From Cystobasidium ongulense (taxonomy: Eukaryota > Basidiomycota > Cystobasidiomycetes > Cystobasidiales > Cystobasidiaceae), in the NCBI GenBank assembly GCA_022835595.1, contig BQUP01000002.1, forward strand, positions 372,001 through 436,000: DNA of 64,000 bases, given 5' to 3'. Shown here piece by piece: positions 1-64,000 of the stretch. The notes beneath the pieces are model-generated. The model was given only the letters and a program-made list of their open reading frames with translations. It did no database searches and was not told the DNA's origin. Made by a program: the position numbers and the translations under genes. The stretch's first letter is position 1. Every line of letters starts with the position of its first letter.

Positions 1-2354
<2,354 letters not shown>

Positions 2355-4541
2355 GCATCATCATCAGGCAAGACGACGCACCATAAAGTCGGCACTGTGC
2401 GGTCGCTTGCGAGTTGCAGCGGGATTGCCGCTGTTGACAGCACTCGGAGCAGCACTCGAGTGTGTATGAGCAGTAGAATTGTCCTCGCCCGTCCTTCCAC
2501 TGGCGCCGCCTGTCGCCGCCGACTCTTGTGAGCTGGCCGTGGTGAACAGATGGGGCAGCAGCAGCTAGCAAGCGACGAGAGCCCGCGTTGCGCTGCGATG
2601 CGGTGCGGGATGCGGCTGGAGTGCTGGAGTGCGGTGTGGAGTGCTGTCCTGGCGTGCGAGTGCGAGCCCAAGAGTGCGGTGCGATGCAGTACAGATGAGA
2701 GCAAGCTGGCCGTCCAGGCAAGAGCGAGAAAGAGAGAGAGCGCGATGATGAGGTGGGCCATTAATCCAGACAAGGCGGGACAAGGAAACCGCAATCTACC
2801 ATCTTGCATCCATTACAACCAGCACTAGTCCATTACTAGACACTTCTCACACACTCTTTGCTGCTGCTGTTGCATCCATCCATCCTGCTGCTGCTTGCTG
2901 CTGCTGCTTGCGACGCACACCTAAGATATACGAAGCGATCGACTTTTGTATGCCTTGTACTTGAGCAGCTTTCTCTCGCTCTTCTCTCTTCTCTCTCCAC
3001 CCAAACAATCAACAAATACACATGGCTACACTCGCACCCGCAAGCAGGTCTACTACTCTCGTCGCACACTGACCCCTCACAGCACCCCCAACCAGTCTTG
3101 TCCTGCCTACGCGCCTACTCCTCTGTCCAAGCTTTTGAAATTTTCAATGAACACCCTCCATGCCATCCTCCCGTCCTTCCATCCCCCCTCCCTCCTCGAA
3201 TCCTCATCCTCATCCCACCCCCTTCCCATGGCAAGCTCTTAAGATCATCTCTCGGCGAAAGCGAACAAAGAGTAGCTCTACGGGGGTTTGAGATAAAAAA
3301 GGTTTAGCGAAGATGAGAGAGATACAGTGACCTTGCAAAGATAAGAGCTGTGGTACAGAATAGTATTCCAGACCTACTCCTTCTTCTCTTGTGTCAAGGG
3401 GATGAGCTCATTCGGGAAACCAACTCTCGAGTTGGGATTACCGGAGGGGATCATTTCTTTTTCAAAGGGGAAGTGGGAGTTAGGAATGGAATTACTCCTG
3501 AATCATACCCTCCGCTTGTCTTTGTCGGGTTATGCATCTCTTTCAGACTCGTTTTCTTTATTACTTCAATACACCTTTACTCTTTCTGTAACTTTCAATA
3601 AATCCTCCGAGGTAGAATCGAGTCATATTCTTGCAAGAATAATGGTTACCGGTTCATTCTCTTTCGTGCCTCTCCTATCAAGTCCTTACTCATCTTCAAA
3701 ATTGTAGCTGCCCTTCTGGGTGTTCTTTTTTGACAGGTGTGTGAGGATGGGAGAGTGCGAGGGGATGGACTAGGATGTTCTAGTTATTAGTGTTTTTCAA
3801 GTCACTGTAAGGGTGTCTGGCGCGTCTCATTATGAATTTGTCATCATGACAGTTCTAGAGGCGAATTACTAGGAATGCTACACCCTTGCTTAGCTAGCAT
3901 CACGACATCTATCTTCCTTTGTCCTTTACTTTTTGTTGAGACATTTCTCGAGTCTACTTGTGCGATTTGCAATGGAACAATCTTCATACAGAGTGACAGT
4001 CGTTTCCTGCATGCGTTTGCTCCAGTCATGAGAGACTTGTATCATGTGCAATGCTCCCGTACTCTCTCTCACTGCCTCAGCAAGGTCCACAGTTATAGAA
4101 ACGATATATTTGCGAAAGGATTAATAAAATCGATGCATGCACCATGGAATATACTATTATACAGCGGCTACAAGAGACGACGTAGCAGAAGAAGGAACGA
4201 TTGAAATGGAGAAACAGATCATTTGCTACACAAGGAAACTTGAGAAAGAGGAAAAAGAAAAAGGGCACTGTTTAAACCATGACTTTCTTGCGTTGTATGT
4301 CATCCCCGCGCGAATCTCTCCGGATGAATGTACGAATATGCCTTAGTTCAAGAGTATATTTGAATCAAACGAGGGGGAAGGAAAAACAGCTAACAAATTG
4401 CTTATCAATCATCATGAAACTTAGCTTGGAATATATACTCCACAAGATAGAAGGAAGGGGGTCCGAGGGAGGGAATGGGAATGGGGAGGGAGAGCACTGA
4501 TGATGGGAATAGCAAGATAACTATCTGCGGTGTTTCATTTC
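2355..4541. other. Intergenic: UBP15 upstream region and 3' flank of the ankyrin-like gene
   Basis: No convincing gene in about 2.2 kb. The part next to UBP15 (2440-2800) is rich in CG and GCGATGCGG-like repeats. A CTG-rich patch lies at 2866-2912. A strongly pyrimidine-biased + strand tract runs from about 2940 to 3240, as is common in fungal promoters and 5' leaders. The open frames here have low-complexity translations (runs of Ser, Pro, Leu), no splice-supported extension and no family resemblance. A non-coding RNA or long 5' leader cannot be excluded. Confidence 0.5.
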
Positions 4542-6046
4542 TCAACGACCCAAGAAACGAGATTTTGTCCAATTTTGAGCATTGCTATATCTACTTAGAC
4601 CATGTTTCTTCCACCATTCTTCAACTTCTTCCCTTCCTGAGATTGCATCTTCAATAGCTTCCCTGTGGAGGAAAGAGCAACCATTATCAGTATTATTTTT
4701 CTTGGCACGGATAGAACATGTACGAGAAGGAGAGGAGATGGTAGGATAAGGAGAGTTGTTCAAAAAAAAAACAAGGGGAATAGATAGGAAAGGGGAAAAG
4801 GCAGAGAGAGAAGAGAGAGTAGAGAAGTAAAGGTTTTCACTCACTCAATATCGAAAACAGTATAAGAAATGGGTAATTTACTTCTCAACCACCAATCCAA
4901 ACTTTCAACTTTACCTTGTTTAGTAGCACCGATAAGTACTTCTTTATCATAAACCAACGGTAAACCTGATTCCTTCCACCAATTTAACAATGGAATATTA
5001 CCATTATTACTTAATTGATACAATGCCATTTTTGTATATAATCCAAAAACTGCATTGTTATTACTATTATGACTACTAACATTACTACCTCCTCCACCGG
5101 TATTGCCTCCAGCTGAAGCCATACGATGTTGTTGGAGATGATGTCTAGTATTCGAAGAAGAGGATGACATACTAGCAGAGACGGTAACATTGTCAAAGAT
5201 GGGATTGAAATCCGACGAATCAATCTGAGATTTCCACCAATCTAACGAAGCCGTAGAGCTACTCTTGACCATACTAGCAAAATCTAGGACATTACCAATC
5301 TTAAGAGGTAATCCAGAATATTTCCACCATTCTAAAGTAGGTATTTGTAATTTAATCGTAGCATGGTTTAAAGCGTCTTCAGAGTAATTCAAAGGTTCAA
5401 TACCTGATTTTAACCACCATTCCAAGACATCCACGTGGCCATTTCTAGATGCATCATCAATAGCTCGTGGTGAAATTGATTTCTGTATCCCAAAATTTGA
5501 TTTTCTATATGCCCAATCTAAAACTTCGACTCTTCCCCACGCACTCGCTACTTCCGGTAAGAGTTCGTCGCAAACTGCATGCACATGTTCTGGATTGACG
5601 CTATATAGCCAATCTAGGATATGGATGTATGCGAAACGGATCATGCATCTGGCGCCCCATCGTGAGAATCGCCTACAAGGCAAGCTAGACTGTGTGATCT
5701 GTCGATTCAAACTCGATCTGGGTGATTGTGGCATGGACGATGAGGATTCAAGCGAGTAGGGAGCGCTATGTGGAGAGAACGGAGTCGCATTTGATGTGCC
5801 ATTGTAGATATCTTGCACTTTCATCAGGTTGCCCGTCAGAATAGCTCGATCTAACCGAGTGCTCTGTTCCGCCCATGGGGTCGTTTCAGGAAGAGCATGC
5901 TTCAACCCAAGAGCAACAGCGAGCTCGTAGTCTCTTGTATGCTTGAGGATAAGGGTGATGATCTCAGGTGGAAGTTTGGGAGCAGTTGACGAGATCACTC
6001 GAACAGGTGGCGAGGGGCACTGCATAGCAATACATAGACCGATCAT
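4542..6046 (-). CDS. Ankyrin-like repeat protein with DWW repeats
   Basis: Exons 4845-6046 (or from 6025) and 4542-4662, joined across a 182-nt intron (4663-4844) with phase agreeing; 440 or 433 residues. It opens with an F-box-like helix (LPPEIITLILKH). At least six degenerate ankyrin-type units follow, each with the core (L)(D/E)WW: LDWAYRK, LEWWLKSG, LEWWKYSG, LDWWKSQ, LNWWKESG, LDWWLRSK, and a final EEWWKKHG. This is a divergent ankyrin class, probably a protein-interaction scaffold; no catalytic motif is visible. A low-complexity insert rich in Ser, Asn, Gly and His (about residues 290-335) separates units. Two ATGs could start it (6046 or 6025). The GST stop codon is only 9 or 30 nt upstream, so a fused transcript or protein is possible (see findings). 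Confidence 0.75.
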
Positions 6047-6055
6047 CAGTGTCCG

Positions 6056-7103
6056 CTATATCACTCGCATATACTGCTCAAGCCTTACATCGATAGGTTC
6101 TTCGCCATCAGGACTGGTTCTCTGCAACGCATCCAACTTGAGTAGCCTCGAAGCGTATTCTGAATATCGTGCGCCGGCGGCTGCATCTGCATAACGAACA
6201 GATTGAAACGGACGATTTGAAATTCTCATTCTTGTTCGTAGTATAAAAGGTGCAATTACTATATCTGGGAGTGTTGGAGTCTTTCCTGAGAAAAAGGGAC
6301 CTCGTACCTGCAGTAATGTAACATCGCAGATCGTCAGCATGGCGAAGTATAGAGCAAGGTCCAAGGGAGAACCTACTTCAGCAGCGAATATTTCCAAAAT
6401 CCGACATAATTCTAAACTAGAGGCTTCTAGTTTCTCTTCCTGTCTTGCGCGTAAGACCCGCATGAAAGTAGGTATACAAGTTCTTCTGATCCAATCTGTC
6501 CATACTCGTTCTCTGGCTCTATCGATTAGATCCGCTGACCACATTGAAGGGTAATTTGGAAAGGCTGGATGATTCACACGAAGTGATGATTGATCAGCTT
6601 TGATTCTCTTCTCTCATATGCACGCACAATCAGCCGGTGCGCGAGTCCATCGATGCTCACCTTCCTCCAAGAACTCGATGCAAGGGATCGACCCTCGAAC
6701 AACACGACCATCTGGCAACTCGATGCACGGCAGCAGCTCGCTAGGATGGTAGTTGGATCCATCATCTGCCTTCTGAGCTTGAGTAGCTTCCTGTAGGTCA
6801 TCAAAGGAGCAGGCTCAGTATGCCTTGTCTTGCAATACCTCGCTCGCTCGCTCGCCTCACCTTGTAGATGTACGGAATACCGCGCTGTTCGAGTGCAAAC
6901 CAAGTCCGTTGAGCGAAGGGCGACACTGATGAGCGAGATAGACATCAGCCAGACGCTACCCTGTGCACTGCCTGAGCCCACTTACGCCAGTCCGAGACAA
7001 ACACAATCTCCGGCGTGGATGCAGCCACCGTTTGCTCGTCCTTGGGCGACGCCTCGCAGTGCCGATGAATCGTCTCGAGCGCTGATCCAGTGGCTTCCTC
7101 CAT
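6056..7103 (-). CDS. Glutathione S-transferase-like protein (omega/GTO-like)
   Basis: Five exons: 6986-7103, 6861-6925, 6661-6790, 6377-6564, 6056-6307; total 753 nt, 250 residues. The N-terminal thioredoxin-like half shows SPFAQRTWFALEQRGIPY, then LPCIELPDGRVVRGSIPCIEFLEE split by a proline-rich turn. These are the glutathione-binding elements of omega/GTO-like fungal GSTs. The C-terminal helical half includes WTDWIRR and GPFFSGKTPTLPDIVIAPFI, matching the GST_C D-x-x-x-x-P-F pattern. Where omega-type enzymes have a catalytic Cys just before PF, the spliced reading gives W-L-S-P-F, so Ser may replace Cys. The 69-nt intron at 6308-6376 is in frame and was inferred because removing it restores the family spacing. 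The role is probably glutathione-dependent reduction or conjugation in the cytosol; the substrate is unknown. Confidence 0.82.
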
Positions 7104-7632
7104 CGCGTGCGTAGTGCGTTGTGGTTGTGTTATGACGTGTGCTCCTCCATGCTTGATACTGAAGAATGGCTGGATGGGACTGAAACAGAGCAAAGGATCT
7201 TCATTGCAATTCCAAAGCGCCCATCCGGACACGTTGAAGACGGTGGCAAATCCGCTCAGATGAATATACCGTAAGCCCGGAGCATGCACAAGTATACGCA
7301 GACATAGAGTGTGCAGATGTAGATATGGTTGCTACATGCAAGGCCGACCTATTATTGTACATTCGCTACAGGCGTGGAAAACTGAAAAAGCCATGCATCC
7401 CAGGAATAATATACATGCTATACAGTTCCAGCAAGCAAGTCCCCTAGATCCTCCTTGCTCTCGATTATATCTACCGTGTGCGTGCAAGCAAATGCTACCC
7501 TCCTCAATCTGGTATGTTCTTGGGAATATGAACATGAACGTTTTGATATGAAAGCCAAGAATATTGTATCCCGATGTATGAAAGCCAAGAATATTGTATC
7601 CCGATAGATTATTGTCGGAAGGTGATTGCTTC
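7104..7632. other. Intergenic between GST start and NMNAT end
   Basis: About 530 nt holding the upstream region of the GST gene and the 3' flank of the NMNAT gene, both minus strand. Apart from a 30-bp tandem duplication at its right end, listed separately, I see nothing gene-like. Confidence 0.6.
7548..7605. repeat. Two-copy 30-bp direct tandem repeat
   Basis: The segment beginning ATGAAAGCCAAGAATATTGT and ending CCCGAT occurs at 7548-7575 and again at 7578-7605, a 28-bp identical core with a 30-bp period. It lies about 30 bp beyond the NMNAT stop codon, in its presumed 3' UTR or terminator region. The identity suggests a recent slippage or duplication. Confidence 0.85.
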
Positions 7633-8733
7633 TTATGCCTCCTCCGCTGCTACGTCTGACCCTGATTCCGAGTCGCTACTGCTACTCGTACTAGTCATGG
7701 ACATACATTCTTCCTGATTAGAATGGTGATGTCTTGCTTTATCGCTTAATTCCAAAGGGGGGAACGAATCAGGTAATCCCTCAGGCCTAGAGATAACTCC
7801 ATCTTTGTATAAATCATGCTTTTTTATATACTTGCTAACGCATCGTGGTAACAGATATTCTATGCTCATTCCCTTTCTCACGAATAGTCTGACTTTCGTG
7901 CTGCTCACGTCGTTTCTGACCAATTGCGGTACCATGTAGATATTGTCTCTATACAGTGCCAGCGGTGAACGTGAGTGGACCGAGGACGTCGAAAAGATAT
8001 TTTGGTCTATTTCGGATTCTGCTCGTTCTATAATGTAGCAGCCGTATCTGCCTAGTATGTGGTGGAGCTGAAAAGCAGCAAGGCAACGAGTCAGTATCCG
8101 CAACGAAAATGCAACGTTTAATCACTCAAGCTTACATCCTCCTCTGCCCACACGCCAGGCTCGCTCATAGTCTGTATGAGGTCCGAGCCTGCTAGCAGTA
8201 TTATCCTGACATTCTTCCGGCCAACCTCCCTCCCATTCTCATCAAGAACAGCCACCCCTTTTCTGACCTTGTTGATCTCCTCATCAAAGTGATCCAATAC
8301 TGGAGCAGTGGGTACGTAGTTCTCATGTCTAGCTTCAAACGGATCAACCATTAACCAGTCGCTCGTTTTATCGCAGGCCAGTCTGCACATGTTGTATCGA
8401 TGTACGGACGGAGCCAAGCCAGGTTTCTTGTATGCATCATTGACGAGTGATAGATAACCGCCAACGACTTCGAAATCTGTATTGTCCCGTGCGTGGTCGC
8501 GGGCCATCTCAAACATTCGTAGGTGTAGGAAAGTAACGGGTGAGAAAGAGCCGCAAGCTACGAGGACAAGGGGGGTCTTGCTGGCGTCTGTGGGCGATAG
8601 AAGGATAGCAAATATAGGATGCAGTATTAGTCAATTGTCGGCACTGTGTAGTACGGCTCCTTCAGACTGGCTCTTTCGACTCACCTCTAAGCGGGCGCAG
8701 TCGCCTGGTGGGAAACACATAGTCGCCCTGCAT
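7633..8733 (-). CDS. NMA1: Nicotinamide/nicotinate mononucleotide adenylyltransferase
   Basis: Transfers AMP from ATP to NMN or NaMN, the last shared step of NAD synthesis. Exons 8685-8733, 8136-8587 and 7633-8067 give 936 nt and 311 residues. The nucleotidyl-transferase core is clear: PLVLVACGSFSPVTFLHLRM carries the G-x-F-x-P-x-x-x-x-H-like ATP-binding motif. YLSLVNDAYKKPGLAPSVHR, MCRLACDKTSDWLMVDPFEA and LLAGSDLIQTMSEPGVW follow. The last exon has the second ATP motif region (VPQLVRNDVSSTKVR, then YLLPRCVSKYIKKHDLY), matching the eukaryotic ISSTKVR motif. The C-terminal tail is Ser-rich and acidic. The start is the ATG at 8731-8733, giving MQGDYVFPTRRL as in other fungal NMNATs. Confidence 0.93.
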
Positions 8734-9445
8734 GAGGGACAGAGGAGAAAGCGCGAGTGGCTGCTCGTGCCAGTACAGACTATCTCTTGCTGCTCCAATT
8801 CCCTTGAGGGACGCCTGTCTGTCTGTCCGGTCCTGTCCTGTCCTTGCGCTCGCTTTCACCTCCCAGGCCTGCTGAGAAAGCACAGAGTTCCAGGAGCGAG
8901 CCGACCCACGGTGATCAAATGGGCCGTGCGGGTTGGTTGGAGTACTTCTTTATACACTTGGTTGCTGGAATACGTCTTGATAGCCTTGGTTGGGTGTAGT
9001 GTTCGAAAGAGTCGAGGATGGCGCAAAGGCGAAGCAAGCAAGCCAGTCAAGCGTCGGAGTTGGGGCAGCTTCACCCGCGGAACGGCTGTCAAGGTGTATG
9101 TGCAAACAGCCGCAGGCGAAGTCAAGCATACAAGATTGGACAGTAGCTCTGTGCACCTCTCACATTCATTGGACCGGCTTCAGCGCTCTGTCCACTTGAC
9201 TTACAGGAATCTTGGTCTCGCCACCCCGGTATTTGTGCGGGGCCTTGATGAAGGTACGACTGTCATAAAACATATGCATTGCAAGGTGGTAGTCTAGCCC
9301 CAGAAGGAAAGCTGCGCACACGCAGCGAAAGGAGAAACGACAACTGATCCGCATGCTGACAGTCGCACAGTGCATAAGGACACCCAGATAATCATAGAAA
9401 AAACTTCCATCTCAAAACGACCCTACAAGAGACCAGCGTAGCTCG
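8734..9445. other. Intergenic: NMNAT upstream region and RanGAP 3' flank
   Basis: About 710 nt. A long + strand open frame (8482-9297) overlaps it, but it crosses the NMNAT first exon antisense and its translation shows no family resemblance. I read it as chance. No RNA gene or repeat was seen. Confidence 0.55.
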
Positions 9446-10934
9446 CTAGATCCCAGCCTTGCTCATCAATTTAGCAAGCTCGTCATCCTCCTTCTTGTCT
9501 GCTTGTTGTGTCGGTTCCGAGATTTCAGCGGCCTAGAGAGGGGAATGCAAGTTTTAGATGAAGCTTGAACAGGATGCACGAAGCAAGAACAAATGCAGAG
9601 CTCACCTTGTCCTGTCTCACCACATCAGCCTCATCGGCTCTAACATCCTCACCACCCGTTTCCACTTTCCCGATGAGTACTTTATTCCCTAAAGCAGCTT
9701 GTTCGTCTTCATCTTCAGATTCCAGCTCCTCCTCTTCTTCCTCATCTTCCTCTTCATCTACCTCTTCAACATCATCAATCTCATCAATAGCATCTTCGAA
9801 TCCGTTTCCTTCGAGCGCTTCTCTTAATTTGTTCATGGCTTCGTCGTCAGGCTCGACTCTATTGCCGTTCAATTCGACTACCGAGAGCTTCTTTAGATGT
9901 AATTTGACTGCATCTGCAAGGACCACCACCGCTTTGGAATCAACCTCATCAGATTGTAGCTTCAAACTCTCTAATTCCGTGTTATGTCCTTCTTTCAATG
10001 CTTCCATAATGAGTAAAGCTCCTTTGGGTCTGAGCAAACAATCTGATAGATTCAGATGTTTGAGCTTAGGCCAATATTTCAAAGAAGATGCGATAGCTCT
10101 ACTTCCTACTACTGCAGCTGTGTTATCTTGAAGATCCAAGACTTCTAAATTGGGGCATTTCCGTAAACCTCTAGCTAATGCAGCAATACCTTCCATTCTA
10201 ATTCCATTCTGTACCATTCTAACTTCTTTCAAACTGGGTCCAAGAGCCGCATAAGCATCAGCGAACAAAGGAGCGGATCCATTTTCCAATCTATTTCTAC
10301 CACAAATGACAGTAGTAATCTTAGGTTCTGTTGTTGATTTTGCATTTTGCAGTATAGCTTGGGCGATGACACTTCCTCCACTTGGTCCCATTCCATTATT
10401 CGTTAATCTTAGTGTTTTGAATGTATTGTTCTGAGTTAGGAACTTGACCATTGGTTCTGCGACTCTTCCTCCGAATGCGTTATCTGATAAATCGACTTCA
10501 ATGAGCTTGCTTAATCCGACTAGAGCGTCACATAATGCTTCTAGTGCTTGTGGAATCTCAGAGATAAGTCGTCCAGTGAAAATGTCTGCAAAGTCGGCAA
10601 TCTGATGTGACGAGATATCCACTTAATAAGTATTGTTCATGTTGGCGTATCTCATGATGGCCTCGCGTAGGGCTTTGCAGCTATCACCATGTTTGAGGGG
10701 ATACAGATACCACAGACTCACCTCGAGGTTGGATTTCGTAGCAATAACAGAAGCAAGAGCTTGACACGCTTCAATTCCCAGAGTATTACCACCCAAATGG
10801 ATCCTGTTCACTTCTTCACCCATCTCTTCTAACGCCTTGACATATGGTTCTGCATCTTCGCGCGTTGTAAGCTTTAGTCCTTTGCCGTGTATGCTGAAGA
10901 TGCCTGACGAGGCTTGGGTCAAGTTCGCAGCCAT
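9446..10934 (-). CDS. RNA1: Ran GTPase-activating protein (RanGAP)
   Basis: Activates GTP hydrolysis by Ran on the cytoplasmic side of the nuclear pore, maintaining the Ran gradient for nuclear transport. Exons 10722-10934, 9606-10601 and 9446-9532 give 1,296 nt and 431 residues. The protein is built of RI-type leucine-rich repeats (LGGNTLGIEACQALA, DLSDNAFGGRVAEPMV, LRLTNNGMGPSGGSVIAQ, LEVLDLQDNTAAVVGSRAI). The repeats end in a long acidic tail (DDVEEVDEEEDEEEEEE), the standard RanGAP layout. FADIFTGRLISEIPQAL is a family hallmark. The first intron (10602-10721) has an in-frame stop, so it must be removed. The gene is divergent from the SRR1-like gene across 251 bp. Confidence 0.95.
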
Positions 10935-11185
10935 GTTCTGCACAGACTATGGCAGACAGTGATGAGAATATCAAGGACGCTTAGACGCAGATGGACGGGT
11001 GTGCTGCTGCTGTGGTGCGGCGTAAGTCAAGCAGCAACACAAGCTGAGGACGTGCCTTGTATTTTTCAAGATCACGCTCTTTCTTTGATCGACTTGGGAA
11101 GCCACTTTCTGCTTCGACCTTACTCCCTTGGAACTCTGCCACCCCAGAACCTACTCTACATCAAGACAGGGTCGAACTACGATTG
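10935..11185. promoter_or_regulatory. Divergent promoter region shared by RNA1 and the SRR1-like gene
   Basis: Only 251 nt separate the two start codons, so regulatory sequence and both 5' leaders must lie here. No TATA box or known motif was identified with confidence. The call is positional. Confidence 0.5.
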
Positions 11186-12390
11186 ATGAGTACCCGTCAA
11201 CCTGCGAACGAGGATCACGCGCAAGACGATCATGACTTTGTGGCGGTCACTTCCAGCAAAACCAAGAACAATGCTAATGCCCGCTATAAACGCAACAATA
11301 AAGGAAAAGGTCGTTTCGTAACTCCTGTTGAGAAACCGCTCTCGGAACTACTGCATCTCAAAATGGAAGCATTACAAGGTTCTTCATTTTTGAAAGCTTG
11401 TGAAGGTACTCTTATACCGCAGCTACCGCTTATACCCCAAAGAATAGTACTGACTTTGCATATATGACTTGGTTCTATTCTCGTAGATATACTAAATGAT
11501 AACCTAAAGACTCCATCGAGCAACAAATGCAAGAGATGCCTCTGTTTTGGATTAGGCTCTTTTCGACATAGCCCAAAATCATTGCTTCAATTGGCTTTGC
11601 TGCAACTGCTGTTACAGCGTGACATGTTTGAGGTGAGCTTCCCGGTATCTTCGAATCAGCTTTCTCCCGCATATGATGCTGACAGGGTACACAGATGGAA
11701 ACAAAGCCTACATCGATGGACCCGGACTTCACCTCAGAAGATGTAGAATTGCTGGAAAGTCTGGGTCACGAAGTAATAGACTACCGAGTAAGTGTTCAAT
11801 CTTCGGGTAGCATATACTTTAGTCGCACAGGTCTCGACGTCTGATCTACCTTTACTGCCTATATAGGAAGATATCCTGGATTTGGCGGAAAGCACTTTTC
11901 TGTACATGCCGCACTGTCCGCGCTGGCTATACGAACAATTACTGGACACGAACAGAGATAAGATGGATAAGATGCTGTTGTTGAGCAATGATCTATCTTT
12001 ATATGCAGAAAGGTGCGTTCGTTGAAAAGCCAAGTTCTCACGGAGCCTACCCCTCATATTCTTTGCTGCCATTCTCAGGGAAATCAGAGCGGACGAATTA
12101 AAGAAGATACCTAGACTACGGCAGCTAGGTATGTGGTCTCAGCGATTGGCTGGTCTGTGTTCTGACTCGTCTGCTTAAATTACTTAGGTAACTCATTGCT
12201 GAGCTTTACACTACCGGAATATGAAGAAAGGCCCGATGCTTTCAATGATATGGCGTGGCAGTGGATGGACGAGTCAGACGACCAGAAAGGAGCAGACAGA
12301 AGGGAATCATTAGCCAACGTGGATAAGCTGACCAATTCTGTAGCGAGTTTGTCTGTCAGTATCTCTTCCAATGGACAAAGTCTACCATGA
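11186..12390 (+). CDS. SRR1-like protein (SRR1 domain)
   Basis: Six exons (11186-11405, 11487-11632, 11686-11787, 11867-12012, 12079-12128, 12188-12390) give 867 nt and 288 residues. The SRR1 domain shows CLCFGLGSFRHSPKSLLQLA, then MDPDFTSEDVELLESLGHEV. The strongly diagnostic STFLYMPHCPRWLYEQLL follows, then LLLSNDLSLYAER. SRR1 proteins are linked to circadian or light signalling in plants and to heme regulation in yeast and animals; the molecular activity is not established. The N-terminal 60 residues are basic (KTKNNANARYKRNNKGKGR), possibly a nuclear signal. The start is the ATG at 11186; an in-frame ATG lies upstream at 11057 but the sequence between them looks non-coding. Confidence 0.88.
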
Positions 12391-12659
12391 AACGAGACAT
12401 TCCTTGACGCTATCCCTGACTGTTCACATTACTATTGGCAAGCCTAGTCGCTGATCGTCTAAGTCATCACCGTCATGAAACTCGTCACCTTGCATGCTTG
12501 ACTATCATATAGCAACATCATGCTCCCGGTTCATGCTCGTTGTGGCGGAACGCAGAGAGATTCGGTGGCGATGCCATTCGCCACATCTCTGTGCATCTTG
12601 TTCGCACGCCGACCACGTACGCAGCTCTGATACCATCGGCAGCAGGATAGCTCGCCACG

Positions 12660-14117
12660 ATGCCTCCAGGACGAGCTTTGGCGGAGGTGAGTGGATGTAC
12701 TGGGACTTGCTGATGCATGCCTTTGCTGAACATTTACCTCGCGCAGGTCCTCTTTGGACGCTCCGGCCTTAGACTTGGCCGGCAGAAAGCGCCTCCAGGT
12801 CGATCTGGCAAGAATCCAGGTCGAACAGATGCACAGCAGCACGCTTATCATACTTCAAAATCTCACACTACCACTTCGAATGCCGCTAATGCTGGTGCGA
12901 GAGCTTCTTCCGCCTCAGGTGGCCGCTTCATCAATCGCCTGGTGGAGCTCTTCTCGCCACTCTTGCATGCTCCTGGAGTCACGAAGACGGGCGTAGCAAG
13001 ATCATCAGTAGACACATCCATCAACGGAGCCGGCAGACGCCTACTACTGAACAAAGCTGCTGGCCTCCACACTGCAGCTCGATCTCGCGGAGCCGGCGGA
13101 TTCGGCAATCTCAGACCTAATGCTCTTCCTAGATCTACGAACCAAATGGGCTTGGGGAGCGCTCGTAGCTTCTCAAGCTCTAGAACCGTATTTGAGAATG
13201 TTGTTCAGAACGCACCTTTGGGTATGAGAATACTAGGAGACAAGGACCACCTCGATATGCGTTCTTTCAGACGGGAGATGAGACAGGCTTATGCCAAGAA
13301 GAGGAAGCAGGAAGCTCACATGGGTAAAGGAAAAGGAAAAGCCTTATACATTGAAAACAGCTTCATCGACTACCGCAGCACTCCCGCCGGTATCGACGAA
13401 TACTTCCCCATCGATCAGGAGGAGTTCGCTGCCGCTCAACCTAGTGTACAGCTCGTTCTTCCTCTCAACCCTGTCAACGACGAAGCCACTTTCATGAGCC
13501 TCAACGAAGACGCTGCAGAATCAAGGTTTTTCTCAGCAATGCTCATGAGTGACTTGCGACTCTTGCATGACATGCACGGACGTCACAATGCCCGTCTTAG
13601 GAACATTATACAGAGGCTTGAATCCGCTGGCTGCTTCGAGCTTGATGAGGGTACAGGCTGGTCCAGTGTCAAAGCTGTCCTCGATGAAGCGAATGCGAGA
13701 TTGATTGTCACCTTCTACGGCAAGAGATGGTCAATGGCGGACGTGCGTCAAGTTCTGGGCTACTACGAAACCCGCTCAACTTGGTTCGAGCTTGTTGATC
13801 TGCAAGCGAGCTTCACTTATTCGGATTCGGATGAAGATATTCGTTCCCTGCCTTCTTCGCTGCCCAGTGCAGTCAGAGATGAACCCGATTCTACGCCTCT
13901 TACGAGAGTTTCGTCCTTTGCGGATGTGCAGGGCTATCGTAGCGAATGCGAAACAATGGCCGACTCGCTTGAAATGCCCACATACGATAGCTTCACTGCG
14001 ACGAGCGAGACACACTCTTTAGACCACCTCCATTCTCGCTCAGGCTCCTACCTGCATGGAGTCGAAGATTTCTTGAGCGACTTGGAGGGTTCACGACGGC
14101 CTACTTTCCTGGATTAG
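12660..14117 (+). CDS. Conserved-looking protein of unknown function, 465 aa
   Basis: Exons 12660-12686 and 12747-14117, 1,398 nt. The short first exon (MPPGRALAE) was chosen because its ATG and GTGAGT donor join in frame to VLFGRSGLRLGR. I do not recognise the family. The first 150 residues are basic and rich in Ala, Arg and Ser (RSFSSSRTVFENVV), which could be a mitochondrial presequence or a disordered region. A charged helical segment (DMRSFRREMRQAYAKKRKQE) and a more ordered middle part follow (DLRLLHDMHGRHNARLRNII, LIVTFYGKRWSMADVRQVLG). The last 90 residues are Ser/Asp-rich. No enzyme motif or membrane span was seen. Codon use and the long uninterrupted exon support a real gene. Confidence 0.68.
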
Positions 14118-14594
14118 AAACTACTACGACCGGAGTTCTGCTCCTGTTGGCCACTGTGTACTTTAGTATCTCTCCGCTACTTCAACTTCCTTGCGCTTTG
14201 GTTTGTTTGGCAATATATAAGCGCCATGCAAGGCAATAAGTACTGTCCTCTCGCCAGCATTTCTTGTCAGACAGAGAAATGTGTATACTTGTAAACCTTT
14301 CAGCTTGTTTCACCTACTTTTGCACATAATTATTTCGAACGAACGTGCGCACGTGTGTTCATGTGTTCATGTGCTCGGTAAATTGGCGGCTTTCGGAAGG
14401 ATGTGGTGTGGGGAGGTTGTCTCTTTCCGCATATTATATCACTCAGAAATCTTCCGGCGATTTGGACTGGAGCAGTCTCGTTGGCCGTCTGTGCTTTTTC
14501 CACGCTATGGAGCTATAGAGAATACTGTTCTCGTTTTGAAGTAGCCAGAACAGTTTGACAGTCGCGCTGCCGTCTGTAGAAAGCTTGTGGAAGC
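14118..14594. other. Intergenic upstream of PHO81
   Basis: About 480 nt between the unknown gene's stop and the PHO81 ATG. It begins AT- and CT-rich (14160-14340), fitting a 3' UTR, and contains short GTGTTCATGT repeats near 14353-14370. No gene or RNA was recognised. Confidence 0.5.
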
Positions 14595-17500
14595 ATGAAG
14601 GTGAGCGGATGCGATCACAGGGTTGCATGCAGGCAGGGTGCATTCACACCAGCATAGCAGATAGCTGATGTCTGTATTGCAATAGTTCGGCAAGCAGCTG
14701 GCCGCTCAGCAGGTCCCGGTATGGGCACCCTTCTACATCGACTATAAAGGCCTGAAGAAGGTGAGCCGGCACAGCTAGCCTAGAGCTTTGCAGCATAGAC
14801 AGCTCATTCATGACTGCAACAACAACACTTCAGATCATCAACTCTCTCGCCAAAGGTCGACCTGCAGATGCTGCTCTCCTAGCTGCTGGCTTTCGTCCAC
14901 CGTTCAATGCTTCGTCCTCGGATCCGGCAACCAGCAATAATGCAGCAAGCACATCAAACGGGCCGTCAGTTCCGCTGAACGATAGCAACAGCTCTGAGAT
15001 ACATGCTGCAGCCACCCATGCAGCTTCCAACTCGTCGCAGCCATCGTTTCTGCCTGACCACGGCGAAAGCGCACTCCTTCAAGCGCACCGTGCAGCTTTC
15101 TTCTTCAAGCTGGAGCGGGAGCTTGAGAAGGTGTGCAGATTGTCGTAAATCTATATAATGTGACACTGAATAACTCCCATACTCCAGATCAATGCCTTCT
15201 ATCTGCAAAAGGAATCTGAAATGAAGAGCCGGCTGCGAGCACTCATAGACAAGCGTAAGACTGTTCAAGCGCGCTTAGCCGGTACACTGTCCCGGGACTC
15301 TGCTGCTTTCTTAGCATTGTACGAGGGTTTGCGGTACTTTGAGCGTGATCTCAGCAAGCTCCAGGTATGTAAGAAGTCATAGCCTGGTTGAAATCCGTAG
15401 CTTACTTTCATAACTCAATCAACAGAATTATATCGAAATGAACGCAACTGGCTTTCGGAAGATACTGAAGAAATGGGACAAGAGATCCAAATCTACTACC
15501 AAAGAACTGTATTTGGCCCGTCAAGTTGACGTTCAGCCATGCTTCAACCGAGATGTTATCAGCGAGCTTTCGGATACAGCTTCTGCTAATGTCCGAAAGC
15601 TGGAAGGATTATGTATAGCAAAAGGTGGAGAACAGACATTGGATCCAGCAGCCGACGGTATCTTGAGCGAAAGAAGAGCTGAACTTGCTGTCGCCAATGC
15701 CGAAGCGCAAGATGATCTACTGTCGAATATAGAGAACGAATTGCTTGCTGCAGTCAAGGCCAATGACAGATCAGCGGTGCATAACATACTTGCGCACATA
15801 CCTCCACACGAAAACATGGACAAGGAAATGCAGTCACAACTGGCAAGAATATATTGGCGAGCTGCAATTGCGGATCAAGCAGGCGAAAGAGCAGCTCTGG
15901 ATATTGCCCGTCTAGATTTCCGATTTGTCGACGACATCAACGGTCGAACGCCTCTCATAGAAGCAGCTGCAATGGGCAAGAAAGCTCTGGTCGAGCTGTG
16001 CCTAGACCAAGCCGTAGACATTCGCCACCGTGATGCATATGGACGAGAAGCCGTACATTACGCCGCCATGTGCAGTGCCGAAGTCAGCCAGTGTCTCTTA
16101 GAGCACGGGGCTGAGGCCAATACAGTAGACTACGATGGCGCAACACCCCTTATACACGCCATCACAACTGGACAGCTAGAGTGCGTCGAAGTGCTCTTGG
16201 GGAATCTCCGAGCAAACCCCGACTCGACAGACTCCTCGCAGCCCCTAGCTCTTGCGGCAAGACTTGGACATCTACCAATTGTCTCTCTACTACTCGATAA
16301 CGGCTACAAGATGCTACCTGACGCATCAGGCTATCTACCACAACATATTGCCGCGAAGGAAGGACATGTTCAGGTCTTGCAAAAGCTCATTGAGGCGGGC
16401 GCGAGTGTCAATGCTCCGGACAAGTTTGCAAATTGGACACCTCTTTTCCACGCTGCCAACGAGGGACATCACCAATGCGTCTGCATCCTCCTGCAAGCTG
16501 GCGCCGACCTAGCAGCTGTTGACGATCAAGGCAAAACGGCGGTACATCACGCGGCATGGAGCGGACATCCTAAGATTGTCTCGGTGCTGCTAGCTGCTTC
16601 CACGAAAGTATCTACCCCTGTCATCACCTCCAAATCACCATCGCCAAGTATGCTGGCAGTATCCAAGAAAAGGACAGCGGACGATGTCTCTGCTGCTGAC
16701 AACATGGACATTGACAGCGATCTCATACCAGACTTATCGTTACCGCCTCCGGCTTTACCGCTACGGACCTATGGTCACAGCTACCTTGATGGCAAACGCT
16801 GTCTGATACAGTTGGCTCTGGGTCACCCAACGTCAGATGTTAAGCCAATTCCGCCCATACGCTTCTATCGCTCCGACCAGCTCACCTCGCTCAAGCTGGT
16901 TGTCACCTCCAAATCAGAAACTCATAACGTACCTCATACTGTGATGCTACCTCTTCAAGACGATGCCGAAAGCATTTCAATGTCTGTAGAGTCGCTGGAA
17001 AATCTGGCATTGGAACTGGAGGTGTACCCGACCTTCGGCTCTAGATTGATCGGCAAAGCCGTCTGTCTCTCCTCGGTCTTCTCGAAGCTGAGAGGTATTC
17101 AGAGCTTAACAGCGCCTATACTGGATAGTCACCTGAATGTCATTGGTGAGATTAATTTTGAAGTGAATGCTATCAGCCACTTCAGCAATGTACAGCTGGC
17201 TATCGGAGGTCGCCTCGAAACATATTGGAAATCAACCACCGCCGAAGCTGCCCCGAAAAGCAAGTCATGGAAAGCAGCAGCAACAGCGCAAGATGACCTG
17301 TCTTTCGTGACTGCCTCTTCTCTAATAGGAGAATATGTTAAGTTGGTAGTACAAGTGACAAGGGACGGCGTGCCGGTCACCTTTCCGGCCTGGAAGCTAC
17401 CATTGGATAATATCGATCTTCACGTCTCCGATGTTACCTGGGCACAATTATCGTTCATTGCGGAACAGACAGGGCGAACGTTGCGAACGATCTCGAAAGT

Positions 17501-18303
17501 CGGAGCCGACTCGAGACTTTGGTATAGCGCCTTGAGCAACGTGATAGCGCCTCTCCAGGACGTATTTCAGGTAGACTAGGTTCTCACTCGGTATGGAAGG
17601 CAGCATGAACTAATTCTTGGTTCATCACCTAGGCATGCCCGTCCGAAGTTGGCCTTCATTTGGAAGTACGCTATCCTACAGAGTCAGACTTGGAACGACT
17701 GGGAATTCGCGATATGCTAGACGTCAACTTTTCCATCGACAATATCCTGAACGTTGTCTACGCTAATGCGCTTGGCAATCCTAACTCACGCGCGACGAGA
17801 CGAATTGTCTTCTCGTCCTTCTCGCCGGTTGCCTGTGCAGCACTTAATTGGAAGCAGCCAAATTGTACGTGCGTTGACCACAGCCATTTGGACCTTTGCT
17901 GACTCCGCGTAATTCACCAGATGCTGTCCTTTTCGCCAGCTATTGCGGCTTGTCGCGCTCGACGCCCGAAGGCCAGCTTCAACCACCCCATCGACTAGAA
18001 CTGGACCGCCGTTGCACAAGTATCGAAGGCGCTGTGAAATTTGCTAAAGCCAACAATGTACTCGGACTTCTGCTTGATGCCACTATTATGGTAAGTGAAC
18101 AATATCATCACAGATTGCTTATAAGAGCTTACCGCCTTGCATCGTCATAGACTCAAGTTCCCTCCTTGGTTGAAAGTGTCAAGGAAAGCGGCCTCCTTTT
18201 GGGTTTGTTTGGCAACAGTGCAAGATCTTTGCCACACATCGATGCATGGACACCAAGGGAAGGCGTCTTGCTTGCAAAACCGCGGGAAAACGATTATCTG
18301 TGA
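14595..18303 (+). CDS. PHO81: Pho81-type phosphate-sensing CDK inhibitor (SPX - ankyrin - GDPD-like)
   Basis: In yeast Pho81 inhibits the Pho80-Pho85 kinase when phosphate is low, through inositol polyphosphate sensing. Eight exons (14595-14600, 14686-14760, 14834-15130, 15188-15364, 15426-17570, 17633-17864, 17921-18090, 18151-18303) give 3,255 nt and 1,084 residues. Exon 1 is only ATGAAG and joins to FGKQLAAQQVPVWAPFYIDY, the SPX start; lysine-rich SPX helices end near residue 220. Ankyrin repeats span about residues 300-540 (GRTPLIEAAAMGKKALVELC, DGATPLIHAITTGQLECVEV, NWTPLFHAANEGHHQCVCIL). The C-terminal part (about 720-1084) resembles the incomplete GDPD domain of Pho81 (LHLEVRYPTESDLERLGI, VLFASYCGLSRSTPEGQ, LLLDATIMTQVPSLVESVK) and lacks an obvious metal-binding His/Glu set. 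The exact 3' end is uncertain. Confidence 0.93.
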
Positions 18304-19101
18304 AGACGGGAATCTACCAAGGCAGGGGCAAAAAATACCTTTCTTTCTGCTGTGGGGACGGCGCCATCTAAATCCCTACAGCAAAGCCTTTCTGACTGGC
18401 GAGGTGCTACTCAAGTCGTGACAAAACAATTCATTGTCCCACTGCAGTCGAGGTACTTTCGGACCGTCAGACCGCGAATAAACGGCTAGGCAAGCTCGCA
18501 AATCTCGTGGACGAGCTTATAAGCGCGAGCATCTCATGAAACGGACGCCTCCCGATAATGTTGACTGCCGCTTGTACTTGCCGATGGCCAGTTTTCTTGG
18601 CTATGTCATTTTCGTCTACCAAGGGGAAGCAGGGAAAATTGCTACATCACCACTGTGCTAGACGGCATATCGAGGCATGGCTATAACCGCCACATACATG
18701 TCCAAGGACCACGCCAGCGGGCGGTACGAATCATCATCATCAAATGGCGTATTGCGAAGCAGCTTTAGCGTGCACATCACATCAGGGCCTACTTCCACAA
18801 ATCCGTGGAATACGTCTGCGATTGTTGATGACATTTGCTTCTGCAAATGCCCGATTTAGCGGACCTTCATTCAGACTGCTGGACCTAGGAGAATTCCCCT
18901 GAAAAACTGTGAACCCGACGCAGACGGTCATGCAGGATTTTCTCGTCTCGGTAACTTTTACCGATCGCTGTACCCGATAGGCGTGACATACTTTATTGTC
19001 GATGCACATGTTTCTAGTTCCATGAATGGCTAATGGACAAGGTATAGGCTCGTGACCAGAAGCGTGATAATGGACACATCATCCGATACATCTCTAGTGA
19101 A
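18304..19101. other. Intergenic between convergent PHO81 and tandem-family copy A
   Basis: About 800 nt between two convergent genes. A 30-codon open stretch at 18449-18538 (frame EVLSDRQTANKRLGKLANLV), preceded by a CTGCAG acceptor, could be a further PHO81 exon, but no donor of the right phase was found. A 62-codon minus-strand frame at 18658-18846 shows no resemblance to the neighbouring family. Nothing else was seen. Confidence 0.45.
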
Positions 19102-19805
19102 CTACCTGAATAGCATCTCGGCGCTACTGGGCTGTCTAACCGATGAAGACAGTTCCACTATCTTCTCCCCTGCTTGAATCAATATGGAAAGATCGATCGC
19201 CTCCCCACCAGTCGTAGAATGCTGTTCGTTGACTTCATGACCTTTGGCAGGCATAATTCTTTCGAGTAAATGCGCGTACACCTCTACACGACTGACCTCT
19301 TCCTCTTCACGTCCCAGGCACTTATGAAGGATCATGGTAGTCCTATCACGATAAGGTAGAAAAGCCAAATAAGGGAACTTTACTCCCATGAAGGTAGAAT
19401 CGTATCTGTGCACGATTCGCTGAGATTCATGATTGAAATCAAGAGTAGTGGTACTACATACATTGGGTCATCAATGGATTGTGATCTACTTCACGGATGG
19501 ATCTACAAGACTTACACTATCTGATGATCTCGCATGAGACCTGACTTGTTTGTAAGCATACGTGCAACGTTCTCCCGGCCATCGAATTCCACGGTCACGA
19601 CGTCGACCTGGCTTGTCACGATCATCTCCACATCGGCTATCACCGAAGCGAAGCTCGTGTCAAGCAAGCCTCGTACGCATCAGAAGAAATCACGCTTACC
19701 ATGCAAGAAAGGCGACACACGATCCTTGTCCTTCGATTCGAGAGCTTCGTAAAAGCGTTGAAACCAATCTTTCTCCCAATCCAACTGGGATTCGGTAAGA
19801 ACCAT
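19102..19805 (-). CDS. Tandem-family copy A: small NTF2/SnoaL-like protein
   Basis: Exons 19700-19805, 19516-19636 and 19102-19453 (106, 121, 352 nt) give 192 residues; introns are 63 and 62 nt, phases 1 and 2. The N-terminus is MVLTESQLDWEKDWFQRFYE, the pattern shared by the cluster: L-T-x-x-Q-x-x-(W/F)-E-x-x-W. A beta-rich segment (VDVVTVEFDGRENVARML) and RIVHRYDSTFMGVKF follow, then a longer C-terminal part ending SSAEMLFR. The helix-strand layout and length resemble NTF2-like/SnoaL-like folds, but that is inference and no catalytic residues are identifiable. No signal peptide is evident. It is one of five same-strand paralogues with the same intron plan and is closest in structure to copy B. 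Confidence 0.72.
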
Positions 19806-20170
19806 GCTGAGAGGAAGATCTGGATCTGGGTATATTGATAAGGTCAGAGTTGATACGAGGAGAAGGGAAACAACAAGATGAGGTCCAAGGTGGGAGGTCC
19901 ACGAGTGTGCCTTGGGCTGGAGACCCTTACGAACTGTACAGCTATCACCTACGAAAGCATACAGATTGTACTGACGCTCGTACATTACATGCGTGACACA
20001 CGCATCAGACGTCCTAGCCCTTCCTACGCAAATCTCACAATGGAAGGTTAATAGTTAATCATAGAAGCGCGGATTGCACTTGCTACATATAATCAGAAGC
20101 TGGAAAAATGTGTTTCTAAGTCTCAATGGCAACAGCGACAAGGTAAAGGCCGGCGACAAAAACAATGACA
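19806..20170. other. Spacer between copies A and B
   Basis: 365 nt holding the upstream region of copy A and the 3' flank of copy B. No open frame of interest, repeat or RNA was recognised. Confidence 0.5.
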
Positions 20171-20873
20171 CTACCTGAATAGCACCTCAGCGTTGCTAGC
20201 CTTTCTGACTGATGGATGCATTTTAAGTATAGCAAAAGATGTTTGAATCACTCGGAACAGGTTGGTTGCCTTCTGATAAAGCGAGGTATTCTGCTTGGCG
20301 ACTTGTAGGCCCTCCACAGGCATTAGGGAATGCCTATACATGTCTATGCGACTGACTTCTTCCTGGTGATTTCCCAAGTTCTTATGAAAGACAATAGTAC
20401 CGCTACTACGACAAGCTCGAAGGTCCAGATGCCCATTTATCGCCATGAAGGCAGTCCTGTAGCGCCACACGATCTGCTGAGCTTCAAGATCAAAGTCCCA
20501 AGCGCTGGTAGGACCACTGGTACTGAACGAGAGTCAGATTCAAGTCGTGGTTTAGAAGACGGGAAGTTTTAAGGACTTACACTCTGTGATTATCTCCAGT
20601 TATATATGTTTTAAGTGTCAGCATTTTAATCACGTTTTCTTTCCCATAAAGTTCTGCAGTCACGGCAGTCTGCTGATTTATCAGAAACATCTTCACATTT
20701 GCTGGTACGAGGGCGAAGTGCGTGTGGGAAAAAAAACTTCGAACGCGTCAAATCAAATGCCACTTACAGCTCAAGAAAGGTGAAAGGCGCTTCTTGTCCT
20801 TCGAATTGAGTGCCTCCTTCAATCGTCGAAGCCAATCTCGGGCCCATGATAATTGGGGTTCGATAAGTGCCGT
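20171..20873 (-). CDS. Tandem-family copy B: intact frame but ACG in place of the start ATG
   Basis: Exons 20768-20873, 20581-20701 and 20171-20522 are 106, 121 and 352 nt, exactly the lengths in copy A; introns are 66 and 58 nt with phases 1 and 2. The 192 codons are open throughout. Segments match copy A in order: LIEPQLSWARDWLRRLKEAL, YGKENVIKMLTLK, QQIVWRYRTAFMAI, and the ending SNAEVLFR. At the position of the family ATG (20871-20873) the codon is ACG, with G at -3 and G at +4. The frame stays open upstream to about 20954 without an ATG. Either translation starts at a near-cognate ACG, an upstream exon supplies the start, or the copy has recently lost its start. The preserved lengths despite strong sequence divergence argue for selection. 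Confidence 0.6.
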
Positions 20874-21323
20874 GCCGATAGTAAGAGCTGGATATCTGAA
20901 GGCCGATGCGTTCAGCCTTGGTGTGAAGAAGCGGGACGAAAGACTGACCACCAAGCTTGGTGGAGCTTGGGTTCATACGGACTCTACTGCCATGTGCAGC
21001 GGCTCTTGCAGACGAGACCATACGGACCCTCGTACACGACAGACGGGACATATCAGTCGAATTGAGACTATTTAAACCCTGATGACACCACTGGCGCATG
21101 TATGTGCTCAGTGTCGCACATGCTCGACTTTCAGTCCTGGTTGTCAATTATGTTGGACTGAATTGCTTTTGCTCCAAGGACATTGTCCTGTTCGTATGGT
21201 GAACATTAAAGGATCTGTCACATAATGGAAACGTAGAGTCTAGTTCAAGGACACATCGTCCAGCAGATCTTCCCTCCAGCTTTTTCGAGCACTTCCCGAT
21301 GTTTTGATGTTCTCGCTTATGTT
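20874..21323. other. Spacer between copies B and C
   Basis: 450 nt. Would contain the copy B promoter and any upstream exon of copy B. Open frames on both strands here are short and show no family motif. Confidence 0.45.
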
Positions 21324-21856
21324 CTACAAAGTGTGGATATACACCTCTATATACGTGACATCTATTTGTTCACAGCCAAGAGGCTTGTGAAGGATGGTCT
21401 TGCCGCTACTGAAGCGGGGTGGACTCCCATCAATTGCTGTGGAGGTGATCCACCATCTATACAGAATCTGCTGAACTTCGTCACGAAATTCTATCGTATC
21501 CTCATCAATACTGCAAACAAAGGCTCAGTGATGGAGTAGAATCTGCTCGGACGGAGAATAATAGAACTGACACTAGGTTGATGTTCCTAGTGAGGGCGCT
21601 GTAGTCCATTGTCAGCGCTGTAATAACACTTTCCCGGTTCTCGAATTCTACCACGTCCGAGCGATACTCGAGTTTCATCGTCACATTGTCTGGCAAACCG
21701 TTGCTTCATCCGTCAATGAAGTCTAGCGCATCATGGAAAGTCAAGCGTACCACTCAAGTAAGGAGAGATGCGTCTCCCATCCTTTGACATAGTGTCTTCG
21801 ATATAGCATTGGAGCCAAGCTTTTTCCCAAGATAGTTGTGATTTGGTAAGCACCAT
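21324..21856 (-). CDS. Tandem-family copy C: shorter NTF2/SnoaL-like paralogue
   Basis: Exons 21751-21856, 21572-21689 and 21324-21510 (106, 118, 187 nt) give 136 residues; both introns are 61 nt with the cluster's phases 1 and 2. It begins MVLTKSQLSWEKAWLQCYIE, continues NVTMKLEYRSDVVEFENRES, and has IEFRDEVQQILYRWW, aligning with copies A and B. After KTILHKPLGCEQ it departs from them and stops about 56 residues earlier, without the AE-x-LFR ending. It is either a short functional form or a copy whose C-terminus has eroded. No function can be assigned beyond the fold guess. Confidence 0.62.
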
Positions 21857-22301
21857 GGTGAAAGGGGATAATCTAGATCTGTAGGCTAAGATGTTTTGAG
21901 AGTGTTGGTATAGGAGAGGCGTCAAGCCGAGAATCTGGAGAACATGCTCATAGCGAGGGTATGATGAAGAGGCGCTGCATACAGACTATACTGACCGCAG
22001 TACACGGCAGGCGGGACACACCTTCCAGACCTGCCGGACCTTTGATAGCGAGTGACACAATCTCTACGGCTGGGACGTGACGTCGCGCTAGTTAGATGGG
22101 TGTTATCTAGTCACTACGCTTCTTACTGCCCCTCAGAACTCCAGGGAAATGAATACATGTCCGGTCCTTTTGCGAAGGAACCGAAGGCATTGATGAGACT
22201 TGTATTGCACAGGAGACACGATAGGTAAGCTGTTATACCATAAGATATTCTCGACGATGCCGAACGGATACCCAGTCAACCGAGAGTTTTCATAGCGGGC
22301 C
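21857..22301. other. Spacer between copies C and D
   Basis: 445 nt, upstream of copy C and downstream of copy D. Nothing recognised. Confidence 0.5.
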
Positions 22302-22906
22302 TTATTCAGCAGCTTGCGGCGGGGGGGCCATGCCCAATTCCATGAGTCTGCGAGCTAGTGCAGTTCTATCCAGTATAGCCTGCTCTTCAATCATCTTCTC
22401 CTCGTCTACACCTAGAGCTTTCTTGATGACAATTGCAGCAGATGTTGTAATCTTGTTCTGCTCTGGATCAGGCGCGAGTGACATTGTCATGTCGCAAAGA
22501 ATCACAAGTCGAGATTCTTGCTCATCTATCACTACCTGTATGTTACTACAGCAGATTTTAGAAGAAATATCAGATCAATAAAGTCAGTTGAGGAGTCTCC
22601 TTTTCGCACGAAATGTCAGATGATACTGACCTTGCGTCGAAAAGGCTGAAGAGCTGGCACATTTCTGCGATGCTTTCGCGAATAGCAGTGATCCCCTTGA
22701 GCGTAGGGAGTTCGCCTCTCAGTATCACGGCGTCACCTGCGTGCAGTGTCAAGATCAGACAGAAAGAATTGGCTAGACCATGTGGAATCAGACATACCTT
22801 GGTAGAACGGGTCAACCCAGAGCTCGGGCTTAAGGCTACGGGCACCAACGAGCCATCTCTGCGCCCAGTCTTGCTCAAATGCGATCTGCTTATCTGTGAG
22901 AGTCAT
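22302..22906 (-). CDS. Tandem-family copy D: NTF2/SnoaL-like protein
   Basis: Exons 22798-22906, 22631-22736 and 22302-22545 (109, 106, 244 nt) give 152 residues; introns 61 and 85 nt, phases 1 and 2. It begins MTLTDKQIAFEQDWAQRWLV. The middle exon (GDAVILRGELPTLKGITAIR) shows the Gly-x-x-Ala-Ile turn seen in SnoaL-like domains, and the third has a strand pair (VVIDEQESRLVILCDMT). The C-terminal helical tail contains ALARRLMELGMAPP, matched in copy E by MRMMELGLDP but absent from A-C, so D and E form a subgroup. No signal peptide; probably cytosolic. Ligand binding or catalysis in the fold's pocket is conceivable but unproven. Confidence 0.75.
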
Positions 22907-23506
22907 GGTCGATGCCGTGTACTAGATGGACGTCTGAAATTTCGGGCCTGAGAAGCGAAGACAAGGGCCGAATGGAAATTATTAGACTCTACTGTGTGCA
23001 TCAATGGTAGCAGTCTATTGCGCTATTGCGACGCATGGGAGTGCTTGGACCGTCAGATAACGGTCATCATTGGCGCCGTTGTCTTGATCAGGAATGCAGA
23101 CGAGACGATCCGTTGGGGGTATGCGGGCATATCCAGCCGTTGTGCGGGATTGTGTGCAAAACGAGCTTATGTGCCCCTGCTGTCCGTGCAAGCGAAGCAA
23201 AGAGAGGTGGACAACGAAGGATATCCAGCCGGTGATCGGGAAATGCACGCACACGCGAGCAGCTGAAGGCACGCTTCCTGCCTTCGTGGTGGAGCAGAAT
23301 GACAGTACTACTGAGCCCATGCTAGTCGTGGTAGTGTTTGGCAGAAAAGTGTCACTGAAGACTGGCATCTCAGTCGCTAGACTTTCCACGCAGACCTGCG
23401 TTACGCATCCAGCGGCAGCAAACTGGAATCAAACCAAGCACTTCTAACCCGTACATCGTCTCAGACTACCACATCTATCCAATGTACCTCGGAGGATGAC
23501 CCTAAC
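22907..23506. other. Spacer between copies D and E
   Basis: 600 nt, the longest spacer in the cluster. Overlapping open frames at 22994-23447 (+) and 23015-23389 (-) are mirror frames with no family motif or splice support. I see no sixth copy here. Confidence 0.5.
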
Positions 23507-24118
23507 CTATTGCTGGCAGAAAGCAAGCTTTCGCGGATCCAGCCCAAGCTCCATCATTCTCATTACAACGCCTGAAGGGTCGCTAACTAGCTCTTCAGAA
23601 CGCATCTGCTCTGCTTCTGCGCCGAGTTCCTTGGTTGCAATGCGGACGCAGCGAAGAAGGATCCGCTTATGCTCTGGATCGCCTCTGATAACAACAAAAG
23701 CGTCGTAAATAACAATGATACGGCTATTCTTCTCGTCGATGGTAATGGAAAGATCCCTTTCCAGACGAAAGCGGATTCCGTCAGTACCACAACAACTGAC
23801 ATGAAAGCTAAGGGTGTTTGACTATACTCACCCAGCGTCAAAGTCTTCGAATACGGTGAAGAGATGTTCGCGATACTTGAGAATAGTCGGGCGACCTTTT
23901 AAAAGAGGTCCAGAGGTGCTCCGAAAAGTAGCGTCATCTGCAATGAGGGATGGATACAGGATGGCATTCAGCTTCGTTGGCAATAGACTGTTAGTATCCG
24001 CCTGTAACGCACCGGCATAAAGCATACTCCAGGCTTCGCCATCTTGGCCCAAAGTAAGTGTCTTCCAGCGTTCCACCCATCCGTTCTCGAAAGCAATCTG
24101 AGCTTCGGTCAAAGGCAT
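23507..24118 (-). CDS. Tandem-family copy E: NTF2/SnoaL-like protein
   Basis: Exons 24013-24118, 23832-23937 and 23507-23756 (106, 106, 250 nt) give 153 residues; both introns are 75 nt with phases 1 and 2. It begins MPLTEAQIAFENGWVERWKT. The first intron (23938-24012) is in frame, but removing it lets DDATFRSTSGPLLKGRPTIL align with copy D. The third exon gives LSITIDEKNSRIIVIYDAF and the tail MRMMELGLDPRKLAFCQQ. It is the most upstream gene of the array and, with D, perhaps nearest the ancestral form because both are compact and complete. Confidence 0.75.
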
Positions 24119-24809
24119 ACTGTGGACGCGGTATATTCTAGGTAGTCTGATGACTTGGTCAAGTTGAGCACGAGAGGAGAGAAGCGAGATTCACTTCTAC
24201 AGCTCCCAAAACACTTCTCGTACGCAAAAGCTTCAGCCTCACCAGAGCGGATGTAGCCCGCTCAACTTCATGAGGACAAGGCTATAGCCTGGGACGCGGG
24301 CTACGCAGAAGCAAGTGTACGTAGTTTCACTCTGCCCTTACCGTACCGTCTGACCTACGCTTTCCATACTGAGAGTTTGTTCCTGACACTGTTGCCGACC
24401 TTCCCGCACTTCGACACGTCACGTGATTTTCTGGAGTGCTTGTCTTGTCCCTGATGTGAAAGCACGAACCACCAAATCCGGGCTGATTGACTACTTGCTA
24501 TTCTGCTGATGATTGCCTCAACTGATTGAGCATCTGTCGACGTTACTCTTGTTATCCTCAAACATTGCTGTCATAATTACCTAATTATACTTCTAGAGAC
24601 AGATCGGAAGCAAAAGTCGCTATAATTCGGGAGCCTCCTTGAAGGCCGTGCAGGTACTTTCCCATTATATTTCATCTGATGTCAGTGCTATTCTTCTTTC
24701 AAGCTAGCCAGCTGAAGCACCACCTCTTCTCTTCTGCTATAGTTCTTCTCTCTGCTTTATACTTCGCTTCCATTCATTCAAGCAAAAGTAAACCAAGTAC
24801 AGAACAATC
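24119..24809. other. Divergent intergenic region between copy E and the secreted-protein gene
   Basis: About 690 nt serving as upstream DNA for both copy E (minus) and the secreted cysteine-rich gene (plus). The last 100 nt before the plus-strand ATG are CT-rich, typical of a fungal 5' leader. No other feature was seen. Confidence 0.5.
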
Positions 24810-25569
24810 ATGAAGCAGTCGACGTTCCTGAATACGAAACAGGTCTGGCTTATTGCCACAACTCTGTCTACTCTCGCAACCGGGGTAGCAGCTCTTCCTA
24901 CGATGGAAGGTCGGGCTCTATGCACCTCATACAAGCAGATTTACTCTGGCGATAGAACCGTCACCGGACACGGAACCGAGACTATCATTGTCTCGGAACT
25001 TGGACGATTAGGCTTGGGAAGGGTATACTTGCCTGGTCCAGGACTAGTCAACGCTGAAGATGCTGCGACTATCTGCAAAGCTGCCTGCACTGCAGGAGTC
25101 AATGGTCAGAACTGCCTGAGCACAACCGTATATCAGTGAGTGTCCTTCATGAAAACGTTTTGACTTGTGAGGAACGAAAGAATTAGAAGCTGACTATGAA
25201 CTTGTAGCAAATGCTCTAGCGCAGGAGGCGATCCTTTCATCCCTTGTGGAGCCGATGGGGCCGACCCTAGTACCGGCGGGTTCTGGTACTGCGATTTGTG
25301 AGTAGACAGCTTTACGTCTCAGATGAGACACTCTTACTTGCAGAAAGATGCTAATGTATATCGACCTTCTTTCCTTGCTTTTATTGCCCTTTTATTGGCT
25401 ACAGCTATACGGAAAAGTTGACAGCAAAGGATTACGCGACCTCCGGCAGCAATCATTCAGGTAATATCCGAAGTGAGTACATCAAACTCGATTAGTTGGC
25501 TTGAATAATCACGCTCATTACGTGGATTTCATCTTAACAGGCTCGAAAGGCTTCGTGCAAAGCTGCTGA
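24810..25569 (+). CDS. Small secreted cysteine-rich protein
   Basis: Exons 24810-25135, 25208-25297, 25405-25472 and 25541-25569 give 513 nt and 170 residues. The N-terminus has a signal-peptide shape: a short basic start, then a hydrophobic stretch (VWLIATTLSTLATGVAA) with a likely cleavage before LPTMEG. The mature part has eight cysteines (in RALCTS, TICKAAC, QNCLS, HKCSS, IPCGA, WYCDF and the final QSC), consistent with four disulfides. Gly, Asp and Thr are common. I do not recognise the family. It could be a cell-wall protein or a host-interaction effector; nothing in the sequence decides. The last exon codes for only about nine residues and ends on Cys, which supports the splice choice. 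Confidence 0.72.
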
Positions 25570-26570
25570 ACGCTTCTTGAAGCTTCAAGTCTGAACACTA
25601 GAAGATCTATAGCGGTTGTCCCAGGGCGTCAGCACCGTTTACTCCTCTATTTGGCCCTTCTTAATCATGTAGCATAGTTGGACAGTTATCGCATGTTACC
25701 ACAGGTCTGCTCCTGTCGGCATCATTGAATGAAGACCGATGTGCTTCCATTTGTAGCATTGCAAATTGCATTGAAAGAATCGCCACGCTCAGACCCCGGT
25801 ACCGTCGCTTGCAATTGTGAGTATCTACTGCTTCCCCAGCGACTTTAGGACAAGCTCGTAATGGCTACTGTGATAGGGGCCAGCTCCATACAAGCCAGAC
25901 TGTAATCGATGTGCTAGCATATCTTCAGCGGTAGATGGACAGAGCGTTGTGGTCGTTTGGGTGGGTGATCGGGTCTCAGGAAGGCGTCTACAGGAGCTGG
26001 AATGACCCTCGTGCCTCATGTTGCTAGATTCGTAGTAATGCTGGCTCCTATGCCTACGCGTTCTCATTTGTTGCCATCCTACAAACATCGACCGTTGAAA
26101 GCGACGATGCCTTCTGTGCATAGGCGAGCGGGCGGTGACGAGCTGAACAGCTCCGACGGGAGATTTATACTTACTGCCGTGTTAATTGACGGACCAAAGC
26201 GGCCAAGCGAGCTTCGATTGTTGCAAAGAATCGTCGACTGTCTATTGTACTTCCAACAAAAGAGAACAATCAGAAGTAGTGGCGATCGGCCGGGCGCTGT
26301 ACTGCTTTGGCTGGTGGGAAGAAAAGTCCAGATGAGGGAGAAGAACCTGGGAGGAAGAAAGTATAGTAGCAGAGATGCTGAAGTTGTCTGTCCAGCTTCA
26401 CTCGCCTTCTGCTCTTGCTTCTCTACTTTCTCATCACATTTTCACCACTTGAAGCTCTTCAGTCCATCTCTAGCCACCTCACTTCACTCAGGTGAGCCGC
26501 TCACCGACAAGCATGCTCGCTGTCTCGTATACCGTCTAACCACTCCCTTCTGCACCTGCCTCCAGCCATC
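25570..26570. other. Intergenic upstream of the CFEM gene
   Basis: About 1 kb, the promoter side of the CFEM gene. A 211-codon plus frame at 26002-26637 runs through the region and into the CFEM first exon in another frame; its translation is low-complexity (Ser, Pro, Leu) and I reject it. The 150 nt before the CFEM ATG are strongly CT-rich. Confidence 0.5.
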
Positions 26571-27468
26571 ATGCGCGCCGCTACCATCTTCGTCGCTCTC
26601 TCTGCATTCGCCTCCGCCGCTTCTGCTGCAGCTCTGACCAAGCGTCAAGGCCCAACATGGTGAGTGAGAGACTTGCCCGGTTCCCCCACCTGAACAGCAC
26701 CCTGTCTAATCTGCATCACTTCTATCTCTCCAGCGTCATGCAGTGTATCGGCGAACAGGCAGCCGTAGTTCAGTGCTCCACTGTGAGTAACAGAAGAGCC
26801 CTCTTTCGCTGTTCATTTGCCTTCACCTGCGCAGTGGCGGAATTCTAAATCACGTGTTCGCTGACTCTGTTGCGTCTCTTGTTTCATCGATACACGATTC
26901 CTTAGAGCGACGCATCATGCTTGTGCCAATCTAGCGCATTCATCACTGGCGTTGCAGGCTGCTTTGCTACAGCCTGCTCCGCCGCCGACGCCGATGCAGG
27001 TGTCAAGCTTGGCGAGGATGTACGTTAACATCGCACAATCTCCCAACTATTTCATGACTTTTGGCCGTTGTACTGACTGTCTTCCATCCCACCATCACAG
27101 CTTTGCCGCTCCGTTGGTTTCTCAGTCTCCATCCCAGCTGCCGCTTCTTCAGCTCTAGCCGGCGGTGCATCGACTGCCCCCAGCGGAAGTAGTGCTGCTA
27201 GCACCACGCCCCTCAGCACCTCAGCACCTGCCAGCGTAAGTGTCTCCAGCAGCTCGCAGACAACATACTTTGATGTTGACTCTTTGCGTATTCTCCCTAG
27301 TCTTCCGCAAGCACCTCTGCCCCTGTTGCCGAATCCTCAACTGCTGTCTCCTCGGCTCCTCCAGCTTCATCTGCACCTGCCAACACTGGAGGCGCTTCTA
27401 CTCTCACCGGAAGTGTTGTTCTTGCAGGTCTTACCCTTGTAGGATCAGCAATGAGCCTCCTTGCTTAA
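26571..27468 (+). CDS. CFEM-domain protein with probable GPI anchor
   Basis: Exons 26571-26659, 26734-26782, 26906-27019, 27101-27235 and 27301-27468 give 555 nt and 184 residues. A signal peptide (MRAATIFVALSAFASAASA) with a KR processing site precedes the CFEM domain. All eight spaced cysteines are present (PTCVMQC, VVQCST, ASCLCQSS, AGCFATAC, EDLCRSVGF), with the conserved Asp just before (TSDAS). A Ser/Thr/Ala/Pro-rich stalk and a hydrophobic C-terminus (VVLAGLTLVGSAMSLLA) follow, fitting a GPI-anchor signal. CFEM proteins of fungi sit in the wall or membrane, and some capture heme iron or act in host interaction. Which role applies here is not visible. Confidence 0.92.
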
Positions 27469-28090
27469 ATCAGTTTTTGGGTGTTTCAATAACAATAGCT
27501 ATTGATATATTTCGTAAATTTTTACGTTTCTTGGGGAACGTTCACTCTTCTATCCGCAAATGTTCATGTTAGAAAGGTTCGGCCTATTAATCTTGGCTTT
27601 TGGGTTCCTGCAGTAATAAATCAGATAAATTTCGCTCTGTCAAATGACTTTGTTAGCCCTTCGTGAGACAGCCAAGTAGTCAAGCCAGTCCACAAGCCTT
27701 GATCTAATCCGCCCTACTTTGGGAAACAACGTCTTCGACATGGAAGCCATTGAAAGCTCGATTTCTTCTGTAACCCTTCAGTCCGAATTGCATCAGGAAT
27801 TTCGTAAAGGCAGGCAAGCTCCTATTGATACATAAACACTACCCATGCGGTTTTGTTTTCCGCTTCGTTTGAATTCTGAATGCTAAGGAAAAAACTCAGA
27901 GAAGGGGGTACGTACTCTATTTGTATGCGAAGTACTTATTGCGATGTGAAAGACTATTAGAAAGGTTGGTTTCACCCCAAATTCATTATGCAAGGATCAC
28001 GAAGTCTTCGGTCGAGGTCGGTATGCTTGGTACGGAAATAAAAAGTGATGGATGTCCTGCGGTTCCGGCTATTCGTGTCATATAAGGTTT
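27469..28090. other. Intergenic between convergent CFEM and trehalase genes
   Basis: About 620 nt holding two 3' flanks, AT-rich near 27470-27620. No gene, RNA or repeat was recognised. Confidence 0.5.
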
Positions 28091-31000
28091 TCATCGTTTT
28101 CCAGGTTTGCCAAAGAAGGTCTCTGGAGGAGTAAGGGCACCAAGCGCTCGTCTTTGATGTTGAGTGATAAAAGTCAAACCGAGTACAACGCTTGAATTGG
28201 TCCAACCTGGTCATGTGATATGTGATGTTAGCGGCTTATGCGACATGCTTATATGAAGGCAGGAGCTTACCAAAGCCCTCTCGTGGCACATGCATAAAGT
28301 CGATGCCTAAGATTAGAATTGTCAGTACGCAATCTATACGATCAATCATCGTGTTACCTACCTTGATTGCCATACTCCGCAGCGACATTGTGAGACAGTT
28401 CGACACAGTCAAACTGAACACAATTGAAGGCAAGTCAGCGAATTCTTTATCGGCATGTGTAGAGAGCAAGGTGTTTTACCTTTTCCGGCACCAAACCATT
28501 GTACGAGGCGAAGGAGAGAGTAAGCCTGTTCATGGACGACTGGTCAGTCGAGCTCTTCTGGCAGATATGTATCGATGCCTTACATGTATAACCACCGGTA
28601 GGCTAGTCTTTGAGCCTCTTCCACGTATCCGTACCGCTCAAGGCCGCACCATGCGAGCATCTGATGAGGTGGCTGTGGTCGCGCAGACGAGATGGTCAGT
28701 GTGCTATCCAGAATCTCAAGGAAGGCTGGTCACCTACCCATCCGGTTGGATAACTGTAGAGAGGTATCGGGTCAGACAACGTTACAATTTGGCCCACAAT
28801 TTGAAGCAAAAGGAGGGCACTCACTCCCACTGTCGGTTTGGCCTGTCTAGTCCAGTTGGACCGCGAGATTCCTCCGTGCCTGGCACAAGACCTCCAGCGA
28901 CTTCGAATTTCTCTAATCCCTTCTGAACTAGCTTAGCAGCCTGTTCATCTGTAGCACAACCCGCCCATAATGCCCAGAACGCAGTGACCGTCTCGTATAC
29001 GGTTTGTCTTTTCTTGGCTGTGTCGTAATCAAAGAAAAGACCTTTGCCCTCATTCCAGAGATAGTTGTCAATAAGCTGCTTGCGTCTCGTAGCACGCGAG
29101 AACCACTCCTCCGCAGTCTGTATGCGCTCGGTCGACTTTCCACCCGGATACTTGATGTCGTCTGTGGTTGGAACCTCGGTTCCGAAGGGGAAAGACTGAA
29201 GTTCGAATTCGTCTTCCAATTCCAGCTGACCGTCGAATACATCCCGAATTGCAGTCGCAATATCCACTTCGTACTTGAAAAGTAGTGTGTTCAGATCAAT
29301 TGTGGCTAAATTCGCACATTTACCCTCGAAGCGATAGCTGCACTCAAAAGTCAGCTTAGACATTACTCGTAGGCGTGTCTAGAAGGACGTAGTAGCTCAC
29401 GTTGTATCGTGTCCGCTCTCTCGGACCGCTCGGTCGTGCAAGAAGTACGTATCAAGCTCAGGTTCCTTGATCTCCCCATCGTCATATTGCTGAATGAATT
29501 CATTGACACTGAGACCATGCTTGTCTGCAAACGGCTGTAGGAGGTGTGTAAAGTGTGAAGATTCCGTCTCTGGTGGGATACCCATACCATCTGGTCGGAA
29601 TCTGCTAAGTCCACTGACGGTGTCAAGTCTTGGTTCCGACATCCAGACACTGTGATATTCGTGGATGGCAGATTGGATTACTTTCTTCACCCAAGCCTTG
29701 TTCTCATCTGGTGTGTTCGGATTTAGCCGACTGTAGACTTGCAATGCCAAATCGGTGAGGAAGGGAGGTTGAGAGCGCATGAGGTAGTAGGATCTGTTGC
29801 CGTTAAGAATCTTGCCGTAGTGTTCTGGTGAAGGAAGAAAGAGAGTCAATCACAGCATGTGGCAATCGACGGCTAGGCTTACTGATTTCGAAGCAGAAGT
29901 GGTCTGCCACTCCTTTGGCCAGTTCGACTTTATTGTCCAGCAATAGACCGCTAAGATTGCAGTATGTTAGTCGAGGATCACAGAGAAGCCCATTCAAGCA
30001 GTCACCTACAGTGAGATGAAGTAGGAATCCCAATTGTACAGTTCGTTGAAACGAGCTCCAGGTACAACGAATGGTATACCTTTCAAGGTAGTCGAGCCAT
30101 CTTCCCTCTTGACCTTTTCCATAGCAAGTGCCAAGATTCCAGGTTTATCATTGAGATTCTTGACGTACTCTGCGGTGAATGTCTTTGGTAACTTGTCGAC
30201 TTGCAGATTGAGATGCGGCCTTTCCGCCGCGACCGACTTGTAGTATTCGTACATCTCGGGCTCGGCTTCCGGCACGTATATTCGAGGTGCTGTATTCTTC
30301 GAACGGTTCTTTGGATCAACGCATATCGCCTCGAGACCATCTCCGTCGATGCACCTAGTCAGACCATTCCAGAACAGGTTTCGAATCATGCGCGATAGGC
30401 GGTCAACTGGGTTCTCATTTAGACGCGCTTCATCGAGTACAATATGTTTGCGTCCATAGTCTTTCGCTAATGCTAGTTCTTGAAGGAGGTTCGAGAGCAT
30501 GTATGTTCCGCGGACCTAAAGGAGGAGCAATCGTTCGGTTGCACAAATATTTGGTCGTACATGTATGTGTAGTGGCGTGGGTCACAGGATAGGGGTGGTG
30601 GCCATCGTAAAAAAGAGAGAAAAGGTCAGACGACAATTCCAAAGCACCATGGGGTATTTCAAGTCCCGCAAGAAAGCTGCTTACGTCGAAGGAGCGATAG
30701 CCATTGGAGGAGAGTGTGCCCAGCGCCATCACCTTGGGCCCAGTGTCGGTCACGGAAATTTGGAAGTTACCATCTGTGTCTTCTTGCTCAAGGATGAGGC
30801 GCATAGTCTCCTCTACATCTATGAGAAACTTCCTTGTCTTGAATGAGCTCTCGTCTGCCATTGTAATAGCAGAGTTTTTATGCATCAGCGTCGTGTAAAT
30901 TCCATTTACGTGCCTCGGACATCCAAGCTTGATCGAGCAATGCAATCTCGCTACATCCAGCCAACAAACTCACCATGCGATAGCCTGCGTGGTCTGTCCA

Positions 31001-31208
31001 CTCTCTCTGCGCCCATCATGGCTGGTCGACGGAATTGCTGGCCTCCTGCGGCCGTGCCAGAGTAGGTGCGGCGCTTGTTGCCGTGTCTATCGGTGCCAGG
31101 CTCAAAGCCCTCGCGGCCATAGTACAAACTGGCGTCGACCTGGGCCCCATTGGGATGACCGGGCTGGACCAGCGAGTCTGTAGAGGCATTGCTCGCGTGT
31201 GTTGCCAT
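28091..31208 (-). CDS. NTH1: Neutral (regulatory) trehalase, GH37
   Basis: Hydrolyses trehalose to two glucoses in the cytosol during recovery from stress. Twelve exons (30974-31208, 30685-30854, 30010-30515, 29883-29950, 29401-29824, 28825-29337, 28738-28753, 28584-28672, 28480-28525, 28362-28413, 28271-28306, 28091-28206) total 2,271 nt and 756 residues. The regulatory N-terminus has PKA/14-3-3-type sites ([15 protein letters not shown]) and the calcium-binding loop [12 protein letters not shown]. Both trehalase signatures are present: [14 protein letters not shown], and QWDYPTGW assembled across a junction with a 16-nt micro-exon. [20 protein letters not shown] and TPPETFFGK are typical of the C-terminus. 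Activity is presumably raised by PKA phosphorylation, as in yeast Nth1. Confidence 0.96.
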
Positions 31209-31646
31209 GCTTGCCCGCGCGACTGCGGTGTTATTCGAGTTGTGGTTGTTGCTGAGAAGGCAAGATAGATGGATTTAGCTGGACTTTGTTATCCTCTGCT
31301 TGTTCGTGCGGGCGACCATGACGCGGGGTGGCAAAAATGGTGATAATAGTGTAAAAGGCTTATTCGATAGTAAGTCCCGGACAAAATCAACGCCTACTAC
31401 AAGCTTTACGCATGGACCGACAAATTTGTTCGTTGGTTCTGCTGCAGAGGCGTCCCCTTACCTAGTCCCCAGCCTTCAGCTTTTCGAGAAACCCCGCTAT
31501 CGGCTCGGCTTGTCATGCAGCGGCAACCTCCGGCGTCGATTACGTTAATTTCCAAATGATTGCCCTTTGCAGTAAATACAACTACACTCACACCCTTATA
31601 CGTCCAACAACATGGGACAAATTTATCTATGGGCTTTCCCACTCTT
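31209..31646. other. Intergenic upstream of trehalase
   Basis: About 440 nt between the trehalase ATG and the 3' end of the next minus-strand gene. It must hold the trehalase promoter; stress-response-type elements were not called. No gene was seen. Confidence 0.5.
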
Positions 31647-33135
31647 TCAGCCTGCTTTCTCTGGTACATTACCCAAAGATTCTCCCCTTTGCAGGAGGGC
31701 CTTTCTCTGCTCCTTCTCTGCTGCCATCTGCATGTTGAGTATACTTCTCCTGTACGCGAGCTGCTCCATCCAATACTCGTAAAGCGTTTCATTCCTCCTC
31801 TTTCTCGCTTTCTGATGGTATTTCCAGAGGGAGTAGGTCATAACAGCCAATCCAAGAAGAATGAAGAGAGGGACAAGGACGTAAACAAATTTTGGTACTG
31901 GGGCTGGAGTTTCGGGTGGTGCTACGCATTTATTGTTGAGATCGCAATTTCCAGATAGACATTGGCTGTCGGATTTGCAAGGCACGCCTGCTGCTAATCT
32001 GGGCTCGCATTTTAAGGAATCACTCGCACAGTACAAGCTCGTTGCACAATTGTCTCTTGATACTATGTCCGTAAATTGGGATCTAGATGGGAAATGTTAG
32101 GCGCAACACACAGTATTCGAATAAAAGATACCCACCCATCTGGAAGAAGACCGGAGTAGATAGTGTTGTCGATGACGCATTTCTATCATATTCCCATATA
32201 AGTTCATCCCTGCTGCGACAAAGATGAGGTTTTGCAATAACTCACCTGCCCTTCCATGACATCTGCGTACATGCACGTATAGCTGAGACATATGGAGCCA
32301 TTAAAGTTATTTTCGTTTGCCCATAAGCTGCCATTGACAGCAGGAGCGCATTCGTCTGAAGGAGTCAACCCTCAGCCAAGCTTCGCCATCTCAACTGCAT
32401 GCTAATGTCGGCTTACCATCGCGGTTCAGCTGACAAGCGCCGCCTAGAGGCAAGAGCGGTCGACAGTGATCTTCCTCATCGGGGCAGAATTCGCCTATTG
32501 GGCATCGTGGAGGGAGGATATCATCTTGTCCGTATCTGAAGAAAGATCATCCTATATCAGCTGAAGAATCCACTTCCATGCCCTGTCACAACGGCGCACC
32601 CGAATGGAAATTCATCTTTACGACATCCTTTAGGCTGACAAGTTCCCGTAGCATTCACGCCAAAAGGCGAAGACGCCCCGTCGTCTTTTTCGTTGATCAT
32701 TGGAGTATCTGCTTCTTCGGCGGCTTGTAGACTGGTTGTATCATTCACAGCTACACCAGCGACGGCAGCCAGAAAAACATTTTGGAGTAATCCCCTTCGA
32801 CTGAGTTTGACTTCGTATTTATGTGCTGCCAACCCCGAATGATGATGATGGGGAGTGTTGACGCCGCTTCTGCGTTGATGAGTTCCCGAGGGCGAACGAG
32901 GATTGTCGATAGGGTTACCATTTTTACCATTCGAGGGTAGCGGCTTGATAGCCGCACTGATACTGCCTGTGTTGGCTAAACTGACTGCACAATAATCTTG
33001 AGGCCCACAATCGGATCGAAACTTGTGAGAGTTGGGGTCTAGCTTGCTGTTTGCAATCTGGCATGGCTCTCCTGTTGCGCGGGCTGTTGCTGCAAAGTAG
33101 GTTAGGCTGAAAAGGGCTACTGCGAGAGTATGCAT
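31647..33135 (-). CDS. Cysteine-rich type I membrane protein, unknown function
   Basis: Exons 32600-33135, 32417-32535, 32246-32355, 32136-32182 and 31647-32082 give 1,248 nt and 415 residues. A signal peptide (MHTLAVALFSLTYFAATARA) leads into an ectodomain of about 300 residues with paired-Cys motifs (GEPCQIAN, CRKDEFPFG, CPIGEFCPDEEDHC, LGGACQLN, DECAP, GVPCKSDSQCLSGNCDLN). Several N-x-S/T glycosylation sites (NDT, NAT, NGS) are visible. One transmembrane span (FVYVLVPLFILLGLAVMTY) is followed by a basic stop-transfer (KARKRR) and a short tail. The repeated C-x-x-x-x-x-C-x-x-x-x-C pattern recalls small disulfide modules in extracellular receptors, but I do not recognise the family. The start at 33135 was chosen for its signal peptide. 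Confidence 0.72.
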
Positions 33136-33632
33136 GTTGGACAGAATCAATCTTGGGCGTGTGCTCAGTACGTGTGGTAGTGTCGCTGTCTTTGCCTTAT
33201 ACACGACTTTCTTTCAAAGTGGCATCCTTGCTCGTGGAAGTGAGGACCTTGGACCTTGCATTCGAATGATGCAAGTTTTGTTTTCAATTCCCGAGCCAGC
33301 CAGGCGATATCAGAATTTTTCATGCCGGCAGATGGACTGCGATTCATCAGTGATATTTTCAAAAAGGGTAAGAAGCTTTCTCAGCAATATCAGCATTATC
33401 AGTCATTTCCTGGAATTATTTTGAAGAGAGGCCATCTTTTTCAGCAGTTCCTAAAATCTCCTTTTCTTTGTATTCCATTTTCGCCACTAGAATTTCGAGA
33501 GGAAGGAAATTTTGAGGCTGCTCAGCTCGGTGGCGGGTGGACGGGCCAAGGGCAGCCTTCCTCGAGCGATTCGAAGCGTGTCAAGCCGGCAATTGCTCAG
33601 CAGTCCTCCAACACCAGTCCACAGCATCAGCC
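33136..33632. other. Divergent intergenic region before RPS30
   Basis: About 500 nt between two divergently transcribed genes, so it holds promoters for both. Short runs such as TTTTCAG and GAGGAAGG occur, but no element was called. Overlapping short frames look like chance. Confidence 0.5.
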
Positions 33633-34400
33633 ATGGGAAAAGGTGAGGTTATGAGACTGTGCACACGAGCAGTGTGCATGTGCTGATGTCCGTTCCCTTC
33701 TAGTTCACGGATCTCTCGCCCGAGTAAGTACAATCTGGTGGTCAGCAGGATCGAGAAGCGACGAGGGCAAGCAATATCGGTGAAAAGTGGTGCAGGTGCG
33801 ATGCGGTGCAGAGGACGGGAGGGAAGATGATACGCAAGAGAAGGATCTACGTGAAGCTGGTGCATCGATGGCAGGGAGTTGCAGAGATACTCCTGTGCCG
33901 ATCTTCAGCATGAACCCGACAGCAATTGCGTGGGCCAGGATGGATGGATGACTGGCGAGAGGATGGAGAACACAGCACCTGTCGCCTCACAGAAGCACCG
34001 ATACCAGCACCACGTCGCTCGCTCGATCCTGCTCGAACGGCAGACACGCGTGAACTGATCCCGCAATTACTTCTCTTCAATAGGCCGGTAAGGTCAAGTC
34101 GCAGACACCAAAGGTCGCCCCTCAAGAGGACAAGCCCAAAAAGCTCCAGGGCCGTGCCAAGAAGGTGCGTCGCACTGTCACGAATGGTACTTGCAATCTG
34201 TCAAGCCTTGCTGACATTGATATCATTCCTCGCAGCGCATTCAATACAACAAGCGATTCGTCAACGTTACCCTGACAGGAGGAAAGAGAAAGATGAACCC
34301 CAAGTACGCCATACATATCAGTCTCTAGACATCATTGTCATTCTTATGCTGACCTTCTGTCTTTCCTTCTTACTACAGCCCTGTCGGAAAGTCAGGTTAA
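33633..34400 (+). CDS. RPS30: 40S ribosomal protein eS30
   Basis: Small-subunit ribosomal protein. Five exons: 33633-33642, 33704-33723, 34084-34164, 34236-34303 and 34379-34400 (10, 20, 81, 68 and 22 nt), in total 201 nt and 66 residues. The reading MGKVHGSLARAGKVKSQTPK, then RAKKRIQYNKRFVNVTLTGG and the ending NPNPVGKSG, matches eS30 along its whole length. It is stand-alone, without the ubiquitin-like FUBI part that animals fuse to it, as in other fungi. The first 30 coding nucleotides are split over two tiny exons, and the 360-nt second intron is the longest of this gene; long 5' introns are common in ribosomal protein genes. Confidence 0.95.
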
Positions 34401-35452
34401 GCGTCTGCTTGAGCTTTCTACCTTTTTGGAGTGGCCAGCAAGATGAACGAGCGTACATTCATATGAGGCAGAGACATCAAGAGCAGGGAAACGAGGGAAT
34501 GCATATCACATATTGCTCGCTTTCGGGACTCGAGGACGGCACGCATTAGTGTCGTTGGTCGTATGTGGCCGTGTCCAGCCGCTACTAGCAATGCACGCTC
34601 GAACTCTCTGGTTCGTCAATTCGACATATCTCCTCAACTTTCTTCATCGCTTCTGTCGTTCTCTTTTGCTTTCTGGGTGCAATCTATCGCATTTACGACT
34701 GTATGTGTCTGCATAGAGTTAGATCTCTCAGTTCGGCTGGACCAACGTTGCCCACCTGACTTGTATGGAGAGTGGACATGGTCTATATACCTCTCACTTG
34801 CACCCTGATCCGATGTTTTCATGTTGGTTGCCTGTAGCACGACATTTGACCAAATGTACAGCCTTCGCCTGTTTTTTCAGGCTCCTTTTTGACAGGTACC
34901 TACCTACAAGCAGGCACCCCGCGCCGATCAGCTAAGTTGGTCGCACCTGCCGGGTACACAGAGCGTGCCTGTCCCAAGTCGTGTACGCAGCAGTAAGTAA
35001 GCACAATGAACGAGTCTGCAGCTCGAAGCCCGACCTATGCGCAATTGGCATTCCGGCGAGATACGTGAGCATCTGTGACAGGTTACCCGCAGCCGCCACT
35101 TCGCGGTACTGAGGACTGCGGCGACAAGCAGGACGTGCGTGGCAAGAGAAGAAACTTGACAGCAACTGACGTGCGTGGAATGCCATCCACCGCCTCCTGC
35201 TGAGCTATCGTACGCGAGTTTCTAGTCTTCAGACTCGCGACTTCGCAGCGCTATTGTTGCCCTCCGCTTGCTATATTCGGAGTTTAGGTTCTGCTGTATA
35301 TATTTCAGTCTCGACCGCGCCGCAGTCAGCTGTGCAAGAGAAGAAGAACAAGAAGCAAGGACAGGACCTTGGGAGAAGATCGCTTGGAAGACAACACTGA
35401 ATACCCACCTCCCACAGCATGCTTGGATAGCTAGCTAGCTGCACATCAAACT
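34401..35452. other. Intergenic between RPS30 and the mannosyltransferase gene
   Basis: About 1.05 kb: the RPS30 3' flank and the promoter of the next gene. It contains GC-rich patches and an AG-rich stretch (35337-35385) just before the next ATG. No convincing gene or RNA was recognised. Confidence 0.5.
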
Positions 35453-38098
35453 ATGGGCCATACCCGCTCAGAGTCGCAGCTGCCACTCTACTCTTCCAAG
35501 ACGGCGTCATCCTCCTCGTCCAGTCTGACTCTAAGCAGCGGCAGCAGCGAGGTGACTGCCTTTGAGAAGCAAGTCTATAGCGACAAGAAAACACGGCATG
35601 GACCGCCTCACGGCCAGATTGCACGCAGATCAAGAAGCCGAAGCGACTGCTCGAAGCTTGTATCCTCCTTCTTCGCACTTGTTCCCGCCGCAGGATCAGC
35701 CCTCTACAACATCGTCCTCGGCGCTGGCCGCCGTCGACCCCTCCCGCTCATCATCTTCTGTCTGACTTCAATGTTCGTCCTTGCAAGCTTGACAACATCA
35801 GACGAGTACATCCCAGACAGCGTCTCTGCATCTCGAGCAAAACTTTCCTCTTTCATCGCCGACGGATTTCGTGTTTCCCCGATCAAGCTTCCCAAAGCGC
35901 CTCCAAGCAGTGATATCACGCTGGATGATGGCAAAAGAAATGAGCAATGGATCTCGCCTACACCCGCTCTCCCGGTCACAGCAACTCTACGCGAAAGACT
36001 GCAAGCACTGTGGGATGCTCCGCTCTCTGAGCCCGCGAACTGGGTGAAATGGAACAGCCAGACCTGCTCTAGAGACCGCGTAAAGCAGGCACAGAATGAC
36101 TGGATTACTCAAGACGCAGCTTTGATCTGGCACTCTCTAAACTCCACGGATATCAAGAAGTACAGGAAAGGAATGATAGATTATCTCGTCGAATGCGAAA
36201 AGCAAGGTCTAATGGATCCTGCCAATGTTGGCCAAGGCAGAGGGTGAGCCAGCCATTTGTCACCGCTTTTCAAGCACGTGTTCATTTTCATGTACAGCAG
36301 CTGATTGTGCACACTTCATTCTATACAGACTTGTATTCACAGCTGGCAATGCAGACACATTCTCACGTGTCCTACTTACTCTCAAGCTACTGCGCAATCA
36401 TTACAATACAAATTTGCCTGCCGAGATCTTTTCATTTCCGGGTGAAATGCCCCCGCCAGAGCTGATGGACGAGTTCACAAAGTACAACGCGACTTTAAGA
36501 GTGGTAGGCTTCACTCTTAAGAACTTCAATGATGCAATTGAATATACTGAGTCGCTTCTCTCTCTCTTTCTCGCTAGATTGAGCACGCAAGCAGGGATGA
36601 ATCAAGGACTAAGAATTATCAGATCAAGAGTGATGCTATTGTCGCTTCTTCCTTTGCGGAAGTCCTATATCTCGTATGTCCTGGCAAATTTTACATTTGC
36701 AGTGAAACAAGCTAAAAACTGCCTCACACAGGACTCGGATAATATCCCCGTGGCGTACCTAGGCGAACACGATGGTACCATGAACGCCAACTTCACAACA
36801 GAGCGCGAACTCATCTGGAATGCACCATCTTATAAAAGATTGGGAGTCATGTTCTGGCCCGATTATTGGAAGACAGGTCCTATGAATCCAATCTGGGGTA
36901 TCATCGGGTGAGCTTGATAGGTCCTGAGAGAAGGCTTCGGCGCATTGAGCTTACTGATGCTGAAACACTCGTAGAACGCAATGTCGAGACGAATGGGAAC
37001 AAGAGGCAGGTCAGATACTTATCGATAAGCGCCGGCATATGGATGCCCTGCTACTCGCCAACTGGATGCTTGATGATTGGCAGGTAAAGCAATAACAAAA
37101 CTAAGGGCATATTAACGTTATACTGACGCACAAATCTTGACTGCAGTTTTGGTTCCACATCTCAGATGGAGATAAAGATATCTTCCGTTTTGCCTTTTTA
37201 GCTGTAAGATTTCATTGGCATCGGAAGTAAGCAACAAAGCTGACTTTTGATTGATGCTCAGTTACGCAAACGATGGGCTGTACCAGGGCGTTATGTCGGT
37301 GCGGGAGCATTGCCCGGCAACACATTGAGCGGTTTCTGTGGACACGTAGGTGTACTCTCGCCTGTATCTCACGCTAAGCCAACCTCTAACGCTCCGTTCT
37401 GTAGACCATGATGCAGCATGATCATCTTGGACATCCAATGTTCGTGCATTACAACCTGCTGAAGCAAATTTCGAGGTAAATCAGAACTTGCCAGCATTGC
37501 AAAGCTCTAGAAGCTGACTCATCGAACGCAGTGGCATAGGACGCGGTTACACTTGGGGCAGAACCCGGCAGACCGTCCTTTTCAATGGCGGGAATCCGGA
37601 TGCTGAGGGTGGCGAAGGCTCTGGTGATGTGGACGCAGACAGTCAGTCGTAAAACAACGCTATATGACAGATGAGAGCTCACGCTGTTCACCTGCAGTGC
37701 TTGCGAATGCTGCTTCTGATGGAACAGCAATAGAAGCCGCACCAGCTGGAGTTCGCTATCGAGCTGCACTCGAGCGCGGGCTGTTCACACGCTTTCACGG
37801 AGGTGTAACTTCTGCACTTTGTGTCGACATCCACTATGAAGATCCTCGAACGAATGATGAAAGACAAAAGGATATGGAATACGAAAAGAAGCACCCGATA
37901 TTCAATGACAAGAAAGAGAAGCAAGAGCCTAAAGGTCACATAACGCACGGTAAAGCGCTCAAAGGAGAGAACGAAATTGCTATCAACTGGGAACTCGATC
38001 CGCTTTATGCTAATTGGTGGAAAGATGAACCTCGCTTGATCAACTTTGAGAAAGCTTTCTACGAGGAAGGTGGCAAACCTAACGGAAAAGGTTTTTAA
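35453..38098 (+). CDS. MNN2: Alpha-1,2-mannosyltransferase, Mnn2/Mnn5 family
   Basis: Golgi enzyme expected to add alpha-1,2-mannose branches to cell-wall mannan or other glycans. Ten exons (35453-36243, 36329-36503, 36578-36673, 36732-36907, 36975-37083, 37147-37203, 37262-37345, 37405-37475, 37532-37641, 37698-38098) total 2,070 nt and 689 residues. It is a type II membrane protein: a basic Ser-rich N-terminus, then a hydrophobic anchor near residue 100 (LPLIIFCLTSMFVLASL). The catalytic part shows GLVFTAGNADTFSRVLLTL, the metal-binding DxD motif in FAEVLYLDSDNIPV, MFWPDYWKTGPMNPIWGI, LLANWMLDDWQFWFHISDGD and the histidine-rich MMQHDHLGHPMFVHYNLL. All are hallmarks of the Mnn2-type family. 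Paralogue identity (Mnn2 against Mnn5 or relatives) is not resolved. Confidence 0.92.
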
Positions 38099-38572
38099 AC
38101 ACGATACCTTGCCCAAACTCTTGGACCGAGTCGCTTGCAGAAGTCTTAGTTCAGTAGTTGAAACATTCTATAGATTAGGCGCATGCGCCTTCATTTGTAT
38201 TCTGCATATGTAGTTACTTTCCAAATCCGTTTTAGCAGTTTTCGAAGCAGTTTAGTTCCAGTAGAATACAGGTGACGGACATTAGTAGATCCCATGTATC
38301 ATACAAAACACCACCTTTAGGTTGACTGAAGCCACACAACCATCCCTATAGCGATAATTGCATACGCTGCAGTCGGTACAAGCCAGAATCACTGCCCTGC
38401 ATTGCTAGACTTTGCCTGGTATCGCGTCTGTTGCCGTCACGTGACTATTATTCTTTCGACTCCCTGCAGCTTTGCGGCTTCTGGCCCAGCTGGCTTTACG
38501 CACTCCCAACTCGTACGGCATCGAGGAAGCACTGACTGCATGCACACTTGACAGCTAGACAAGTCGGGAGTC
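38099..38572. other. Intergenic upstream of the Cep57-like gene
   Basis: About 470 nt between two plus-strand genes. AT-rich 3' flank first, then a more GC-rich segment just before the next ATG. Nothing else was recognised. Confidence 0.5.
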
Positions 38573-41479
38573 ATGCCCAACCTCGTCTACGACACGCCCA
38601 CGCCGCCCTCGCAGCTCTACTCCTCCAGCGCCGCCATAGCTGGGTCTGGCTATCCGAGCAGCTCACTGCGGCCTCGCTCTCAGCAGCAGCAGTTTCTCCA
38701 ACCTGTAGTCACATCTACTGTGCTCCCCAAGAGTCGCTTGAGAGAGCAGTACCGCCCAGAGATGGACTACGACCTAGATACATCCTCGTCCGACTCGACT
38801 TTCTCGTCCACCGATCTCGCAGCCGACCACAACAACAATAGTCCTCGGAACAAGCAGCTGAGCTCAGCAGGAGCAGAGGCAGACGAGAATCAAGCACCGA
38901 ATGGATACTACCGCTCACCAGGATATGGCGATGCCGAAATGGGCGCGGGCATGAACGAAAAACAACGTTTCCTCGACGTCCGCCAACCGAGCAGACAACA
39001 GCAGCAACAGCGACGGCCTTATCTATCTACACGCGTAGACGAACACAGTGATGCTACTATAGACAGCAGCAATCAGAGCACAGCTTCTGACAGCGAAGAC
39101 GACATTGCTCTGCGCGCTCGCCTTAACCCTCGCCAGCAGCAACAACAATCGACAAATACAAACAAAACCAACAATCTGACCAGTACGCCCTACCCAGGAC
39201 CTGGCGTCAGCAGCAACAACATCTCCAAGAGTGCCTTTGATGGCATGGCTCGTGAGTTGCGAAAAGAGTTTGATAGAATAATGCATGCCGGACAAGAGCC
39301 AGCACCGAATGACAACGTCAGTTCAGCGGCGCCTGTTTTATCGAATCCATCACCTCCTCCTTTCCGAAGCAGACGCAATTCAGCGATGCAAAGAGATCCT
39401 ATACCCACTTCTCCGTCCTATGTACAAGATATTCCCACCCCACTTCCCCGAGGCGTTCATCCACGAAGACCTGCATCCGCTAATGCCACTAGGACAGTCA
39501 ATCGCGACCATGAGAGAACACCGACAACACAGCGAACCTTCGGGCAGGAAATCAGATATCCCAGACAGGCCTCCCCTGCTCAACCCGCACAAAATCACCA
39601 GCCCAGAGTCTCGCCTCCCAAACCTATTCTCGTACAGCAGAAACCCTCTTGGCAGAGCTATCAATCATCTTCACCTTTTCACGCACCACAAATCACTAAT
39701 CGACCTGGTATTATACCTCCCAATAACACTCGAGCTTCGCATACATCTACATATAGAGCTGCTGAATCACCAAGTCGAGCGTCGATTGCATCCTCCTCCT
39801 ATCAAGCTGTGCGGGTACCCGATATCACTGGACTCACAGATGGCCTTACCAGTCCGTCTCGCGCTGAGAGTGGCCCTAGCTCTCATCGCAACTTTGCTAC
39901 ATTAAGCGGATCACCAGTACCAGCTGCCAGGAGTTTCCGCACAACCCAAGAAGGTACGTGGTTATATGAAGTGTAGCAGTAACCATACTGATGTAAAACC
40001 TGCAGACCCCGCATTATCTTCAGCTCTATCCGGGCTTAGGAGACGGCTTGAGGCTCTAGAAAGCGAAAATGCCAGAAGCGAAGCCAAGGTTGCAGAGTTG
40101 CAGGACAGGCTCGCCTCTCGAGACCTTCCTGATCGGCACGCTCCGGTACTCAACGGCAAGACTGACGCAAATGGTGAGCGTCGAATATCAAGCGAAGAAT
40201 GCATCTGTATATTGCGTGTCTGACGTTTCTCTGACTTTCTCAGACTTCGTACAACGACTTCGAGGCGAAATCAGCAACCTACAGCACCAAATCGAAAGTC
40301 ACAACCGTACACTATCTCAGCTACAAGCACAACAGCCTCAGTTACCTCAACCTGGAACCTCCGCTGACTATAATCCTAATTCTTGGCAAAACGTATTTGC
40401 GAGCCTGCGAGAGGCGTTGCATAATCTAGCCGACCAGGTGATGCAGGTTCGCAAAGTGTTGGAGGAAGTTCTCGAAGGGATGAAGAATGTAGGCATGAGA
40501 ACCTCAAACAGAAGTGCTGCTTCTGATGTCGCTTTGTACTGTCAGTATCCACCTCATTCTGATAGAGATGCCGACTTATTACGCCCGCAAGTTGGACCTG
40601 TGCGAGAACAGATGTCTGCACCCGAACCAATGGGCCAAAGCCGGTACCCAACCGCATTATCAAGGCAACCTGGAGGCGGTCGAGATCTTCGCAATCTAGA
40701 CAATCCGGCGGCACAACATCCAAGCCCTTTGTCACCACCATTACGGTCATCGTCAGCACCTGTCCCACAGGCCTACAATGCTGAGTTCAGGGTGCCCCGG
40801 ACCACTTCCAATCCTCTGCCTGTACCTACGACACACGACACTGGTCATAATAGAGAACCGCTGTTGGACAGAGCAGAAAGGATATTATCGAGTTTGCCGC
40901 CACGCTCTGGTTCTCATGCACCCGCCACTTGTGATACTTGCCGACGACAGCTAGATGGCAATGCGGTAAACAGAGCAAGCTCCTTTTCACCCCAGGCCTC
41001 CTTCGATGACAGCCATGCTGCTCGGAAGACTGTACCGATGGAGCAAGAACTCCCCATGCAGACGGTAGTAACGCGTGCTCTACGTGATCTAGAGGAGGAT
41101 TTTGCAGTGCACAGACGGTATGCTTCACACCTTTCGCTATGAAAGGAGTAGCCTGACGTGAGCTGAGTTCCACCTCCCTCACACGCAGAATTTATATCGA
41201 GCTGTCGGAAGAGTTCAAAATGATGGATCCTGCTACGCCAGAGGTAAACAGACGCAAAGTTCTGGCCAGCCATTTGAAAGAGTCTATCGACATTCTGGAA
41301 ATGAAGGTGTGCTTTTCTGTCTTACAAAGTAGACTACTTGATACTGACCAGCATCGTCGTAGGCGGATGAGATCAAAAGGCTTTACGATCTGCTGCACTA
41401 CAGAAGCGAGATGCAGACTGCAACCGAGTTCGAGAAGATGAGAAGCGTGGCAAGAGCTATGAAGACCCGCTTCGACTGA
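38573..41479 (+). CDS. Cep57/Ppc89-like spindle pole body protein
   Basis: Exons 38573-39953, 40006-40173, 40244-41117, 41189-41306 and 41363-41479 give 2,658 nt and 885 residues. The first 450 residues are disordered, rich in Ser, Gln and Pro with several poly-Gln runs. A coiled coil follows (LSGLRRRLEALESENARSEA, then RLRGEISNLQHQIESHNRTL). After another disordered linker with a Cys pair (ATCDTCRRQ), the C-terminus reads LRDLEEDFAVHRRIYIELSE, KVLASHLKESIDILEMKADE and IKRLYDLLHYRSE. That is the pattern of the Cep57 microtubule-binding domain shared by animal Cep57 and fission yeast Ppc89. It therefore probably acts at the spindle pole body. It is convergent with midasin, with stops 156 nt apart. 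Confidence 0.8.
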
Positions 41480-41635
41480 TGGTCATGCAAACTTGCAGCA
41501 CCTTTACAACGTTCTACATCTTAACTCTATCTATGCTACATTTCAATGATACTACCTGATGTTCTACCTCGTTGTTGTAAACAATAGCCTCAGCACTACC
41601 GTGATACCCAATTAGCCTCTGCGCGACGTAAGCTC

Positions 41636-44600
41636 TCAAGCATTGTCGCCTCGTACCTGTAGTACACGGGTCGAGGTCAGTGCGACGTCGTTATGGACTG
41701 TTCACAGGCTTTGGACTCACTTTATCAAAGAATTGACGCAAGGTCTCGCCTAAGATCTCGGGCAACGCTTCCACATCCCGAAGGACGACGTAGTACTCGA
41801 ATGGGAATGTGTCCATGTATCGCTCCATCTTGAGTTCTAAGGCACCGCTCTTGCTTTTTTGATACGATACAGACTTCATTGACAGGATGGAATCCTGGCG
41901 TGGATCTTTCGTGTCTTCGTTACTGGCGTGTAAAGAGTCAAGAACAACAAACATAACCATGACCTTCTGTTGTCTTGCTTTACGAAGGAGTGCTCGTATG
42001 TCTTCGAGATCTTGGCACATGCCGTCCGACACTATGATTTCGAGCTGCCACAAATCGGCGGCTGAACCGCCTCGTCTATCCCGAGCGGTTTGGAAGCGCT
42101 CGAGACTCTTCTCAAGTAGGCGTCTGACATCGGTCGATTTCTGTGCGAACTGGAAAGAATCGACAATCCTTGCTCCAACGGAATCGGACACAGGTCCGTC
42201 TTCGAAATTGTGAATGAAGTTGGTATGTTCTCCGAACTTGCAGACCGATACTTCTCCCACCTCCAGCTTGGTCAAAGACTGACAAACTAGTGCTAGAGTC
42301 TGGTATGCTAGATGCACAGCGCGCGAATCTGCCATAGAGCGAGAGTCGTCCAGCGCAAGCAGTACTTGGTACTCTCGCTGAGAAGGTCGCGTGCGGCGGA
42401 GCCATATTTTGTCCTTGGTGTAATCGGATGCAATGTATGGGATTATCTTCCGCATGTTCAGACGCTTTCCTGTTCGGTAGTCGCCCTTCAGACGCGATGC
42501 CAATGTTGGTTCAAGCACAAGGCGGAGAGACTCGGTTAGGGAAAAGGAGAGATCGCGAGTGAGATTGGTATATAAGCGCCAAACCTCTTCAGAGGGGAGT
42601 GATTCGCGGCCGTCGGCTAGCCAGTGCTGCAACTGTACTTCTGCTCGATTGAGATCTTCACTTTCTTCAGCAAGCAACTCCATGTCTCTAGCATTGCCGT
42701 CGTTGTCGTCATAGCGAGGATGGTCATCGGTTGGGCCATTACCTTGCTCTTCTGGCATTTCCGCCAGCTCAGCTGCCTCGACAGACTTATCCTGAGTCGG
42801 CTTTGCCTGAGGAATATGATGCAAGAGTGTTTGGCTGTCTGCTGGCTGAGCCTGCTCTAGATCCAGAGCCTGGAATTCATCTAGCATGTCTGGTTCGATC
42901 ATTTCAGCCCCGTGCTTTGTTGCTTCGTCTTCATCTGCTGCCCCGGTCGCCTGCAACCCAGTGTCCTCTTCGCCTTCCCGAACATACTCGACTTCGGTCG
43001 CTGCATTCATATCAGCTGCATCTGGAGGCGCTGCGTTGTCGTCCTGGCGCGGAGCATCCCCGGGCTGGGAAATTGCTTCGAGTCGGCGCATGAACGTTTG
43101 AGTCGCATCGCCTAATTGTTTGTCCTCCTGTCTTGATGGCTGCAGGTCATCCGACCCGTTACCAGGCTGGTCCTGGGTACTTTGCATACCATCTTCTGCC
43201 CCCCTGCCGTCTCCTACTGTCGCTGCCGCACTCGAGTCTGTAGGATCTGCTTGCGATTCGGCCTGCTCGCGAGCTTGCTCGTCATCACGGTCTCGCGCTG
43301 CACCGAGTTCCGCGGATTCTTGAGGCTCTCCGGTTTTATCGGCAGGTGTGGGTGCCTCGTTGTTGTCCGCTCCGCCACTCTCACCTGCACTGTTGGCGTT
43401 CTCCCCAGACCCCTGGTCTGGCCCAGCCGACTCGTGCGTCATCAGAGCATCGTCTTGGCTGGAGGCTTCATTCTCCTCAGGAGAGGCCTCTTCTTCTACA
43501 CCGTCCTCCTGGTGCTCGCCAACATTTTCGTCGACGCCGATGTCTTCGTCCTCTACGTTTGTATCTACAGTCAAGACAAGCCAAGTCAGATATACTGTAA
43601 CATCAGCAGAGCACGATCCAATCTTACCCTGTTGGTCGGGGTTCGCCTGGTCTGCATCTAACTCATCGTCTATTTCGTCATCTTCTTCATCGCTGCGATG
43701 ACCATCGATCTGTAAGTCGTCAGGTAAATCCAGCGTTTGTTCATCCATATTGACGTCTGGCAATTCTTGACGCGGACCTTCTTCGGCTTCAGCGGCATCA
43801 TCCTCCACTTCTTCGGGAACGGTGTCTGGGCTTTCCTTTTCCAACTCAGGCTCTGTCCCTTTCTCTTCTCCCTTTGCCTCTTCGCCTTCGTCTGCAGCAG
43901 CATCGTCTCGGTTTTCAGCCTTGTCCGGCTCTTGGCGCTCACCGACTTCAGATGTATCGTTAACGCCAGCATTCTGACCACTTTGTTCCTCAGGTGGTGG
44001 AGATTTTGCATCATCTTCTGGTTGTTCTTCCTTGTCGTCCCAAAATTTATCATCAACTGCTGTTGGATCTAAAGGATCGACTTTTCCTAGTTCTTCGTCG
44101 AGATCTTCTTCGTCTCGGTCTTCTCCGTCGTCAGACTCCTTATCAGACTCCTCTTCGTTAACATCTTGTGTTTTCCCACCGAAATCATCGTCCATGTCTA
44201 ACATGTCGTCCTTGCCAGTGCTATCGTCCTGGTCCGCTGGCGCATCTTGGTCTTGCTCGTCTTCCAGTCCTTCTACTTGCTCTTGGTTCTCAATTTGGTC
44301 ACTAACGTTCTTTGTGCCCTCGCCTGAGCCCATACCGGTTCCTTCGAAATTGCTGGCTTCGCTAGCGCCCTCGTCGGACTCAGTAGGTCGGCAGAAGCCT
44401 TCCTTAGCAAGTGTCAATGTTGTTTGTGCAAAAATGTACATGAATTTGAGCAGTGCCCGATGCCAGGCAATGTACTGATCAATATGGTCATTCACCAGTT
44501 TGAGGTAGCTTGAAAGGAAAGGGATCGATCTGTAACAACAAAACAGGCAGAGTCAGCGCACAGGGACGATATCGACGAACAGTACGATCGTGCGCACCTT

Positions 44601-47600
44601 GCAACCAGCTGAGAAGCCAGCAAGCCTTCATTGTCATGCATAGTCACTTCTGCAATGGCATCTAGGAGTGTCTGCGTGCGTTTACAGATGCTACCGATGT
44701 GTAGGAGTTGCGTCTTTTCCCGCAGTCGCCGATACTGCACAAGTAGGCCGCCATTTACGTAATCATCGTCTTCTTCAAAGATGACATTAGGTGTATCACC
44801 CAATTTCTGAATGGACACCAGGATTGCGGACATTGTATCGGTGTAGGATCTCAACGCCGACCCGCTGACATCCATATGGGCCGGGTCAAGCGCACTAGTA
44901 CTCCAGGCCAGGCAATGCTCATGTCCTTCCATCCAGGCCAGAGTCGGATTGACGAGGTACTGCAACTGCGGCGCTGCTAAAGTACTTGAGGAGAGCCGGG
45001 CAGTAATCTCCTTCCAGGCGACGCGAGCTGACTCTAACACTTCCATATGAGAACAAGTGATAGGTGCCATTTCTCCTGAGGTTTGCAGAACAATGTCAAG
45101 TCGCTGTCGAGTGGTATGTGCTTCCTTGACACATTCTGAGATATCCACCTGCAGTCGTTTAAACGCGTTCTTGTCTGAAGCTCCCATAAATCGAAGATGT
45201 TCTTGTCCAGATTGAACGATCTCTTCGAGAGCGCACTGAAGAAGGGAGAAGCTTGAATGAAAGGTGTTCACTGTTTTATTGACCGAATCGATCTGACTGG
45301 TAGCAATGCCTTCTTCTTCGAGGAACTGCAACTTGCGACAGGCCTCTGAGACAAGTGAAACAGCGGTAATCTCCTTGTAGAGATCACGACGACTAGTGTG
45401 AATTAATCTGAGTGCGCTGTCCAAAAAGCCAGCAGCACCTTGCAATTGGGAGGGAAGGACATCCGGATGGTGTTGAGCGGCTGCTAATCGAACTTGCGGC
45501 ATAATTGCACAGAAGCGATAGAAGTAGCTGTCTAAACTGTTCAAGACGGCGGGACGTTGATCAACGGCCTTGGAATGGCACTCAGAGAGCGGGCCAGCAT
45601 CGAACAAGATTGACACGCGGCTCTGAGCCTGCACCAGTGTCGTAGAGGGTCGCGCTGACAGGCCGATACGTTTCGTTTCGGCGAGAAGCGATGACCAGGC
45701 CTTGCGCTTGCGATCCATCAGGCTATTTCCTTGTTTCTGCCTTTCTTCTTTGGTACTTCCGGTTGGTACCTCCGCCCTCAACTCGCGGCTTCTGGTGACA
45801 ATGGACACCGAAAGGAGTTCCAGGTGAGAGTCCGTGGGCATCGATCTCGTTATCAGACACTCTGCTTCCACAATTCCTTCGAGTCGGGAAAGCGTCGTTT
45901 CGATGTTGATCAGGGGTTTGGGCAGACTAGATCTAGCGATTTCGGATATGGGGGCGAAGACGGCTTTCGTCGGTGGAGAGCCGGTCACAGGTAAAGGAGG
46001 CTCCCGAGTCTGCTCGATATCGCTGTGCTTGTTATCTTCTACGAACCGCGAGGATGGTGCCTCGAGCACTTTACGCAGTGCCCGAACGCGCTTATATAAT
46101 TGTCTGTGGCTCTTCTGAGCACTCGCTTTCAATGCGTAAACGTTCACGTCTTTCCAGCTAGCTAATCGGATCACCTCGTTCACATCCTTCGCTATCTTCT
46201 TTTTCTCGTCTCGTAAAAATGCGTCAATGCGTAACGCTTGCATACTGTAGAAGCTAGTCAAGTTTCGAAGTGCAATTGATATGCGGTTGAATAGGGGCCA
46301 GTCCGCTTGAAGGCTTGCCGAAAGATTTGCGAAAGACTGAACAAGGCATAGCTTATCCTTGAATTGACCCGCAGGGCTTTCTTCGATAAACGCCCGGACC
46401 AATCTTACGAGCGTTTCGACATATTCTAATTGTGCAGCTGCGTCATCGTCGTTTGCTCGAAGCCCATTGGGTCCATGAATACAGAGATCGAACATTCTGA
46501 ACCACCACTCAGCCACAGGTTCTCGGAATGCCCTCTCTTGTGCTTCAAGTAGACCAGCCCACGACTTCAGCTCCAGTCGACGCCATTCGACTACCAGGGC
46601 TGTCAATCGGTCACTGACACTGCTGAGACTGGTCTCCCGGCTAGCATATCCTTCCCAATCCGTGATCTTGAGGAGCAGAGATTCCACGAAAGTGAGCATT
46701 CTTGCTATGGGAGCCGTCGAAGCCACCGCTAGAAGAGCGTGGCATCGATTCGCTAATTCTACCAGAACCATCTGCTCGGGCCAGGCTGTCATAAGCTCTG
46801 TAATGCGCTCGAGAGCGCTCTTCAAAAGATCACGCAACTTCATAGCCTCTTGGATATTGGCGTCGTGATAAAAGTCCGCGGATTCGATCGCTTCGTCCTT
46901 GGAAAAGTCCCGAGCGGTCTCTGCTAAGATGTGCAATGTCGCAGGCGAGGACAAGAGATCCACCCTTTCGCTTATGAGATTTGGAGAAGATCCATGTAGC
47001 TGCTCCAAAAGCACTATCTTCGCGCCTTCCAATGCTTGTCTTGCCGTTGTCTGTGAATGCTCTACATTAGGGGATGCTCTACCCGGTTGCACCGAACACG
47101 AATACGGGAGACTTACTGTCTTCAAATCCGTGATCTCACTGTGCGAAAACAACTTCGTATGCACCGAATAGACTGATCGAATGTCGGCGTAGCGGAGCAA
47201 AGTCTTGCTGTTTGCGGTATTGGTGCCATCCGGCTGACTGCTCATCGGAGCCGAAGACTCGTCAGCATCGTCAAATGTCGGGAATAGTGACAATAGCTCC
47301 TCTTCCTCCTGCGCAGCATCGCTTGCAACTTGTATGTCTTCTCTCCGCGAGCGATAGATGCTCTCAGATTGTATGCGCGCCTGTTCGGCCCGCTTGTGGT
47401 CAATCGTCCACAAAGCGTAAATTTGGTCATATGCAAGGTATATTTGTCTCAGATCTGGCTCTTGCAACTGGCGTCGACCATCCTCTTTCATAGCGGCGAT
47501 CGCTTGAAGTGTCAAAAGCGAAGTAGTTGCGGGAGGAACGGATGGTAGCACGTCGGTATTGGCGGAAGTGGGCAGTTCCAGATCTACTAGTGCCTGAGAC

Positions 47601-50600
47601 GCGGCTGACGAAGGTCGTGCGACCAGTCTTCTAACCACTTCAGTCACGATGATTGGTAATCGCCCTTGTCCAGCTATTTCAGACTGATGTATGCGAATGC
47701 CCAAACCCAGTATAGCCGAACCTAGGCCAAGCGTGAGAGGTTGTACGAGATCGGAATAGGGACCATAAAATGCTCCAAGACGAGTGTGGATGGAGACAAG
47801 GGATCCTTGCAGGTTCTCTAGCTGTGGTCGGGTAGCAGATCCGTTTTGCGTGACTATCGCATCAAGGATCTCGGATTTGAGGAGTACATTTGAGCACGCT
47901 CTTAGCTCCGCGAACAGAGCTGTCAGAAGCTCTTGACCTGGTCCGTCTTCCCTGGCGAACGAGTCTGTCTCTTGCAACTGACTTGCGAGCTCTCCTAGTC
48001 GCGAGACGATGGTTTCAAGTCTTCTTGCTCCCGTTCCACCGAGTGTTCCTACGGCAATTTCTTCTACAGCTGCCTCCGCAAGCAGCTTTTGCGTCTCCCG
48101 TTTGTACAAGGAATTCACAGCATGCGAAGCCAATAAAGGATCCAGCGGGATGTCGGGTACGTATAATTGCCAGAAGCATGTGGCCAGACACAGATATAGA
48201 CGAGACAATTCATGCAGATCGTCGTCGTCTGTGTTTTGTCCTTGGCTTAGGTGCTGCAGAACATCCCAGAGTGGCTGTATACCAGAGACGGTTTTACACT
48301 CATCTAAGGCAGACGCTATCCTCTTGATTAGGCTCGGCACGTCTGCATAGTCCAGATCTTGTATGGGCGGGAAAGTTGCACTGGCACGGAGCGTCTGCAG
48401 CGAAGAGAGTCAGATTAGCCGAGCCACACTTTGGAAGGACTCGTGAATTATCTGACCTCGACAATCAAAGCCAGCGCAAGGACAGTCAGTTCTTGCTTGC
48501 GAGATGATTTGGGAATCGCAGACAATGCAAATTGACTTTGCCCAGCTGTCGCGATGCCTTCTGCCATAGTCGAGATATCAGAGAGGGGACCTAGTCGGCT
48601 AAACAAGCTGAGGAAGTTGTTTAATTATGGCACTAGAATGAAGTCAAGCTCGTGCAAGCTTACGCAATTTCCAGGGAGTTGCGGAGCTCCGAGTCTGTCA
48701 AAAGGTCTTGAACGATAGTCGGGTTAATCTGCGGGTCAATTTAGTGGAGTCAGGGGATTTGTAGACGCGATAGCAATTGCAACACGGCTTACTTCCGACT
48801 GTGATTGACGGACCAGTTGGTCAAGCCATTCGCGTAACATCTGGATCGGACTGTACGCAGGATTTGCCAATTGTCGCAGAATCGGTGTGACGCTCGACAT
48901 ATTCCGTTGACCGACGCGAGATACAACTTGCCCGAACGACGATCTTTCCAATGGCTGTACTAAGAGCTGTGCAGCGGTAGCAAGCTCACTGATCGAAACA
49001 AGTACGCTCGCGTTTGTGGGCATGGATCGGTCGCATGGTGCCGATTCGAAGGCCGTGATTTTCTGCAGTGTCTTGTCAGTAGCGTCCTTTCAGAGGTTTG
49101 TTTTTATTTGCTCACCTCGCGGACAGCGATGAGAAGCGATGGATCTGACACTCCGTCTTCCCGATGTATTGACTTGACAACGTCCATGTACAATTCGTTC
49201 AGTTCTATGTGGGAAAATATACCGTGCGAGAGAAAGGTGGATAGATTAGCCAGCCTTACTATGCATACACAGGACGCCTTAGAGTAACGTATGCTTACCG
49301 ATGGGTAGTCGGTCTACGTCGCACTTTTCGACGCCCGCAAGGGGCGCGGGCAGACGGGAAACAGCTTCCTGTGTGTACTTCCAGATGGCTTCCATAGCGT
49401 GACCAGTAGAGCGCTTCACCGAGTCTTCCGCAAAGGTGATGGCGAGACTCAACCTCCGGCATTGCGATATCAGGAATTCTGGTATATGGGCAGTATTCAG
49501 TCGCTCTTTGATCTCGGATAGAAGGGCTTGGTAAACAGTGTAATTTAGCCCGCACGATCCGGCCAAGACTAGCAATTCGGCCAGACAACTAGAAACGTGC
49601 TTAAGAAGAGCGACAGTCTGGATCGTATGCAAAGGTCAGCTTTGACCCTTTTATGTCGACAATGTCGACAATTGATGATCTACTTACAGCGTGAAGATCC
49701 TCAAAAGCGCCCGGAGCAACCGCTTTTTGTGCAGTTTCCAACAGAGCGAATTGTAGCTGCCTTAATGACTCGACACCCTTAGCTACGGTAGGTAGTCGAG
49801 CAGGATATTCGGAATGCAGATATGATTGTTCCAAGACGGTGAGAGCATTGATCGGTTTGGACAAGGCTGCTGTAGTGTGCGATAGACCCTCGAAATGGGA
49901 AGCGCACACTTCAAAGAGCCCTGATATCATCTCGTCTAGAGCTAACTGATGCTTGAGATCCAGGTCAGGGCGTGCTTTCAAGGCCTCATTTGTATCCATG
50001 CTGAAGAATGCGACCTGCAACAAAGGGTCAGCTAACATCCGCGCGTCGATTGAAAGAGATCTTACCGAATGACTCTGGGCGGGCAGATTGTTCAAAATCT
50101 GTCCTGGGCGGTGCTTTTGTACTAACGTCCAGATATCGTGTTGTAACATGGCATGCAATACTGCGCCTGATTTCTTAGGTTCTGCTTGCTTGTGCTGCAG
50201 GTGAGGCAGTGCAGTCAGGGCTTGGCTGCCAACCGAGTGCAACAGTAAAGCCTTGTTGAACTCGCGTGGCTGCAGGATAGCATTGACAGTCTCACAAGCT
50301 TGAATTTGTGCATAAGGCAGGGCCCCTTGAGTTGGAAGCAGAGCAGTCAACTGTTTGCTGAGTTGTAGAGATTGAGTTTCGACCGCTGGCTCTTCCAGGA
50401 GGGCAACTTCGATGCCGCGATTACGCATTGCCCTGGACAGCTCGCCCGCACGCGGATCGAGAGTCATGATCACGCGGAAATTCGGGTGAGGTTTGACTTC
50501 CAGTACTTTGCCGTCGGGGCCAAGTCCTCGCTCACTCAGGCTGAGAATACCACCAGGCTCAAACAGTCCATTTAATCTGTCTAAGACGGCAGGATTGCAG

Positions 50601-53600
50601 CGATTGGCATTCTCTATAACGAGAATATTGCCATCAATCATAGCTTGAACGAGAATACCATCGACAAACTCGAAGCGACCTGCTTCTTTGATGTTCAGAC
50701 TGGGATCGTCGAGGGCGCCTGTAAAACCGTCCACAGCATCTTCAAGACTTGTTCCTGCAGCGCACGATTTGAGCTGATCTGACAAGACTTTGCGAGATTG
50801 AGGTCCCAAAGCGGATTGGCTTCGGTATGCTGCCAGTATCCTCGACATACGGTTCGTAGATGTCCAGAACATTTCGGAAGTGGAAACGGCAGATGCACTG
50901 TCTATCGCGAATTGCAACCGATTGAGAAGCGCAGCTTGGTGTCGAGCGCGACTACATTGTTCAAAGCTTCCCAGCATTTCAAGGGTATCTGTCTGAGCGT
51001 TGACGTGGAAGGTCAACGTGCTTCTTCCAGTCGAGCTAGCGAAATCTTCGACAAGTGCGGTTTTCCCCGAGCCTGAGCAGCCTGTGAGAATTAACAGCTG
51101 GTTAGAGGCAATGGCGGTACTAAGTGCTTCCATAGCTCGAAGGTGCAGGTTCGTTCGGCTTCTGGACGTGCTCTCTGAGTGTGCGAGTAACGGATCTAGA
51201 CGCATAAAGACATTGGGACCGATACGAAGATTCGTTGATGTCATCACCGGTCGACCTGTCCTTCCGAAAGCCTTGAACCCGCCGAAAATATCTTCGAATA
51301 GTCGAACAACGTACTCCCTGTCTGCAATTGTCCGGAAACGCTGAACAAACAGAGTATCGAGATGCTCTTTAGGTTGGCCAGGGTATCGTTCGTAACCGGT
51401 CGGCGCCGCCATCATGGAGAGCCAGCGCAGGAGGTCGCGCAAATTGAGTTCCCAGGGTGCTCCGTGTGAGAAGACGCCCGCCATACGAGTGACCTCGTTT
51501 CCTAGCCGAACAACGAACTTTACCATTTTACGTACGGTGCTGGGTTCTGTGATTGGATAAAGCTGTTGACAAATATCGAAATAATCAACCTCGTCGAGAT
51601 CGTCCATGTATACTTGGGTGAAACGGTCTACGAATGACCGAGGAAGACCTTTGCGAGAGCCGCCTTGATGAGTCGGATTTTGTGCCGCGAAGATTTTGAA
51701 GTCTGGGTGTTTCGAAAACACCTTGTCCAGTTCTGGTATATAGACGGTTCCGCGATGATCAAGACAAGAGTTCAATCCTTCCAGAACCGACTGGCTTGCC
51801 AGATTCATCTCATCGAGGAGTACCCAGTGCCCGTCTTGCATGGCTGCGAGGAAAGGAGCATTGACCCAAGCGAATTCGCCAGGCTTGCCGCCTTCAACCG
51901 GCGAATCGCTACCGAAGAGGTCAACGAGATCTGTTTGATCTGATAAATTGATTCGACACAGTGCATGGCCTGTAGTTCTTGCCAGTGCCAAGACAAGACT
52001 AGTCTTTCCCACGCCAGGACTTCCTTCCAAAAGAATTGGCTTAGAAACCTGAAGCGCTCGCATAACACGCAGTGCGTTCAGTCGAACGGTTGGTGCCGAA
52101 AAGCTGAAGTGCCAGTTGGCGTCCGCAGCGCCATCGCTATTTGAAAGACCGGAAAGAAAATGTTGGAAGACGTCGTCACCGCTGAAGACAAGCGATTTGC
52201 TATCCATCATTGTATTACTTTCTTCGCCTGAAGCGAGAGACTCTAAGTATGCCAGCGAACGGTCTCGAAGGGCAGAAATTGTTTGTTTGTTGAAGCCGGA
52301 AGTGTGTGATGTAGATCCAAGCGAATCGATCAAGGTCATCATTGCGCCGTGGACGAACGCCTCTCTTTCTTCTCCGTTATACGAAATCAGAAACTCTGTC
52401 CAGGCTAGTAGATCTCGTAAAGTGACTACGGAACCGAAGGAATATGCTTCACGCGGTATTACTTGCTCGGAGAACCACCGGGCGAAAGTTAGCATGGCTG
52501 ATGCGACCGCATTTTGATATCGGCCGGAGAGTCGTGCATACAGAATCCCAAGAATATCGTCTTCGTCTGAAAGCCATGGCACCCATATCTCCGTAAAACG
52601 ATTGCGAAGAGCGGGGGAGAGCTCTTTCTTGCCGAAATCGCCTCCAGGATTCATAGTGCCGACGATCTGAAACTTCTCATGTGCCCGGACTCTAGCATCG
52701 TCTGTTTGTTTGGATCCCTTTTCAGCAACAGTGAGAATTCGGGCAGGCTCCAGGACACTGTTGAGTCGCTCCAAAACCGAATCGTCGGCTAAAGATATCT
52801 CATCCAAGAGGAGCATATCACCCTGTCGCATGGCTTCGACTAATGGTCCATCGTTCCACATGAAGAGGGCTTGCGACTCGGACATACGCTGAATAATGCT
52901 GTTTGTTTCGGGTGTCTTGTTGCAGACAGCTTGGATGCTAGCCTGAGTGGCCTCAAAGGAAGCATCGGCTGGGATATCGAGATCTAGCTGTTTAAGTTGA
53001 TTAAGAGCCTCAAGGCGCAACACTTCTTGAATTGCCTTCTTATTGCGAACGGGTCGTTGACTTCCAATAAGGTCGGAGGTCTCGGTGTTCAGGTGACAAT
53101 TCACTATGTGCAACTTCTGGCCTAGCACGTGGGCAATAGCTTGACAGACTGAAGTTTTGCCGGATCCAGTCTCCCCTACAAGTAAGACGGGCTCGTTGAA
53201 GGACAGAGCCGTACGAATCAGAACATAGAGTCTTTTCATGGCTGTTGTCCACACTAAGGTCTGCTTTTGGTCACTGGCGGAAGCATAGAGACGGTCGAAG
53301 AGATCTTCATACTCCTGACGAGGAGTGAGTGACACTTTCATGATTTGCTCGATAACCTCTTTGACTGTTTGCTTGTCCTCCTCTTTTCGTGTGCGCTCCG
53401 CAAGAAGCATATAACCGTCTAACGCCAATTGTTCGTAGCCCACCGCGGCGCGGTTGCCCCATCGGAAAAGGTCTCGAAGAGTCACGAAAGCTTGCTTTTC
53501 CTCGAACAAGCGTGTATTCTGACGACGTCTTTGCAGTTCGAGGAAGACTGCGACAATCTTCTTGGCGTAGCTGGGAGCGATCTGGCAACGCTGGCACAAT

Positions 53601-56600
53601 ATAGTCTCCAATTCGTCTTGGGGAACATCACTGAATTGCATCTCGAGGAAACGGTTGCGAAACGCGCGCGATAAGACCTTGCGGCCTCCGTAGAGACCAG
53701 GTGGGTTTTGTGTGGCGAAGAGCATGAAATGCGGGTGTGGTTTAACGACTTCTTGCGTCTCGGGGATCACCAGCTCGCGATTGTCGTCAAGAAGGCGGTT
53801 AAGAGCCTCAAGGACATCAGTGGGGGCCAAGTTAAGCTCATCGAGTACAATCCAGTGTCCCTCTCGAACAGCTGTTACTAGTAGGCCTTCCTGGAAGACA
53901 AGTTTGCCGGTTTCGGGATCGGACATGTAAGTGCCTAGATATTCCTGAATGTCGGTGTGCTCGTGATTGTTGATGCGTACAAAGCTATGACCACTTCGTT
54001 TGGCCAAGTACTCTATGATACTTGTCTTTCCACTAGATGTAGGGCCTTGTAGAAGAATGGGAAATCTCGCGGCTGCTATTGCTCTGGCGAGACTAACGAG
54101 TTTATCCTCGACCGAGGCTGTCAATACATAATCGTCTGCGGCTTGTAGGGGATCATTGCCTTTAGCGAGCCAAAAGTTGCCGACAGACACGAAGTCCTTT
54201 GCATTGCTTGGAGGCTGGACTGCACTCTTGAAGAACGATCTTGGACTTTTAGAGCGATCAACTAGGTACTCGTGCATGACAGAATGGACGAGATCCTTGC
54301 TTGACGCTTCCAACGAGGTAGTGAAGCACATAGCGATGCCCTCATAAGCTGACCTTCGAATACCAAATTCTCTCGCGAAGTCGGCTGTGAAGACCAATGA
54401 TCTTGCTAGCGTTCTCATAGAGAAGTGAGGAGGATGGCCGGACCCATCCGCGATACGCCCTGCTTGAGAGAGTCCTTTGAGACTGAGGTATAACTCGGCT
54501 ATGTCCTGTACCACTCCTCTATCTCCGACAGCGACGTGACCGATGTAGCCATGGATGACACTGAGCAATACCTCCTTATCGGAATCGGGAGCCGCTACGA
54601 AGACCTCCGTAAATTTGACGCGTAGAGAAGGAGGCAGATCACGTTTTCCGACGTCATTGGCAGGGTTCATACAAGCGAAAACTCGAAAGTCGGGATGTCG
54701 CTGAACGGGTTCCAGATCTCCTCTTTCGGTCAAAACAAGGGAAGATGACGCGCTTTGAAGTAGGGAAGACAAGGATTCCAGAGTTTCAGAAGTAGCCAAA
54801 TTCACCTCATCAAGCAACACCCAATCTCCATTCCGAAGGGCTCGGATCAAAGGGCCTTCGACGAAAGAAAACTTGAATTTGCTGGACTTTGAAGCAGCTT
54901 CATTCGCCATTTCTTCGAAAGCTGCAACGCGCTTTCTGAAGACCAGCCAAGAGGCCAGCATAGCCTGGTTGTGTGTCTTACGTTTTTTGCGCGGACCATC
55001 GTTTCCTGAAGCAATGGCAGACGGCGTGCGCGCTAGCTTGTCCTCGGCGAGGCGAGCGGCTTCGCTAAACAGGCCTGCTAGTCGCGACCATCGCTTCTTC
55101 TTGAAAGCCTTCTGAACCGCTACACCAAAGTCCAAATTGCGCGAGGCTTCGAAACTTGCAGCAAATAAGTCTGTGAATCCGTTGACCAGCTCCAGGGCTT
55201 TACCTATAGCATCATAAGGACCATGTCAGCTACGTCACTCGAGATCAAGACAATGAACGTACGAGCCACTTCTTCTGCTTCATTGATTGGTCTAAAACCT
55301 CCCAGCAAGTCTGAGGCTTCGGTTTGGTTTGATAGATTGAGAGCTACTAGATTGTGTCCTAGCATCTCGGCCAGTTGAGCCACAGCAGTGGTCTTGCCTG
55401 TGCCTGTCTCTCCAACTAGAAGCATCGGTTCCTGTAACTTGACGGCTGCAGCGAGTTCTTCTAGTAAGAGCAAGAACGGTTTTGTCAAAGCGTAAGGGCG
55501 CTTGGTAGCCGACCTTTGACGAGTTTTGCCCTTGACTAGAGAAATGCGACCATAGTGTAAAAGTGATCCGGGCTTGTCTCCAGTGGAGAGTATCTCGGGT
55601 ACACGACTCTGAAGCGCCCAGTCGACTCTTTCTTGCGAGAGATCTAAGCCAGTCTGCAAAGCTTCTAGAACTCCCTCGTAAATGGCGTTGCGAGTGGGGA
55701 AAGAGCTTAGGAATATATCTCTTGCGTCCAAGAAGACTTCGTCCTGGAACCTGGGATTCTGAGAAAATGTCGTTATACTGATGTCGAGCGGCAGCGATGC
55801 CTCGACGCGGCGACACCATTTTACTAAATCTCTGATTCCGATTGATCGGGTCAAACCAGTGGTGCTAGTGGAGTAGATACTGTTCGTCGATTCTACGATC
55901 CGTGACCAAGTCTGCACAAGGTCAACTACGATTTGCTTGGCAAGTCGTGGAAACCGGCCTTCAATCACACTTTGGATTTCATCGTTGTTTGGCACATCCA
56001 TCCAAACTTGACTCCAATATTGCGATCCGAAAAATGTTGCGACGGGAGTCGACCCGTCCTTTGAGGACGCTTGAACTTGTACTGCGCTGGTTGCGACGCT
56101 TCTAGTTGCGAAGAGCATGAAGTTTTCCGAAGCCTCGACCCATTGCCCACCTGCATGTACGCCCACACCGTTCATGACCACGCCGCCCCAACCACCGCCG
56201 ATGACCTGTCGTGATCGGCTACTGATTCTTTCGACCAGTTCGGATATAGTTGACAAGACTTCATCGGAGGCTTTATCGATGTCTTCTAGCACGACCCAGC
56301 GACCATGTCGGATGGCGCGAGTCAGCGAACCTTCAGCGAATACAAATGCTCCAGGTTCAGTGGGTGATGAAGTGAGCGTTCCGAGCAGATTCTTTGCGTC
56401 GAGCGATTTATCCGCCAGATTAATGCTCACTATATCTTGCGATCCTTTGATGTTCAGCGAAGATACTTGGTACAGCACGCGATGTAATTCTTGCAGAGTT
56501 GTAGCTTTTCCGGCAGAAGGCGGGGAGCTAAGCAGAACGGGAGTCCTAGCTGAAACGTGCAAAGCTAGTTGCCGGAGAGCTGCGATAGAAGTTGAAGTTT

Positions 56601-58447
56601 GGACGAATACTTCGGGTGCAGGTAGAGTACCCGCGGTTTGTGCGTGTTCGAGCGCACGCCCGGAGGCGGAATCTGTCGCGATGGTGGAAGCGATGTAAGC
56701 TTCTTTGATGAGCGGAATGCCAGCAACATATGCTAGCAGTGGTGATCTGTCTGCATCGTTGATGAGAAGTGTAGATCCGGTCGAAACAACATCGACATCC
56801 ATATCGCCATTCTCAGCAGTTGTTGCAAGCTGTTCTGGTCTTTTGGAGCGTTGAACCGTCCACTCGTGCGTGGAAAGAGCTGACTCGAATTCGGCAAATG
56901 CCCAAGCATCGATCTGGGGAAGTTCGACTCTGACTCTGAGACCATTTGAAGTGACATGCTGTGCAAATGACTGGCTCCGAACGCGTGGCCAGTAAGACAG
57001 CCATTCTGCTTGACGAGGAGGTTGTTCGGGATTCCTAATTGGTATGTCGGTTTTTATTTGTCCGTCTCTCCCATTCTCTTCGTCCAAAACGGGATCGTAA
57101 ACATATTTCCTGCGAAGTTCTTCCTTCTTCGGTCCTTTCCAGCCGAACCAGAGGGTGGCCACCTGCCATGCCAGCGTCCGCATGGCCAACTGAGGATGCG
57201 ATGACAAAACATCTCCCACAGGTCTTGGAGGCGCTGGTCCACCGAAGTTGTGTCTGATAGTTTGAAAGAGGGGCAATTGAGGTACTGTGACCAGCAAAGC
57301 GTAGAGCGTAAGGAGTAATTGCGGAACTTCAGGATGATAGATGGTGTCGCTAATTGAAGCGGGAGCATTGAGTGCTGATGAAGGTTCTTCAGGGACAAAG
57401 GGCGTCGCTGTCGATGAGAGCAAGTGTTCTAGAGATTCTGCTTGGAGGTGTGGATGGTGCAGGGCCAGAATGAGGATTCTGTGGCAGATCCCACGAGAAC
57501 AGAGGGCGATTGTCAGGTCACGATCTTCTCGGCGAAGAAATGAAACGGTTTAAGCTTACGGATATAGTTGAGGAAACCCTGGCAGGGTACGAGCAATTGC
57601 AGCAAGAACGCGAACAAGCGTATTGGTACTAGCTTGGGCACTGTGATAGCCAGTACCATTGAAGCCGAGTAGAAGCAACCATCTTGAAGCTAAGTCGACG
57701 AAGACAGGTCGGAACGATCTAGCTATCGGTATCGTTAGAGGCGGAGACAACGCGAGTCTCGCCAGGGTATTCAAGATTGAGACTTTGAGAGCCGACGTAT
57801 CCTCATGCACTTTCGCAAAGGGTGATCGAGCAAGCTTGGAGGCCAGTGTAGGCGGCAGTACAGAGGTGAGCAGATTCAGGTCTGTTTCGTCTATTAAGAT
57901 TTCTTCCGAATAGCCTGTACACTTGTCGTCTTGGAGGTCACTCTGTAGTTCGCCATCCAAAGGCTCGTTGAAAGCTCCAAGTTCTTGTAAGAAATCGATA
58001 ATGCCGACTACGAGATCGAAGGGCAATTGTTCATCTAGTATCTTGACGAGTTCGTGAAGAGGCAAATCATCTAGCTCTTCAGTTCTTTCGGCAGTTGTCT
58101 TAGGTTTCCTCTCCTCCACGTAGACCTTGTATTCTGCTTTTGCTTGCTGAAAATCTTCTCGTGCCTCTAGATATGCTCTGTCACATGTGCAAACAATTTT
58201 AGCAATGCCCTCTACGCAGAGCTACGAAGTCAGCAGCGTAGACTCACATAGACTCCTCTAAGGAAGGCAAAGAGTCACCCATAGCGCTAGCAAGCGGAAT
58301 GTCTTCCGACATAATAGCAAGCGTTGCAGAGGTCGAACCGGTACCAGGCAGAAATTTGGACAGAGTCTTGCCTCGATCGCCTTTACGGGTGGCGAAAATA
58401 GCTGGGATATGGAAATGTCGAGGTACAGCAAGTAATGATGACCACTT
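41636..58447 (-). CDS. MDN1: Midasin (MDN1/REA1), giant AAA+ ATPase of 60S ribosome assembly
   Basis: Dynein-like AAA+ machine that strips assembly factors (Rsa4, Ytm1) from pre-60S particles. Fifteen exons recognised: 58248-58447, 57560-58177, 55263-57478, 50066-55203, 49688-50014, 49299-49617, 49116-49204, 48793-49062, 48664-48728, 48457-48598, 47117-48394, 44598-47050, 43628-44529, 41721-43564, 41636-41656. Together they are 15,882 nt, divisible by three, about 5,293 residues. Six AAA modules show Walker A motifs near 56.5 kb (SSPPSAGKAT), 55.4 (GETGTGKTT), 54.0 (GPTSSGKTS), 53.2 (GETGSGKTS), 52.0 (GSPGVGKTS) and 51.1 kb (GCSGSGKTA). A long helical linker (44.6-50 kb), a Glu/Asp-rich region (42.6-44.4 kb) and a C-terminal MIDAS domain (LALDDSRSMADS) follow. 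The first listed exon opens after a TAG acceptor, so the true start ATG lies upstream or at an internal ATG. Confidence 0.95.
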
Positions 58448-59092
58448 CTACAGTTCAAAGGCAAAGCGTATTTCATTTTCATATTGCTCATTCGTATACA
58501 AATGGCTACATCGAAAAGTTCTCCATCTACAACGATAAATCTCCCCTGCCTCCTAAGCAGACTAAGAGCGATACATAGAGAGCAAAGGCAAGATATTCCA
58601 ACTGCCGCGGAAGGCCTACTACTCCGACAAGAGTGTCATCGACAGTGAATAGAGACAAGAAGAGCTACATCTGTGTTGTTGTTTGTTGTTTTGTGATTTA
58701 TTTGAGTATAGCGAGATATGAATGGGTCCTTTGCGACCTTGGACCAAGTCGTAATGCGATCCAGTAATATATAGACCAACGTATTGTTGACATCGTAAAG
58801 AATTCCGTAGTTCCAAAGCTGTATTATCAGCGAGTATAGGTTTGTGGTTTGAGGCCATATGTGGCGTCGCTGCGGTCACCTCGTTTATTTATCGTGCATT
58901 GTGTTTGTTTCTTCGTTCGTTCATATATGTACTTGTGACGCAGGTTTAGGGAACCATTGTGGAACTTTTGGGGCGGCGAGATTATGAAGACCCCCAAGTT
59001 TAGGTTGCTTCCATCGTTCGTTTGTGCTTACTGTCTCTTCCTTCAGCAATTTTTTGTCTAGATCTGAAGACCGCTATAAAGATACTCTTTGA
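58448..59092. other. 5' region of midasin and 3' flank of the C2H2 gene
   Basis: About 645 nt. It probably contains the midasin first exon and promoter. Candidate ATGs on the minus strand lie near 58475-58540, but none can be joined with confidence. The stretch near 58700-58860 is AT-rich and fits the promoter. No RNA gene was recognised. Confidence 0.4.
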
Positions 59093-62000
59093 CTAGAACA
59101 CGTATTCGTTGGCAGGGGTCTGTCTAACTAGCCAATCTTCCAAGTTTGATACAGGAGATTGTCTACCAAAAGCTCCTGTATTGTGATCACCACAAGTACT
59201 ACTAAATTTACCAAGAGCGTTAGAAGATTGCAAAGCAATTTCCAAAGGGAAAGTAATAGTGTTATCTCCTCCGAACAATGAGCTATTACTGATCTGGGTA
59301 GCGGTAGTATCGTATTCGCTAAAATCGAGATATGACGTTGCTGATGATGGTGAATGTGCTGTAATTACGCTTGGTGCTGAAAAACCATTTTCAGGTGACA
59401 GACTTGGGAAATCCCAAGTGAATGGCGATGCATCTCGCTCAGGCCAATTGATGAACTGAAGGAGGGAGAAATCGCGCACACGAGCAGGGCTAACGTCAGC
59501 TATCTTCAATGCCGCGACAAGGCCCAACACAAGGAGTCGAAGGCTCACCTGATCAGTATGAGCATCTGCAGCCTTGAGGATAGCAGCATTCATGTTGATT
59601 TCCAAAGGAGAAGCACCCATGGCCCGAGTGTTATTGTTGAGGGTCAGGAGAGGCTCCATGAAAGAGCCTCTATGCTTGAAAGCGATATCTACATCTCCTC
59701 CTGCATCAACTATACCGTTATTGCTGGATGCTATGATGCTGCCATCACGGAGGAAATCGCCACTGAAAGCAGATGAGAATGACGAAGATAAGGAAGGAAG
59801 GCTTGCAATTTCGCTGCCGGGACTAGTCAGAGAATAAAGATTCATGCCAGTGGTAAGAGTAGGAGAAGTGGTCGAAAGGAGTGAAGTTGGGGCAGAGATT
59901 GGAGAGTTGGAATTTGAATGATTGGATAAGAGTTCAAACCCATCATCTGTTGGTGAAAAGCTGCTCGAAGTATTAGATCGGTGGTGTTGCATCTGCGCAT
60001 ACAGTTCTCGTTGATGCTGCTGATGATTCAATGACAACGAAGCAGCTGATGAAGCAGACGGCTCCTGGTGCTGTACTGTCATATGTGCCCAGAATGAAGG
60101 CACAAAAGAAGGTGCTTTCTTCCTGTAGTTTGCGCCCATGCCGTTCTCTGTGGAGAAGCTGTTCGAAGGGGCGAACTGGGTAGTAGAAGTACTGTAGGAC
60201 GATCGTACAGGACCAGAGGGAGCAGAAGTGTTCAAGGCGGAGGAGGAGTCGCGTTGTGAAAGGTGAGGAGGGTGTGCGCCGCTTGGACTGCGGGCGAGAA
60301 AGGACTGGGCAGCGGTAGGTGAGGAGGATTGGTTGGTGTGTCCCTGGGATCCTGCTGTTGTTGATCCATGATAGAAATTGCCTGCTGCTGCTGCTGCACT
60401 GACGGTACTGCTAGCTCGCTGGTGGTGGTGTGTGAGATTGGGCCCTTGAAAGGATGGAAATGTTTCATAGCCAGGTTGTTGTCCAGAGGAGTATGGGGGT
60501 AGCCGATACTGTTGTTGTTGTTGTTGTTGTTGGTCTCCAATGGAGGCTCCAGCTGAGCTTGCGCTGTTGTTATTGCTTCCTGGAAAGTTAAAGCCCTGAA
60601 AATGTTGCACCTCTTGCGGGGTAGGTAAGATGGGAACGGAGGGAGTGGGAGGTAGTCCCAAATCTAGGCCTAGAGCAGAACCAGGAGTACCTTGCGTCTG
60701 ATTGGAATATGGAGAAGCAAGCGAAGCTGAACCTCCAGATCCCAGTTGGCTGTGACTTGAATTGTAAGCGCTGCCAGACGAGGAACCCGAGCTATTGGCA
60801 GAGGACGAATACCCTAATAGATTAGGATTATTGCTGTTTGCTAACAGGGTAGGATTCTGCTGATTGTTACCGGAGTAGGCATTGCCTTGATCCCAAGAAG
60901 CGAAGTTGTAGATGGGCTGGTTCAATCCTGCAATTGCAGTGGCAGGAACAGAAGTAGGACGGGCAGGTTTGATGTGTGGAATACCCTGTTGATGTTGAGC
61001 TTCAAGGCTTCTTGCGAGGTATGAGGAAGTATGTAAAGAAGGAAGTAACGGTTTGATCATATCCTCCACCTTGACATGGCCAAGGTTCTGCTGCTGCTGA
61101 CTAATCGCAATAGTGGGGGCGAGAGCAGAATTGACTTGATGAAGATCTGGTTGCCCTTCATTGGGAATGATCATATGATCTTGGTCATTTCCACTGTCTT
61201 CTTGCATTTCGTCGTGTTCAGAAGAAGAAAGATCGTCGTCCATGAGAGCATTCTCGTCGTACAAAGCTGCAGCTGCTGCTCGCCTGGGGCGGTTGCGAAC
61301 GGCGGCCGCTGTAGTAGCAAGAGGGCGGGCATCATCAGCAGCGGTCTTGTATTCGGGTGTGTTCTTCTTGCTGTTTGGTTGAGAAGACGGGCCTTTTGAG
61401 CCTGAAGCTCTTTTTGAGCTTTTCTGGCTCGCGATGGAGCCAGTCCTTGAATGTGTTGCTTTTTTACCTTTTCCACCGCCGAGAACAGCAGCAGAGACAG
61501 GACCTGCAGCGGTTGAACCAGACGTAGCGGGAGATACCTGCTTGCTTCCAGAGGGAGTAGTGAAGGCCTCAGAGATTTCATTGTCATCATCTAGACCATG
61601 GCCTAGGGACAAGTTGAGAGAGCCTTGAACCTCGTCTCGTTGGTGCAGACGTGTGTGTCGGGTTAGCGTATCTCTGAAAAGTAGGCCCCGAAAATGGTTA
61701 GCATATTGTGAAGCGAGTCAGGAGGAGTCATTGAAACCAACCTTCTGGCGAAGGCTTTGCCACATCCTGCAAAGTCGCAGTGGTAGGGTCGGTCGAGAGT
61801 ATCTAAGCGAGGCGAGTTGCGAAGGTACAACAGTCAGCATGGCAAGTAGATGTGATCAGAGATGCGACGGTGCTTCTGCTCCAATTTCCATCTGCCACAC
61901 CCAGCTGTCATCACTTCGGACCAGCGAGCATGGCCACCGGATAGAAGACGGAGGAGCCGACCGAAGCAAGGAAGGTCAAGACTAACGAGTTCTCTCGTGC

Positions 62001-62263
62001 CTCTGGAGGTGCTCTTTCTTGTTGAATGTCTGTGGACGACATGTATGCAATTTCAACAATAGTCAGCATTGTTGGAGGACCTGACGGAAGCCCATCCACC
62101 ACAAATACAGGTTGATCGAGGCTGTTCAACTGACCATGCCGCAGTACGAGCACATCGAGGTGCGTTCCTTTCGGGGCTTGGAGGAGGACGAGACTGGTGA
62201 TGGAGCCTTGCCTCCCAACTCGGCTACACTCGCTGCAGCCATGTCGTCGCTGCTCGTCGCCAT
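59093..62263 (-). CDS. C2H2 zinc-finger transcription factor, two fingers, Gln/Ser-rich
   Basis: Exons 62135-62263, 61987-62029, 61742-61802, 59549-61673 and 59093-59455 give 2,721 nt and 906 residues. Two adjacent N-terminal C2H2 fingers are assembled across four exons: CSYCGMTFNKKEHLQRHERT plus H, then a linker (LDRP), then YHCDFAGCGKAFARRDTLTR plus HTRLH. The layout resembles Adr1-like fungal factors. The remaining 800 residues are low-complexity Ser, Gln, Asn and His with poly-Gln runs, likely an activation region. The C-terminus has an ordered stretch (NMNAAILKAADAHTDQ, INWPERDASPFTWDF). The intron at 59456-59548 is in frame (31 codons) and was inferred from its GTGAGC donor and CTTCAG acceptor. 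The basic RPRKERTS just before finger one may aid DNA contact. The target genes are unknown. Confidence 0.88.
60509..60534 (-). repeat. Trinucleotide microsatellite (GTT/AAC) coding poly-Gln
   Basis: About eight GTT triplets on the + strand; read on the minus strand in the transcription-factor frame they are CAA codons, giving a Gln run. Smaller CAG/CAA clusters occur at 60365-60395 and 61087-61100. They fall in the low-complexity activation-type region. Confidence 0.75.
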
Positions 62264-63888
62264 GTTGGGCGGTTAGTTACCAACTGATAGACAGTGTTGA
62301 ACGTGATCCCGCTTTCTTCGAGAGGCGGTTGTGATCGACTTTCGAGCGAGCACTTGGCTTGCAGGATGCGAAGAGGCAGAGGGGTGGGACGAGCAGGATA
62401 CAGGATGAGAAGGTGTGTGTGTCTGGTGTAGAGGCGAAGGGAACGTAGACAGTTGCGCCTTCGTGTCCTCTTGCGCTCTTGTCTTTCTTTTCTGATTGAT
62501 GCCGGCCCGGTGGATCAGTTGAGCGATCAAGGTTGAAGCAGGGCCCTGCGTGAGATTGGGTTTCGTGAGCTGGATACAGGTGGAGTGGACACAAGCAACG
62601 TTTCACCTACAAGCAGCACGCCAGTAGTGCACTTCTTCGCTCCTTCTTCTCCAAGAAAAAAGTGCTCTCCCTTTGTATAGCAAGTTATGCGTCACCTCGA
62701 GCTCGTCGCGCTAGTCGAGCAAGGAGAATAAATGCTCGAATATGCGCGAATGATTTGGTACCGAGAATCTGATTCGTTTGGTGTATCGCCAAGTGTTATC
62801 TGAGCTCCAAGTCGCTGGTATAACGCGTGGAGGGGCGTTGTGAATGTGTTCTGATAGGCAGACGGGTATGGTGGATGGGCTGACTAGACTCTATTCTATC
62901 GAAAGCTTTCCTTGCCCTCCACTGCCAATTGATTGGGAGATGACCGAGTGTGACACTATCTTTGAGACCCACCACTGTGCAGAGGCTGTTCACTCGTGTC
63001 GTCGAATGCTCGTCAAGCGCAGCTTCAAAAGAAAGAAAAGACAAACAGAGCAGAATGAGGGGGGACAGTTGGCAAAAGTCTGGGGAAGTTGGGAAGCGCG
63101 AGTGGGTTGAGAATCTGGGGTAGCCAGCCGGAACACCTCTTTGCAGCCAATCACAGAGCTGGACCGCTCAATGCGCGGGTCCCCGGACATGTCTCTGCAA
63201 GCCGAACGCTCTGATCGGGGAACTCTACCGCGACCCTCCTTTCTAATTGGCTGGCAACGGCAGCATCTTGATCGCGAGTCTGCGTTGCCATCAGGATCAA
63301 CGGGCAACGTAAAGTTAGCTCTTCAGGCTATGTTTTAACAGGTGACTCAAAAAGGTGGCAAGGATTCGGGCTAGACTCTTTGCGTTGGGAATACTTGTCT
63401 TTTGGGTGTTCTGCTTCCCTCGATGCAACAGTGCAGGTATTTCATTAATTAACATTGACTCAGGCCAAGGCAAACTTATCCAGAATCAAGTACCGACAGC
63501 TGCGACATCAAATGTACTTTAATCGTAAAGTAGGCAGTCGTCTGTATCGGCCCTGACAGATCATGTGAAAAAGTGATCTACGACGTGAAACTTAATCAGA
63601 TCAGACAGGCAGCAGAAACCTGAGAAATCCTGAATAATATTATGCCCTAAGCCTAAGGTGCTTTTATAGTCACGAAAATGCTCCTGTTTCGCGTTGAAAC
63701 AGTACTATCAATTAGGACCTTTCAAAGCAAAGAAACGGATGATCAACACTGACTCATCCAACTGCTGTACACATGCTGTACATGATTGTAACTCGGCTCA
63801 CGGCTATTATGCAGCTGTATCCTGACAATGACACCAACTAAAACTGAATGCATTCTGACTCCTTCAGTATATCCCATGTTGGTTTCAA
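62264..63888. other. Intergenic upstream of the C2H2 gene
   Basis: About 1.6 kb, the longest promoter-side region after the UBP15 one. It presumably holds the 5' leader and promoter of the transcription factor and the 3' flank of the edge gene. Several short frames (62277-62606, 62990-63307) have no supporting features. The last 500 nt before 63888 are AT-rich. No RNA gene was recognised. Confidence 0.5.
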
Positions 63889-64000
63889 TCAGGCTTCTAG
63901 CGATTTGACGACCTTGCTACCATACAAGATAAGGTCGGGCAAGACCTGCTCGGGATTTTCAGCGGACTTGCAGTAGGCGTCTCGATAGCGAGCTATCTCG
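63889..64000 (-). CDS. 3' end of an unidentified gene (runs off the right edge)
   Basis: The last 36 codons of a minus-strand gene enter at the window edge: EIARYRDAYCKSAENPEQVL, then PDLILYGSKVVKSLEA and a TGA at 63889-63891. The balanced composition and continuous frame look like true coding sequence. The fragment is too short to name the protein. The upstream exons lie beyond 64000. Confidence 0.55.
   Translation of the reverse strand, partial: EIARYRDAYCKSAENPEQVLPDLILYGSKVVKSLEA

Follow-up and report, generated by a model that had tools for sequence, protein, structure and literature searches.

A tandem array of five divergent, probably NTF2-like, three-exon genes in Cystobasidium ongulense

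The segment at positions 19102-24118 of the window (the whole 64,000-nt stretch analysed, positions 372001-436000 of contig C2) contains, within 5 kb, five homologous genes on the minus strand, termed A to E, each modelled with three exons and with introns in phase 1 and then phase 2. The five genes share descent, and the places of their introns are conserved. We are highly confident of their assignment to the NTF2-like superfamily and of the tandem origin of the array. The reading that we favour, with moderate confidence for the whole, is that small NTF2-like proteins of the DUF4440/SnoaL type, which bind ligands and are probably cytosolic, expanded in tandem by birth-and-death. Of its parts, birth-and-death is quite likely to have been the mode of expansion, and ligand binding is proposed only tentatively as the function. 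The array offers a compact case of tandem birth-and-death in a fold with diverse functions, and does not represent a new protein superfamily. The genes and the upstream elements discussed below are listed in Table 1.

Table 1. Positions in the window of the array genes and of the upstream block copies.
Feature	Position	Strand	Description
Gene A	19102-19805	-	exons 19805-19700, 19636-19516, 19453-19102; 192 aa
Gene B	20171-20873	-	exons 20873-20768, 20701-20581, 20522-20171; 192 open codons, ACG for ATG
Gene C	21324-21856	-	exons 21856-21751, 21689-21572, 21510-21324; 136 aa; without the A/B C-terminal tail
Gene D	22302-22906	-	exons 22906-22798, 22736-22631, 22545-22302; 152 aa
Gene E	23507-24118	-	exons 24118-24013, 23937-23832, 23756-23507; 153 aa; DUF4440/NTF2-like
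Upstream block core, A	19969-19998	-	164 nt before first coding base
Upstream block core, B	21021-21050	-	148 nt before first coding base
Upstream block core, C	21989-22018	-	133 nt before first coding base
Degenerate fourth block copy (putative)	18959-18988	-	3 mismatches to the loose pattern; spaced 1010 nt from that of A

The rebuilt gene models reproduced the first-exon lengths given in the initial annotation (106 nt in A, B, C and E, and 109 nt in D) as well as its intron phases, and the introns of the five genes range from 58 to 85 nt. The N-terminal pattern proposed there as shared, L-T-x-x-Q-x-x-(W/F)-E-x-x-W, held in general, with B deviating at two positions. Intron 2 of E was modelled as 75 nt (acceptor next to 23756) and not as 36 nt, because the distance from FDA to ID then equals that in D, and because the similarity of two proteins from a public collection, P0001 and P0003 (see below), to E begins at or just before exon 3 when it is so placed. 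The first intron of E is supported by another relative, P0005, whose similarity to E covers exon 1 and stops there, the protein ending after 11 further, divergent residues. As the only residue at which P0002 differs from the unspliced frame of E sits inside intron 1, this relative tells little on the splicing of E. The first intron of E (23938-24012, minus strand) is 75 nt long and stop-free in frame; its retention would add 25 residues and keep the frame.

BLASTP identities were 37-42% within A-C (42% for B versus A) and 33% between D and E. Across the subgroups the BLASTP matches were weaker, with E-values computed for five subjects, and the pairs B-D, B-E and C-D gave no match at E up to 1 under the same computation. 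A profile comparison gave an E-value of 1.3e-5. The BLASTP and profile comparisons support what had been suggested at the outset, namely a tandem expansion in which A-C and D-E form subgroups. When the five-copy profile was run against the six-frame translation of the window, 14 frames holding all 15 exons were found at E 3.1e-8 or better, and the next frame beyond the array exons came only at E 0.24. When E, A, D and C were each used to search the organism's own genome (19.77 Mb in 19 contigs), array exons alone were returned, the counts in these searches being lower bounds.

In a collection of 5.8 billion proteins, E as the query generated three matches among 47 candidates, and a seven-row alignment generated five among 1390 candidates at E up to 0.1. 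With A as the query, none of 47 candidates matched at E up to 1, P0004 (101 aa) being too short for the length limits of that search. P0001, P0002, P0003 and P0005 are E-type relatives, and P0004, a near-identical copy of exon 1 of A with a leader, is the sole A-type relative found. All five relatives are exon-level fragments, so the absence of more A-type relatives is weak evidence. No relative was confirmed in viral contigs scanned with P0001, and literature searches on fungal NTF2/SnoaL families or arrays brought up no recognisable description of this array.

E matched the Pfam model DUF4440 (PF14534, NTF2-like) at E 9.2e-7 with 29.7 bits against a curated cut-off of 25.2 bits, for which A scored 15.3 bits. 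The SnoaL_2 model (PF12680) was matched by A at E 3.1e-4 (21.8 bits) and by E at 1.2e-4, both under its cut-off of 27 bits. These matches support the original guess of NTF2/SnoaL-like proteins. B, C and D generated no NTF2-like match of their own in Pfam, and are therefore placed in the superfamily only via their similarity to E and A. The accompanying proposal of an undescribed family was not upheld at the superfamily level, given the score of E with DUF4440, although neither B nor C nor D by itself matches an NTF2-like model. Weak NCBIfam matches include one of A to PRK08241 (0.0071, below cut-off), which we take to be a sigma-70 factor with a C-terminal SnoaL domain, and one of a member of B-E, taken to be E, to TIGR02246 (SgcJ/EcaC) at E 0.012. 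Unrelated models score like these weak superfamily matches, with E-values in NCBIfam of 0.0068 for phosphate butyryltransferase and 0.048 for an aconitase-type model, and in Pfam of 0.017 for Neil1 DNA-binding, besides RNase E/G domains and others.

Profile searches of the PDB returned nothing significant with the five-copy profile (ketosteroid isomerase 0.15 and the unrelated acyl carrier protein 0.24) or the D/E profile (acyl carrier protein 0.86), and no match up to E 10 with the A-C profile, A or D. For E translated straight through its two introns, AlphaFold2 gave a model of pLDDT 42 and pTM 0.40, which is uninformative on the fold. An exon-by-exon search of the genome for DUF4440 found no match elsewhere, which is weak evidence of absence since E itself was also missed; the searches for DUF4440 and SnoaL_2 both missed the array, as exons are read one at a time. 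The only SnoaL_2 match in the exon-by-exon genome search, which is over the cut-off, was a separate gene on contig C1 (L015 1433-1744, minus strand). An excerpt of PMC3924330 describes the NTF2-like superfamily as having no common sequence motif and as comprising catalytic and non-catalytic versions.

A block of about 45 nt is common to the upstream regions of A, B and C. Its pairwise identities are 70, 74 and 78%, versus 51, 50 and 42% in the remaining upstream region, the block edges having been picked after viewing the alignment. A strict 30-nt core pattern, built from those same three array sites, was searched against the whole genome with up to three mismatches and generated three matches, all exact and all in the array, and none in the reversed control. 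Because the intron sequences of A, B and C remain partly alignable in some pairs, part of the block identity may come from shared descent and not from constraint; block identity is nonetheless above that of the remaining upstream region in three of three pairs. The block allows a test of whether promoter and gene duplicated and stayed together.

A degenerate fourth copy of the block was found at 1010 nt from that of A, versus block spacings of 1052 and 968 nt in the array. The loose pattern generated nine matches in the whole genome, four in the array and five elsewhere (one of these at two mismatches), against seven in the reversed control. The fourth copy is therefore notable for its place and orientation, not for its score. 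In nhmmer it reached only E 0.098. By a hand calculation, with an interval width of our choosing, one of five matches would land this close to the expected place (within about 120 nt) and on the right strand by chance with a probability of about 1.5e-5. A coding relic was sought at 17590-19020 by DNA alignment and profile, and nothing above chance was found, the DNA comparison with A returning just the 21 nt that the two compared stretches had in common by overlapping. From its position, the fourth copy is probably the remnant of a lost sixth unit. An 18-nt stretch of the block of B (21007-21024) recurs at 89% identity upstream of D (23095-23112), which could be a trace of the block or chance.

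Three copies show peculiarities of their own. B carries ACG at the place homologous to the ATG of A, C, D and E, and no in-frame ATG for B occurs before a stop at 20975. B would either have lost its ATG recently or start at ACG, and is a natural test case of a non-AUG start versus recent pseudogenisation. In the alignment, C ends 50-53 residues short of the ends of B and A. Aligned with the tails of A and B, the DNA downstream of C did no better than shuffled sequences; C may have lost its tail, or A and B may have gained theirs. The frame of A (19680-20054, minus strand) runs on upstream of the modelled ATG, where it includes a hydrophobic stretch and, near 19985, another in-frame ATG. By eye, P0004 retains this upstream frame of A with one difference, and the A protein may be longer than modelled.

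The identity between A and B was 56, 72 and 58% at codon positions 1, 2 and 3, respectively. By the NG86 method, dN/dS was 0.47 for A-B (bootstrap 0.28-0.71; 300 of 300 replicates usable), 0.31 for A-C (0.15-0.60; 46 of 300 bootstraps without a usable ratio), and 0.33 for B-C (0.15-0.58; 18 of 300 without a usable ratio). YN00, which covered A-B and A-C, gave about 0.66 (0.50/0.76) and about 0.67 (0.68/1.02), respectively. The dN/dS values rest on pairs within A-C, dS being not computable for D-E and the between-subgroup pairs. A-C are under selection weaker than strict, yet below neutrality, and can be called constrained but fast; the earlier description of the copies as fast-evolving stands for this subgroup. 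Among 133 columns, 22 differ in B alone and 15 in A alone, and B is not clearly accelerated relative to A.

Of the surrounding ORFs, five of the 40 listed in the window, one of which has 721 residues and was represented by its first 400, were scanned against Pfam together with a further, shorter ORF, which identified an SPX-ankyrin, a trehalase and a leucine-rich-repeat frame and three without matches. The SPX-ankyrin ORF (15414-17579, plus strand) carries only the end of the SPX domain (307-337 of its 340 positions), and the preceding exons are therefore probably located further upstream. The segment 30012-30515 (minus strand) is part of a trehalase gene. Neighbours such as the SPX-ankyrin protein and the trehalase, like the lengths of the array introns, would fit a fungal genome.

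These observations bear on several other explanations of the array. The missing ATG of B, the shorter C and the seeming loss of a sixth unit would be expected if A-C were decaying pseudogenes and D and E alone were working, but we consider this improbable. The frames are open and the modelled splice sites are kept in A, B and C, NG86 dN/dS is below 1 in all three pairs without clear acceleration of B, and in simulations of neutral drift of A at 0.1, 0.2 and 0.3 substitutions per site, an open frame survived in 684, 131 and 32 runs out of 5000, respectively. Slightly less probable still is that A-C are lineage-restricted paralogues with a new function, in which the block of about 45 nt would be a private upstream control element, the A/B tail an addition, and B a protein made from ACG. 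That the proteins adopt a fold not yet recognised, with no relation to known families, agrees with B, C and D alone matching nothing convincing and with the sole A-type relative being P0004, with its near-identical exon 1, and has hardly any weight beside the passing of the curated NTF2-like model by E, which is homologous to A-D.

Among explanations that accept the superfamily, the one that makes the proteins metabolic-pathway enzymes like SnoaL, scytalone dehydratase or ketosteroid isomerase is rather unlikely but comes closest to the reading that we favour. The SnoaL_2 and DUF4440 matches, and weakly that to SgcJ/EcaC, fit such enzymes, as do several acidic residues common to D and E, and UvEC1, a fungal SnoaL-like protein, offers a precedent, being described in an excerpt of PMC8071170 as a putative ester cyclase. 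Against them, the aligned residues invariant in all five copies are only L, Q, W, K, L and G, and no tailoring enzyme was among the six scanned surrounding ORFs, which are a small part of the window. In an alignment that is weak across the subgroups, none of Asp, Glu, His and Tyr lines up throughout the five copies, though D and E have several acidic residues in common; a single reaction for the whole set is for this reason less probable than binding or than activities particular to each copy. A role as secreted effectors would accord with the fast evolution of A-C and with the NTF2-like fold reported for a rust fungus candidate effector in an excerpt of PMC6889267, and A, with its longer upstream frame and hydrophobic stretch, might be secreted. 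Such a role is very unlikely overall, the N-termini from the modelled starts appearing by eye as polar helices with no signal peptide.

In the favoured birth-and-death expansion of ligand-binding proteins, E (and D) would represent the conserved founder type, and duplication together with the upstream block would have produced A-C and a sixth unit that was later lost. Each protein would fold as an NTF2 cone that binds a small hydrophobic ligand, with divergence among the copies lying in the pocket.

Among known systems, the solved structure to which the array could be compared is that of Rv3472 (PDB 2chc), presumably a mycobacterial protein of NTF2-like fold, with which residues 24-132 of E align, though at an E-value of only 0.012; a literature search on Rv3472 found nothing. 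The likeness to SnoaL_2 lies in the matches of both A and E, which differ from accepted members in scoring under the cut-off. With DUF4440, A-D stay below the cut-off, and the array proteins differ in their extra C-terminal tails and three-exon gene models, whereas residues 16-114 of E align above the cut-off over positions 6-101 of the 107 in the model.
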